Source: an uncultured cyanobacterium
GTDB taxonomy: Bacteria; Cyanobacteriota; Cyanobacteriia; Thermosynechococcales; Thermosynechococcaceae
Direction of reading: 5' to 3'
DNA: 48,122 bases
Assembly: GCA_937951315.1 (NCBI GenBank)
Contig: CALFCG010000140.1
Span: 1-48,122 of the forward strand
In this document: in pieces, positions 1 to 48,122 of the stretch
Numbering within the stretch: position 1 is the stretch's first letter
Layout of the letters: the number at the start of each line of letters is the position of its first letter
The notes under the pieces: model-generated
Seen by the model: only the letters and a program-made list of their open reading frames with translations
What the model was told of the DNA's origin: nothing
Databases searched by the model: none
Program-made: the position numbers and the translations under genes

Positions 1-120
1 CCGTAGGCGATCAATTTGGTGGCGGGGCAACCCAGTGGCGCGATAAAGTGCAGCCCAGCTCGTCAAGTTAACGGGCCCCATGAGTTGCTGTAGCCGTTCT
101 GTATAGTCAGACGCACGCAT
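1..120 (-). CDS. N-terminal 40 aa of a protein running off the window edge (MRASDYTERLQQLMGPVNLTSWAALYRATGLPRHQIDRLR); helix-turn-helix-like start, possibly the cyanobacterial long-form GrpE-type protein
   Basis: Reverse complement gives ATG at 120 and an uninterrupted frame to position 1, 6 bp downstream of the carbonic anhydrase stop. Product guess is weak. Confidence 0.5.
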   Translation of the reverse strand, partial: MRASDYTERLQQLMGPVNLTSWAALYRATGLPRHQIDRLR

Positions 121-126
121 CTCGGG

Positions 127-906
127 TTAAGACTTGACGCCAAACCGATAGGGCACGGGCTGAGGGGAAGGGGATTGGCCAGTCGCGAGCCGCGCCGCCG
201 GAATTTCACAGGCAACAGGGGGGGCATGGGTACTGCGATATCGAGGATGATCGGTCGGTGGCCGAGTCGGCAGAGAATCGGCTAACAAACTTTGGGGCGG
301 CAGATAGGTATGGGTCTCAGCGTCATAGGCTAAGACTTCGCCGGTTTCAATGTGGTAGACCCAAGCGTAAATTTGGAGCTTGCCCTGCTGAAGCCGGGAG
401 CGGATCACGGGGTAGGTTTTGAGATTATCGATCTGAATCAAGACATTCTCGGCCACCAGAATCTCAACTAACTCTTCGCCTTCGGCATCAGGATAGTTGT
501 CCATCACCATGCGGCGGGTGGATTCGGCATGTTTGAGCCAGTCATAGACCAGGGGCATGCCTTCTTGCAGCTTGTTGAGCTTCAGCAATCCTTTCATGGC
601 TCCACAGTGGGAATGGCCACAGATAATCACCTGTTCAATGCCGAGGGCGCTGATGGCATATTCGAGGGTAGCGCCTTCGCCACCATTGGCGGCACCGAAA
701 GGGGGAATAATATTGCCCGCATTGCGAATCACGAAGAGTTCGCCCAGATCCGTTTGGGTGAGCAGGTTCGGTGAGACTCGTGAATCAGCACAGGTGACGA
801 AGAGAACACGGGGCTTCTGGCCGTGGGCAAGTTCCTCAAACAGAGCATAATTTTGGGCGACATAGCTCTGCTTGAATTCTTCAAGGCCACGAACAAGTTT
901 TTTCAC
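127..906 (-). CDS. ccaA: Beta-class carbonic anhydrase (IcfA/CcaA-like)
   Basis: Zn-ligand motifs CADSRVSP and GHSHCGAM; RNAGNIIPP; 259 aa with the C-terminal extension seen in cyanobacterial CcaA. Confidence 0.9.
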   Translation of the reverse strand: MKKLVRGLEEFKQSYVAQNYALFEELAHGQKPRVLFVTCADSRVSPNLLTQTDLGELFVIRNAGNIIPPFGAANGGEGATLEYAISALGIEQVIICGHSHCGAMKGLLKLNKLQEGMPLVYDWLKHAESTRRMVMDNYPDAEGEELVEILVAENVLIQIDNLKTYPVIRSRLQQGKLQIYAWVYHIETGEVLAYDAETHTYLPPQSLLADSLPTRPPTDHPRYRSTHAPPVACEIPAARLATGQSPSPQPVPYRFGVKS

Positions 907-998
907 AGGATTAATATTGATTTAAGATATTGAGACCATCATACCTGCCGAGATGCAGGCTGCAGCGTTCTCGGCCAAGGGGATACGATGAACTTTGC

Positions 999-1226
999 TT
1001 ATGAATCTGATTCGGTGAGACGATCCAACTTTGCGAGGAGTTCTAAACCCCGTTCAGGTTGCCCTTGGGTGGCCATTGCCTTAAAACGGGTTTGGGTATC
1101 GAACTCAGTGAGGGCAATGGTTGAGAGTTCTTCCATCAGTTTGTTGACGCTCATTCCCCTGGTTTGAGCTAGGTCCTTAAGGCGCTGATGCTTATCATCG
1201 GGCAAGCGGATGGTTAAAGTTCCCAT
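999..1226 (-). CDS. Ribbon-helix-helix (CopG/Arc-like) antitoxin
   Basis: 75 aa starting MGTLTIRLPDDKHQRLKDLAQTRGMSVNKLMEEL (RHH pattern); directly downstream of a PIN-domain gene. Confidence 0.75.
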   Translation of the reverse strand: MGTLTIRLPDDKHQRLKDLAQTRGMSVNKLMEELSTIALTEFDTQTRFKAMATQGQPERGLELLAKLDRLTESDS

Positions 1227-1232
1227 AGGTGG

Positions 1233-1655
1233 TTAGCTCCTGGTTAGTACCTCTGGTTTTAAAATCGACAACTGCGGAAATGATAAGTCACAGCCCACGA
1301 AATCTTTGATGTTGTGAGTGACAATTGCTTGGGCATTGCCTGAGATCGCGAGTTCAATGAGATGGTTGTCAGCTTCATCTCGAAGATTGGGTCTCCACAG
1401 GTAAAAAACGTTAACCCACTTGCAGATGCTCAAAAACGCCTTGAGTAGTTCCAGAATTTCAGATTGAGTGAGTGGACATTGCTGTCGGATGTGATCGCGC
1501 GTAATGACGGACTCGTATTCACAAAACAAGGCATTACCCATCAGGGGGTGATACCGACCCTGTAAACATTGTCGAATGACGTCTCGACTAGGACCAGAAG
1601 GGCCGATGAGAGCACTAACAAAAACACTCGTATCGATGACAACCTTAGTAATCAT
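1233..1655 (-). CDS. PIN-domain toxin (putative toxin-antitoxin component, COG1569-like)
   Basis: VVIDTSVFVSALIG start, RDEADNHLIELAISGNAQAIVTHNIKDF acidic motif typical of PIN nucleases. Confidence 0.8.
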   Translation of the reverse strand: MITKVVIDTSVFVSALIGPSGPSRDVIRQCLQGRYHPLMGNALFCEYESVITRDHIRQQCPLTQSEILELLKAFLSICKWVNVFYLWRPNLRDEADNHLIELAISGNAQAIVTHNIKDFVGCDLSFPQLSILKPEVLTRS

Positions 1656-1711
1656 GTATTTATGATAGCGTATATGCTATCAATTCTGAGACTGAGCTTT
1701 GTAGGGTTAAA

Positions 1712-1826
1712 AAAGCCACCCAGATGCTCAAAGGTATCGCCGCCGGTCTCACCGAAGGCGCCAAAATGGTCACCGCCTGGGAGACCTTCGGTCCCACGAT
1801 CATGGCCTTTTTTAGCTTGCTCTAGA
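1712..1826 (+). pseudogene. Possible C-terminal remnant of an unidentified gene (KKATQMLKGIAAGLTEGAKMVTAWETFGPTIMAFFSLL*)
   Basis: Coding-like codon composition and protein-like sequence ending in TAG, with no plausible start or RBS upstream; the frame runs back into PIN gene sequence. Confidence 0.35.
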
Positions 1827-2009
1827 CAAGCGCGCATCCTCACCATCCTTCAACAGTCTCCCCCCAACCTGAGGCGAACAGTCCTAGATATCTCAGGGCA
1901 AGCACCACTGTCTTAGCCCCCCCTTCATGGGCAACGGGTCAGACGTGAAGCCCTAAAACACCAGGCATCGTCTAGAATAGCCGGGAATATAAAAATAGTA
2001 TTTATTAGT

Positions 2010-2768
2010 ATGTCTATCTTTTTGAAAGCCAAAGAGTCTTCTCGGTTCTATTCAGCATCAGGGGCATTAGCGATCTTTTTGAGTGTGCTTGTACCGCTCC
2101 CAGCAATGGCCCAAGCACAGGTGCTCAAAACCCTAACGGTCGAAGGGAAAGGTGTCAAAAGCATCAATGCGCATATCGCCATCATTCATCTTCAGATTCT
2201 TATTCAAGGTAATTCCGTCCAAGAAACACAAAGCAAAATCGCAAATCGCTCCAATGCACTGGTTAATTTATTAACGTCCCGAGGCGTCGATCAGCTCAAG
2301 ACCAAAGGGGTGAGTCTCAACCCAAACTATCGCTACAGAAAAGGGAAAAACGTTCCTGTCGGATACGAAGCCAAAACTAGCGTGAGTTTTCGAGTCAAAA
2401 CAGATCTGGCTGGCATCATCATGGCTGAAGCGATCAAAGCAGGGGCAAACCAAGTTGAGGATATTTGGCTGGTCGCAACAGATGAAGAAATCAAATCTGC
2501 CCAAAAAGCAACGATTCGGGAAGCAACCCTAGACGCCCAAGGCAAGGCTCAAGCAGCATTAGAACCCTTAGGCTTCACCATTAAAGAGGTGGTCGGCATT
2601 CAGGTCGATGGAGCCTCAGCCCCACCGGTTCTATTGACCGTCCCCGAAGGAGCAGGGATACTCAGTGGCCAGCGGGCAACATCTTATGAAGATGAAGCTC
2701 CATCCGTGCAGATTGTCAGCGGTGAGCAAGAGATTCAGTCGTCAGTTACGCTGCAGATTACCTATTAG
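2010..2768 (+). CDS. SIMPL (DUF541) domain periplasmic protein
   Basis: Signal peptide followed by LKTLTVEGKG...VQETQSKIANRSNALVNLL..GV....KTKGVSLNPNYRY, the SIMPL pattern. Confidence 0.8.
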   Translation: MSIFLKAKESSRFYSASGALAIFLSVLVPLPAMAQAQVLKTLTVEGKGVKSINAHIAIIHLQILIQGNSVQETQSKIANRSNALVNLLTSRGVDQLKTKGVSLNPNYRYRKGKNVPVGYEAKTSVSFRVKTDLAGIIMAEAIKAGANQVEDIWLVATDEEIKSAQKATIREATLDAQGKAQAALEPLGFTIKEVVGIQVDGASAPPVLLTVPEGAGILSGQRATSYEDEAPSVQIVSGEQEIQSSVTLQITY

Positions 2769-2959
2769 CCCCACTGCAAAACCGCCCTGCGCTGGGCCAC
2801 AAGCGTTTCAGCAAAGGTCGATTTAGACAACACCCCTTTTGAGCCATCCGAATTAATGGGAGGATAGGAAGATAATTTGCCTTCATATATTGTCATATCT
2901 ATTAAAAGATTGAATTTATATGAGGGCTTAGGCGCAGACTTCACAGGTAGGTAATCTTC

Positions 2960-4873
2960 ATGAGCATTAATGTTGGGGCATTTCCCATTGATTTAGGAGC
3001 CTATAAGGCCGTCAAGCTTGATCCCAGTGTCAGCACTCTCACCGACGAGCAGAGAGAAGCGCTCAAATTTAACATTCAACTCTGTCGCGATGCACTCGTT
3101 TTCTTCACCGCAACCGGCGCTGCAAGAGGCGTTGGCGGCCACACAGGGGGTCCCTACGACACCGTACCTGAGGTGATGATTCTTGATGCCCTCTTTAAGA
3201 GTCAGCCTGATAACTACGTACCCATCTTCTTTGACGAAGCCGGTCACCGAGTAGGCACCCAATATCTAATGGCAACATTAGATGGCGATCTCCCTGCAGA
3301 ACAGTTGATGCAATATCGTGCTGCTGATTCCAAACTGCCCGGTCACCCTGAGTTGGGTTTCACACCCGGCGTTAAGTTCAGCTCCGGTCGTTTAGGTCAC
3401 ATGTGGCCCTATGTAAATGGTGTGGCCATCGCCAACCCTGGCAAGTCCGTTTTCTGTCTTGGTTCTGATGGTTCTCAGCAAGAAGGTAACGACGCAGAGG
3501 CCGCCCGTCTGGCAGTGGGCCAATACCTCAACGTCAAGCTAATCATCGACGATAACGATGTCACCATTGCGGGTAACCCTTCCAAGTATCTACCGGGCTT
3601 CAGCGTCAAGAAGACGCTAGAGGGCCACGGCCTCACCGTCCTTGAAGGCGACGGCGAAGATATCGATAGCCTCTACGCCAACATCTGCAAGGCCATCAAC
3701 ACCCCAGGCCCCATCGCCATCATCAACAAGCGCCCCATGTGTCCTGGTATTGAGGGTCTTGAAGGCTCCAACCACGGTCATGATGTGATTCCGGTTGATT
3801 TGGCCCTCAAGTATCTCGAAACACGCGGCCACAGTGCAGCCGTAGAGTTCCTCAAGAATGTTGAGAAGCCCTCGAATACCTATGAATTCCAAGGCGCTTC
3901 TGATAAGCAAGGCTCCAACCGAAACGTTTTCGGTCAAGCCGTTGTTGAAGTCCTCGGCCAAATGAGCGAAGCCGACCGCAAAAAGAACGTTCTCGTCGTG
4001 GATAGCGATCTAGAAGGGTCCTGTGGTCTGCAACATATTCGCGGTGCTCACCCTGAAGTATTCATCAGCGGTGGTATTCAAGAGCGCGGCAACCTCTCCG
4101 CTGCAGCAGGTTTCGGTATGGAAGCCGGTAAGCAGGGCATCTTTGCCACCTTCAGTGCCTTCCTAGAGATGTGTGTCTCTGAAATCACAATGGCGCGCCT
4201 CAACAAGTCGAATCTACTCTGTCACTTCTCCCACGCCGGGATTGACGACATGGCGGATAACACCTGCCACTTCGGTATCAACAATATGTTTGCCGACAAT
4301 GGCCTAGATGATGGCTATGAAACTCGCCTCTACTTCCCCGCCGATGCCAATCAAATGACGGCTTGTGTGAAGTCGATCTTTAACAATCCTGGCCTACGGT
4401 TCATCTTCTCCACCCGCTCTAAGGTGCCCATGCTCTTAGATGGCAGCGGCAATGAGCTGTTTGGAGGTAACTACACCTTCACACCCGGCAAAGATGACGT
4501 GGTTCGCGAAGGCACTGCCGGTTACATCATTGCCTTTGGTGATGCGGTTTATCGCGCTTTAGATGCAGTCGAGCGTCTGAAGAAAGAAGGCATTGATGTG
4601 GGCTTGATTAATAAGTCCACCCTGAACGTGGTTGACGAAGATGCGATCAAGAAAGTGGGTGCTTCCCCCTTCGTCTTGGTGGTAGAACCCTTCAACCGTC
4701 GCACGGGTCTGGGTAGCCGCTTCGGTTCTTGGTTACTAGAGCGCGGCCTCACACCTAAGTTTGCCTACCTCGGCACCCATGAAGAAGGCTGCGGTGGTCT
4801 TTGGGAACAGTACCCTCACCAGGGCATTGATCCAGTCGGTATCATGGCTAAAGTCAAAGAACTCGTCGGTTAA
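2960..4873 (+). CDS. Transketolase-family enzyme, divergent
   Basis: 637 aa; GGHTGGPYD, FSSGRLGHMWPYVNGVA, GSDGSQQEG...DDNDVTI (ThDP-like), GIQERGNLSAAAGFG and a C-terminal transketolase domain. Confidence 0.8.
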   Translation: MSINVGAFPIDLGAYKAVKLDPSVSTLTDEQREALKFNIQLCRDALVFFTATGAARGVGGHTGGPYDTVPEVMILDALFKSQPDNYVPIFFDEAGHRVGTQYLMATLDGDLPAEQLMQYRAADSKLPGHPELGFTPGVKFSSGRLGHMWPYVNGVAIANPGKSVFCLGSDGSQQEGNDAEAARLAVGQYLNVKLIIDDNDVTIAGNPSKYLPGFSVKKTLEGHGLTVLEGDGEDIDSLYANICKAINTPGPIAIINKRPMCPGIEGLEGSNHGHDVIPVDLALKYLETRGHSAAVEFLKNVEKPSNTYEFQGASDKQGSNRNVFGQAVVEVLGQMSEADRKKNVLVVDSDLEGSCGLQHIRGAHPEVFISGGIQERGNLSAAAGFGMEAGKQGIFATFSAFLEMCVSEITMARLNKSNLLCHFSHAGIDDMADNTCHFGINNMFADNGLDDGYETRLYFPADANQMTACVKSIFNNPGLRFIFSTRSKVPMLLDGSGNELFGGNYTFTPGKDDVVREGTAGYIIAFGDAVYRALDAVERLKKEGIDVGLINKSTLNVVDEDAIKKVGASPFVLVVEPFNRRTGLGSRFGSWLLERGLTPKFAYLGTHEEGCGGLWEQYPHQGIDPVGIMAKVKELVG

Positions 4874-4928
4874 TCAACTGACGCTTCAGGTCTCTTCTTT
4901 CTGAAGGAACCAACTTTTGGCTAGACAT

Positions 4929-4965
4929 CTCCCCCCGTTCCATCAACCCATGGGAACGGGGGGAG
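4929..4965 (+). other. Perfect 13-bp GC-rich inverted repeat (CTCCCCCCGTTCC / GGAACGGGGGGAG)
   Basis: Arms 4929-4941 and 4953-4965 are exact reverse complements with an 11-nt loop; no U-tract on either side. Confidence 0.85.
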
Positions 4966-5002
4966 TCCAATGAAACAAAGTACATTCAGCACTTTAACTC
5001 TC

Positions 5003-5647
5003 ATGACAGTTCCCGCCGCCACAGATTTAGCCATTCCCGTAGACCAGATTCGCTACGACGATCGCGGCTTAGTCCCTGCCATTGTTCAGGACTATCTCGA
5101 CGGCACTGTCCTGATGATGGCTTGGATGAATCGAGAGTCTTTACAAAAAACACTGGCAACCCAACGCACCTGGTTCTGGAGCCGGTCACGTCAAGAACTC
5201 TGGCCCAAGGGTGAAACCTCAGGACATGTTCAAAATGTGCAGTCGATTCGCTATGACTGCGACAGTGATTGCCTATTGGTGACCGTTGAGCAAGTGGGGG
5301 ATATTGCTTGCCATAAAGGAGAGCGAAGCTGCTTCCATCAAATTGACGGTCAAGTCATTGCACCACCTGCCGATACTCTATCGCAGGTATATAACGTAAT
5401 TAGCGAGAGAAAAGCGAATCCCTCCCCAAACTCCTACACCAACAAACTGCTTGCCGGGGGCGATAACAAGATCCTCAAAAAGATTGGCGAAGAGGCCGCC
5501 GAAGTTGTGATGGCCTGCAAGGATGACGACCCCGATCAAATTGCCGGGGAAGTGGCGGATCTTCTCTATCACAGTCTAGTGGCGATGGCCCACCACAACG
5601 TCGATATTAAAGACGTCTATCGCAAACTACAGGCTCGGCGCCGCTAG
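5003..5647 (+). CDS. hisIE: Bifunctional phosphoribosyl-AMP cyclohydrolase / phosphoribosyl-ATP pyrophosphatase
   Basis: [53 protein letters not shown] (HisI), [18 protein letters not shown] (HisE). Start at 5003 preferred to ORF-track 4970 because the hairpin abuts 4970. Confidence 0.93.
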
Positions 5648-6829
5648 ATGACCTCTGACAATCGCAACCTGTGGATTATTGCCTCAATCGCCTTCGTTAA
5701 CGCCCTCAGCTTTACCATTCTGATCCCGATTCTGTATCTTTACGGTCGGCAATTTGGGCTGAACGATTTAGAAACCAGCATCTTATTTTCACTGTTTTCG
5801 CTGGCGCAGTTCTTCGCCACCCCTGTCTTTGGCAAGCTCTCAGACCGCTTTGGCCGCAAACCTTTACTCATCATCAGTCTAGCGGGGACTGTGTTCGCCA
5901 ACCTCTGGGCCGGCGCTGCCACCGCAGCCTGGATGCTATTCTGTGCCCGAATTTTAGACGGCATTACGGGGGGCAACGCCTCCGTCGCTCAAGCCGTCAT
6001 TTCTGATATTACCGATGAGCAGAACCGCGCCCGTGGTTTTAGCCTCTTTTCCGCCGCCTTTGGTCTCGGGTTTGTTCTAGGACCTGTGATCAGTTTATTT
6101 GCCCAACAGATTTCATTGGGGGCTGCTTTTTATGCGGCAGCCGCGATCGCAAGTCTTGCCCTACTGATGACCATCTTCTTGTTGCCTGAAACGTTAGAGC
6201 AGCGGGTCCACACCAACGTCCTTGATCTAGGACTCGAAACCCTAGTCACAGGGATGTTTATCCCAAGGGTGGGCATCTTGCTAATCATCAACCTCTTGAT
6301 TGGCACCACCTTCTCGATGTTCACCTTCGCCTTCCAGCCCTATTACCTGGAGGTTCTCGGACAAAACAACCAGTCACTCACCTTGATGTTCGTCCTCTAT
6401 GGCACCCTGGGCGTCATTATGCAGACCGTCGGCGTCCCCTTCCTCACCCGCCGCTTCAAACTGACAAGACTGTTCTTTTTGGCCTTGCTCGTTCGGAGTC
6501 TCTCCTTTATTCTGATGCCGATCTGGCCGATCTTGGCCTACTTTGTCACCGTTACCGCTGTGTTCTCAATTTTGAATTCACTGGTGCAACCGATCATTAG
6601 CACCATGATTTCTCTCAATACCAGACCAGAAAAGCAGGGGGTTGTATTGGGCTTGAATGCATCCTATCTGAGCATTTCAAATGCGATTGGCCCCGTCTTA
6701 GCCGGCCTAATGGTAAGCCAAGTCAACCCCATCACCTATGGTTATCCCCTATCCTTGGCCGGAATTTGTACATTGTTGGTTTTGGGAGGTGCGATCGCAA
6801 CTCGCCAACGCTATGCACCAGCAACCTGA
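5648..6829 (+). CDS. MFS transporter (TetA-like)
   Basis: 393 aa, about 12 hydrophobic segments, GKLSDRFGRKPLL motif. Confidence 0.85.
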   Translation: MTSDNRNLWIIASIAFVNALSFTILIPILYLYGRQFGLNDLETSILFSLFSLAQFFATPVFGKLSDRFGRKPLLIISLAGTVFANLWAGAATAAWMLFCARILDGITGGNASVAQAVISDITDEQNRARGFSLFSAAFGLGFVLGPVISLFAQQISLGAAFYAAAAIASLALLMTIFLLPETLEQRVHTNVLDLGLETLVTGMFIPRVGILLIINLLIGTTFSMFTFAFQPYYLEVLGQNNQSLTLMFVLYGTLGVIMQTVGVPFLTRRFKLTRLFFLALLVRSLSFILMPIWPILAYFVTVTAVFSILNSLVQPIISTMISLNTRPEKQGVVLGLNASYLSISNAIGPVLAGLMVSQVNPITYGYPLSLAGICTLLVLGGAIATRQRYAPAT

Positions 6830-6944
6830 TTCACATTTCCCAGCTTGACGGAGTTCCCTCCTCCCCAAAATAGAGCCAACTTGTTGGAAATCGAAAGATT
6901 ATTGTGCAATCAACGCCCTTGGGACAACAAAAAAGGGGCGATGC

Positions 6945-7373
6945 CTATGACTGATCAGCAGAAACCTGCGCAAAAAGCTCAGCCCCAGTCATATCGTTTG
7001 TATCATTGGCAAAGCGGTAAAATTCAGGCTTCTCCTCAATGAATACTTGGTGGTCAAAGACGAGCAAGTCACTGTCTGTGAACAATCCCACAGGCATAAA
7101 GTGCTGCTGACTCTCCTTGAGCCGATAAAACAGATGGGTACCGCAGGTTCGACAAAATCCACGTTCTGCCCAGTCAGAAGAGCTAAAGATCGCAATATTG
7201 TCCCCGCCCTCAAAAGTTACCCCAGAACCACAATCCGCCGCAAAGAATGGACCCCCTGTCCAGGTTCTACAGGTTTTACAATGACAGGCCCCCACCTTCG
7301 GATCCAGAGCCTTTGCTGTAACGCGAACCGCACCACAAAGACAGCTACCCTTTGCTTCAACAGCATCAGACAT
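6945..7373 (-). CDS. GFA family (glutathione-dependent formaldehyde-activating/CENP-V) protein
   Basis: GSCLCGAVRV, CHCKTCRTWTGGPF, FCRTCGTHLFYR zinc motifs. Confidence 0.88.
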   Translation of the reverse strand: MSDAVEAKGSCLCGAVRVTAKALDPKVGACHCKTCRTWTGGPFFAADCGSGVTFEGGDNIAIFSSSDWAERGFCRTCGTHLFYRLKESQQHFMPVGLFTDSDLLVFDHQVFIEEKPEFYRFANDTNDMTGAELFAQVSADQS

Positions 7374-7467
7374 TGCTCACGCCCCTCGCTCACATCAATA
7401 CACAACGCCATTATAGGTGCTGTACCAAAGGAGCCAGGTCTTCACTCGCGTCCACCAAAAACAAAAC

Positions 7468-7505
7468 AACAGCAGATTTTCCATAGACCCCGAAAACCTG
7501 CTGTT
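7468..7505 (-). terminator. Intrinsic terminator of the 7530..8075 gene
   Basis: 14-bp stem (AACAGCAGGTTTTC / GAAAATCTGCTGTT on the minus strand, one mismatch), then TGTTTTGTTTTTGG; begins about 24 bp after the stop codon. Confidence 0.7.
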
Positions 7506-7529
7506 TAATTGAGAGATCAGAGAATGAAG

Positions 7530-8075
7530 TTAAGCCGCCACAGTCTCGTCGGCCGCAATTGCAGCCTCCCCAGCCGCAGTCCTTGTCAACGCATCTTGAG
7601 TCCAAGCCACATTCGCAGTCTGCAAAGTGGGATGCGGAAAAAACTCTAGGGCATGGGGCGCGCGCTTCATCAATTCGGTTGAGCGACTTTCCGACTCAAT
7701 CCAGCTCGCTAACCAGGGTGCGAAGTCCATGATCTGCTCAGGTAGCAGCGAGAGTTCCCAGCTCCAATCCCGATTGAACTGAGGATCCTTAGAGTTCTTC
7801 GAAGCTTGGTTCGCAGTGTTCGGCCATTGATTCACAGTAATTCGTAAAACCAACGGTCGGTGTGGAATCAAGGCATCAGGCGCTGTATGCGCATAAATTG
7901 CCAGGCAATTGATCCGATTATGCTTATCAACCCAAGAGGCGACAGGCGCCATCGAGGGATTAAAAATGAGTGACTTGCCCTTAGACAATTTGACGGGCAC
8001 CTTCATTGCAGTCTGAAATAAATCGTAGAACTCTTCTCTCAGAGAACTCAGGATATTAGCAGCGTCTGGCGTCAT
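7530..8075 (-). CDS. Uncharacterised cyanobacterial protein
   Basis: ORF track runs to 8138 (TTG start), but ATG at 8075 is preceded by GAGAGGAACC (good RBS). Confidence 0.7.
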   Translation of the reverse strand: MTPDAANILSSLREEFYDLFQTAMKVPVKLSKGKSLIFNPSMAPVASWVDKHNRINCLAIYAHTAPDALIPHRPLVLRITVNQWPNTANQASKNSKDPQFNRDWSWELSLLPEQIMDFAPWLASWIESESRSTELMKRAPHALEFFPHPTLQTANVAWTQDALTRTAAGEAAIAADETVAA

Positions 8076-8202
8076 GGTTCCTCTCTCATCAAGTGTGGTA
8101 GCAGATAAAAAGTCACAGATGTACGAACATTGCCCCAATCTATTTATCTGGTCGCCATCCCCCTCTTATGCAATGTCGTACGAATACCGATAGAGTTCCC
8201 AA

Positions 8203-8244
8203 AGTTTACACAGAGTTAAACCTGACAATCGTAAACTTTTTTAC
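8203..8244 (-). promoter_or_regulatory. Candidate NtcA-activated promoter
   Basis: GTA-N8-TAC at 8231..8244 (minus strand GTAAAAAAGTTTAC), exactly 22 nt, then TAAACT (TAN3T) at 8203..8208, facing the 7530..8075 gene. Confidence 0.6.
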
Positions 8245-8473
8245 ATACTGAGACGAGAAAAATCGCGCGCGCGAATTTAGGTCACATTTTGGTGTTCAAA
8301 GTCACAGTTCTGGATATGTCCACCGCTTACTACCACCAACAACACCTAACGTTTCTCTAGACTCCCTTACACAAAGTCACGATGATCCAAAATCTCAAAA
8401 TATCTAGCGTTGGCACAGCACAGAACATTAGACTAGGAGGTTGAGATTCGTAATTGATTTGTTTTGCACAGCT

Positions 8474-8857
8474 ATGAACGCCATTCTAGAGTCGCAGGCC
8501 GCGACCAACGATAAATTATCCCAACGCTTTATTGAACTAGACCCAGGCGGCTATTTCCTAATCTTCCTTGATCAAAGCGCGGGGCTCATTTGTGCTGAGC
8601 ATTACTCTAACAACATCAATGACAAAGGACTCGCAACCGATCCCGAAACCGGAGAGCCACTGCCCTGCCATGGATCTTTGAAACGTTTACCAACGACCAG
8701 CTTTAAAGCTCAAACAGCCAAGGAACTCTGCATCCAGATTTTTGAGACACCCCAGACTCAACTCGTGACAAAGTTAGACCATGCCGCCTATTTGGGGAGA
8801 GAATTTGTTCGAGCTGAGATGGCCTTAGCTGACGGCACTACCTATATTCAGGACTAG
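8474..8857 (+). CDS. DUF4346-containing protein
   Basis: FIELDPGGYFLIFLDQSAGLICAEHYSNNINDKGLATDPETGEPL pattern; ATG at 8474 preferred to 8441. Confidence 0.75.
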   Translation: MNAILESQAATNDKLSQRFIELDPGGYFLIFLDQSAGLICAEHYSNNINDKGLATDPETGEPLPCHGSLKRLPTTSFKAQTAKELCIQIFETPQTQLVTKLDHAAYLGREFVRAEMALADGTTYIQD

Positions 8858-8928
8858 CAAACATAAGCCACACACCAAAGATTGCGGTAATATTGCTCTG
8901 AATAAATAATTTGTTTTTATAATCCAGC

Positions 8929-9402
8929 ATGGTGGCTAATTTACGCTTGTTCTCAACGTTCCTGCTACTCAGCTTTTTAGTCGGGTGCACCCCAACACAA
9001 GTCTCCGACTCTGGAGCAGCAGAATCTTCCTTAGATGAAACGGGAAGTCTATCCGGTGAAGGCCAGGTCAAGCAGCAAGAGGGCAAAGTCTCTGTTAGCA
9101 CCATCAGCAAAGCACAACAGGCATATTTTTTAGAAAATAGCTGGTATGCCGAATCACTCGATGACTTGGATGTGGTCCTCGCTCCAAAATCCTATGAGCT
9201 AGAAATTGTTGAAGTTAACAAACAACAGGTCATTACAAAAGCAACCCCGACAGAAGAGGGGCTAAAAAGCTATATAACAGGTGTCTCGGGCATTTCACAG
9301 CTCATTGTTTGCGCGAGTGATACACCCGGGAAAGAAATATCTAGCCCAGTCTTCCAAGATGAAGCCTGGGCCTGTGGGCCTAATTCAACAGTGGTAGAGT
9401 AG
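8929..9402 (+). CDS. Lipoprotein with type IV pilin-like G/H (GspH-like) domain
   Basis: Lipobox LLSFLVGC, then AQQAYFLENSWYAESLDDLDVVLAPKSYELEIV...QLIVCASD resembling cyanobacterial pilin-like G/H proteins. Confidence 0.65.
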   Translation: MVANLRLFSTFLLLSFLVGCTPTQVSDSGAAESSLDETGSLSGEGQVKQQEGKVSVSTISKAQQAYFLENSWYAESLDDLDVVLAPKSYELEIVEVNKQQVITKATPTEEGLKSYITGVSGISQLIVCASDTPGKEISSPVFQDEAWACGPNSTVVE

Positions 9403-9441
9403 AACAGCATTTCTGCCCCCCAAGCATCTGTTTAATCACAT

Positions 9442-10116
9442 CTACAAGCAACGCCGCTTCCGGAGAACGAGGGGCAAGGCAGACATTAGGGCTAGAACGC
9501 TGCAGGCAATAATAAACGAGCTGAGATTTTCCCCCTGCAGAGCTTGGTGCCCTGCGACACCAACCCAGGTATAGGCGATCACACCTGGAATAATACCGAT
9601 TAGCGTTCCCAAACTGTAGGGAAACCAGTGGATTTTGGTCAACCCAAATAGAAAGTTAACCAGATTGAAGGGTGAAATAGGAGCGAACCTTACGGAGAGC
9701 ACAAACGCAAAGGGACGATCTTGAATGGCGTTATTAAAAGAGGTCAGCAACTTTTGATCGTGGATACGTTGCTGGGCCCAACTGTGAAGAAGAGAACGTG
9801 CCATCCAAAAGGCTCCCATCGCCCCTAGGGTGGCACCAATCAGCGACCATAGACTGCCCCAGACCAAGCCAAAGGCTAATCCCCCCACCAAGGTCAAAAC
9901 AACTCCAGGAACACCAATGACAGTCGCCCCAATATGGAGCAAGATGAAAATGGCGACAGACCAAAAGCCACTTTGACGGAGCGCCTCTAGCAAGCGCATC
10001 TGATTGAACAGCAGGGGAATGATTTCAAAAATCTTAGGCAGTGCTAGAACACATAACAGTGAGGCTAACGCCAGTAGCGCGGGTCGTGGTAGATATCGTT
10101 TCACCTCATGCTGCAT
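9442..10116 (-). CDS. TVP38/TMEM64 (DedA-like VTT domain) membrane protein
   Basis: GVPGVVLTLVGGLAFGLVWGSLWSLIGATLGAMGAFWMAR and RFAPISPFNLVNFLFGLTKI. Confidence 0.85.
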   Translation of the reverse strand: MQHEVKRYLPRPALLALASLLCVLALPKIFEIIPLLFNQMRLLEALRQSGFWSVAIFILLHIGATVIGVPGVVLTLVGGLAFGLVWGSLWSLIGATLGAMGAFWMARSLLHSWAQQRIHDQKLLTSFNNAIQDRPFAFVLSVRFAPISPFNLVNFLFGLTKIHWFPYSLGTLIGIIPGVIAYTWVGVAGHQALQGENLSSFIIACSVLALMSALPLVLRKRRCL

Positions 10117-10128
10117 CCGGTCATCCGT

Positions 10129-10872
10129 TTAGGTCGAGATAGATTCCTGCGTTTCGGGTACCGCCTCAGCCAGTGCTTTACGAGCAATACGCGTAACCAC
10201 CACAGTAACGGCAACCGTCGCAATCAAACCAATAATTCGAATCGCCCAAGTAACAGCAGGATTCGAGGGTGCATCACCCGCACCTAAAGTCGCTAAATTA
10301 CCCGCAAGAGAGCCCAGATAGACATACATCACTGTGCCAGGGAACATCCCAATGGATCCAAGGAAATAATCCTTGAGTGAGACATTAGTGACACCCAGAC
10401 CATAATTCAAGATGTTGAAGGGGAAAATCGGTGAGAGCCGAAGCAAAGTAACAATCTTGAAGCCTTCTTTACCCACAGCTTTATCAATGGCAGCAAAGTT
10501 TTGATTGCCCTCAATTTTTTTCGCCACCCAGCCTCTAGCCAAATACCGTCCGACTAAAAAGGCAAGGGTCGCCCCCAATGTTGCCCCGACAAAAACAACT
10601 AACGATCCTTGAACGACTCCAAAAAGGACACCAGAACCTAAGGTCAGGACTGAACCGGGGAGAAAAGCAACGGTGGATACGATGTATATACCAATAAATG
10701 CGATCGCACCTGCCGGGCCCAAATCTTTCACCCATTCCAAAGCATCCACCAGAAGTTGCTGCGGATTGAATCCAGCACTAACGGCCGCCAATGCTGGGGG
10801 TTGCACCGTAATAAATAGGCAAACAGCCATAGCAATCGACGTATAAAACCAGCGTTTAGATCGAGTAAACAT
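10129..10872 (-). CDS. TVP38/TMEM64 (VTT domain) membrane protein
   Basis: FLPGSVLTLGSGVLFGVVQGSLVVFVGATLGATLAFLVGRYLAR and RLSPIFPFNILNYGLGVTNV. Confidence 0.88.
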   Translation of the reverse strand: MFTRSKRWFYTSIAMAVCLFITVQPPALAAVSAGFNPQQLLVDALEWVKDLGPAGAIAFIGIYIVSTVAFLPGSVLTLGSGVLFGVVQGSLVVFVGATLGATLAFLVGRYLARGWVAKKIEGNQNFAAIDKAVGKEGFKIVTLLRLSPIFPFNILNYGLGVTNVSLKDYFLGSIGMFPGTVMYVYLGSLAGNLATLGAGDAPSNPAVTWAIRIIGLIATVAVTVVVTRIARKALAEAVPETQESIST

Positions 10873-10911
10873 AGTGTGACCTATTGAATGAAGAGTAGAG
10901 GGTCAGAAATT

Positions 10912-11910
10912 TTAAACCAGGGAACCACCGCAGCTCGAACCACAGCCTGCCGTACAGCCGTAACAGAAATCATCTGTCTGAACCTTGCCAATAACATCGA
11001 GAGAACCTAGCTCCAGCAGCCGACTGACTGTCAGTTTTTCTCCCTCAGGTGTTTGGGCTGGGATATCTTCCATTTGATTGAAATCACAGTCGTAAATCTT
11101 GCCGTTGTAGTCCACTGAAAGCTGGTTACGACACATCAAACTTCCCACCGTGGCCGCATTAAATTCCCCTTCTAAAAACGAAAGGTAAGGCTGGTGCAAA
11201 TCGCGATGCTGGAGATGAAACTTAGTGCGACCAATAGGTAAATTTGTAATGGCAAATAGGTGATTAAAAACAATCCCAAAGTGCTTATGAAGGTGGGCTT
11301 TATAAGCCTGCTCCAAAGGTTCTTGAGCAGGTGTCGCAGAAAAATCTGCCTGAGTTGGAATAGGCGGGTTATAGACCAGATCCAAAATAAGATCGGAATC
11401 GCGACCATATCCGAGCTTATTCAACCACTGTAAAGCCTTAATGGATTCGTCATAGACGCCCTGGCCGCGCATCTTATCAACATTGTCTTCTAAGTAACAG
11501 GGCAGTGAAGCCACTACCCGTAACTGGTTTTCAGCGAAGTATGCCGGTAAATCCTCAAAACCCGGCTGAAAGAAAATCGTCAGATTAGAACGGACGATAA
11601 CTTCTTTCCCAGACGCTCGCGCGGCCTCAACCAGGGGCCTAAAACCATAGTTCATCTCCGGAGCCCCCCCCGTCAGGTCCACTGATTGAATCTGAGGGAA
11701 ACGCTCAATAACCTCAACTAACTGCTCACAGATTTCTGGTGACAGTTCTTCGGTCCGCTTGGGGCTTGCTTCAACATGACAGTGAGAGCAAGCCAGATTG
11801 CAACGACGGCCGAGATTAATCTGCAGCACCGAAATAGGCTGCTTCGTCAGGGGTTGATCTAGCTTTTCAGCAAAAGGCGTTAGTTGAGTATTTTGTATCG
11901 ATGTAATCAT
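10912..11910 (-). CDS. arsS: Arsenosugar biosynthesis radical SAM protein
   Basis: CNLACSHCHVEASP radical SAM motif, VDLTGGAPEMN, Cys-rich C-terminus CYGCTAGCGSSCGG; adjacent to arsM-like gene. Confidence 0.88.
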   Translation of the reverse strand: MITSIQNTQLTPFAEKLDQPLTKQPISVLQINLGRRCNLACSHCHVEASPKRTEELSPEICEQLVEVIERFPQIQSVDLTGGAPEMNYGFRPLVEAARASGKEVIVRSNLTIFFQPGFEDLPAYFAENQLRVVASLPCYLEDNVDKMRGQGVYDESIKALQWLNKLGYGRDSDLILDLVYNPPIPTQADFSATPAQEPLEQAYKAHLHKHFGIVFNHLFAITNLPIGRTKFHLQHRDLHQPYLSFLEGEFNAATVGSLMCRNQLSVDYNGKIYDCDFNQMEDIPAQTPEGEKLTVSRLLELGSLDVIGKVQTDDFCYGCTAGCGSSCGGSLV

Positions 11911-11946
11911 GGCATTTTTGAGAGGATAGTGAGCATCAGCAGCAAG

Positions 11947-12915
11947 CTAGCAGCAACCGCCGCCGTCATAATGCCAAGTCGAATCCGTAATCACGACCTG
12001 CTGCGGGTGAGACTTGGCCATCTTCCCAGCGGTCTTATCGCACACCGCAACAGGAACCCCCAAAGAAAGAATATGGCCAGCTTGATCATCAAAGTGAGAA
12101 TGAGGTCCGGTATAAATCGCTGTTTTTCCAGTGAAAACACAGGCTCCATCTTCAGCAATATCCACCTTAAAAGAGACTGTATCTAAGCTCTCTAAAAGCA
12201 GATTTTCCTTCAGATTATAGTTTTCCTGATCCAACAGACGATAAGGACGACGAGCACGCACCTCGACCTGACCAAACCCAGCCATAATGATTCGCTGGAC
12301 ATATTTCTCGTAGGTCAGTGCCCCGGATAAACACATGGCTCGCAAGCGATCATCCTGTTGCAAATGCTCAGGGACAGGACGCGTAGCAATAGGATCGCTC
12401 ATCACTAAGCGGCCGCCGGGCTTCAGCACACGAAAGGTTTCTTGCAATGCTCGCGTCAGATCCTCCGGTTCAAAGATATTGAACAGGCAGTTCTGAGCGA
12501 CAAAATCCACCGAGTTATCAGGAACCGGTAGCGAAAAAGCATCACCAGCACGTAGCTCGACAAAGCTAGTGTCAAACCAGTCATTTTCTTGGGCAGCTAA
12601 CTCTAGATTGCGAGCCGCAGCCTCTCGCATCTCGTCAACGGGATCGACAGCAATGACGGCCCCGGCATAGCGCGAGAAGTAGGCAAACTGGAGAGCCTCA
12701 AGCCCACCACCAACACCGACATAAAGAACCGTTGGATTACCCGAGAGTTCTGCCGCATGGACAGTTGTTCCACAGCCATAATTCATTTCATGCATTTGCA
12801 AAGGCACATTGAGACCTGGCAACTGAAGCGGCGTACTTTGAACACAGCACAGGCCAACATCAGGGGTCTCAGCCACTTCGCTATAAAATTGGGCAGCAGA
12901 TTCAAGATAGGTCAT
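11947..12915 (-). CDS. arsM: Arsenosugar-type arsenite methyltransferase
   Basis: SAM-MTase motifs VLYVGVGGGLEALQ, AVDPVDEM, VLKPGGRLVMSDP; Cys pairs GLCC near the N-terminus and GGGCC at the C-terminus. Confidence 0.88.
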   Translation of the reverse strand: MTYLESAAQFYSEVAETPDVGLCCVQSTPLQLPGLNVPLQMHEMNYGCGTTVHAAELSGNPTVLYVGVGGGLEALQFAYFSRYAGAVIAVDPVDEMREAAARNLELAAQENDWFDTSFVELRAGDAFSLPVPDNSVDFVAQNCLFNIFEPEDLTRALQETFRVLKPGGRLVMSDPIATRPVPEHLQQDDRLRAMCLSGALTYEKYVQRIIMAGFGQVEVRARRPYRLLDQENYNLKENLLLESLDTVSFKVDIAEDGACVFTGKTAIYTGPHSHFDDQAGHILSLGVPVAVCDKTAGKMAKSHPQQVVITDSTWHYDGGGCC

Positions 12916-13335
12916 TGCAGTCTTTCGTTAAGGTAGATGGACTAAATGCTTGGTGAGCAGGAATTTTTTAACTCTAATGAGACAAAAAGTAAGACCCTAG
13001 ATATTTCTAAGATTCATGTCATAGCTAATTTGTATGTTTCAGCCTTAATCACAGAGGTGTCAGGAATAGATTATAAATTAGCTTTTCTTTAGGTTAATAC
13101 CATAAAAAGCTAGCTCCCTGAATTTTCCCTGAGAGTAGCCCCGTAGAGAGTTAAAGTCTGCTTTGAGAATCAAACAGTGACGGTAAGAACACGACTGAAT
13201 ATCACCGTGGATCACCCCCTTCACCATGCAGCGCTCCCCTCATAAACAGACGTAATTTAACCAAAAGAACACAGCCTGCTCATAAAACAGTCTTATCGGC
13301 ACCGTAAAAATTTGGCAGTCGCAACAATTAAAAGG

Positions 13336-13368
13336 CGCTACCTTCTGGCCTAAAACCAGAAGGTGGCG
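13336..13368. other. Strong isolated hairpin (13-bp stem, 7-nt loop) in a 740-bp intergenic region
   Basis: CGCTACCTTCTGG-CCTAAAA-CCAGAAGGTGGCG; one G-T pair; minus-strand tail CCTTTTAATTG. Confidence 0.75.
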
Positions 13369-13656
13369 TTCTCCCTTCCCTCGAGCATATAAACATACGC
13401 CATCGGCATGTCTTGCCAGTAGAGACTTAGAGTGAGAATTTTATTGACCTGGGCCCCAATCTAGGAAGGGGTCTAGCAAGAAAGAATGCCCGCCCTAACC
13501 GTCTAGCTCACAGCAATATCTTTCCAAGCCAGAAAGACGCCAGAAATATCACAGATAAACACGGCACTCTTTTGAAGGACCTTCTGCTCAAGACAGATCC
13601 AACAGAGCGAGTAAAGACAGCCGTCCATTACTTCTAAGGCCCTGCATCATCCCATC

Positions 13657-14580
13657 TTACGACTGCAGAATTTGGTTGAGCGCCTGATCAACATTAGAAA
13701 ACTGAAATTCGAACCCAGCAGCTTGTGTCTGTTGAGACTGGACATTCTGACCCGTTAAAATCACCTGCGCAGCTTCTCCGAGTAAGAGTTCTAAAGCAAA
13801 TCCGGGTACGGGCAACCACGAGGGACGATTAATCGCCTTTCCCAAGGCAGAACAAAATTCATTCATACGGACAGGTTGAGGCGCAGTTGCATTGTAGACT
13901 CCCGCCATCTGACTATTGGTAAGCGCTTCGATCACCAAACGCACTAAATCCTCTCGGTGCACCCACGAGAACCATTGACGCCCCGTGCCCACAGGGCCGC
14001 CGCCAAAGAGCTGGAAGGGGGGCAGCATACGCCCTAGAGCTCCACCCTGGTCAAGAACAATACCAATACGCAGAATAACGAGACGAGAGCCTAGCTCTGT
14101 CACGGGCTGTGCCGCAGCTTCCCAAGCTTGGCAAACCTGCGCCAGGAAATCATTCCCGCTGGGGCTGTTTTCATCAAAGGTGGCTGTTTCACTTGTACCG
14201 TAGTAACCAATCGCAGAAGCATTGACCAAAACACTAGGTTTTACTTCAGCCTTAGCAATCGCTTCTAGAATTTTTTCGGTTCCAAGTTGACGACTGGCAA
14301 TAATTTCTTGTTTGCTATTAGCCGTCCAGCGCTCCCCAAACAAGGGTTCACCCGCCAAATTAACAACACCCTCACACCCAGAAATCTGCCCCTGCCAGTC
14401 CCCTGACTCTTTGGGCATGTAAGCAACAGATTGAACCTGCGGAAACTGAGATTTAGGAAAGAGTCGGCTAGCCTTCATAACATCCCGAGCCAAGACAAGG
14501 ATGCTATGACCTTCTGCGTGTAGACGCTCAACAAGACGCTGCCCGACAAATCCTGTCGCACCTGTCACTGCTACTTTCAT
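13657..14580 (-). CDS. TIGR01777-type NAD(P)-binding epimerase/oxidoreductase (SDR)
   Basis: MKVAVTGATGFVGQRLVERL, VVNLAGEPLFGERWT, ASAIGYYGTSE, FSWVHREDLVRLV. Confidence 0.9.
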   Translation of the reverse strand: MKVAVTGATGFVGQRLVERLHAEGHSILVLARDVMKASRLFPKSQFPQVQSVAYMPKESGDWQGQISGCEGVVNLAGEPLFGERWTANSKQEIIASRQLGTEKILEAIAKAEVKPSVLVNASAIGYYGTSETATFDENSPSGNDFLAQVCQAWEAAAQPVTELGSRLVILRIGIVLDQGGALGRMLPPFQLFGGGPVGTGRQWFSWVHREDLVRLVIEALTNSQMAGVYNATAPQPVRMNEFCSALGKAINRPSWLPVPGFALELLLGEAAQVILTGQNVQSQQTQAAGFEFQFSNVDQALNQILQS

Positions 14581-14800
14581 ATTGCTCTCACACTCAGTGA
14601 TTTGCTTCGATCATACAAAAATCTGGGTCCAAGAACGACCCAAACTCCAAGCAATGGGAATCGCGAATACCAAGCTGCTCACACACGCACACAAAGCACT
14701 TCCCTATATCAGAAAATGCAAGAATCGCCAACCTATGTTGCGATAAATTTACATATACGATATATTTGTTAACAAGCAGATACTCAGAGAAGGACTTCAC

Positions 14801-14971
14801 ATGATCAGCACAACTGATGAAAGAGGGATTATCAATAACTTTGCAAAAGATCCTGTTGCCTCTGCTGTTGAATATCCTTCCAAGGCTCAGCAACGTCGCT
14901 ACTGGATCATGGGTGCCGTAAGTACGGTTTTCATGGCAGGTGTCCTGGCACTCGCTTATGCCGTCAGCTAG
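14801..14971 (+). CDS. Ssl1498-family light-harvesting-like protein, copy 1 (56 aa)
   Basis: MISTTDERGIINNFAKDPVASAVEYPSKAQQRRYWIMGAVSTVFMAGVLALAYAVS*; AGAGAAGG-like RBS upstream; missing from the ORF track because it is short. Confidence 0.85.
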   Translation: MISTTDERGIINNFAKDPVASAVEYPSKAQQRRYWIMGAVSTVFMAGVLALAYAVS

Positions 14972-15035
14972 GTACTACCCTATCGGTTTATTCGCTCAAT
15001 ATTTGTTTACAACACTATAAAAAAAGGAATTTTTA

Positions 15036-15206
15036 ATGATCAGCACAACTGATGAAAGAGGGATTATCAATAACTTTGCAAAAGACCCTGTTGCCTCTGC
15101 TGTTGAATATCCTTCCAAGGCTCAGCAACGTCGCTACTGGATCATGGGTGCCGTAAGTACGGTTTTCATGGCGGGCGTCCTGGCACTCGCTTATGCCGTT
15201 AGCTAA
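15036..15206 (+). CDS. Ssl1498-family light-harvesting-like protein, copy 2 (56 aa)
   Basis: Same 56-aa protein as copy 1; differs only at synonymous sites; AAAAAAGGAA RBS. Confidence 0.85.
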   Translation: MISTTDERGIINNFAKDPVASAVEYPSKAQQRRYWIMGAVSTVFMAGVLALAYAVS

Positions 15207-15258
15207 GTTGAAACATTTGTTGACCGCTTAAATAGCGAGTATTCGTGAGAACCATTCC

Positions 15259-15462
15259 ATGTTTCTTCTACTATCACTGGCTATTGTCATTTGGGTCTCA
15301 GCTTTAGCCTTAGGCACACAAGCTCACTACCGACATAGGCAAAGGGCTCATACTCCAAGTCTTCGTGAATCTTCCGTCAGACTTGCAGCAATGATTACTG
15401 GGCGAGGTACAGATCTCAGTCACAAGAGGATTGCGGATCAAGCTAAAAGCAACCGCCCTTAG
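15259..15462 (+). CDS. Small single-TM protein, unknown
   Basis: 67 aa, MFLLLSLAIVIWVSALALGTQAHY; follows the two Ssl1498-like genes. Confidence 0.5.
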   Translation: MFLLLSLAIVIWVSALALGTQAHYRHRQRAHTPSLRESSVRLAAMITGRGTDLSHKRIADQAKSNRP

Positions 15463-15523
15463 ACCTATAGTCCTCGCGTTCAGGATGATGGCGGGGGCTT
15501 TAAAAAACTGAACCGATACAAGG

Positions 15524-15557
15524 GTTTAGCCCATCTCAAATAAGAGGTGGGCTAAAC
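15524..15557 (-). terminator. Hairpin spanning the stop codon of the site-2 protease gene
   Basis: GTTTAGCCCATCTC-AAATAA-GAGGTGGGCTAAAC, 14-bp stem with one G-T pair; no immediate U-tract. Confidence 0.4.
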
Positions 15558-16980
15558 TATGAGGCAACGGCAAGATAATCAGCAAGAGCAAGACTAAGGA
15601 AGCCAAGCCCAACAGGTCCCGTGCGTTATCAAGCTCACTCACATCATTGAGAGCGGGTTCATCAATCGCCGGAAGGCACAGAAGAATGATGGCCCACAAT
15701 AGCAGCAATGGCTGGATAAAAGACAGCAGCAAAACCAACAGACGCGTCACTTGGCCAATGATGGCCCCGTTGCGGTGACCAAACATAGCATGGACGATGT
15801 GTCCTCCATCGAGTTGACCGACGGGCATGAGATTGAGGGCGGTGACAATAAGCCCCAGCCAACCTGCGATCGCAACGGGGTGTAGATCAATCACTTGGGC
15901 CATCGTCAGGTCCGCCTGAAAAACAGCCTTGCTGATCAACGCCACCAGAATAGAAATATTGGGGTTAAAAGCATTGGTATCTAAGACACTGGGTTCTGCC
16001 GGGATGCTCGTAAGCGAGGAGTGCATCAATCCCCACGCCAACAGCGGCACCGTCACAACAAAGCCCGCCAATGGACCAGCCAACCCAACGTCAAACAGAG
16101 CGGTGCGGTTAGGAACCGGAGAACGCATCTGAATAAAGGCCCCAAAGGTACCAAAGCTAAAGGGTGGTGGCAAGGGAATAAAATACGGCAGAGTCGCCTT
16201 AATCTTGTAGTAGCGTGCCGTTAGATAATGACCAAATTCGTGGGTGCCTAAGATCAGCAGAATGGCAATCGCATAGGGCAATCCGGTCTGTAACATTTGC
16301 AGATTCGCCCAAGCTGGCCATGTCAGCTCAGTATTAACCAGCTTCGTTCCAGCAATGGTGGTGGTGAAGAATGTTGCGAGTAACAGGCCGAGTGCAAACA
16401 GAGGCCGCGTCAGTTTCCGGGCCTGACGACGTCTTTGCGGATCGGGCACTAAAGCAAAGAAGGGTTGGTTCTGTGCCCCCATTTGAAAGATGACAAGATA
16501 ACGATCACCAAACTGCTGTTGAACATTGTCTCGGATCGTTTGATAGGCGGCATTGGCCTGCGCTTTTAACTGCCCACGGCAAATAATCGCCTGAGGTTTA
16601 TAGTCAATTTTTTGTAAAAAGTAGGTAGACCAGGGAAAGCAGGTTTGAAGCTGGCTTTCTTCAGCCTTAGTCAGTGAAAGAGGTTCAGGCATCGTCTTGA
16701 TCGGTGATTCTGATTCTGGCTGCGGGGGTGCTGAGCGCTTCGGGTTCAGGCGAACGAGGGCCACATAAAGAATAGAACTCATGAGAAAAGAGCCAATCAC
16801 CAGAGGGGGGGGAATTGGATCTTCGGTTCCATAGGTAGAAACCCAACCCGCCATTAACACAGCCGGTGCCATCAGAATGCCCCAAAGCAACCACCAAGGC
16901 GTCTGGGTCACATAGACAACACTGTATTGGACAATGAAATACAGCAGCAATCCGAGCAGCAGCAGCGAAAACCAAATCAT
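15526..16980 (-). CDS. Site-2 protease family (M50) intramembrane metalloprotease, EGY-like
   Basis: GTHEFGHYLTARYYKIKATLPYFIPLPPPFSFGTFGAFIQMRSP and NLMPVGQLDGGHIVHA. Confidence 0.93.
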   Translation of the reverse strand: MIWFSLLLLGLLLYFIVQYSVVYVTQTPWWLLWGILMAPAVLMAGWVSTYGTEDPIPPPLVIGSFLMSSILYVALVRLNPKRSAPPQPESESPIKTMPEPLSLTKAEESQLQTCFPWSTYFLQKIDYKPQAIICRGQLKAQANAAYQTIRDNVQQQFGDRYLVIFQMGAQNQPFFALVPDPQRRRQARKLTRPLFALGLLLATFFTTTIAGTKLVNTELTWPAWANLQMLQTGLPYAIAILLILGTHEFGHYLTARYYKIKATLPYFIPLPPPFSFGTFGAFIQMRSPVPNRTALFDVGLAGPLAGFVVTVPLLAWGLMHSSLTSIPAEPSVLDTNAFNPNISILVALISKAVFQADLTMAQVIDLHPVAIAGWLGLIVTALNLMPVGQLDGGHIVHAMFGHRNGAIIGQVTRLLVLLLSFIQPLLLLWAIILLCLPAIDEPALNDVSELDNARDLLGLASLVLLLLIILPLPHSLAHLLFEMG

Positions 16981-17030
16981 GCAATGCGATAGAGTATGGA
17001 CTCAATAGAAACAGGCGGGAAGAGAAAATC

Positions 17031-17687
17031 GTGAGTAAAGCAGCACAACAGGTTCTTGACTCAATCTTTGCCTTTTCTCCTAATCGAGAAACGTTAGGAG
17101 GGACCGCTTATCTTATTGTAGGCAATCCCTGGAACATCCTAGTCGATTGCCCTGCTTGGACACCTGAGAATCAGAGTTTTATTACCCGTCACGGCCAGGT
17201 GAAATGGCTCGTCATCACCCATCGCCAAGGGATAGGGGCCCATGTCGCCCAAATCCAGCAGTCCTTAGGATGCCAAATTGCGATTCAGGAACAGGAGGCA
17301 TATTTACTCCCCAATTTAGCGGTGACGACTTTTCAGGAGCGGCTCAGACTCTCTGAAGACAGTGATCTCCTCTGGACACCAGGATATTCGCCAGGTTCAG
17401 CCTGCTGTTACGATCGGCGAGACGGGGTCTTATTTACAGGACGGCATCTTCTCCCCAATCAGCAAGGCCATCCAGTGCCACTACGAACGGCTAAAACGTT
17501 CCATTGGCCGCGACAGCTCCGCAGTCTTGAGGCACTACGAACCCACTTCACAGCAGAAACATTACGCTTTATCTGCCCCGGCGCCAATACAGGCTTTTTG
17601 CGGGGGCGGCGGATCATCGATCAGGCTTATCAAGCGATTTCTACCCTTCATCCCGCAGAGTTGCTGCAGGCAGAGATCGGTTTCTAA
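17031..17687 (+). CDS. Metallo-beta-lactamase-fold protein, degenerate
   Basis: GTG start; GGTAYLIVGNPWNILVDCPAW, TPGYSPGSACCYDRRDGVLFTGRHL; the expected HxHxDH is THRQGIGAH. Confidence 0.7.
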   Translation: MSKAAQQVLDSIFAFSPNRETLGGTAYLIVGNPWNILVDCPAWTPENQSFITRHGQVKWLVITHRQGIGAHVAQIQQSLGCQIAIQEQEAYLLPNLAVTTFQERLRLSEDSDLLWTPGYSPGSACCYDRRDGVLFTGRHLLPNQQGHPVPLRTAKTFHWPRQLRSLEALRTHFTAETLRFICPGANTGFLRGRRIIDQAYQAISTLHPAELLQAEIGF

Positions 17688-18568
17688 TGATTTGACACCA
17701 TTGTCGGCATCCAGTCCAGACAAGCTTGGAGCTGTTGTTGCATGAGTTGGGGCGGTGCGTGATGGCGGCGACCGTGACCGGGGAGAACCCATTCAAAGCG
17801 ATAGTCTAACAGTCGCTGCATTGACTCAATTTGTTGGGGCCAAGAGTACCAACAAAACCGATGGAAACCCACAAGATGATCGAAGGTCGCAGACCATGCC
17901 AAATGATCGCCGGTAAACAAGAATCGATTTTGATAAAGCAAAACGGTGTGACCTTTGGTGTGTCCAGGGACAGGAATAATCTGCAAATCAGGCGCTAACG
18001 CAAAGGGTTCCTGTCCTGTTAACGAAATTTCAATATCCTGTGTTGCAGCGGTGATGTCGTCCTGATGAAGGATGCGATCGCAACTAAACCGTTCTCGAAA
18101 TTTTTCATGATCGGCCACATCATCTCGGTGAGTCAGATAAAGATAGCGCACGCCCCCCAGCGCCTCCAACTGTTTAACCAAGGGTGGCGCAAATCGGGGA
18201 GAATCCACCAAAACATTCCCCTCAGGCCGTTGAATCAAGTAGCTAGCGGCCCCAAAAGACTTTTTAGAATGATAACCACAGTGGTAAACCAGATCTTGAA
18301 TGTGTAGCGGAAAACTCTGCTGGGCTTGCAGAATATCTTTTGACGTCTCCACAGTCCCAATCGAAGCCGTCGGACAGGCTAACAAGGCCTGGAGACTCTG
18401 CAGCCGCTCCTGCTCCGTCACAGGCTGATGATAAACCACAGACTGTCCGGCCTCACGACTGAAGACCTGGGGCATCATCCAACGGCAGGTATCACAATCT
18501 ATACAAGTGCTATCAACATAGAAGTCACCTTCAACATTTTCAATGCGTCGCTCGGACAGACGGGCCAT
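17684..18568 (-). CDS. Ferredoxin-MBL fold metallohydrolase fusion
   Basis: N-terminal CIDCDTCRWMMP...CPTASIGT (4Fe-4S-like), then LYLTHRDDVADHEKF, PVPGHTKGHTVLLY, FTGDHL. Confidence 0.85.
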   Translation of the reverse strand: MARLSERRIENVEGDFYVDSTCIDCDTCRWMMPQVFSREAGQSVVYHQPVTEQERLQSLQALLACPTASIGTVETSKDILQAQQSFPLHIQDLVYHCGYHSKKSFGAASYLIQRPEGNVLVDSPRFAPPLVKQLEALGGVRYLYLTHRDDVADHEKFRERFSCDRILHQDDITAATQDIEISLTGQEPFALAPDLQIIPVPGHTKGHTVLLYQNRFLFTGDHLAWSATFDHLVGFHRFCWYSWPQQIESMQRLLDYRFEWVLPGHGRRHHAPPQLMQQQLQACLDWMPTMVSNH

Positions 18569-18802
18569 ATTCTCCCCTCTTAGTTGCAGCTAACTCTAGC
18601 TTAGCGTCTGCTTCCGAACGCAAGGGAGAGTGACAGAATGACCTCAAAGAAAATTCTAATCTGAGACATCGGGCTCAGACAGACCCAGCCACATGTTCCA
18701 GCTTTCATCTACCCCAGCCCCCCATCTTTACTCTCCCTGCTGCGATGAACAGGTACCCCATCCTCTCCAATCTCTAGTTCAGATGCAGCTCCCCAAAGGG
18801 CA

Positions 18803-19315
18803 TCAACATAAGCCCTCTCGAACATCGAACGTTACTTGATTCAGCCTGTTTTCAGCACCTTCAGCAACAATCAGCTTCTTATAACTACTGCTGACAAGCT
18901 CGTCCGCCAGCAGCTCATGGGTTCGCGCCAACGGTTCGGGAATAAAGGGGAAGCCTGTCGAGCTGAGTTCCCAGGCCCGGATGTTACCTGTTGCCTTATC
19001 AAACCGAAAGTCTCGGACTCGGCCTAAACGTAAACCCACTTCAGTCATAATTTCAGCCCGCAGATAGGTGGTATGGGTATACACCGAAAACCGACCTACA
19101 ACATCTTCTTTTTCAACCCAAAGGGCAGAATCACTAAATTCAACATTTTCAAGTTTTACATAGCGTTGTGCACCCAAATGCCATTTTTTACACACCCCTA
19201 AAACAACAACTTGCTGAAATCCAGAAATACACCATATTTGATTGATTAGTCCTAATTTTTCCCGACTCGCTCGAGTAAAAATTGGCGAGCCGATTAAGGT
19301 AGAGCGTTGCCACAT
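18803..19315 (-). CDS. PRC-barrel domain protein
   Basis: GSPIFTRASREKLGLINQIWC and AEIMTEVGLRLGRVRDFRFDKATGNI. Confidence 0.75.
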   Translation of the reverse strand: MWQRSTLIGSPIFTRASREKLGLINQIWCISGFQQVVVLGVCKKWHLGAQRYVKLENVEFSDSALWVEKEDVVGRFSVYTHTTYLRAEIMTEVGLRLGRVRDFRFDKATGNIRAWELSSTGFPFIPEPLARTHELLADELVSSSYKKLIVAEGAENRLNQVTFDVREGLC

Positions 19316-19627
19316 AGTAGAAGACAGAATATCTATGTATGTTGAACTGTAGAAAGTCTATAGACATGACTATAAGTTTGCCCAAATCTTAATTTTCGCT
19401 CTACAATCTTGAGAAATAGAAAAGTCTGTCGCTCAGTATCAAGGGATTGAAGACAGAAAAAAACCTGCCAAAAAAAAGCTGCCCCCTAGCAGAACCAATG
19501 CCAGAGAGCATCCATAATCAGTGGTCTTTTGTGTTCCCCAGATCACCGAATACTCCCAGCCTCCATTGCCGGGAGATATATATAATCTAACCGCGCAACT
19601 TTACAGTCCCCTGAGTAAAAACACGGA

Positions 19628-22360
19628 TTAATTTGATTTGTTTGAGATTTGCGATGGATCGATCAAGGGGTAACGATGATGGAGCCATTGCTCTGCAGTC
19701 ATGGGATCTGGCAGCAGGCCGTCAACCGTTGCCGCCCATATTTCTCCCAGCATTTGCTTGAACTGTTTTCCAGGCCGGTAACCCAGTCGAATTAAATCAG
19801 ATCCATTGAGCAGAGGTCTAATTTGAGACCAGTGGTTGAGATATTGCCAAAGGGAGCGTCGTTGCTCCAGACTCCCTCTGGCTGCCAGCAGGAGCAGAAT
19901 CGCCAGATCATGCTGCCCCAGGTGTTGGGAAATTAAGCTTGGGCAGACATTGTCCGCTTCCAGAATGTCGGCAAGCGACTGCTGGTGGGTTGTAAACCTC
20001 TTTAATCTTTGCTGCGTGGGTTCAGAGAGGTGTAGGGTGACAGCCACTTGATGCGCCTGTTCAGACGGCAACTCCAAAAGCAAATGCTCTAGGATTAAAA
20101 GCCATTGTGAGATGGCCTTGGCATTGGGATCAAAGTGGTGATGCCAGTGCAACGCAATACGGCTCTGTTTCCACCACTGTTGCGCCAGACTCAACTGAGG
20201 ATGCAGGCACTGGAGGGCTCCTAAGTCTTCCAAAAGCTTGAGGGCTGTGGGCCAATAGTCGACCTTAAAAATATATTTGAGTTCGTTGCGGAGTCGCGCC
20301 TGTAGAGCCGGTGTCTTCTGATTTTGGTCTTGGGTTTGTGGGTAGATACCACTTGCGATCGCATTTCTCACATACCGCTCCGTCTGCGACTCAATCTGGA
20401 ATCCTAAGCGCGTTGCGAACCTTACCGCTCGAAAGATGCGGGTCGGATCTTCAATAAAGCTATTCGGATGCAGAACCCGTACCTGACGCTGTTGTAAATC
20501 CTCTAACCCCCCAAAAAAATCAAGTAACTCTCCGCCCTGACGCTGTCGATGTTTGTGGGGTGTTAACCTTACAGCCAAAGCATTGATAGTGAAATCCCGG
20601 CGATATAGATCTTGACGAATCGAGCTGGCCGTGACCTCAGGGTTCGCAGCCGGATAGGGATAAAACTCACTACGGGCCGTGGCAATATCAACGGCGAAGG
20701 TCCCCAAAACGGGATCGCGATTCCAGATCAAAGCAGCTGTTTGGAATTGGCCGAAGATCTGCAGCTGCGCCTCTGGGTGTCGTTGCTGTACCAGCTGCGC
20801 CAGCGCCGCACCTTCGCTCTCTCCCGTATGAATTCCGTCCACCACCAGATCAAACTCCTGCAGGTGGGGAGGCTGCTCAGCCAACAACAGATCTCGAACA
20901 GCTCCGCCCACTAAATAAAGCTGCCATCCCTGCTGTTCTGCCAGTTGTGCGATTTCAGTTAAAACAGCCTGCAGTGGCTGCGGTAACAATGTCTGCAACC
21001 GATCCTGCACCGAAGTTCGCACCACCGCCTGCGTAGACTGAGACTCTGGCTGCTTCAGGTGATGAAGTTGTCGCAGCATATCCGTTCGGGTGACGATGCC
21101 CACCAATGTATTGTGGTCAACCACCGGTAAGCGCCCAATATCGTAGGTCACCATTAACCGCTCAATTTCAGGTAGCGGCGTATCAGCAGAAATGGTCCTG
21201 ACAGGCGCCTTCATATATCCCTTCGTTGGAGCATGGCCAAAGCCATGATGGAGCGCTAGATCTAAATCTCGACGTGAGATAATTCCCACCAGTTTTTCTT
21301 GCGCATCCAAAACAGACAAACCCGAATGACCATAGCGCAATAAGATGCGACGGGCCTGGTTAATCGTGGTGTGAGGCCGGATTGTGCGCACCGGAGACGA
21401 CATGAGATCAGCCGCCGTCAGAGGAGGAGGAATCTGTGCCACCAACTCGTGCATGAGTTCATCGATCACCAGCTGCGGTTGATTCGTTTTGAGCGTTGCC
21501 GCCGCCGCACGGGGGTGCCCTCCGCCCCCCAAAGGATGCAGCAAACGATGAAGATTAACCCCCTCCACACGGCAGCGACCGATCACATTCAGACGATTTT
21601 GAGCCGATTTTCGCGTTTGATAGGCATTGCCCAGCACGAGGGTGTCACTCTCGCTCAGCGTCATTAACTGAGAGGCAAGACTCGAGAGCCCCGGAACATA
21701 GTTCAAAGTTTTCAGCATCACCCAAGAGATCTGGTAGCCGTGGACAGTCCGCGTTTCCAGACAATGCAGTGCTTGGCCTAAAAGCTCCTGGAGTTCTGCC
21801 GAAAACCGAGGATCCGTGTAAGTCGAGATCGCCTGTTGATTGGCCCCTTGAGACATCAACCAAGCCAGAGCCGCTGCATCTCTGGGAGTAGAACGGTCAT
21901 AGGTCAAAGATCCAGTATCAACGTGAATACCGAGAGCCATCACCGTCGCATCCGCAACAGAAATAGGAGCCTCTTGAGCCTGTAGCTTTTCCACCAGAAT
22001 GGTCGTGGTCGCCCCCACCGGTTCCAGCTCAAAATGTCCTGCGGGAATGTCGCTCTCCACCTGCAAATGATGATCGTAGATCGTGATCGGGATATCAGGA
22101 ATCTCCAACCATTCTGCAGCTTTATCCAGGAGCTCTCGCTGCTGTACATCGACAATGGTGAGCGTTCGCAACGTCTCAACACTGACCGAACGCCGCTCAA
22201 TCAGCGGGTACTCATCACGGTAGAGTGCTAAAAATTCCCGGACCGCAGGACCAGCGCCCCCACAAAGAACAATGCGGGTTCCGGGCCGCAATCGCGCAAC
22301 CCCCACCGCAGCACCCAGGGTGTCAAAATCAGCAGTTCGATGGCAAAGAACCACATCCAT
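19628..22360 (-). CDS. DHH-CBS-CBS-tRNA nucleotidyltransferase/poly(A) polymerase fusion, 910 aa
   Basis: DHH domain (TADFDTLGAAVG, YDHH, GGGGHPRAAAA), two CBS repeats, and PAP/CCA motifs (LVGGAVRDLLL, FDLVVDG, DLYRRDFTINALAV, DFFGGLEDL, EDPTRIFRAVRFATRL). Confidence 0.92.
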   Translation of the reverse strand: MDVVLCHRTADFDTLGAAVGVARLRPGTRIVLCGGAGPAVREFLALYRDEYPLIERRSVSVETLRTLTIVDVQQRELLDKAAEWLEIPDIPITIYDHHLQVESDIPAGHFELEPVGATTTILVEKLQAQEAPISVADATVMALGIHVDTGSLTYDRSTPRDAAALAWLMSQGANQQAISTYTDPRFSAELQELLGQALHCLETRTVHGYQISWVMLKTLNYVPGLSSLASQLMTLSESDTLVLGNAYQTRKSAQNRLNVIGRCRVEGVNLHRLLHPLGGGGHPRAAAATLKTNQPQLVIDELMHELVAQIPPPLTAADLMSSPVRTIRPHTTINQARRILLRYGHSGLSVLDAQEKLVGIISRRDLDLALHHGFGHAPTKGYMKAPVRTISADTPLPEIERLMVTYDIGRLPVVDHNTLVGIVTRTDMLRQLHHLKQPESQSTQAVVRTSVQDRLQTLLPQPLQAVLTEIAQLAEQQGWQLYLVGGAVRDLLLAEQPPHLQEFDLVVDGIHTGESEGAALAQLVQQRHPEAQLQIFGQFQTAALIWNRDPVLGTFAVDIATARSEFYPYPAANPEVTASSIRQDLYRRDFTINALAVRLTPHKHRQRQGGELLDFFGGLEDLQQRQVRVLHPNSFIEDPTRIFRAVRFATRLGFQIESQTERYVRNAIASGIYPQTQDQNQKTPALQARLRNELKYIFKVDYWPTALKLLEDLGALQCLHPQLSLAQQWWKQSRIALHWHHHFDPNAKAISQWLLILEHLLLELPSEQAHQVAVTLHLSEPTQQRLKRFTTHQQSLADILEADNVCPSLISQHLGQHDLAILLLLAARGSLEQRRSLWQYLNHWSQIRPLLNGSDLIRLGYRPGKQFKQMLGEIWAATVDGLLPDPMTAEQWLHHRYPLIDPSQISNKSN

Positions 22361-22507
22361 AGTTACCCCCTAAACTTTATGCACGGATCAAGGAGCGAAC
22401 CCTTTTGAGGTATGATCAATCTCGAGTAATCTGCAGGCACACTCAGTCGCCTCACGTAGCTTTTTTTCTATTTAAATCGTCTTTTACCGCTTGATTGGGA
22501 GAGAACC

Positions 22508-22693
22508 ATGACAATAGCCTTTCAATTTCTGCTCTACTTCTTCGTTTTTGTTAGCTCAGTGCTAGCTGTGGGTGTGCCCGTAGTTTACGCCACTGGAGAC
22601 GAAGCACAAGTACGGACTTTTGTTGAAATTGGCTCCGCTGCTTGGATCGTCCTGCTGGTTCTGGTCACAGTCACAACATTGGCAGTGGTGTAG
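22508..22693 (+). CDS. psbZ: Photosystem II reaction centre protein PsbZ
   Basis: 61 aa, two TM helices, FQFLLYFFVFVSSVLAVGVPVVYATGD; directly upstream of ribH. Confidence 0.85.
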   Translation: MTIAFQFLLYFFVFVSSVLAVGVPVVYATGDEAQVRTFVEIGSAAWIVLLVLVTVTTLAVV

Positions 22694-22792
22694 CACAGCT
22701 ACATTTTCCCTTACACCCCATCTGGAAGCGACAGTTCACTTTCGTTCAGGTGGGGTGTCTTTGTTTTGTATACTCCCTAGGCTCAACGCTCG

Positions 22793-23377
22793 ATGGCAAC
22801 TTTTGAGGGCAACTTTACCCAAACCTCTGGCCTGCGATTTGCAATCGTCATTGGCCGCTTTAATGATCTAGTCACCAGCAAGCTTCTAGCGGGCTGCCAA
22901 GATGGCTTGCAGCGACACGGCGTTGATATAGGACCTGACAGTGCACAGGTTGATTATGTCTGGGTTCCAGGTTGTTTCGAGATTCCCCTCGTTTCTCGCC
23001 AGCTAATTTTATCCCAACGATACGATGTTGTGATTTGTCTAGGAGCCGTCATTAGAGGACAGACCCCCCACTTTGACTATGTTGCCGGAGAAGTGGCGAA
23101 AGGCATTGCTGCCACGGGTCTTCAGACCGGGATACCTGTTATTTTTGGTATTCTAACCGTAGATAGCATGCAACAGGCTCTAGAGCGCGCTGGAATCAAG
23201 AGCAATAAGGGCTGGGAATTTGCAATGAACGCGCTGGAAATGGCCAGCCTGATGCAAAGCATTAAGCAAGGCGTCAAGCCTGCGGCCTTTCATTCTGGAG
23301 GAGGCGCATTACCAGCTGCCGCCCAGAATACGCTTTCAGCCCAACCTAGCAATACAAACCCAGCAGAATCATCATAA
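22793..23377 (+). CDS. ribH: 6,7-dimethyl-8-ribityllumazine synthase
   Basis: [80 protein letters not shown]. Confidence 0.95.
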
Positions 23378-23431
23378 ATAAATATTGACAGAAATCGGCT
23401 TTGTCTGCGAAGCTTGTAGAACGCTAATTTT

Positions 23432-23503
23432 GCGGGTATAGCTCAGTGGTAGAGCGTCACCTTGCCAAGGTGAATGTCGCGCGTTCGAATCGCGTTACCC
23501 GCT
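23432..23503 (+). tRNA. tRNA-Gly (anticodon GCC)
   Basis: GCGGGTA acceptor, GCTCAGTGGTAGAGC D-arm, TCACC-TTGCCAA-GGTGA anticodon arm, GCGCGTTCGAATCGCGT T-arm; CCA not encoded. Confidence 0.96.
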
Positions 23504-23516
23504 TTAAAAACTTTAT

Positions 23517-23554
23517 AAAAAAGCCACTTCTCAATTGAGAGAGGCGGCTTTTTT
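23517..23554 (+). terminator. Intrinsic terminator after tRNA-Gly
   Basis: AAAAAAGCC...CTC-AATT-GAG...GGCTTTTTT. Confidence 0.8.
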
Positions 23555-23738
23555 GTGTTCAAACCTCCCATTTTCCAACGTCTGAGACCCAAGTGATTGA
23601 GGTTAGAATTATCAATAATCCCAGTTAGCCTCAGCAAATGAGTGACACAGCTTACTAAACGCTACGCACCCTAGCAACGATCGGTCAAATACAGCCTTTC
23701 CGCCATCATGCGAACGCCCCGATGAGTTCTGCTGTCCT

Positions 23739-24155
23739 ATGCCTCAAATGAAAACAGGTCAAATTGATACAAGGATGCAATATCCGTGTCCTGCCTGTCG
23801 TCGGGGACAGCTCTCCTTAATCGCCCTTACAGAAGCACTCGGATGTCAAAAATGCCAGAGAATTTTTGTGATTCAGCCAGATGGCTATACGATTGAGCAG
23901 CTTTCGACCTATCCAATAGGCCAATCTTGGCGTTGGCATAGCCGAGGCTGGCAGCCGATTCGCCAAGATTGGTCGATGCGTTCCATTCTATTATTGAGCT
24001 TGACCGTATCTGCAGTTCTAATATTCATCGGCATTTTGCTCGCATCAAAAATTGCTTTCAGAAGTGGGATGCTACTATGGTGGACTCTCATGGCTATCGT
24101 CGCAGGCATTTTATGTGCAGGTTTTTTGATGTCCTTTCGATCTCGCCGTTATTAA
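23739..24155 (+). CDS. Zinc-ribbon plus two-TM conserved cyanobacterial protein
   Basis: CPACRRGQ...CQKCQRIF ribbon, then two hydrophobic helices; start may be downstream (MQYPCPAC). Confidence 0.65.
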   Translation: MPQMKTGQIDTRMQYPCPACRRGQLSLIALTEALGCQKCQRIFVIQPDGYTIEQLSTYPIGQSWRWHSRGWQPIRQDWSMRSILLLSLTVSAVLIFIGILLASKIAFRSGMLLWWTLMAIVAGILCAGFLMSFRSRRY

Positions 24156-24166
24156 TGTCTTAATTT

Positions 24167-25417
24167 ATGGATGCATCATCAATTGTTGGCCCTGCAGCCA
24201 CCCTGCATCAGATCCGCCGAGCTGCAGCAACGTTAGGTCAAACGAGTAGCCGAGCGCGCAACCAAGCGATTCAACGCTTAGCTGAGGAACTCCATCAACA
24301 TCAGAATGATCTGCTCGAGGCAAATACGCTCGATTTAGAAATGAGCCGTGAGTTATCGGTTCCCAGCGTTGCCCTCAATTGGTTAAAGCTCACGCCTGAA
24401 CGCCTGAATCGCGTGTCTGTCATCCTAGAGCAGTTAGTGCATTTGCCCGATCCGCTAGCCAGTCACCCAATAGTACAGCCCACCGCCCAAGGATACATGC
24501 TCGCGAAGCCCCTAGGCATCGTGGGATTCATCCATGAGGCTTTCCCAGATCTACCGATCTTACTGGCAGCAATGTGCTGGAAGACAGGAAATGGCCTCCT
24601 TTTACAGGGAGATATGGCCAGCAGGAATTCTAATCAATTTGTGGTGGAGTTGTTACACAGGGCTTTGAGCCAGGCAGATATTCCTGAAGCTTGTGTGCAA
24701 GTCTCAGGAAGCGATCTAAGCCAAGGAATGCAAAATTTAGCAGCAGTCGATCTAGTTATTCCCTATGGACGTCCTCACTTTATCCAAGAAATCCATCAAC
24801 AGGCGAGGGTGCCAACCCTATGCCCCACCATCGGGAATTGTTATCTCTACTGGTCGGAATCCTGCAATAGTGAACAAGCAAGGACGCTGATTCTAGACAG
24901 CCATATTGGCTGCCCTGAAGCCGTCAATGCCATTGAGAAAGTACTGGTTCCGCCTTCCCTTAAAACTTCACGTCTAACGCTGCTATGGGGGGCTCTCAAA
25001 GAACAAGGCTTTGAAATTCGGGGTGATGCAGAGATGGTGGCTGAGTTTCCTGAGCTCGTACTCGCCACAAAAGACGAGTGGCAACAACCCTATTTGCAAA
25101 AAACGGTCGCGTTTAGACGTGTTGCAGATCTCGAGCATGCTGTGCAGTGGATTAATACCCACAGTCATGGGCATGCGGATTGTTTAGCAACTGAATCCTA
25201 CGCTGAAAGTCGCCAGTTTAGCCTCAATATTCAGAGTGCGACCACCTATATCAATGCTTCGCCACGCTTTTCGCGCCAATGTGGCGGCCCCCAAGGCACA
25301 ATTGCGCTAGGGACCTGCAGTCGCCGCAGTCTTTATCCAGGTGTCATCAGCCTGCAGACACTCTTAGCCACGAAACAAATCATTCAGGGAGATGGTCATG
25401 CAGTCACAGAGCCGTGA
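24167..25417 (+). CDS. Glutamate-5-semialdehyde dehydrogenase family protein (ProA-like paralogue)
   Basis: PLGIVGFIHEAFPDLPILLAAMCWKTGNGLLLQGD, IGCPEAVNAIEKVLV, FGPQ-like QCGGPQGTIALG; position of the expected catalytic Cys is Val. Confidence 0.8.
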   Translation: MDASSIVGPAATLHQIRRAAATLGQTSSRARNQAIQRLAEELHQHQNDLLEANTLDLEMSRELSVPSVALNWLKLTPERLNRVSVILEQLVHLPDPLASHPIVQPTAQGYMLAKPLGIVGFIHEAFPDLPILLAAMCWKTGNGLLLQGDMASRNSNQFVVELLHRALSQADIPEACVQVSGSDLSQGMQNLAAVDLVIPYGRPHFIQEIHQQARVPTLCPTIGNCYLYWSESCNSEQARTLILDSHIGCPEAVNAIEKVLVPPSLKTSRLTLLWGALKEQGFEIRGDAEMVAEFPELVLATKDEWQQPYLQKTVAFRRVADLEHAVQWINTHSHGHADCLATESYAESRQFSLNIQSATTYINASPRFSRQCGGPQGTIALGTCSRRSLYPGVISLQTLLATKQIIQGDGHAVTEP

Positions 25418-25419
25418 GC

Positions 25420-25878
25420 ATGAACTATCAAACCCACTGTCGGTGGATGGAACAAGCCATTGCAGTTGCAGCTGAAGCAGGTCAGGCAGGTGAAGTACCT
25501 GTAGGTGCAGTTGTGATTGATGCTCAAGGACAGTGTGTTGCGATCGCATCTAACCGACGGCAGCGGGACTGCGACCCCACCGCCCATGCAGAAGTGCTAG
25601 CCCTTCGTCGTGCGGGACATCAACTCCAAACCTGGCATCTGAATCAATGTACCTTGTACGTCACCCTCGAACCCTGTCCCATGTGTACAGGCGCGCTCCT
25701 ACAAGCCCGACTCGGTCTCGTGGTCTATGGAGCTGATGATCCCAAAACAGGGGCCTTGCGAACAGCACTCAATCTACCCGATAGCCCTGGTTCAACCCAC
25801 CGACTGCCAGCTCTTGGGGGCATTTTGGAATCAACCTGTCGTCAACAGCTACAGAATTGGTTTAGGTCTCGACGCTAG
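25420..25878 (+). CDS. tadA: tRNA-specific adenosine deaminase
   Basis: MNYQTHCRWMEQAIAVAAEAGQAGEVPVGAV, HAEVLALRRA, TLEPCPMCTGALLQARL. ORF track starts at 25279, but ATG 25420 lies 2 nt past the proA-like stop. Confidence 0.93.
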   Translation: MNYQTHCRWMEQAIAVAAEAGQAGEVPVGAVVIDAQGQCVAIASNRRQRDCDPTAHAEVLALRRAGHQLQTWHLNQCTLYVTLEPCPMCTGALLQARLGLVVYGADDPKTGALRTALNLPDSPGSTHRLPALGGILESTCRQQLQNWFRSRR

Positions 25879-25897
25879 ACCTGTCGGCAAGAAGACT

Positions 25898-26065
25898 CTA
25901 CGGGAACGACGAAGAATTATTGGTCCCGGGCACAATTAAATCTGGCTGCTCTTTCAGCTGTTCTAAGCTCAGATTAACCGCCAATGACAAAAGACCACCG
26001 AACAGAGCCGTCATCAAGAGACAACCGACAGCCACCATCAGCAACTGTTTTTTCAGCGAGGCCAT
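25898..26065 (-). CDS. Small 55-aa membrane protein downstream of the GT2 gene
   Basis: MASLKKQLLMVAVGCLLMTALFGGLLSLAVNLSLEQLKEQPDLIVPGTNNSSSFP*; one TM helix; starts 23 bp after the GT2 stop. Confidence 0.55.
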   Translation of the reverse strand: MASLKKQLLMVAVGCLLMTALFGGLLSLAVNLSLEQLKEQPDLIVPGTNNSSSFP

Positions 26066-26088
26066 AGACACCTACGAATTCCCAAGAA

Positions 26089-27510
26089 CTAGTCCTGGAT
26101 ACAGACCTCACCTGCACCCTGATGCATCGTTTTCACCCACTTCAGCCGCTTGGGTCTCACCGACATTCGAGCCGCGATGCTTGCAACCACAACAAACCAG
26201 TGACACATGTACAACGTCCCCTGCAGGGTCTGAGCCATCAAAAGGAAAGGCTGAAAAGGCAGCTCCTGTTGCCGTCGAACCTTATCCAATCCCGCACACA
26301 TCCCCACTAACGACAACCCTAGCGTGATGCCTGTAATCGGTGTCAGAAGAGGCAATTGGCTACGGGTCGTCGCCATTAGTAAATCAGGAACAGCCGCCGA
26401 CGGTAAAAAGTACTGGGTCACCCAAAACATCAACAAATCAATGGATTTACGCAGCCCCAACCGATTGCGAATGAGTAAAGGCCAATAATCTAGATACCGC
26501 TGATAGCCGCCCTCAGCCCATCGATTTCGCTGATGCCAGAGCGAGACAGCTTGGGTAACCCCCTCTTCTTGAACCGCAGGTTGAAATAAGAAATCAATAT
26601 CCCATTCGCTCAGATGCAAACGCAGGGTCAAATCGAGGTCATCCGTAATCGTTTCTTCATTCCAACCACCACATTCTTTGAGCGCAGCGCGTCTGACAAA
26701 TTGACCATTGCCACGCAGCTCACCAATGCCCCCAAGAGCAATGCGCCGCTTCTGCCAAAAAGCATCGAGAATCATCTCTGAACGTTGGCCTCGGGTCCAA
26801 AAGTTAGTGGAGGCATTTGCGATTGCCTTGCGCACCTGCACGGCCCCCACTCGTTCACGCTCAAAAAAGGGGATAACCTGCCGCAACAGATTGGGGGTCA
26901 CCCGGGCATCAGCATCGAAGACACCAATAATATCTCCCTTGGTCAAGGGTAAAATTTGATTCAGGGCACCGGACTTGCCCCCACCCGCATCTGCCGCCCG
27001 CCGCTTAAGCTGAAGCTGAGGGTATTTTTGAATCAACGCCTGCAGCACCGAGAATGTATTATCTGAGCTGTTATCATCAACCACCCACAACTCATATCGA
27101 CTAGCAGGATAATCAATCGCACAGAGGGTCTCAACCAGCTCACCGATTACCGGCGCTTCATTCTTAGCAGCCACCAGCAACGAAACATAGGGATAATCCG
27201 TCTCATCCAAATCTGAGCCCAACGGTGCAGGCACAGGCATCGCCTGAGCACATAACAAGCGCAGAGCATGCACCCCCATCAAAGTGGTCAAGCCATAAAC
27301 AAGCCAGATTCCACCAGACATCAAGTGCAGGGCAATCGTGCTACTCCACACCAGCACCAGCACCAAAGCAGCCTTGCGACGACGACCTTCCCCACCCGGG
27401 TAATCGGGAGATTGTTCAATCTCAGAAGGTTCTGCAGTTCCCATCAGCGCAGCACCAAGAGACTTAGGCGAGCTGCAAGAATCTTTTTCGGGCCAGGAAT
27501 TCTCCGGCAT
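26089..27510 (-). CDS. Family 2 glycosyltransferase, membrane-bound processive type
   Basis: VSLLVAAKNEAPVIGELVETL, DDNSSDNT, GVFDADARVTPN, DDLDL and QRNRWAEGGYQRY (QxxRW) plus TM segments. True start may be about 27444. Confidence 0.88.
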   Translation of the reverse strand: MPENSWPEKDSCSSPKSLGAALMGTAEPSEIEQSPDYPGGEGRRRKAALVLVLVWSSTIALHLMSGGIWLVYGLTTLMGVHALRLLCAQAMPVPAPLGSDLDETDYPYVSLLVAAKNEAPVIGELVETLCAIDYPASRYELWVVDDNSSDNTFSVLQALIQKYPQLQLKRRAADAGGGKSGALNQILPLTKGDIIGVFDADARVTPNLLRQVIPFFERERVGAVQVRKAIANASTNFWTRGQRSEMILDAFWQKRRIALGGIGELRGNGQFVRRAALKECGGWNEETITDDLDLTLRLHLSEWDIDFLFQPAVQEEGVTQAVSLWHQRNRWAEGGYQRYLDYWPLLIRNRLGLRKSIDLLMFWVTQYFLPSAAVPDLLMATTRSQLPLLTPITGITLGLSLVGMCAGLDKVRRQQELPFQPFLLMAQTLQGTLYMCHWFVVVASIAARMSVRPKRLKWVKTMHQGAGEVCIQD

Positions 27511-28510
27511 AGGTCACTTGATTTAACAACCAATACTTATCAACACCTTTAAAGAAGCTAGGAATGAGGTAACACCAGACGGTGCATCCATCACATACCG
27601 ATAGTTTGCCCTGTGACTGCCGATATTCTTCTACTGTCTCAGAGCCTCGATAGAGATCATAGAGACGCCCTTCAATGGGCAGTCCTTGCTGGGCAAAATG
27701 GTAGCAAGGCAACAGCAGTTCATCATTGGGAGAAATCGCAATCACAGCATCAACCGCTTTGCATCGGGGATGATTGATGTCGTTACCCCCGTCTCGGATA
27801 AACTCTAGTGCGGCCTTGTTATATCCTAACCGAGGGTAACGACGACCACTGTTTTCAATCGCTGCAACGATTTCAGGCGTCGGGTTCTTTTTATCATTGT
27901 AGTTGCTATGCGCTGTAAAGGCTGGGTTAAGCCACACCCTTACCCCTAACTGCTGGGCCAAGTCAGCAATCTCATGCAAGCGCATGTAGTTCTGTGCTGT
28001 CACCGTATGGTTGAGTACCGGATATTCCCCAAGCCTCAGCGCAATCTCCACCGACTCAACCAGAGTTTCAAAAATTTGAACCCCCCTCGACTGATCGTGC
28101 GTTTCAGCATTTGCGCCGTCTAAAGAGAAATTGAGAAAATCAACCAACCCCCTCATCTCCTCTGCTTTTTGTGGGTAGAGGATTGTGTTCGTGGTCATAC
28201 TGGTATAGAAACCCAGTGCCTTAGCCCGTTGATAAATCTCTGCGACGTCAGAACGGAGAAGGGGCTCTCCACCCGTAAAATCGATGTATTTGACTCCCAA
28301 TCGCTTCAAATCATTGAGATTATGGGTAATCGTCTCTAGACTGGCTTCTTTTCCAGGATCAAGTGACCAAATATCGCAAAAATGGCAGCGAGCATTACAG
28401 CGGTAAGTCAGGTAGTAGTTTGCGACTAATGGTGCCATCGTACTTAAATCACTGTCATAGATGGGACAAAAGCTACCGCCTCGAAACTGAGGCTTGTGGG
28501 CAACCAACAA
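27464..28510 (-). CDS. Radical SAM protein with SPASM-like C-terminal Cys cluster
   Basis: YLTYRCNARCHFCDIW, YIDFTGGEPLL, CDGCTVWC at the C-terminus. Confidence 0.88.
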   Translation of the reverse strand: MLVAHKPQFRGGSFCPIYDSDLSTMAPLVANYYLTYRCNARCHFCDIWSLDPGKEASLETITHNLNDLKRLGVKYIDFTGGEPLLRSDVAEIYQRAKALGFYTSMTTNTILYPQKAEEMRGLVDFLNFSLDGANAETHDQSRGVQIFETLVESVEIALRLGEYPVLNHTVTAQNYMRLHEIADLAQQLGVRVWLNPAFTAHSNYNDKKNPTPEIVAAIENSGRRYPRLGYNKAALEFIRDGGNDINHPRCKAVDAVIAISPNDELLLPCYHFAQQGLPIEGRLYDLYRGSETVEEYRQSQGKLSVCDGCTVWCYLIPSFFKGVDKYWLLNQVTYAGEFLARKRFLQLA

Positions 28511-28749
28511 ATCTTACCTTGAGGATGGAGTGAATCCCTACCGCTGCCCTTATCACCTATACCATAAAGTTAAGTTAAGTACTCTGCGTAATCTTAATTC
28601 TCAATAGAGAGAGCCGATCAGATTATTCTCTACACAGGCAAAAAATATAGGGTTTAAATTTGAAGGAGAAGGCAAGAATGAAGGGTCGTTTGCCCATACT
28701 GCTTATATAGAGATTTTTGCCACGCATCATCTGTAAGGACCAGTAATCT

Positions 28750-29130
28750 ATGACTGCTGTGATCGAAACAATTCAACCCGCTCCACCGAGAGATGTGAAT
28801 GTATATCTTCCCTACTATCAAGGAGGAAAACGAGATCTTCTACCTCTGGCTATTTCACTCTACCAACAAGGGAATCTAGAGGGGCACCGGGGCATTGAAG
28901 GCGGGAATAATATTCCTTTCGTTTCTACCTGGAATGTTTCTAGCCTTCCAGCAGACCTAACACGCTGTCGCATGCAATTTGAGAGCGACTCTGATTTGAG
29001 CTACGAATTGACCATCACAAATTTTGAATTTATTGGCTTCTTGATCGAGTTGATCACAAACTATCGACGCGCGAAAGTTGCCGACTTCCCTAAGACCTTT
29101 TATCGTAAGCTTTTAAAGCTAGAAGACTGA
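28750..29130 (+). CDS. EbsA-like type IV pilus biogenesis protein
   Basis: VNVYLPYYQGGKRDLLPLAISLYQQGNLEGHRGIEGGNNIPFVSTWNVSSLPADLTRCRMQFESD, resembling cyanobacterial EbsA. Confidence 0.6.
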   Translation: MTAVIETIQPAPPRDVNVYLPYYQGGKRDLLPLAISLYQQGNLEGHRGIEGGNNIPFVSTWNVSSLPADLTRCRMQFESDSDLSYELTITNFEFIGFLIELITNYRRAKVADFPKTFYRKLLKLED

Positions 29131-29145
29131 GTTTAGCTCATCCAC

Positions 29146-30240
29146 TTGAGAAGGAATATCGCTGTGAAGCATCTGCTGATTGGCTCATTGGAAGCATATA
29201 GCGGCAAGTCAGCTACGATTTTGGGGTTGGCACAGCAGCTACTCTCTAGAGACTTACAGATTGCCTACGGCAAGCCTTTGAGTACCTTTACAGCTCCCGC
29301 CTCTCCTGACATTGTGGATGAGGATATCCAGTTTCTCAAGAACACACTGGGCTTAGCCGATGCCCAACTTCGTCCCACCATTCTCTGGCTTGATACTCTC
29401 CACCTCCTCCAGCGAATGCAGAATGCTGATCAAATCAATTATCGGCAACAACTCAATCAATACAGCCAGAGAAATGATAGCGATCTCGTTATTTTAGAAG
29501 GCCCCAGCACCTTGCATGAAGGTCAGCTTTTTGACTTATCTCTGGCTCAAATGGCTAATTCTGTGGATGCCGAGATTGTCTTGGTTGTTCGTGGCCATTC
29601 TCCTAAACTAGTAGATGCACTAGTAGATGCCAAACGCTGTTTAGGAGACCGCTTACTGGGGGTCTTGATCAACGATATTCCTGAGGCTCAATTTGACACC
29701 TTTACTCAGCAGGTGAAGCCGTTTTTAGAAGCTCAGCACATTGCAGTTTTTGGACTCATGCCCTACAGCTCTCTTTTACGGAGCGTGAGTGTCAAAGAGT
29801 TAGTGGAACAGCTGCAAGCAGAGGTGCTTTGTGGTGGAGACCGCCTGGGCCTAATGGTTGAACAACTGACAATTGGGGCAATGAATGTGAATTCGGCCCT
29901 TAAGTACTTTCATAAAGCGATCAATATGGCGGTGGTGACCGGGAGCGATCGCACCGATCTCCAGCTTGCGGCTTTAGAAGCATCCACCCAATGTCTTATT
30001 TTAACGGGACGATTTGCTCCCAACACGATTGTTCTCAATCGTGCCGAGGATCTAGAGATACCGGTTTTGCTAGTGGATTCAGATACCTTAACAACCGTGG
30101 AGGTCGTGGATCGAGCCTTCGGCCAAGTGAGACTGCACGAAGCCGTCAAGGTTGACTACATCGAGCAATTATTTAAAGAACATTTCGATCTCGATCGACT
30201 GCTCACGCGATTAGGGCTTGCACCCGCGCTGTCGGCGTGA
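29146..30240 (+). CDS. Phosphotransacetylase-family protein (AAA_26 P-loop plus DRTGG domain)
   Basis: GSLEAYSGKSATILGLAQQL P-loop region, BioD-like N-terminus, DRTGG-like VVTGSDRTDLQLAALE. Confidence 0.82.
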   Translation: MRRNIAVKHLLIGSLEAYSGKSATILGLAQQLLSRDLQIAYGKPLSTFTAPASPDIVDEDIQFLKNTLGLADAQLRPTILWLDTLHLLQRMQNADQINYRQQLNQYSQRNDSDLVILEGPSTLHEGQLFDLSLAQMANSVDAEIVLVVRGHSPKLVDALVDAKRCLGDRLLGVLINDIPEAQFDTFTQQVKPFLEAQHIAVFGLMPYSSLLRSVSVKELVEQLQAEVLCGGDRLGLMVEQLTIGAMNVNSALKYFHKAINMAVVTGSDRTDLQLAALEASTQCLILTGRFAPNTIVLNRAEDLEIPVLLVDSDTLTTVEVVDRAFGQVRLHEAVKVDYIEQLFKEHFDLDRLLTRLGLAPALSA

Positions 30241-30467
30241 AGAAACAAAAATTTCCTCACCTCTTGGGCTCTAAATGGACCGCAAGAGAGAAGACGTTCG
30301 GCTGGAGACACTTTCAGGTGGTTAACCGCAAGAATGAAGGCAAGTTGGTCTTTGCAGAACTTGTATCAGCTTGTGATCCCAGTGTTCGCTTTTGGACCAG
30401 TACAAAGTCCTTGAGCGATCGCGATCTCTGGCAACCGGGCTGGAAAACCCTAGAAGAGCAAGCTTAA
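30237..30467 (+). CDS. TIGR02450 family Trp-rich protein
   Basis: LLGSKWTAREKTFGWRHFQVVNRK...FWTSTKSLSDRDLWQPGW; GTG start with 4-nt overlap. Confidence 0.85.
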   Translation: MKKQKFPHLLGSKWTAREKTFGWRHFQVVNRKNEGKLVFAELVSACDPSVRFWTSTKSLSDRDLWQPGWKTLEEQA

Positions 30468-30823
30468 CCCCCGCTAATTTTAACGGGGTATCCCAGTTTC
30501 TTCAGGACTTCGACAAGTTTGGGAGCGTGATCTCCTTGAATTTCAATGGTTTGGTCTTTAACAGTGCCACCGCTACCACATTGACTCTTCAGTTTTTTAG
30601 CTAGCTCGGTCAACTTTGTCGTTGAATGCTGAAAGCCACTTATAACCGTTACCGTTTTACCTTTACGCCCCTTCCGAGACGCCTGTATCGTCAGTTTTTG
30701 TTCTGAAGCTGGCGGGTCGGGCCGAGACAGCGGATTTGCTTCAGCACTACCAAACTCACTGTAGACGGCGCGGTCATTAGCAGATTTCTGTTTTGAACGT
30801 TTCATAGCACACGCTAGATACAC
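30464..30823 (-). CDS. SUI1/YciH family translation factor
   Basis: GRKGKTVTVISGFQHSTTKLTELAKKLKSQCGSGGTVKDQTIEIQGDHAPKLVEVLKKLGY. Confidence 0.92.
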   Translation of the reverse strand: MYLACAMKRSKQKSANDRAVYSEFGSAEANPLSRPDPPASEQKLTIQASRKGRKGKTVTVISGFQHSTTKLTELAKKLKSQCGSGGTVKDQTIEIQGDHAPKLVEVLKKLGYPVKISGG

Positions 30824-30897
30824 TTCCGGGCAGCGGTCGTGCCGAGAGGGATTTGAGATAAGATCGGGGCCTGACCGTTTACCGTATCACCAATACC

Positions 30898-32301
30898 ATG
30901 AGCCAAGGCACACTGTTTGATAAAGTCTGGGATTTACACACGGTGGGGGTTTTACCCTCCGGTCAAACTCAACTATTTATTGGTTTGCACTTGATTCATG
31001 AGGTAACGAGTCCCCAAGCGTTTGCCATGCTCAAGGAGCGAGGACTCAAAGTCCTCTACCCACAGCGTACGATCGCAACGGTCGATCATATTGTCCCCAC
31101 CGAGAACCAAGCTCGGCCCTTTGTCGATGTGCTAGCCGAAGAGATGATGCAGGCATTGGAACAAAGCTGTCAAGAACACAACATTACATTCCACAATATT
31201 GGGTCGGGCAACCAGGGCATTGTCCATGTCATTGCTCCGGAGCAAGGCCTAACCCAGCCCGGCATGACCATTGCCTGCGGCGATAGTCATACATCGACAC
31301 ATGGTGCTTTCGGTGCGATCGCATTTGGGATTGGTACCAGTCAGGTCCGCGACGTCTTAGCCTCCCAGACCTTGGCACTGGCTAAATTAAAAGTGCGCCG
31401 GGTCGAGGTCAACGGTCCTCTCAAGCCGGGTGTATACGCCAAAGATGTCATTCTCCATATCATTCGTAAGCTAGGCGTTAAGGGCGGCGTAGGCTATGCC
31501 TACGAATTTGCAGGGACCACCTTTGAACAAATGAACATGGAAGAACGGATGACCGTTTGCAATATGTCCATTGAAGGGGGAGCCCGATGCGGCTATGTGA
31601 ACCCGGATCAAGTAACGTTTGATTATATACAAGGTAGAGACTTTGCCCCCAAGGAAGCGGCTTGGGAGGAGGCTGTTGCATGGTGGACCCATCTCCAGAG
31701 CGATCAGAATGCTGTATACGACGATGTTGTGGTCTTTGACGCCGCAGATATTGCCCCCACAGTCACCTGGGGTATCACTCCAGGACAAGGCATCGCCGTC
31801 GATGAAGCTGTACCACCCCCCGAAACAATGCCAGAATCAGAGCGCGTCATCGCATCTGAGGCGTATAAATATATGGAACTCGAACCCGGTGCGCCGATAC
31901 AAGGTACAAAAGTAGACGTTTGCTTTATTGGCAGCTGCACCAATGGGCGGCTGAGCGATCTACAAGAAGTCGCTCACTTTGCCCAAGGTAAGCATGTGGC
32001 GAAGGGCGTCAAGGCGTTTGTCGTACCAGGTTCTGAGCGGGTCAAGCAGCAAGCCGAAGCGGAAGGGTTAGACAAGGTTTTCGAGGAGGCTGGATTTGAA
32101 TGGCGGGAAGCCGGTTGCTCCATGTGTCTAGCCATGAATCCGGATAAACTCCAAGGCAATCAGTTGAGCGCTTCATCGTCCAATCGCAACTTTAAAGGGC
32201 GGCAAGGCTCCTCTTCAGGGCGAACATTACTCATGAGTCCGGTGATGGTAGCCGCAGCAGCCGTAACGGGTGAAGTCACGGATGTGCGCAGCCTCATCTA
32301 G
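30898..32301 (+). CDS. leuC: 3-isopropylmalate dehydratase large subunit
   Basis: [61 protein letters not shown]. Confidence 0.97.
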
Positions 32302-32386
32302 ACATGTTATCCACCAAATATTCCCTTTCGGGCTCTTCATCTGCCAATAAGTTGCGAGCTTTCAAGGGAATATCAGTATAGAACCA

Positions 32387-33361
32387 ATGATCAAACCCCA
32401 GTATTCCTTCATTATTCCGATATTTAATGAAGAAGAGACCATTCCTGAACTATATAAACGGGTGAGTGCCGTTATGAATCAGATGGAGGAGGCGGTGGAG
32501 CTGATTCTAGTCAATGATGGCAGCAATGATCGGTCTTTAGAACAAATTCGGACTCTCCGGCAGCAGGATACACGGGTTTGCTATGTGAGCTTAGCGCGGA
32601 ATTTCGGCCATCAGATAGCAGTAACAGCCGGGCTCAATTTCGTTCGAGGCCAGGTTGCGGTAATCCTTGATGCAGATTTGCAAGATCCACCGGAATTAAT
32701 TCCTGAAATGTTAGGTCTATGGCGACAGGGGTATCAGGTGGTCTATGCGCAGCGTTCAAAGCGGCGTCATGCAAGCTGGATCAAAAGACTGACAGCCTTC
32801 AGCTTTTATCGACTCCTGCAAAGATTATCAGATGTCAAAATCCCCAGTGACACCGGTGACTTTTGTTTGCTAGACCGTCAGGTTGTTGACCTGCTCAACG
32901 CAATGCCTGAAAGGAATCGCTATATTCGAGGCCTCAGATCATGGGTCGGGTTCCGTCAAACCGCCATTCGCTTTGAGAGGGACCCCCGCTTTGCGGGTCA
33001 GGTGAAGTATACGTTTCGCAAATCCTTCGCCTTGGCCATCAACAGCATTCTTTCCTTTTCACAGGTCCCCCTAAGATTGGCGACCTATTTAGGCTTAGTA
33101 TCAGCTGGCTTTGCCCTGATCATGATGTTACTGGTGCTCTATTGGAGATTATTTAGCCTCTCCCCACAACTTGTAGGCTTCAGCATTATCACCATTGCCC
33201 AATTTTTTCTGGGGGCTGTCCAGCTGATCTGTATTGGCATTTTAGGAGAATATATTGGGCGCATCTACGAGGAAGTTAAAGCCCGTCCCCTGTATACAAT
33301 TGGTGAGATTGTCGGCTTCACGCAGACTGAGGATATTGTCATTGAATCCTTGTCCCGCTAG
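32387..33361 (+). CDS. Family 2 glycosyltransferase, GtrB/DPM1-like with C-terminal TM pair
   Basis: [65 protein letters not shown]. Confidence 0.92.
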
Positions 33362-33428
33362 GGAAGCAAAATCCCTTCTACTCGGCTCGCAATCACAGAA
33401 CAGGAACTCAGCAGACGATAGAAGCACG

Positions 33429-34520
33429 TCAGGTCGCCGGTAGGAAATAGAAAGAAAGACCTAGAACAAGGTAAGCAGCAAGGAGCAAAATCCCCTCCAA
33501 CCAGTTCGATTTACCATCTGAGCTAATGGAGTTAGCGATCAAAACCGCTACCACAACCGCAACAAGCTCAAACGGATTGAAGTCTAAATCCATCGGCTGT
33601 CCTAAAAACCAGCCTGCAATCACAAGAACCGGCGCCACAAATAGGGCAATTTGCAAACTCGAACCGACTGCCACAGAGACAGAAAGATCCATCTTGTCCT
33701 TCATCGCCACGGTCACGGCAGTGGTATGTTCTGCCGCATTGCCAATAATTGGCAGCAAAATCACCCCCGTAAACAGCGGCGTTAACCCCAAGGTTTCCGT
33801 CGCCACTTCTAAGCTACCCACCAATAGTTCAGACTCTACGGCCACAGCCAAGGTCGCAGCTAGTAGGACACCCACCCATAGCTTCAAATTAGGAGTGTCA
33901 TGTTCTGCTTCTTCCGCTTCCTTTTCACCTGTCCCAGCAACACCCACATCATAGAGATAGGCATGGGTCTTCATGGAAAACAGGAGCGTCAGGCCATACA
34001 CCAGCATTAAGATCAGGGCGACGCCTATCGATAGTTTCTCAATTTCATTGAAGCCTAGACCGCGATCGGAGGAGAACTGAATCGCGGTGGGTAGCAAAAT
34101 TGCGATTACAGCTAAATTCATCGAGGAAGCATTAACGCGAGCCACAACTGGCTGAAACTCTTGCTCTTTATGACGCAGCCCCCCCAACAGCATAGAGAGC
34201 CCCATGACCAATAAAAGATTGCCAATAATCGATCCAGTAATACTCGCTTTGACCACCTCCACAAGTCCAGCACGGAGAGCAATTAAGGCAATGATCAGTT
34301 CCGTCGCATTGCCAAAGGTAGCATTGAGCAGTCCACCAGCAGAGGGTCCCACCACAACAGCGATTTCTTCGGTCGCCGCCCCCATCCACGAGGCGAGGGG
34401 CACGATCGCCAGAGCTGACAGGATAAAGACCACCAAGGATCCCCAATGCAGTAAATGGGCAGCAATAGAAATGGGGATAAAGACAAGCAGAACAAGGAAG
34501 ATACGATCTTTTAAGGTCAC
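33429..34520 (-). CDS. cax: Calcium/proton exchanger (CaCA family, Cax)
   Basis: Repeated GNATELIIALIAL and GNAAEHTTAVTVAMKDKMDLSVSVAVGSS. Confidence 0.92.
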   Translation of the reverse strand: MTLKDRIFLVLLVFIPISIAAHLLHWGSLVVFILSALAIVPLASWMGAATEEIAVVVGPSAGGLLNATFGNATELIIALIALRAGLVEVVKASITGSIIGNLLLVMGLSMLLGGLRHKEQEFQPVVARVNASSMNLAVIAILLPTAIQFSSDRGLGFNEIEKLSIGVALILMLVYGLTLLFSMKTHAYLYDVGVAGTGEKEAEEAEHDTPNLKLWVGVLLAATLAVAVESELLVGSLEVATETLGLTPLFTGVILLPIIGNAAEHTTAVTVAMKDKMDLSVSVAVGSSLQIALFVAPVLVIAGWFLGQPMDLDFNPFELVAVVVAVLIANSISSDGKSNWLEGILLLAAYLVLGLSFYFLPAT

Positions 34521-34876
34521 AGATTCATCCTAGATAGCGGCAGTCAAACAGTTGAATTTCAAGAGCTCCCCAATTTTGGGGGATTAAGAGAACGAGTGCA
34601 ACAACCTTGATCCATACACTGCTCAGAGCAGGGAAGCACTACAGGAAGACGTTCACATAATGCCCATTTATCACCGATGCACATCATTTTTGCCGCCCAT
34701 TCCTTTGGGAAATCTTAAGTTCTGAGCTGGGATCAACATTTTTGAGCGGGGATCGCTTAGCTTGGGCCAAGATATTTGTCCCCCCCTGGACGCGTTCTCT
34801 ATCCAAGTGTCCTGAGATATCCCCCTGTAGAAGATCCTAACGCTTGCAATAAATACACAATTGCTTCGAGTTTAGA

Positions 34877-37639
34877 GTGTCCTCTACCTCGAACTGTTCT
34901 AATTTGGTGACCTCTCTCATGCAGACTCATTCTGATCACATGCAAACGCTACAGCCTGATCATGTTGTTGAACCTGCCACACAACCTTTCGATCATTCGT
35001 CGGACACATTAGCTGTATCGCCTCAGGCAGCGCAGGACTTGGGTGTTTACATCACAGTTCATGGCCATTTTTACCAGCCGCCTCGCGAGAATCCCTATTT
35101 GGGAATCATTGAAGGCCAATCCAGTGCCGCCCCCTTCCGAAACTGGAATGAGCGGATTCATCACGAATGCTACCGTCCCAATGCCTTTGCTCGGATTTGC
35201 AATGACCTGGGTGAGGTCGTAGATATCGTCAATAATTTTGAGTATCTCAGCTTCAACATCGGTCCCACGTTAATGAGCTGGCTAGAGCATTATGATGCCG
35301 AAGTCTATCAGCGAATTTTGGATGCGGACCGCAACAGCTGCGAACGTCTGAATGGGCATGGAAATGCCATCGCTCAGGTTTACAACCATATTATTTTGCC
35401 ATTGGCCAATGAACGGGACAAAGTCACCCAAATCCGCTGGGGCAAGGCAGACTTTCAAGCCCGATTTGGTCGAGAGCCAGAGGGCATGTGGCTTGCTGAA
35501 GCCGCCGTTGACTATCCTACGTTGGAGGCCCTGATTCAGGAGGGAATCCGCTTCATAATTTTGGCCCCCTCCCAAGCTGAAAAATGTCGTCCGTTGATCT
35601 CTGAGGATCAAGCATCCAATCACGCGCCTTCTGAGCATCCCTGGAATGCGGTCGGGGGTGGTCAAATCGATCCAGTCCGTCCCTATCGCTGCTTTATACC
35701 GGGTGGAGACCGCAACCGCGACTATATAGATATCTTTTTCTATGACGGTCCCATCTCAGCAGATATTGGCTTTGACGATGTACTCAGTACGTCGGGCCAC
35801 TTCACAGGACGACTCGCCCAGGCAGTGCGCAAACACCATAACGAGGCTCAGATCATTTCGGTCGCCACCGATGGAGAAACCTTTGGCCATCACAAATCAG
35901 ATACCGAAAAAGCCCTTGCCTATGCATTGACCACAACCTTTCCAGAGCAGGGCTGGACGGTGACCAATTATGCACATTATCTCAGCCTGCATCCCCCCAC
36001 ATGGGAAGTGGAACTCAAGTCAGAAACAGCCTGGAGCTGTTCCCACGGTGTCGGTCGCTGGCAGGATGACTGCGGCTGCGGCGGTGAAGGCAGTCTATGG
36101 CATCAAAAGTGGCGACGTCCGCTGCGTGATGCTCTCAACTGGCTCCGAGATCAGCTCAGCGAAGTCTATGTTGACTTGGGAGAAAAACTCCTGCGCGATC
36201 CGTGGCAAGCCCGAGACCAGTATATTCAAATCTTAGGTCAGCCACCCCTTACAACCCTCTGGGATCAGGGAGTGGGCGATGATCGCATCACTGAGTTTTT
36301 ACAGCGCCAACAGCAGCATCCGTTGACAGCCGAGGAGAAGATCGACACGCTCCGATTGCTGGAAATGCAGCGCCATACGCTATTGATGTATACAAGTTGT
36401 GGCTGGTTTTTCGCGGAATTGTCACGCCCCGAAGGCGTCCAAATTTTGCGATATGCAGCTCGTGCCATTGCCCTAGCCGCCGAGGTAACGGGAGTGGATT
36501 TAGAGTCAGAATTTATGCAGCGCTTGGCTTTAGCACCCAGCAATGTCGCGGCGTTTCAAAATGGAGCGGGGGTGTACGAGCAACTGGTGAAGCCCTCTCA
36601 GGTGAGTCTCAAGCAAGTGGCAGCTCACTATGCCATGAATTCACTTTTCAATACATACCCAGATCAGGACCGGATTTATTGCTATCAAGTCCAGAAGCTG
36701 GACTATCAACTGCAACATATAGGCTCTCTCACCTTGGCTGTGGGACAGCTCTGCCTAACCTCTGAAGTGACATATGAATCAGAGCAGTTGGTTTTTGGCG
36801 TTTTGCATCTCGGGGGATGGGACTTCCACTGCGGGGTACAGCCGTTCGCAGGACGCAAACAATACACCGAGGTCAAGGAACAGTTATTGGATGGGCTCCA
36901 TCAGGGGGTGGCTCCCGTGGTATTGGCCCTGGATAGAGTCTTTGGTTCTCATCACTTTGGTCTCCAGGATCTGTTTCCTGATGAGCGCCAACGGATGATG
37001 GAGTTGCTGACTCAAAGCACCCTGAATCGATTAGATCAGCTTTATTCCCAGGTCTATCGGGATAACTATGGGGTCTTAATGGCTTTTCAGCAAGATAATT
37101 TAGCCGTGCCGCAACCGCTTTTAATGGCGGCACAGGTGGCCCTTAGTCATCGTGCAATGCATGCCCTCAGAGGGCTCGAGCAGGATTTGAGCAGTATGGC
37201 CGCGGACGAGAAGTTGGGAAGCCGGTACTTTGTAGAAGTGGATGCGATCGCAACTGAGACTCAGCACCTCGGCTGTACATTAACACTCGAAGGGGCCGAA
37301 AAATCCCTAGCAGATCTAACGCTTCGACTCCTGTGGCAGCTTCTACAGGATGCAGATTTAAATCACTTACAGGTCCGACTCCAGCACCTCGATCAGCTAC
37401 TAGCCGTGGGACCAAAACTGGGTTTAACGCTCGACCTCAATCCAGCACAGGAACTCTATTTCCACCATTTGCAAACACAACTCATCTCTCAGTGTCAATA
37501 TTATGCTGAGGCAGACCTAGAAGCAGTCGCAGAAGAAGAACAAGCTAGGATACCCAAAGCGCAACTTCGTCAGCTCCTCAAGCTGGGCAAGACGTTATCG
37601 GTTGCGGTCGATCCTTTTGTATCTTTGCTATCGGAGTGA
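34877..37639 (+). CDS. DUF3536/GH57-like glycoside hydrolase
   Basis: VHGHFYQPPRENPYLGIIEGQSSAAPFRNWNERI, ATDGETFGHH, SCSHGVGRWQDDCGC; GTG start. Confidence 0.88.
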   Translation: MSSTSNCSNLVTSLMQTHSDHMQTLQPDHVVEPATQPFDHSSDTLAVSPQAAQDLGVYITVHGHFYQPPRENPYLGIIEGQSSAAPFRNWNERIHHECYRPNAFARICNDLGEVVDIVNNFEYLSFNIGPTLMSWLEHYDAEVYQRILDADRNSCERLNGHGNAIAQVYNHIILPLANERDKVTQIRWGKADFQARFGREPEGMWLAEAAVDYPTLEALIQEGIRFIILAPSQAEKCRPLISEDQASNHAPSEHPWNAVGGGQIDPVRPYRCFIPGGDRNRDYIDIFFYDGPISADIGFDDVLSTSGHFTGRLAQAVRKHHNEAQIISVATDGETFGHHKSDTEKALAYALTTTFPEQGWTVTNYAHYLSLHPPTWEVELKSETAWSCSHGVGRWQDDCGCGGEGSLWHQKWRRPLRDALNWLRDQLSEVYVDLGEKLLRDPWQARDQYIQILGQPPLTTLWDQGVGDDRITEFLQRQQQHPLTAEEKIDTLRLLEMQRHTLLMYTSCGWFFAELSRPEGVQILRYAARAIALAAEVTGVDLESEFMQRLALAPSNVAAFQNGAGVYEQLVKPSQVSLKQVAAHYAMNSLFNTYPDQDRIYCYQVQKLDYQLQHIGSLTLAVGQLCLTSEVTYESEQLVFGVLHLGGWDFHCGVQPFAGRKQYTEVKEQLLDGLHQGVAPVVLALDRVFGSHHFGLQDLFPDERQRMMELLTQSTLNRLDQLYSQVYRDNYGVLMAFQQDNLAVPQPLLMAAQVALSHRAMHALRGLEQDLSSMAADEKLGSRYFVEVDAIATETQHLGCTLTLEGAEKSLADLTLRLLWQLLQDADLNHLQVRLQHLDQLLAVGPKLGLTLDLNPAQELYFHHLQTQLISQCQYYAEADLEAVAEEEQARIPKAQLRQLLKLGKTLSVAVDPFVSLLSE

Positions 37640-38430
37640 TCTCGGCTCTACTTTCAACGAAGGCCCTGCTGCTACTCCTTCCTGGCTTAGCAGCAGGGCT
37701 TTTAGCAGGTGTCCTAGGCATCGGTGGCGGCGTACTACTGGTGCCACTATTGGTGAGCTTTGGCTATCCACCAGTCATGGCAGTGGGAACCAGCACATTA
37801 GCCATTGTGATCATTGCCTTCGGCGGCACATTACAAAATCTGCGGTCGGGTCATCTACGCCTCCCCTCTATTTTGGCATTGGGTCTACCCTCAATCCTTA
37901 CGGCACAACTGGGGGTATTCTTCGCCAGCCAAGTTTGGCAACCGGTCTTGCTCGCCTCCTTTGGCTTCTTACTCTGGCTCACCCTTTATCTGGTTGAACT
38001 GCGAAAGAAACTGGCGCGTTTACCCAACGCCCACCCCAGGCATCACACCGGAAATTTATTACCAGCCCGCATATTCACAGGAGGGGTGGCGGGCTTCCTC
38101 GCCGGTTTTTTTGGCGTGGGTGGAGGCGTCGTTCTGGTACCACTTCAGATTTTGTTACTGGGAGAACCGATTAAGGTCGCGATTCAGACTAGCCTAGGGG
38201 TGATCATGATAACCGCACTCTCGGCGTCAATGGGACATGCGATCGCAAATCATATCCTCTTCACCGAAGGATTATGCTTGGGCCTGGGTGGATTCCTAGG
38301 TGTACAAATCAGCACCCGCTTTTTGCCCAAACTACCCGAACAGCTGATTAGCCTCTTGTTTCGCTCTATGTTGGCCCTTCTATCCATCTATATTTTCTGG
38401 CAAGCCTGGCAATTGGCAAGCACGACCTAA
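37636..38430 (+). CDS. TauE/SafE family sulfite/anion exporter
   Basis: Repeated GVLGIGGGVLLVPLLV and GFFGVGGGVVLVPLQIL; GTG start with 4-nt overlap. Confidence 0.9.
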   Translation: MISALLSTKALLLLLPGLAAGLLAGVLGIGGGVLLVPLLVSFGYPPVMAVGTSTLAIVIIAFGGTLQNLRSGHLRLPSILALGLPSILTAQLGVFFASQVWQPVLLASFGFLLWLTLYLVELRKKLARLPNAHPRHHTGNLLPARIFTGGVAGFLAGFFGVGGGVVLVPLQILLLGEPIKVAIQTSLGVIMITALSASMGHAIANHILFTEGLCLGLGGFLGVQISTRFLPKLPEQLISLLFRSMLALLSIYIFWQAWQLASTT

Positions 38431-38666
38431 AGACCCCGATCAACAATCAATGTCTTGTCCCTATTGGAGCACGAGCACAATTCAGCTTAACGATGAGAAC
38501 AAAAGCTAAAAGCAGCAAGTGATGGAGCAAGACTCATTAAAGAAGAATTAAAGATACAAATCTGTAGGAAAAATGTATTTAATGTAACAACAGCAGAGAT
38601 AGAAGCATGAATGCTCTATGATTTCTGCAATATTCTTCAATCCATAACTATGGAGCTTGTAAATAA

Positions 38667-39455
38667 ATGTCAGTGACAAAAAGAGCCATTGCCGAGCTGA
38701 TCGGCACATTTTGGCTAGTCTTAGGGGGCTGCGGGAGCGCCGTACTCGCTGCAACCTTCACAGCCGAAGGCGCAACACTTGGTGAGGGCACCCTATACCC
38801 CTTGGGTCTCGGGTTCGTGGGTGTCTCCCTCGCGTTTGGTTTAACCGTGCTCACCATGGCCTATGCCGTCGGCCATATTTCAGGCGGACATTTCAATCCA
38901 GCCGTCTCCTTTGGCCTTTGGGCAGGAAAGCGTTTCCCCGGTTCAGAGCTTTTACCTTACATCGTGGCCCAAGTGGTGGGAGCCATTGTTGCAGCAGGGC
39001 TCATCTATGTCATTGCTAGTGGTAGCGGTCCTCTCGACTTGAGTGGTGCTAACGCATTGGCAACAAACGGTTTCGGTGATCAATCACCGGGTGGCTATAA
39101 CTTATTAGCTTGCCTCATCACAGAAGTCGTCATGACATTCATGTTTTTGCTCGTGATTTTAGGGGCTACTGACAAGCGTGCTCCCCAGGGATTTGCACCC
39201 ATCTCGATTGGTTTAGCCTTAACACTAATTCACCTAATTAGTATTCCCATCACCAATACATCCGTCAATCCAGCTCGGAGCACAGGTCCCGCTTTAATTG
39301 TGGGCTTGACAGGCAACCTAACGGCCTTCAGTCAAGTTTGGTTATTCTGGGCAGCGCCTATTGTCGGAGCGGTACTAGCCGGTTTTGTCTATTACTCTGT
39401 CTTCGAAGACCATCGGCTGGATGTAGCCACAGATAGAGAAATGGTTGAACATTAA
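38667..39455 (+). CDS. aqpZ: Aquaporin Z (MIP family)
   Basis: [16 protein letters not shown] and [18 protein letters not shown] boxes. Confidence 0.95.
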
Positions 39456-39640
39456 CCTCATTCAGTTCTCTTAAGGGCTTCAAAAAGCAAGAGATAGAAC
39501 ACATTCAACATCGGTTCGGGTTAAGCCCATTTGGGAACTTCTACCAAGAAGTTATGCGGGTTCTAGCCAAAAAGGAAGAAAAAGTTACAGCTTTTCCCGA
39601 ACTCATACCCCTGATCAACAGCAGTCCACCACTGGGTTAA
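39449..39640 (+). pseudogene. Startless protein-like frame (...KKQEIEHIQHRFGLSPFGNFYQEVMRVLAKKEEKVTAFPELIPLINSSPPLG*)
   Basis: 63 open codons after a TGA; the first standard start is ATG at 39554 (28 aa); protein-like composition. Confidence 0.3.
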
Positions 39641-39680
39641 CGAACGCTGTGGAATATACATTCCCGAACTGTAACAGACT

Positions 39681-40061
39681 CTAAATTTGCCAGAGAGATA
39701 GATCTCCCTCGTCAGCATCATTTAAGTACTGCCCCGTTAATTGAGCTACTGTCTGCGGATCTCGCTGTCGCCATGCTTCCAAGGTCTCAGTGCGGATATC
39801 TGGATTCCCTTCAACCCTATCAAGACCCGCCGCAACTTCTGCGAAAGCCCCTGCGGCTTCATAGATCACGGAAACCTCAGCATGGGCCTCTAACAGCGCC
39901 ATCCGCGCAGTAAAGGCTGAGGGAGAAGCATTCAAAAGATATTCATGCCCCAATAGTTTTGAGTTACGGTAAATCAAAACATGAACATCAAACTCAAAGA
40001 CCTGGTCGCGTTGCGAGGGACGCCCCTTCGGCATAGCTAACTTCAACAGACTCAAAACCAT
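39681..40061 (-). CDS. Conserved cyanobacterial protein of unknown function
   Basis: 126 aa; coherent frame; no recognised domain. Confidence 0.6.
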   Translation of the reverse strand: MVLSLLKLAMPKGRPSQRDQVFEFDVHVLIYRNSKLLGHEYLLNASPSAFTARMALLEAHAEVSVIYEAAGAFAEVAAGLDRVEGNPDIRTETLEAWRQRDPQTVAQLTGQYLNDADEGDLSLWQI

Positions 40062-40233
40062 TCTTAATAACTCTTTCAGTGAAGGAAATATAGAAATAGC
40101 TGTTCCGGTATTCAGATAACTGACATAGCTCTGCCCCAGCAGGCAGATCTAGAGCTATCGCCTGTACTACGTAAATACAACCAATAGCAATCTAGCCTCA
40201 GTGTGCCCTGTGCGAACTCCAAAATAGCTATCC

Positions 40234-40611
40234 CTAAAAACGAGACTCTTCGAGGTGCATCGATCCAGGCTGCCATTGATACTGCCTTAAATCGATGCGA
40301 TGGGTCGTACTGAAGATCACATCTTCCTGTTCTAGCAGAACTCGCTGTAGATCATCACTCCCTCGTCGCTGAGGCGATTGGGAAATTTCACCCTTTGCAT
40401 TGACGACACGATGCCAAGGTACATCCGCATCCGGTGCCACCCTAAACAGCGCATATCCAATTTGTCGTGCATGTCTCGGTCGTCCCAGAAGCGCCGCAAT
40501 CTGGCCGTAGGTCGCCACTTGTCCCATCGGAATTTGACGGACCAGGTCATAGATCTGCTCGTATAGTGGATTCCTCTGACCTCTATCCGTTTTGCGCCTA
40601 CCCAAAACCAT
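40234..40611 (-). CDS. MGMT-family alkyltransferase-like (ATL) protein
   Basis: IPMGQVATYGQIAALLGRPRHARQIGYALFR and VPWHRVVNAKGEIS (PWHRV where MGMT has PCHRV). ORF track extends to 40665; MVLGRRKTD start at 40611 preferred. Confidence 0.82.
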   Translation of the reverse strand: MVLGRRKTDRGQRNPLYEQIYDLVRQIPMGQVATYGQIAALLGRPRHARQIGYALFRVAPDADVPWHRVVNAKGEISQSPQRRGSDDLQRVLLEQEDVIFSTTHRIDLRQYQWQPGSMHLEESRF

Positions 40612-41263
40612 GCTCTGCCAAAAACTCAGGCGAAATAGACGACATGGCTGGGACAGATGCATCATGAGAATGGGATGTTCTCAGAAACTTAGCAACATAT
40701 TTACTCAAAACATCGGTTTCTAGATTGACGCTTTGACCGGGCCGCAGCTGCTTGAGATTCGTCTCTGCAAAGCTATGGGGAATCACAGCTACCGTAAACC
40801 AGGTGCCTTCCGCATTACAATCAGCCACCGTCAGACTGATACCGTTCACCGCAATACTGCCCTTAGAGACAATATGGCTGGCGACGACGGACGGTGCATT
40901 AAAGCGAATCACCCAGGACTCGCCCGTTTGAGAAATCTCTTCCACCGTCCCAACCGCATCAATATGTCCCGTCACAAAATGTCCCCCCAGACGGTCTCCC
41001 ACTTGCAAGGCTGGCTCTAAATTAATCGGCATTGGGACATTTACCCGCTGCTCTAGGGTGGTGCGCTGCATCGTCTCAGGCGAGGTCGTGACGATAAATC
41101 CTCCTGAGACCAAGGTCTCCACCGTTAGACAAACCCCATCAACGGCAACGCTATCGCCAAGGTCAAGGGTCTCAACCCAGGGCTGTCGGGGGCAGGTAAT
41201 GAGTAACTGATGGGCCCCCTTAGATTTGAGGTAGCCAGTACTTTGTACGAGTCCTGTGAACAT
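40598..41263 (-). CDS. ribE: Riboflavin synthase alpha chain
   Basis: MFTGLVQSTGYL, GDSVAVDGVCLTVE, GGHFVTGHIDAVG, KGSIAVNGISLTVA: duplicated lumazine-binding domain. Confidence 0.96.
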   Translation of the reverse strand: MFTGLVQSTGYLKSKGAHQLLITCPRQPWVETLDLGDSVAVDGVCLTVETLVSGGFIVTTSPETMQRTTLEQRVNVPMPINLEPALQVGDRLGGHFVTGHIDAVGTVEEISQTGESWVIRFNAPSVVASHIVSKGSIAVNGISLTVADCNAEGTWFTVAVIPHSFAETNLKQLRPGQSVNLETDVLSKYVAKFLRTSHSHDASVPAMSSISPEFLAEHGFG

Positions 41264-41501
41264 TTGATGCCCCGTGAATCAATATACTGTTACATAGGCT
41301 TGAGTATTTTCCCCATTGTCAAAGCCCCCTAGAGATCGTTACGCTCGAAACGTAGCCTTTCTCTATATCGAAAAACTCAGATTAAACAATTTTCTTGGGA
41401 GACAATGGTAAATGATCGAACTCTCAAGGCAATTATAGAGATGATTAGGGTTGCTCATCCATCAGGGCAATCGCTACTTATATACCCTGGGGGCTGAGCC
41501 G

Positions 41502-42005
41502 ATGATCGAAATGAATGTTGCAGGTATTGCTCTGGATGCCTCCAGTCGCCTACCCATCGTCCTATTGAAGGATGGAACAGGGCGCAGAGCGCTACCCATT
41601 TGGATAGGTCAGACTGAGGCGCGCGCCATTCTGAGCGCCCTTGAGAATCAAAAAACGCAGCGGCCCATGACCCATGATCTAATGGCCAGTTGTTTTATGG
41701 AATGGGACCTAGAACTCACCCGCGTTGTCATCCATTCTTTAGAAGACAGTACCTACTACGCCATCCTCACAATGGAAAACGGCGATCAGAAGAAAGAAAT
41801 TGATGCGCGTCCCAGCGATGCAATAGCTTTAGCCCTCCGCATGAACACGCCGATCTGGGTGTTAGAAGAGGTGGTTGCAGATGCCTCTATCCCCGTTGAT
41901 CAAGAGGCTGATGAGCAGGAACAGGAAGAGTTCCGGGAGTTTCTAGAAAACATCAGACCCGGAGACTTTCTCAAGAGTTCTGGAGGCGGTGAAGCGACGG
42001 GGTAA
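41502..42005 (+). CDS. Bifunctional nuclease (BFN/DUF151) family protein
   Basis: MIEMNVAGIALDASSRLPIVLLKDGTGRRALPIWIGQTEARAI, RPSDAIALALR. Confidence 0.9.
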   Translation: MIEMNVAGIALDASSRLPIVLLKDGTGRRALPIWIGQTEARAILSALENQKTQRPMTHDLMASCFMEWDLELTRVVIHSLEDSTYYAILTMENGDQKKEIDARPSDAIALALRMNTPIWVLEEVVADASIPVDQEADEQEQEEFREFLENIRPGDFLKSSGGGEATG

Positions 42006-43129
42006 TGGACTATCGTCGTTTTGGTCGCACAAATCTCCAGATGTCGGTTTTCTCCTTAGGGACAATGCGCTATCTGGCATCAGCCACCAATGCCCATGCC
42101 ACCATTGAACGAGCATTAGCACTAGGCATTAACCATATTGAAACGGCCCAAGGGTACGGCCAAAGTGAGCTGTATTTAGGGGCAATCTTGGGCAAACAGA
42201 TTCCCCGCGAGCAGGTGATCCTCACCACGAAGGTGACGCCAAAGCCGGATGCGACTGCCATGACAGCAGCCATTGAAACATCCCTAGAAAGGTTAGGGGT
42301 TGATTATGTCGACTGTTTAGCACTCCACGGCATTAATACACGGGAGCATTTAAGTTGGGTATTAGATGGCTGTATGGATGCAGTTTGGGATGCGATCGCA
42401 ACCCATAAAGTCCGACATGTCGGCTTTTCTACCCACGGCCCTTTAGATCTCATCATCGACACCCTAAACACCGATTTCTTTGAATTCGTCAATCTGCACT
42501 ACACCTACTTTTGGCAGCACAACGCCCCAGCCGTCGCCCTCGCCCACCAAAAAGATATGGGCGTCTTTATCATCTCCCCGGCCGATAAAGGGGGGTTACT
42601 CTACACCCCACCCCTAAAACTTCAAGACCTTTGCACACCGATGGATCCACTCCACATCAATGCCCGCTTTCTCTTGAGCCAGCCCCACATCACGACATTG
42701 AGCGTGGGTGCAGCCAACCCTGCAGAGCTAGACTGGCCCCTCGAGATTTCCGATCAAAGTGGGCCCCTCACCCCGACCGAGCAGACCCTTCTGAAGCAGC
42801 TGGAGCAAACTGCCGTGGAGGCACTCGGCACCGACCAATGCAGCCAGTGCCATGCTTGCTTACCTTGCCCTGAAGCCATCAATATTCCTGAAGTGCTACG
42901 GTTGCGAAATCTAACGGTAAGCTACGACATGACAGAGTTTGGGCGCTATCGCTACCGAATGTTTGAAAATGCTGGTCACTGGTTTCCAGGCCGTAAAGGG
43001 AACCGCTGCACAGAATGCGGGGACTGTCTGCCCCGTTGTCCCGAACAGCTGAATATTCCAACTCTGCTAAAGGACACCCACGAACGCCTCAACGAGCAGC
43101 CCCGCCCAAGACTGTGGGAGTCCATTTAA
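42005..43129 (+). CDS. Aldo/keto reductase with C-terminal 4Fe-4S-type Cys clusters
   Basis: MDYRRFGRTNLQMSVFSLGTMR AKR start; CSQCHACLPCPEAINI and CTECGDCLPRCPEQLNI. Confidence 0.9.
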   Translation: MDYRRFGRTNLQMSVFSLGTMRYLASATNAHATIERALALGINHIETAQGYGQSELYLGAILGKQIPREQVILTTKVTPKPDATAMTAAIETSLERLGVDYVDCLALHGINTREHLSWVLDGCMDAVWDAIATHKVRHVGFSTHGPLDLIIDTLNTDFFEFVNLHYTYFWQHNAPAVALAHQKDMGVFIISPADKGGLLYTPPLKLQDLCTPMDPLHINARFLLSQPHITTLSVGAANPAELDWPLEISDQSGPLTPTEQTLLKQLEQTAVEALGTDQCSQCHACLPCPEAINIPEVLRLRNLTVSYDMTEFGRYRYRMFENAGHWFPGRKGNRCTECGDCLPRCPEQLNIPTLLKDTHERLNEQPRPRLWESI

Positions 43130-43824
43130 GCAGGTGCAGCCCCTTCTCGTACTTCAGGACAAGCCTTCGCCTTCGGCTGAGCTACGGAGCAGTGGGTGGC
43201 TAAACAGGGCTGATGATAGAACGGTTCTTCTTCAAGAGGTGGGGCAGGTTGGCCAAACGCCATCTCACAACTTAAATCTTCAAAATTAGGCGTCAACGTC
43301 AACGGGAAACCAAACTCTTGGGCAAAAAAGTCTTGGGTCGGCAGCTTACACATATTGATACACATGCCCACACAGCCACTTTGCTCTAGATATCGACACT
43401 TCTTGATCTGAATACCGCTATGTTGCACCCGAGGCTGTCCCTGAGGATCCAAGACTTCGACATCTTTCTGCTCACAGGGCCCCACCAACCAGGCAAACAT
43501 ATGACTTGCAAACCAGGCATTCCATTCCAAAATTAAGCGCGCCGGACGCACAAAGGTTCGAATAGACCATAGAACCGGGGCAGGGATGAGCGATCGCAAC
43601 ATTGTCCCAATGACCCGCTGCTGTCCTTGGGCATCGTATCCCTTGACCACCTGCTCAGATAAATCAATCAGGCCTTCATAGCCGGATAATTCAGTCGTTT
43701 TGCCCACCGCCCGTGACATTTTACGGGCCACCAGTCCAATCAAAACGCGTTCAAACGGACTATCGTTATATTCTTCGAGCGGTGCAGACATAGATGATAA
43801 GTTAGCCCCAAAATAGGGCAGCAT
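43126..43824 (-). CDS. DUF4033, beta-carotene isomerase D27-like protein
   Basis: CRYLEQSGCVGMCINMCKLPTQDFFAQEFGFPLTLTPNFEDLSCEMAFGQ matches the D27 C-terminal pattern. Confidence 0.82.
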   Translation of the reverse strand: MLPYFGANLSSMSAPLEEYNDSPFERVLIGLVARKMSRAVGKTTELSGYEGLIDLSEQVVKGYDAQGQQRVIGTMLRSLIPAPVLWSIRTFVRPARLILEWNAWFASHMFAWLVGPCEQKDVEVLDPQGQPRVQHSGIQIKKCRYLEQSGCVGMCINMCKLPTQDFFAQEFGFPLTLTPNFEDLSCEMAFGQPAPPLEEEPFYHQPCLATHCSVAQPKAKACPEVREGAAPA

Positions 43825-43882
43825 GGAATCATATCCAGTCTACACTTGCTTTACAGCCCTTTAGACCGAAGGGAGTCCAACC

Positions 43883-44110
43883 ATGGCCCTAGTTCCCTGT
43901 AATGTGTGCGGCACCCTCAACAGCGAGGATACCGAAATTTGCCTCAGTTGTGAGTACCCCATTCGAGGACGCAGACGTCCGGCAATTTTTCAATGGGCTG
44001 CTTTGCTACTGCTGATTCCGTTTGCCTTAACAGGACTATCATTGGCATTCAACTGGCTCAGACCGAAGCCGCCTCATCAGTCCCCAGCGGAGAGAACAGC
44101 GCTCCGCTAA
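43883..44110 (+). CDS. Zinc-ribbon small membrane protein
   Basis: CNVCGTLNSEDTEICLSCEYPI, then one TM helix. Confidence 0.7.
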   Translation: MALVPCNVCGTLNSEDTEICLSCEYPIRGRRRPAIFQWAALLLLIPFALTGLSLAFNWLRPKPPHQSPAERTALR

Positions 44111-44129
44111 AGAAGCCGATTGGAACAGA

Positions 44130-45713
44130 CTATTTTTTCTTCAAAGCATCCAGGTTTAAGGGTTTTAGAGGATTCTCATCCTCACTCGATGGCTGAGACT
44201 CTGAGCTAGGTACACTGGGCTTGTCCTTGTCTTCTTCTGAGTTAATTTCAGGCTTAGACGGCTCCGGACTCGGTTTAGAGGATTCCGTTGGGGAGGGCTG
44301 AGGGTCTGGCGTTGGTGTCGATGACTCAGTTTGCTTTTGGGACTCAGCTCCGCCCACAGAATCAGGCTTGGCTGGGGGTGAAACAGCTTTTTTGTCCTGA
44401 TTTTTCGCCTCTTCTGGCTGTGAAGAGGTGGACTCATCTGTCTTTTCAGCCTCTTGAGGCTTTTCGTCTTTTTCAGCTGATGTCTTGTCTTGTTCTTCTT
44501 TATTTTTCTGCTCTTCTTCCTTCTTTTCCTTTTCTTTTTCCTTGTTTTCTTTAGAGTCAGAAGACTCTACCGGCTCTGCATCCTGCTCCTTTGCTTCTTT
44601 CTCTGACGGAGGTGTTGAGGGCTGATCCGACGATGATGGTGTCTCCAAGCCTCCGGTCTGGAAGGTGTACTGAAAGACTAGAGCTTTCCCTAGATCAGAC
44701 TCTGTTGGCTCATATTGTTTAACAGCCTCAATAGCGGCTTGGTTCAACGCGACCTGCTCAGATTTGACAATTAGCTCAGGGAACCGTTTCTCACCTTCTG
44801 GTGTAATGAAGGCCCGGACCTCAACGCTGTTATCTTCATCTTTGCCCTGCACAGCATCAGCAGGAAACGCAAGCTGTTGCTCAATCACTCTGCTCTTGGG
44901 AACTGGACCATTCGTCTCACGAGCAATTTTATTCAACCAATTAAAAGTTGATGCAGCCTTTTGCCCTGTTTGACTGAGGCTAGCGGTCGCATCAGCAACA
45001 TTCACAGGAGGAGATGTATTACCGCCAGAGGTGCCACCTTGCTGCTTTGGATCCCCAGGAGGCGGTGGTATATCAAAACCATCCTGTTGCGGACCAGAAG
45101 TAGGGGTTTGATTGGCAGCCACGGGGGGAATTCGCACATCACCAGACCCCAAACTCCAGCCACCTTGTGGATCATTATTGATGGGATTCGCAGCCAATGC
45201 TCTCTGGTTCCGCTCCTTTTCCGCCTCGGCCAAGGCCTGCTTTCTTTTCGCCGCAGCCTGCTGCTGCTGTCCTAATGCAGCCTTTTGCTGGTCTTGGAGT
45301 ATCTTTTGCTGTTCTCGTATTTGTTGCTGTTGCTGTCGTAAAAATAGCTCCTGCCGGAGCGCTTGTTCCTTACGGGCCAACGCCTGCAAATCCACTTTTG
45401 GAGGCACCTTTGAGGGCTGGCGAAACGCTTGTGCGTTGGGTTTCAAGGACGGCAGTCCAGCCAAGGACGATTGTCCCTTGGGCGGCAGTTCAGGAGGTGG
45501 TGGCAGCAGAGCATCAGGATTTTTAGGAGACTGTGGTCCAGGGTTCTGAGCTTGCCGTTGCAATCTGACAACTCGAAGTTTTTCTGGGGTTTCGGGTGCG
45601 GGGGCCGAGAGTAGGGCTGACCCGGTAAAAAAGACCACATGGGCTCCAACTGAAGCCAACATTGCGAGGCCACTAACACTTTTGAAGGGTGAGGGTGAAA
45701 ATGAAGATGTCAT
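44130..45713 (-). CDS. TonB-like energy transducer with long charged C-terminal tail
   Basis: Single N-terminal TM, Pro/Gln-rich linker, then VEVRAFITPEGEKRFPELIVKSEQVALNQAAIEAVKQYEPTE (TonB-C-like), then about 180 aa of K/E/S/P. ORF track start 45776; MTSSFSPSPF at 45713 preferred. Confidence 0.7.
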   Translation of the reverse strand: MTSSFSPSPFKSVSGLAMLASVGAHVVFFTGSALLSAPAPETPEKLRVVRLQRQAQNPGPQSPKNPDALLPPPPELPPKGQSSLAGLPSLKPNAQAFRQPSKVPPKVDLQALARKEQALRQELFLRQQQQQIREQQKILQDQQKAALGQQQQAAAKRKQALAEAEKERNQRALAANPINNDPQGGWSLGSGDVRIPPVAANQTPTSGPQQDGFDIPPPPGDPKQQGGTSGGNTSPPVNVADATASLSQTGQKAASTFNWLNKIARETNGPVPKSRVIEQQLAFPADAVQGKDEDNSVEVRAFITPEGEKRFPELIVKSEQVALNQAAIEAVKQYEPTESDLGKALVFQYTFQTGGLETPSSSDQPSTPPSEKEAKEQDAEPVESSDSKENKEKEKEKKEEEQKNKEEQDKTSAEKDEKPQEAEKTDESTSSQPEEAKNQDKKAVSPPAKPDSVGGAESQKQTESSTPTPDPQPSPTESSKPSPEPSKPEINSEEDKDKPSVPSSESQPSSEDENPLKPLNLDALKKK

Positions 45714-45877
45714 AAACGCGTCATAGATGAGGGCGGGTATAAGCTCTACTCTTGGCAGATCCACCTTAGCTAGCATCCTAAGCCAAGACGAGGAATAACC
45801 CGTGAATGTTTCACTTTCAGAGACGCTTTTCGTCTCATATCTTGGCTATAGTAACAACTCTGACGAGATAGCTGACG

Positions 45878-46072
45878 TTAATCAACTGGATAACCAGCCG
45901 CAGAAATCGCATCTCTGATCACAGCCTCTGGCTGCAGCGTCGTGACCTGGACAGCCTTAGTTTTCGTATCAGCCTCGACGGTGGCATCTGCGTCAATTTT
46001 GAGCACGGCTTGGGTGATCGAATCCACGCAGGCTGAGCAAGCCATACTGGGTACTTGAAGTTGGTAAGCCAT
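45878..46072 (-). CDS. Heavy-metal-associated domain copper chaperone (Atx1/CopZ-like)
   Basis: 64 aa with VPSMACSACVDSITQAV. Confidence 0.9.
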   Translation of the reverse strand: MAYQLQVPSMACSACVDSITQAVLKIDADATVEADTKTKAVQVTTLQPEAVIRDAISAAGYPVD

Positions 46073-46160
46073 CGCAAAACGTCTCTATAGGAACAGCGTA
46101 TCGAGCCTAATTTAACGTAGAAGTTGGTCCTTTCAGTGAGTCAAACCAGATATTCAGCCT

Positions 46161-47948
46161 GTGTTGCTGGCTCTCGTCGTGACCTACAATTGCGATCGCA
46201 AACCTGTGGCCACCTCTTCTGTGAATAAAGCCCGCTATCGGCAACTGCTCCCCTACCTCAGACCTCACTGGCCCACACTTGCGATCGCAACCACCTGCAC
46301 CCTCGGCTACGTCCTCACCATGCCGCTGATTGCCTATCTGCTGGGACAGGTTGCAGACTATATCGGCCAGAAAAACATGGAAGCCTTGTTGCTGCTTCCG
46401 GTCTTGGCAGCGGTGCTGTTTATCGTGCGGGGCATCTTTGAATATGGTCAAGATGCATTGATGGCAGGCGTTGCCTTTCAGGTAGCCATGACGTTACGAC
46501 TAGAGACGTACAGCCACCTCCAGTGCCTCAACTTTGACTACTTTGAACAGGCACAAACAGGCGACTTAACCTATCGACTCACAGAAGATGTTGATCGCAT
46601 TGGCGAAGTCCTCAACAAGCTGTTTCACCAGGCACTGCCCTGTGTGCTTCAGCTAATCGCCATCTTGGCCTATATGTTTTATCTCAACTGGCTCCTGACG
46701 TTGGAGACGCTAATTTTGGCCCCCGTCATGGCCGCCTTAATCGGCTGGTTCGGCAACCAACTGTTATCCCTTTCCCGAAAGAGCCAGAATCAAGTTTCAA
46801 CACTTTCAGCCTTACTCACAGAGGTCTTTGGCGGTATACGACTGGTTAAAGCCTTCGCAGCCGAAGAATACGAAATCCAGCGATTCACCCAGGCAGCTGA
46901 CCGTAATCGACAGGCCAAATATGCAGCCGAACGGATCAAGGCCATTCAATACCCTGTGGTAGGACTTTTAGAAGCCATTGCTGTGGCCTGTCTCTTTCTA
47001 TTAGGCGGGTGGCAAATTGCTCAGGGAAATCTGACCGGCAGTGAATTTATTAGTTTCATTACTGCGGTCGCTTTGATCATTGATCCGATCAACTTGCTCA
47101 CTGCTAACTTCAATGAATATAAGCAGGGTCAAGCCTCTGTAGATCGAGTCTTTGAACTCCTGGCAGTCCAGCCAAAGGTCACCGATGCTCCCGATGCCAA
47201 GATTTTAGCCGCCGTCCAAGGACAGGTAGAATATCGCAGTGTTTCCTTTGCCTACCGCCCCGATCAACCCATTCTGCAAGGCCTGAGCTTAACGGTACAG
47301 CCCGGTGAAGTGGTTGCCTTGGTGGGTGCTTCTGGGGCTGGCAAAACAACGTTAGTCAACCTACTGCCCCGTTTTTACGAGCCACAGGTCGGACAAATCT
47401 TCATTGATGGTGTCGAGATTCAATCCGTTACCCTCAAGAGTCTGCGCCAGCAAATCGGCATTGTTCCCCAAGAGACGCTGCTGTTCTCGGGGACCATTGC
47501 CCGCAACATTGCCTTTGGGCAAACGCATTTCGACCTGAAAGCGGTCAGAGAGGCAGCAAAAATCGCCAATGCTCACGATTTTATTCTCCAGTTCCCTGAA
47601 GGCTACGGAACGCAGTTAGGCGAACGGGGAGTGACGCTATCAGGTGGACAAAGACAGCGACTTGCGATCGCAAGGGCAGTCCTGCTCAATCCCCGCATTT
47701 TAATTCTGGACGAAGCCACCTCAGCCCTCGACTCCGAGTCGGAGATTTTGGTTCAAGAAGCTCTAGAGAGACTGATGCAAGGTCGGACCGTCTTCATCAT
47801 TGCCCATCGTTTGACCACCGTTCGTCGGGCCAATCGCATCTTAGTCCTTGAGCAGGGAAAGGTGGTCGAATCTGGCACCCATGAGCAACTGAGCCAGCAA
47901 GCCGACTCACGCTATGCAGGTTTTTGTGCACACCAGTTTCTCAGCTAA
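46161..47948 (+). CDS. ABC exporter, fused permease and ATPase (MsbA-like)
   Basis: VGASGAGKTTLVNLLPRFY Walker A, LSGGQRQRLAIARA, ILILDEATSALDSESE, IAHRLTT. True start may be slightly downstream. Confidence 0.93.
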   Translation: MLLALVVTYNCDRKPVATSSVNKARYRQLLPYLRPHWPTLAIATTCTLGYVLTMPLIAYLLGQVADYIGQKNMEALLLLPVLAAVLFIVRGIFEYGQDALMAGVAFQVAMTLRLETYSHLQCLNFDYFEQAQTGDLTYRLTEDVDRIGEVLNKLFHQALPCVLQLIAILAYMFYLNWLLTLETLILAPVMAALIGWFGNQLLSLSRKSQNQVSTLSALLTEVFGGIRLVKAFAAEEYEIQRFTQAADRNRQAKYAAERIKAIQYPVVGLLEAIAVACLFLLGGWQIAQGNLTGSEFISFITAVALIIDPINLLTANFNEYKQGQASVDRVFELLAVQPKVTDAPDAKILAAVQGQVEYRSVSFAYRPDQPILQGLSLTVQPGEVVALVGASGAGKTTLVNLLPRFYEPQVGQIFIDGVEIQSVTLKSLRQQIGIVPQETLLFSGTIARNIAFGQTHFDLKAVREAAKIANAHDFILQFPEGYGTQLGERGVTLSGGQRQRLAIARAVLLNPRILILDEATSALDSESEILVQEALERLMQGRTVFIIAHRLTTVRRANRILVLEQGKVVESGTHEQLSQQADSRYAGFCAHQFLS

Positions 47949-47960
47949 CGATGGCCATTT

Positions 47961-48122
47961 CTACTCACCCACAGACAGGGTATAGCGATACTTCTGGCCC
48001 GGCTCACTTGTGCCGACCCAAACGCTGTACCTTCCGGCCTTCAGCTTCTGAGCCACAAAACCAGCATCTGACCCCTGGCTCGTATCATCTGCACAGAACA
48101 GCTGCTTACCCGGCCCCTTAAC
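47961..48122 (-). CDS. C-terminal 53 aa of a secreted-type protein running off the window edge
   Basis: Minus strand reads VKGPGKQLFCADDTSQGSDAGFVAQKLKAGRYSVWVGTSEPGQKYRYTLSVGE*, a repeat-like beta motif; the overlapping plus ORF is rejected. Confidence 0.6.
   Translation of the reverse strand, partial: VKGPGKQLFCADDTSQGSDAGFVAQKLKAGRYSVWVGTSEPGQKYRYTLSVGE

Follow-up and report, generated by a model that had tools for sequence, protein, structure and literature searches.

The window analysed here, a stretch of 48,122 nucleotides from the genome of an uncultured cyanobacterium, carries on its minus strand a gene (7530–8075), hereafter X, whose 181-residue product belongs to an unnamed cyanobacterial family. 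Because the N-termini of its orthologues, which nearly always begin M/V-(T/N/S)-P, agree with the sequence MTPDA encoded from the ATG at 8075, this codon is taken as the start of X; a longer TTG-initiated frame, reaching to 8138, finds no support among the orthologue starts. The gene is followed on the same strand by a terminator hairpin with a 14-bp stem and a 10-nt loop (7468–7505, with arms at 7468–7481 and 7492–7505), and by its T-rich tail, GTTTTGTTTTTGG (7455–7467). The hairpin region has a folding z of −4.4, bearing out the gene-plus-terminator layout given in the preliminary description, and the absence of this element from the output of a simple terminator scan goes with the 8-nt loop limit of the latter.

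Upstream of X, starting 169 nt ahead of its ATG, lies a candidate NtcA box, GTAAAAAAGTTTAC (8244–8231, minus strand), that is GTA-AAAAAGTT-TAC. A spacer of exactly 22 nt, GATTGTCAGGTTTAACTCTGTG, separates it from a candidate −10 box, TAAACT (8208–8203, minus strand; −133 to −128 relative to the ATG), which matches TATAAT at four of six positions. This −10 element places the predicted transcription start at 8196, from which a predicted 5′ leader of about 120 nt (8076–8196, minus strand) would run to a GAGG-type ribosome-binding site at its end. The succession of GTAN8TAC, 22 nt and TAAACT had been pointed out before, and both the sequence and all of the coordinates are correct to the base.

The intergenic region upstream of X is shared with a divergent gene (8441–8857) that encodes a pterin-binding DUF4346 domain. 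Around the candidate promoter, it also contains three direct repeats, AAAGTCAC(A/G), at 8109–8117, 8298–8306 and 8373–8381, which read as TGTGACTTT-like sequences on the minus strand and resemble CRP half-sites. Elsewhere in the window, a tandem pair of genes for VTT-domain (TVP38/DedA-like) membrane proteins (9442–10872) adjoins a radical SAM/DUF3641 gene (10912–11910), and a single tRNA is the only Rfam match.

The X family is found in 57 of 390 genomes and 28 of 160 genera of the class, with 64 named loci; the relatives in named genomes were recovered by a profile search, a single-sequence search having returned none. Identity among them is mostly 33–47%, with homology of X to the family extending over its whole length and including invariant residues R13, Y17, W48, N56, P66-D67, P74, N82, N101, P112 and W121. 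No relative was found on plasmids or in phages. The product had been described as lacking a recognisable domain and, consistent with this, neither X nor, where tested, a 49-member alignment of the family matched any entry of Pfam, NCBIfam, PHROGs or the PDB sequences. An AlphaFold2 model built from 49 sequences (pLDDT 87.7, pTM 0.83) consists of a helix, four strands, a helix, two strands and a helix, plus short extra helices; Foldseek returned no match for it, with best E-values of 0.32 in the PDB and 0.15 among viral models. The confidently predicted fold of X thus appears, by comparison with the PDB, to resemble no solved structure. With a pI of 5.9 (family median 6.7), the protein is near neutral and gives no hint of RNA binding.

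Within the family, X is usually the third gene of an rbp-rpsU-X cassette. A gene for an RRM protein and/or rpsU (bS21) lies upstream of X, on the same strand and within 1.5 kb, at 51 of the 55 non-Acaryochloris loci with sufficient upstream sequence, many of which come from closely related Nostocales. The RRM gene is present in 49 of these loci and rpsU was detected by BLAST in 28, where the rpsU-X gap is often 59–110 nt; the RRM and S21 identities were confirmed by Pfam at one locus. About 20 genera show the linkage; they range from Nodosilinea, Leptolyngbya and Oculatella to the Chroococcidiopsidaceae, Pleurocapsales and Nostocales, and the window's own family is represented by one member (L026/L044). 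RRM proteins of cyanobacteria have been connected with cold acclimation, salt tolerance and mRNA localisation (PMC9333190), and the searchable part of the literature did not yield any account of a conserved gene in third place after rbp-rpsU.

Gene order, the one guide to its function, suggests that X may be an accessory factor, acting in translation or RNA handling, of the Rbp/bS21 stress-translation machinery. Since X is not basic, it could perhaps serve as a protein-protein adaptor. It is also conceivable, although rather unlikely in our judgement, that X is functionally unconnected to Rbp/bS21 and that the gene order represents a frozen neighbourhood, as might be expected from the free-standing position of X in the window and in all Acaryochloris examined, the absence of the link at 4 of the 55 other loci and the close relatedness of many of them; against this speaks an upstream, same-strand link that persists over about 20 genera, with no other neighbour of X as widely shared across the family loci.

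The X genes of the window and of Acaryochloris form one clade (100/95) and stand away from rbp-rpsU; the source genome has three rbp-rpsU cassettes, none of which includes X. No gene next to X is common to the window and Acaryochloris, and a search for leader motifs common to X and the rbp genes gave stray 10-mers only. On a midpoint-rooted tree, the simplest history would be a single loss of the linkage in the window/Acaryochloris clade. In the window lineage, the gene of this proposed Rbp/bS21 accessory factor would have come to be transcribed by itself, from a separate promoter some 170 nt upstream, with a leader of about 120 nt and a terminator of its own.

The promoter of this unit had been read as an NtcA promoter, and part of the evidence for that assignment comes from the behaviour of the strict pattern GTAN8TAC-N22/23-TAN3T. 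In the shuffled window, 0.14 matches are expected on both strands together (P = 0.125 for at least one), and about zero in the 350 nt ahead of X. The whole genome contains 15 N22 and 6 N23 matches, compared to 8 for a wrong-spacing control (GTAN10TAC-N22-TAN3T) and 12 for the reversed pattern; the match at X is therefore improbable by chance at that one place, yet not unique in the genome. A reading of the strict pattern as uninformative, based on the counts of 15 and 12, was dropped once the positions showed that nearly all strict matches precede genes. Taking as criterion an intergenic location, checked against open reading frames, with a correctly oriented gene start within 450 nt, 18 of the 21 strict matches lie in front of genes, as opposed to 4 of 8 for GTAN10TAC and 3 of 12 for the reversed pattern (Fisher P ~0.0009 for strict versus reversed); the reversed control is imperfect in that it contains ATG/CAT, which is why the GTAN10TAC control was added.

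Strict matches precede nirA, encoding ferredoxin-nitrite reductase, and urtA (both over the cut-off), as well as an MSMEG_0569-type nitrilase-cluster gene and the gene of an AmiS/UreI transporter, and NtcA itself is encoded in the genome (369.9 bits, over the cut-off). The strict pattern is informative in the source genome; judging from the GTAN10TAC control (4 versus 12), about one-third of the N22 matches before genes would nevertheless be due to chance. Five matches with high matrix scores (L257, L256, L253, L007 and L008) are candidate new NtcA targets of the same genome, in front of genes for an M23 peptidase, an MSMEG_0569-type oxidoreductase, a sulfotransferase-like protein, an SDR and an RTX-repeat protein. 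Another (L002) precedes the gene of cofactor-independent phosphoglycerate mutase, an enzyme reported to be inhibited by PirC under nitrogen starvation (PMC12077085).

Matrices for the box were built from the GTAN8TAC sites upstream of the family's glnA and amt genes and the genome's own ntcA; as positive controls, GTAN8TAC is found in every complete glnA upstream region, about 20 amt upstream regions and that of the own ntcA. With a symmetrised matrix, the box at X scores 10.1, above 68% of arbitrary GTAN8TAC sequences and below 86% of true sites; a slightly different training set gives 10.4 for X, 6.6 for the own nirA and 16.6 for the own ntcA. An asymmetric matrix with downstream context places the box at X lower, its score being reached by 45% of arbitrary boxes. 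Whereas strong NtcA sites of Anabaena have T4C5 and A10A11 (PMC3898017), the box at X has AA at positions 4–5 and TT at positions 10–11. To call the promoter "textbook" was accordingly an overstatement: with its middling matrix score, which falls within the range of arbitrary GTAN8TAC sequences, and lacking the T4C5/A10A11 context, the box is compatible with NtcA.

Conservation of the box upstream of orthologues had been proposed as a check, and its outcome is negative. Within 350 nt upstream of the 59 non-Acaryochloris orthologues, nearly all of which are rbp-linked, the strict pattern is absent (0/59) and the bare GTAN8TAC box occurs once, compared to 2.5 expected occurrences. In Acaryochloris, the strict pattern turns up in two of seven orthologues, near −62 instead of −169 (0.01 expected, although these sequences are related), and the bare box in three of seven. 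What all seven have in common is a different block, TGATGTNNGTTACAG-N23/24-TATAAC-like, located between −163 and −175, its −10 falling between −125 and −137. This block is the best-conserved promoter-like stretch of these regions and not a good NtcA site; its interpretation as a degenerate GTN10AC site was rejected, for the right half is not present in all seven sequences, whereas GTTACAG is. Because the window box, at −169, and its −10 are as far from the ATG as the corresponding elements of Acaryochloris, the position of the promoter may be shared between the two, with a sequence that is not; this remains suggestive only. In four of the Acaryochloris loci (L024, L028, L029 and L030), a conserved CRP-like palindrome, which in L029 reads TTGATCTAGATCACA, precedes a CACTTGTTAAGTG-like sequence; it is located about 40–70 nt upstream of the promoter block and is possibly a SyCRP1-type site.

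In a rival account, the GTAN8TAC/−10 pair arose by chance, and expression of X depends on a different promoter that does not respond to nitrogen and may be related to the conserved Acaryochloris block. The mid-range matrix score, the lack of conservation among orthologues, the four wrong-spacing matches before genes, on whose evidence roughly one in three of the 12 N22 matches so placed could be chance, and the presence in Acaryochloris of a distinct conserved block at equal distance from the ATG would all be explained in this way; an exact class II geometry, correctly placed and oriented, would not, nor would the recovery of nirA, urtA and others by the same strict pattern, and the box of the own nirA scores below that of X. 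We regard chance as a serious but minority possibility.

The promoter region also contains a 9-bp inverted repeat, AAAGTTTAC-N21-GTAAACTTT (8201–8239), that takes in a portion of the NtcA box together with the entire −10 element. With perfect arms separated by some three helical turns (P ~0.013 in shuffles of the intergenic region), it might be the operator of another dimeric regulator; its two arms would then simply account for the −10 and for a segment of the box. This seems very improbable, considering that the repeat was noticed after the fact and occurs once in the genome, implying no regulon, and that a −10 within an operator arm also fits activation by NtcA.

On balance, the geometry, the presence of NtcA in the genome and the enrichment of the pattern before genes give the NtcA assignment partial support, against which stands the lack of conservation of the box, and the promoter of X in the source genome is most likely, by a little more than an even chance, of the predicted class II NtcA-activated type. 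Under nitrogen limitation, NtcA together with 2-oxoglutarate would occupy a site near −41.5 and bring RNA polymerase to TAAACT. The complete interpretation, in which X is an Rbp/bS21 accessory that has here become a single-gene unit with a promoter most likely activated by NtcA, we consider about evenly balanced between right and wrong. Its boldest form, that X is a new-fold partner of Rbp/bS21 moved under NtcA, so that nitrogen status and not cold or stress sets its level, is improbable as it stands. Without a recognised domain or fold and accompanying rbp-rpsU over about 20 genera, X is a concrete candidate for an as yet missing factor of translation or RNA handling, and its representative in the window, detached and possibly rewired to a nitrogen regulator, offers a testable case of regulatory rewiring.

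Compared to known systems, X in its relatives is the usual next gene of the cyanobacterial rbp-rpsU cassette, which combines a cold- and stress-related RRM protein (PMC9333190) with bS21, whereas in the window it lies apart from all three cassettes of the source genome. With respect to class II NtcA promoters, in which GTAN8TAC is centred near −41.5 and the −10 is of the TAN3T type (PMC3898017), the candidate site upstream of X differs in the strong-site dinucleotides and in its lack of conservation in orthologues, but agrees with them in its core box, its spacing of 22 nt and the class of its −10, in a genome that likewise encodes NtcA. Further parallels are found in that same genome, at nirA and urtA (L003 and L255), which have a known role in nitrogen metabolism that X lacks, but whose promoters present the strict GTAN8TAC-N22/23-TAN3T arrangement before the gene, as is the case at X.
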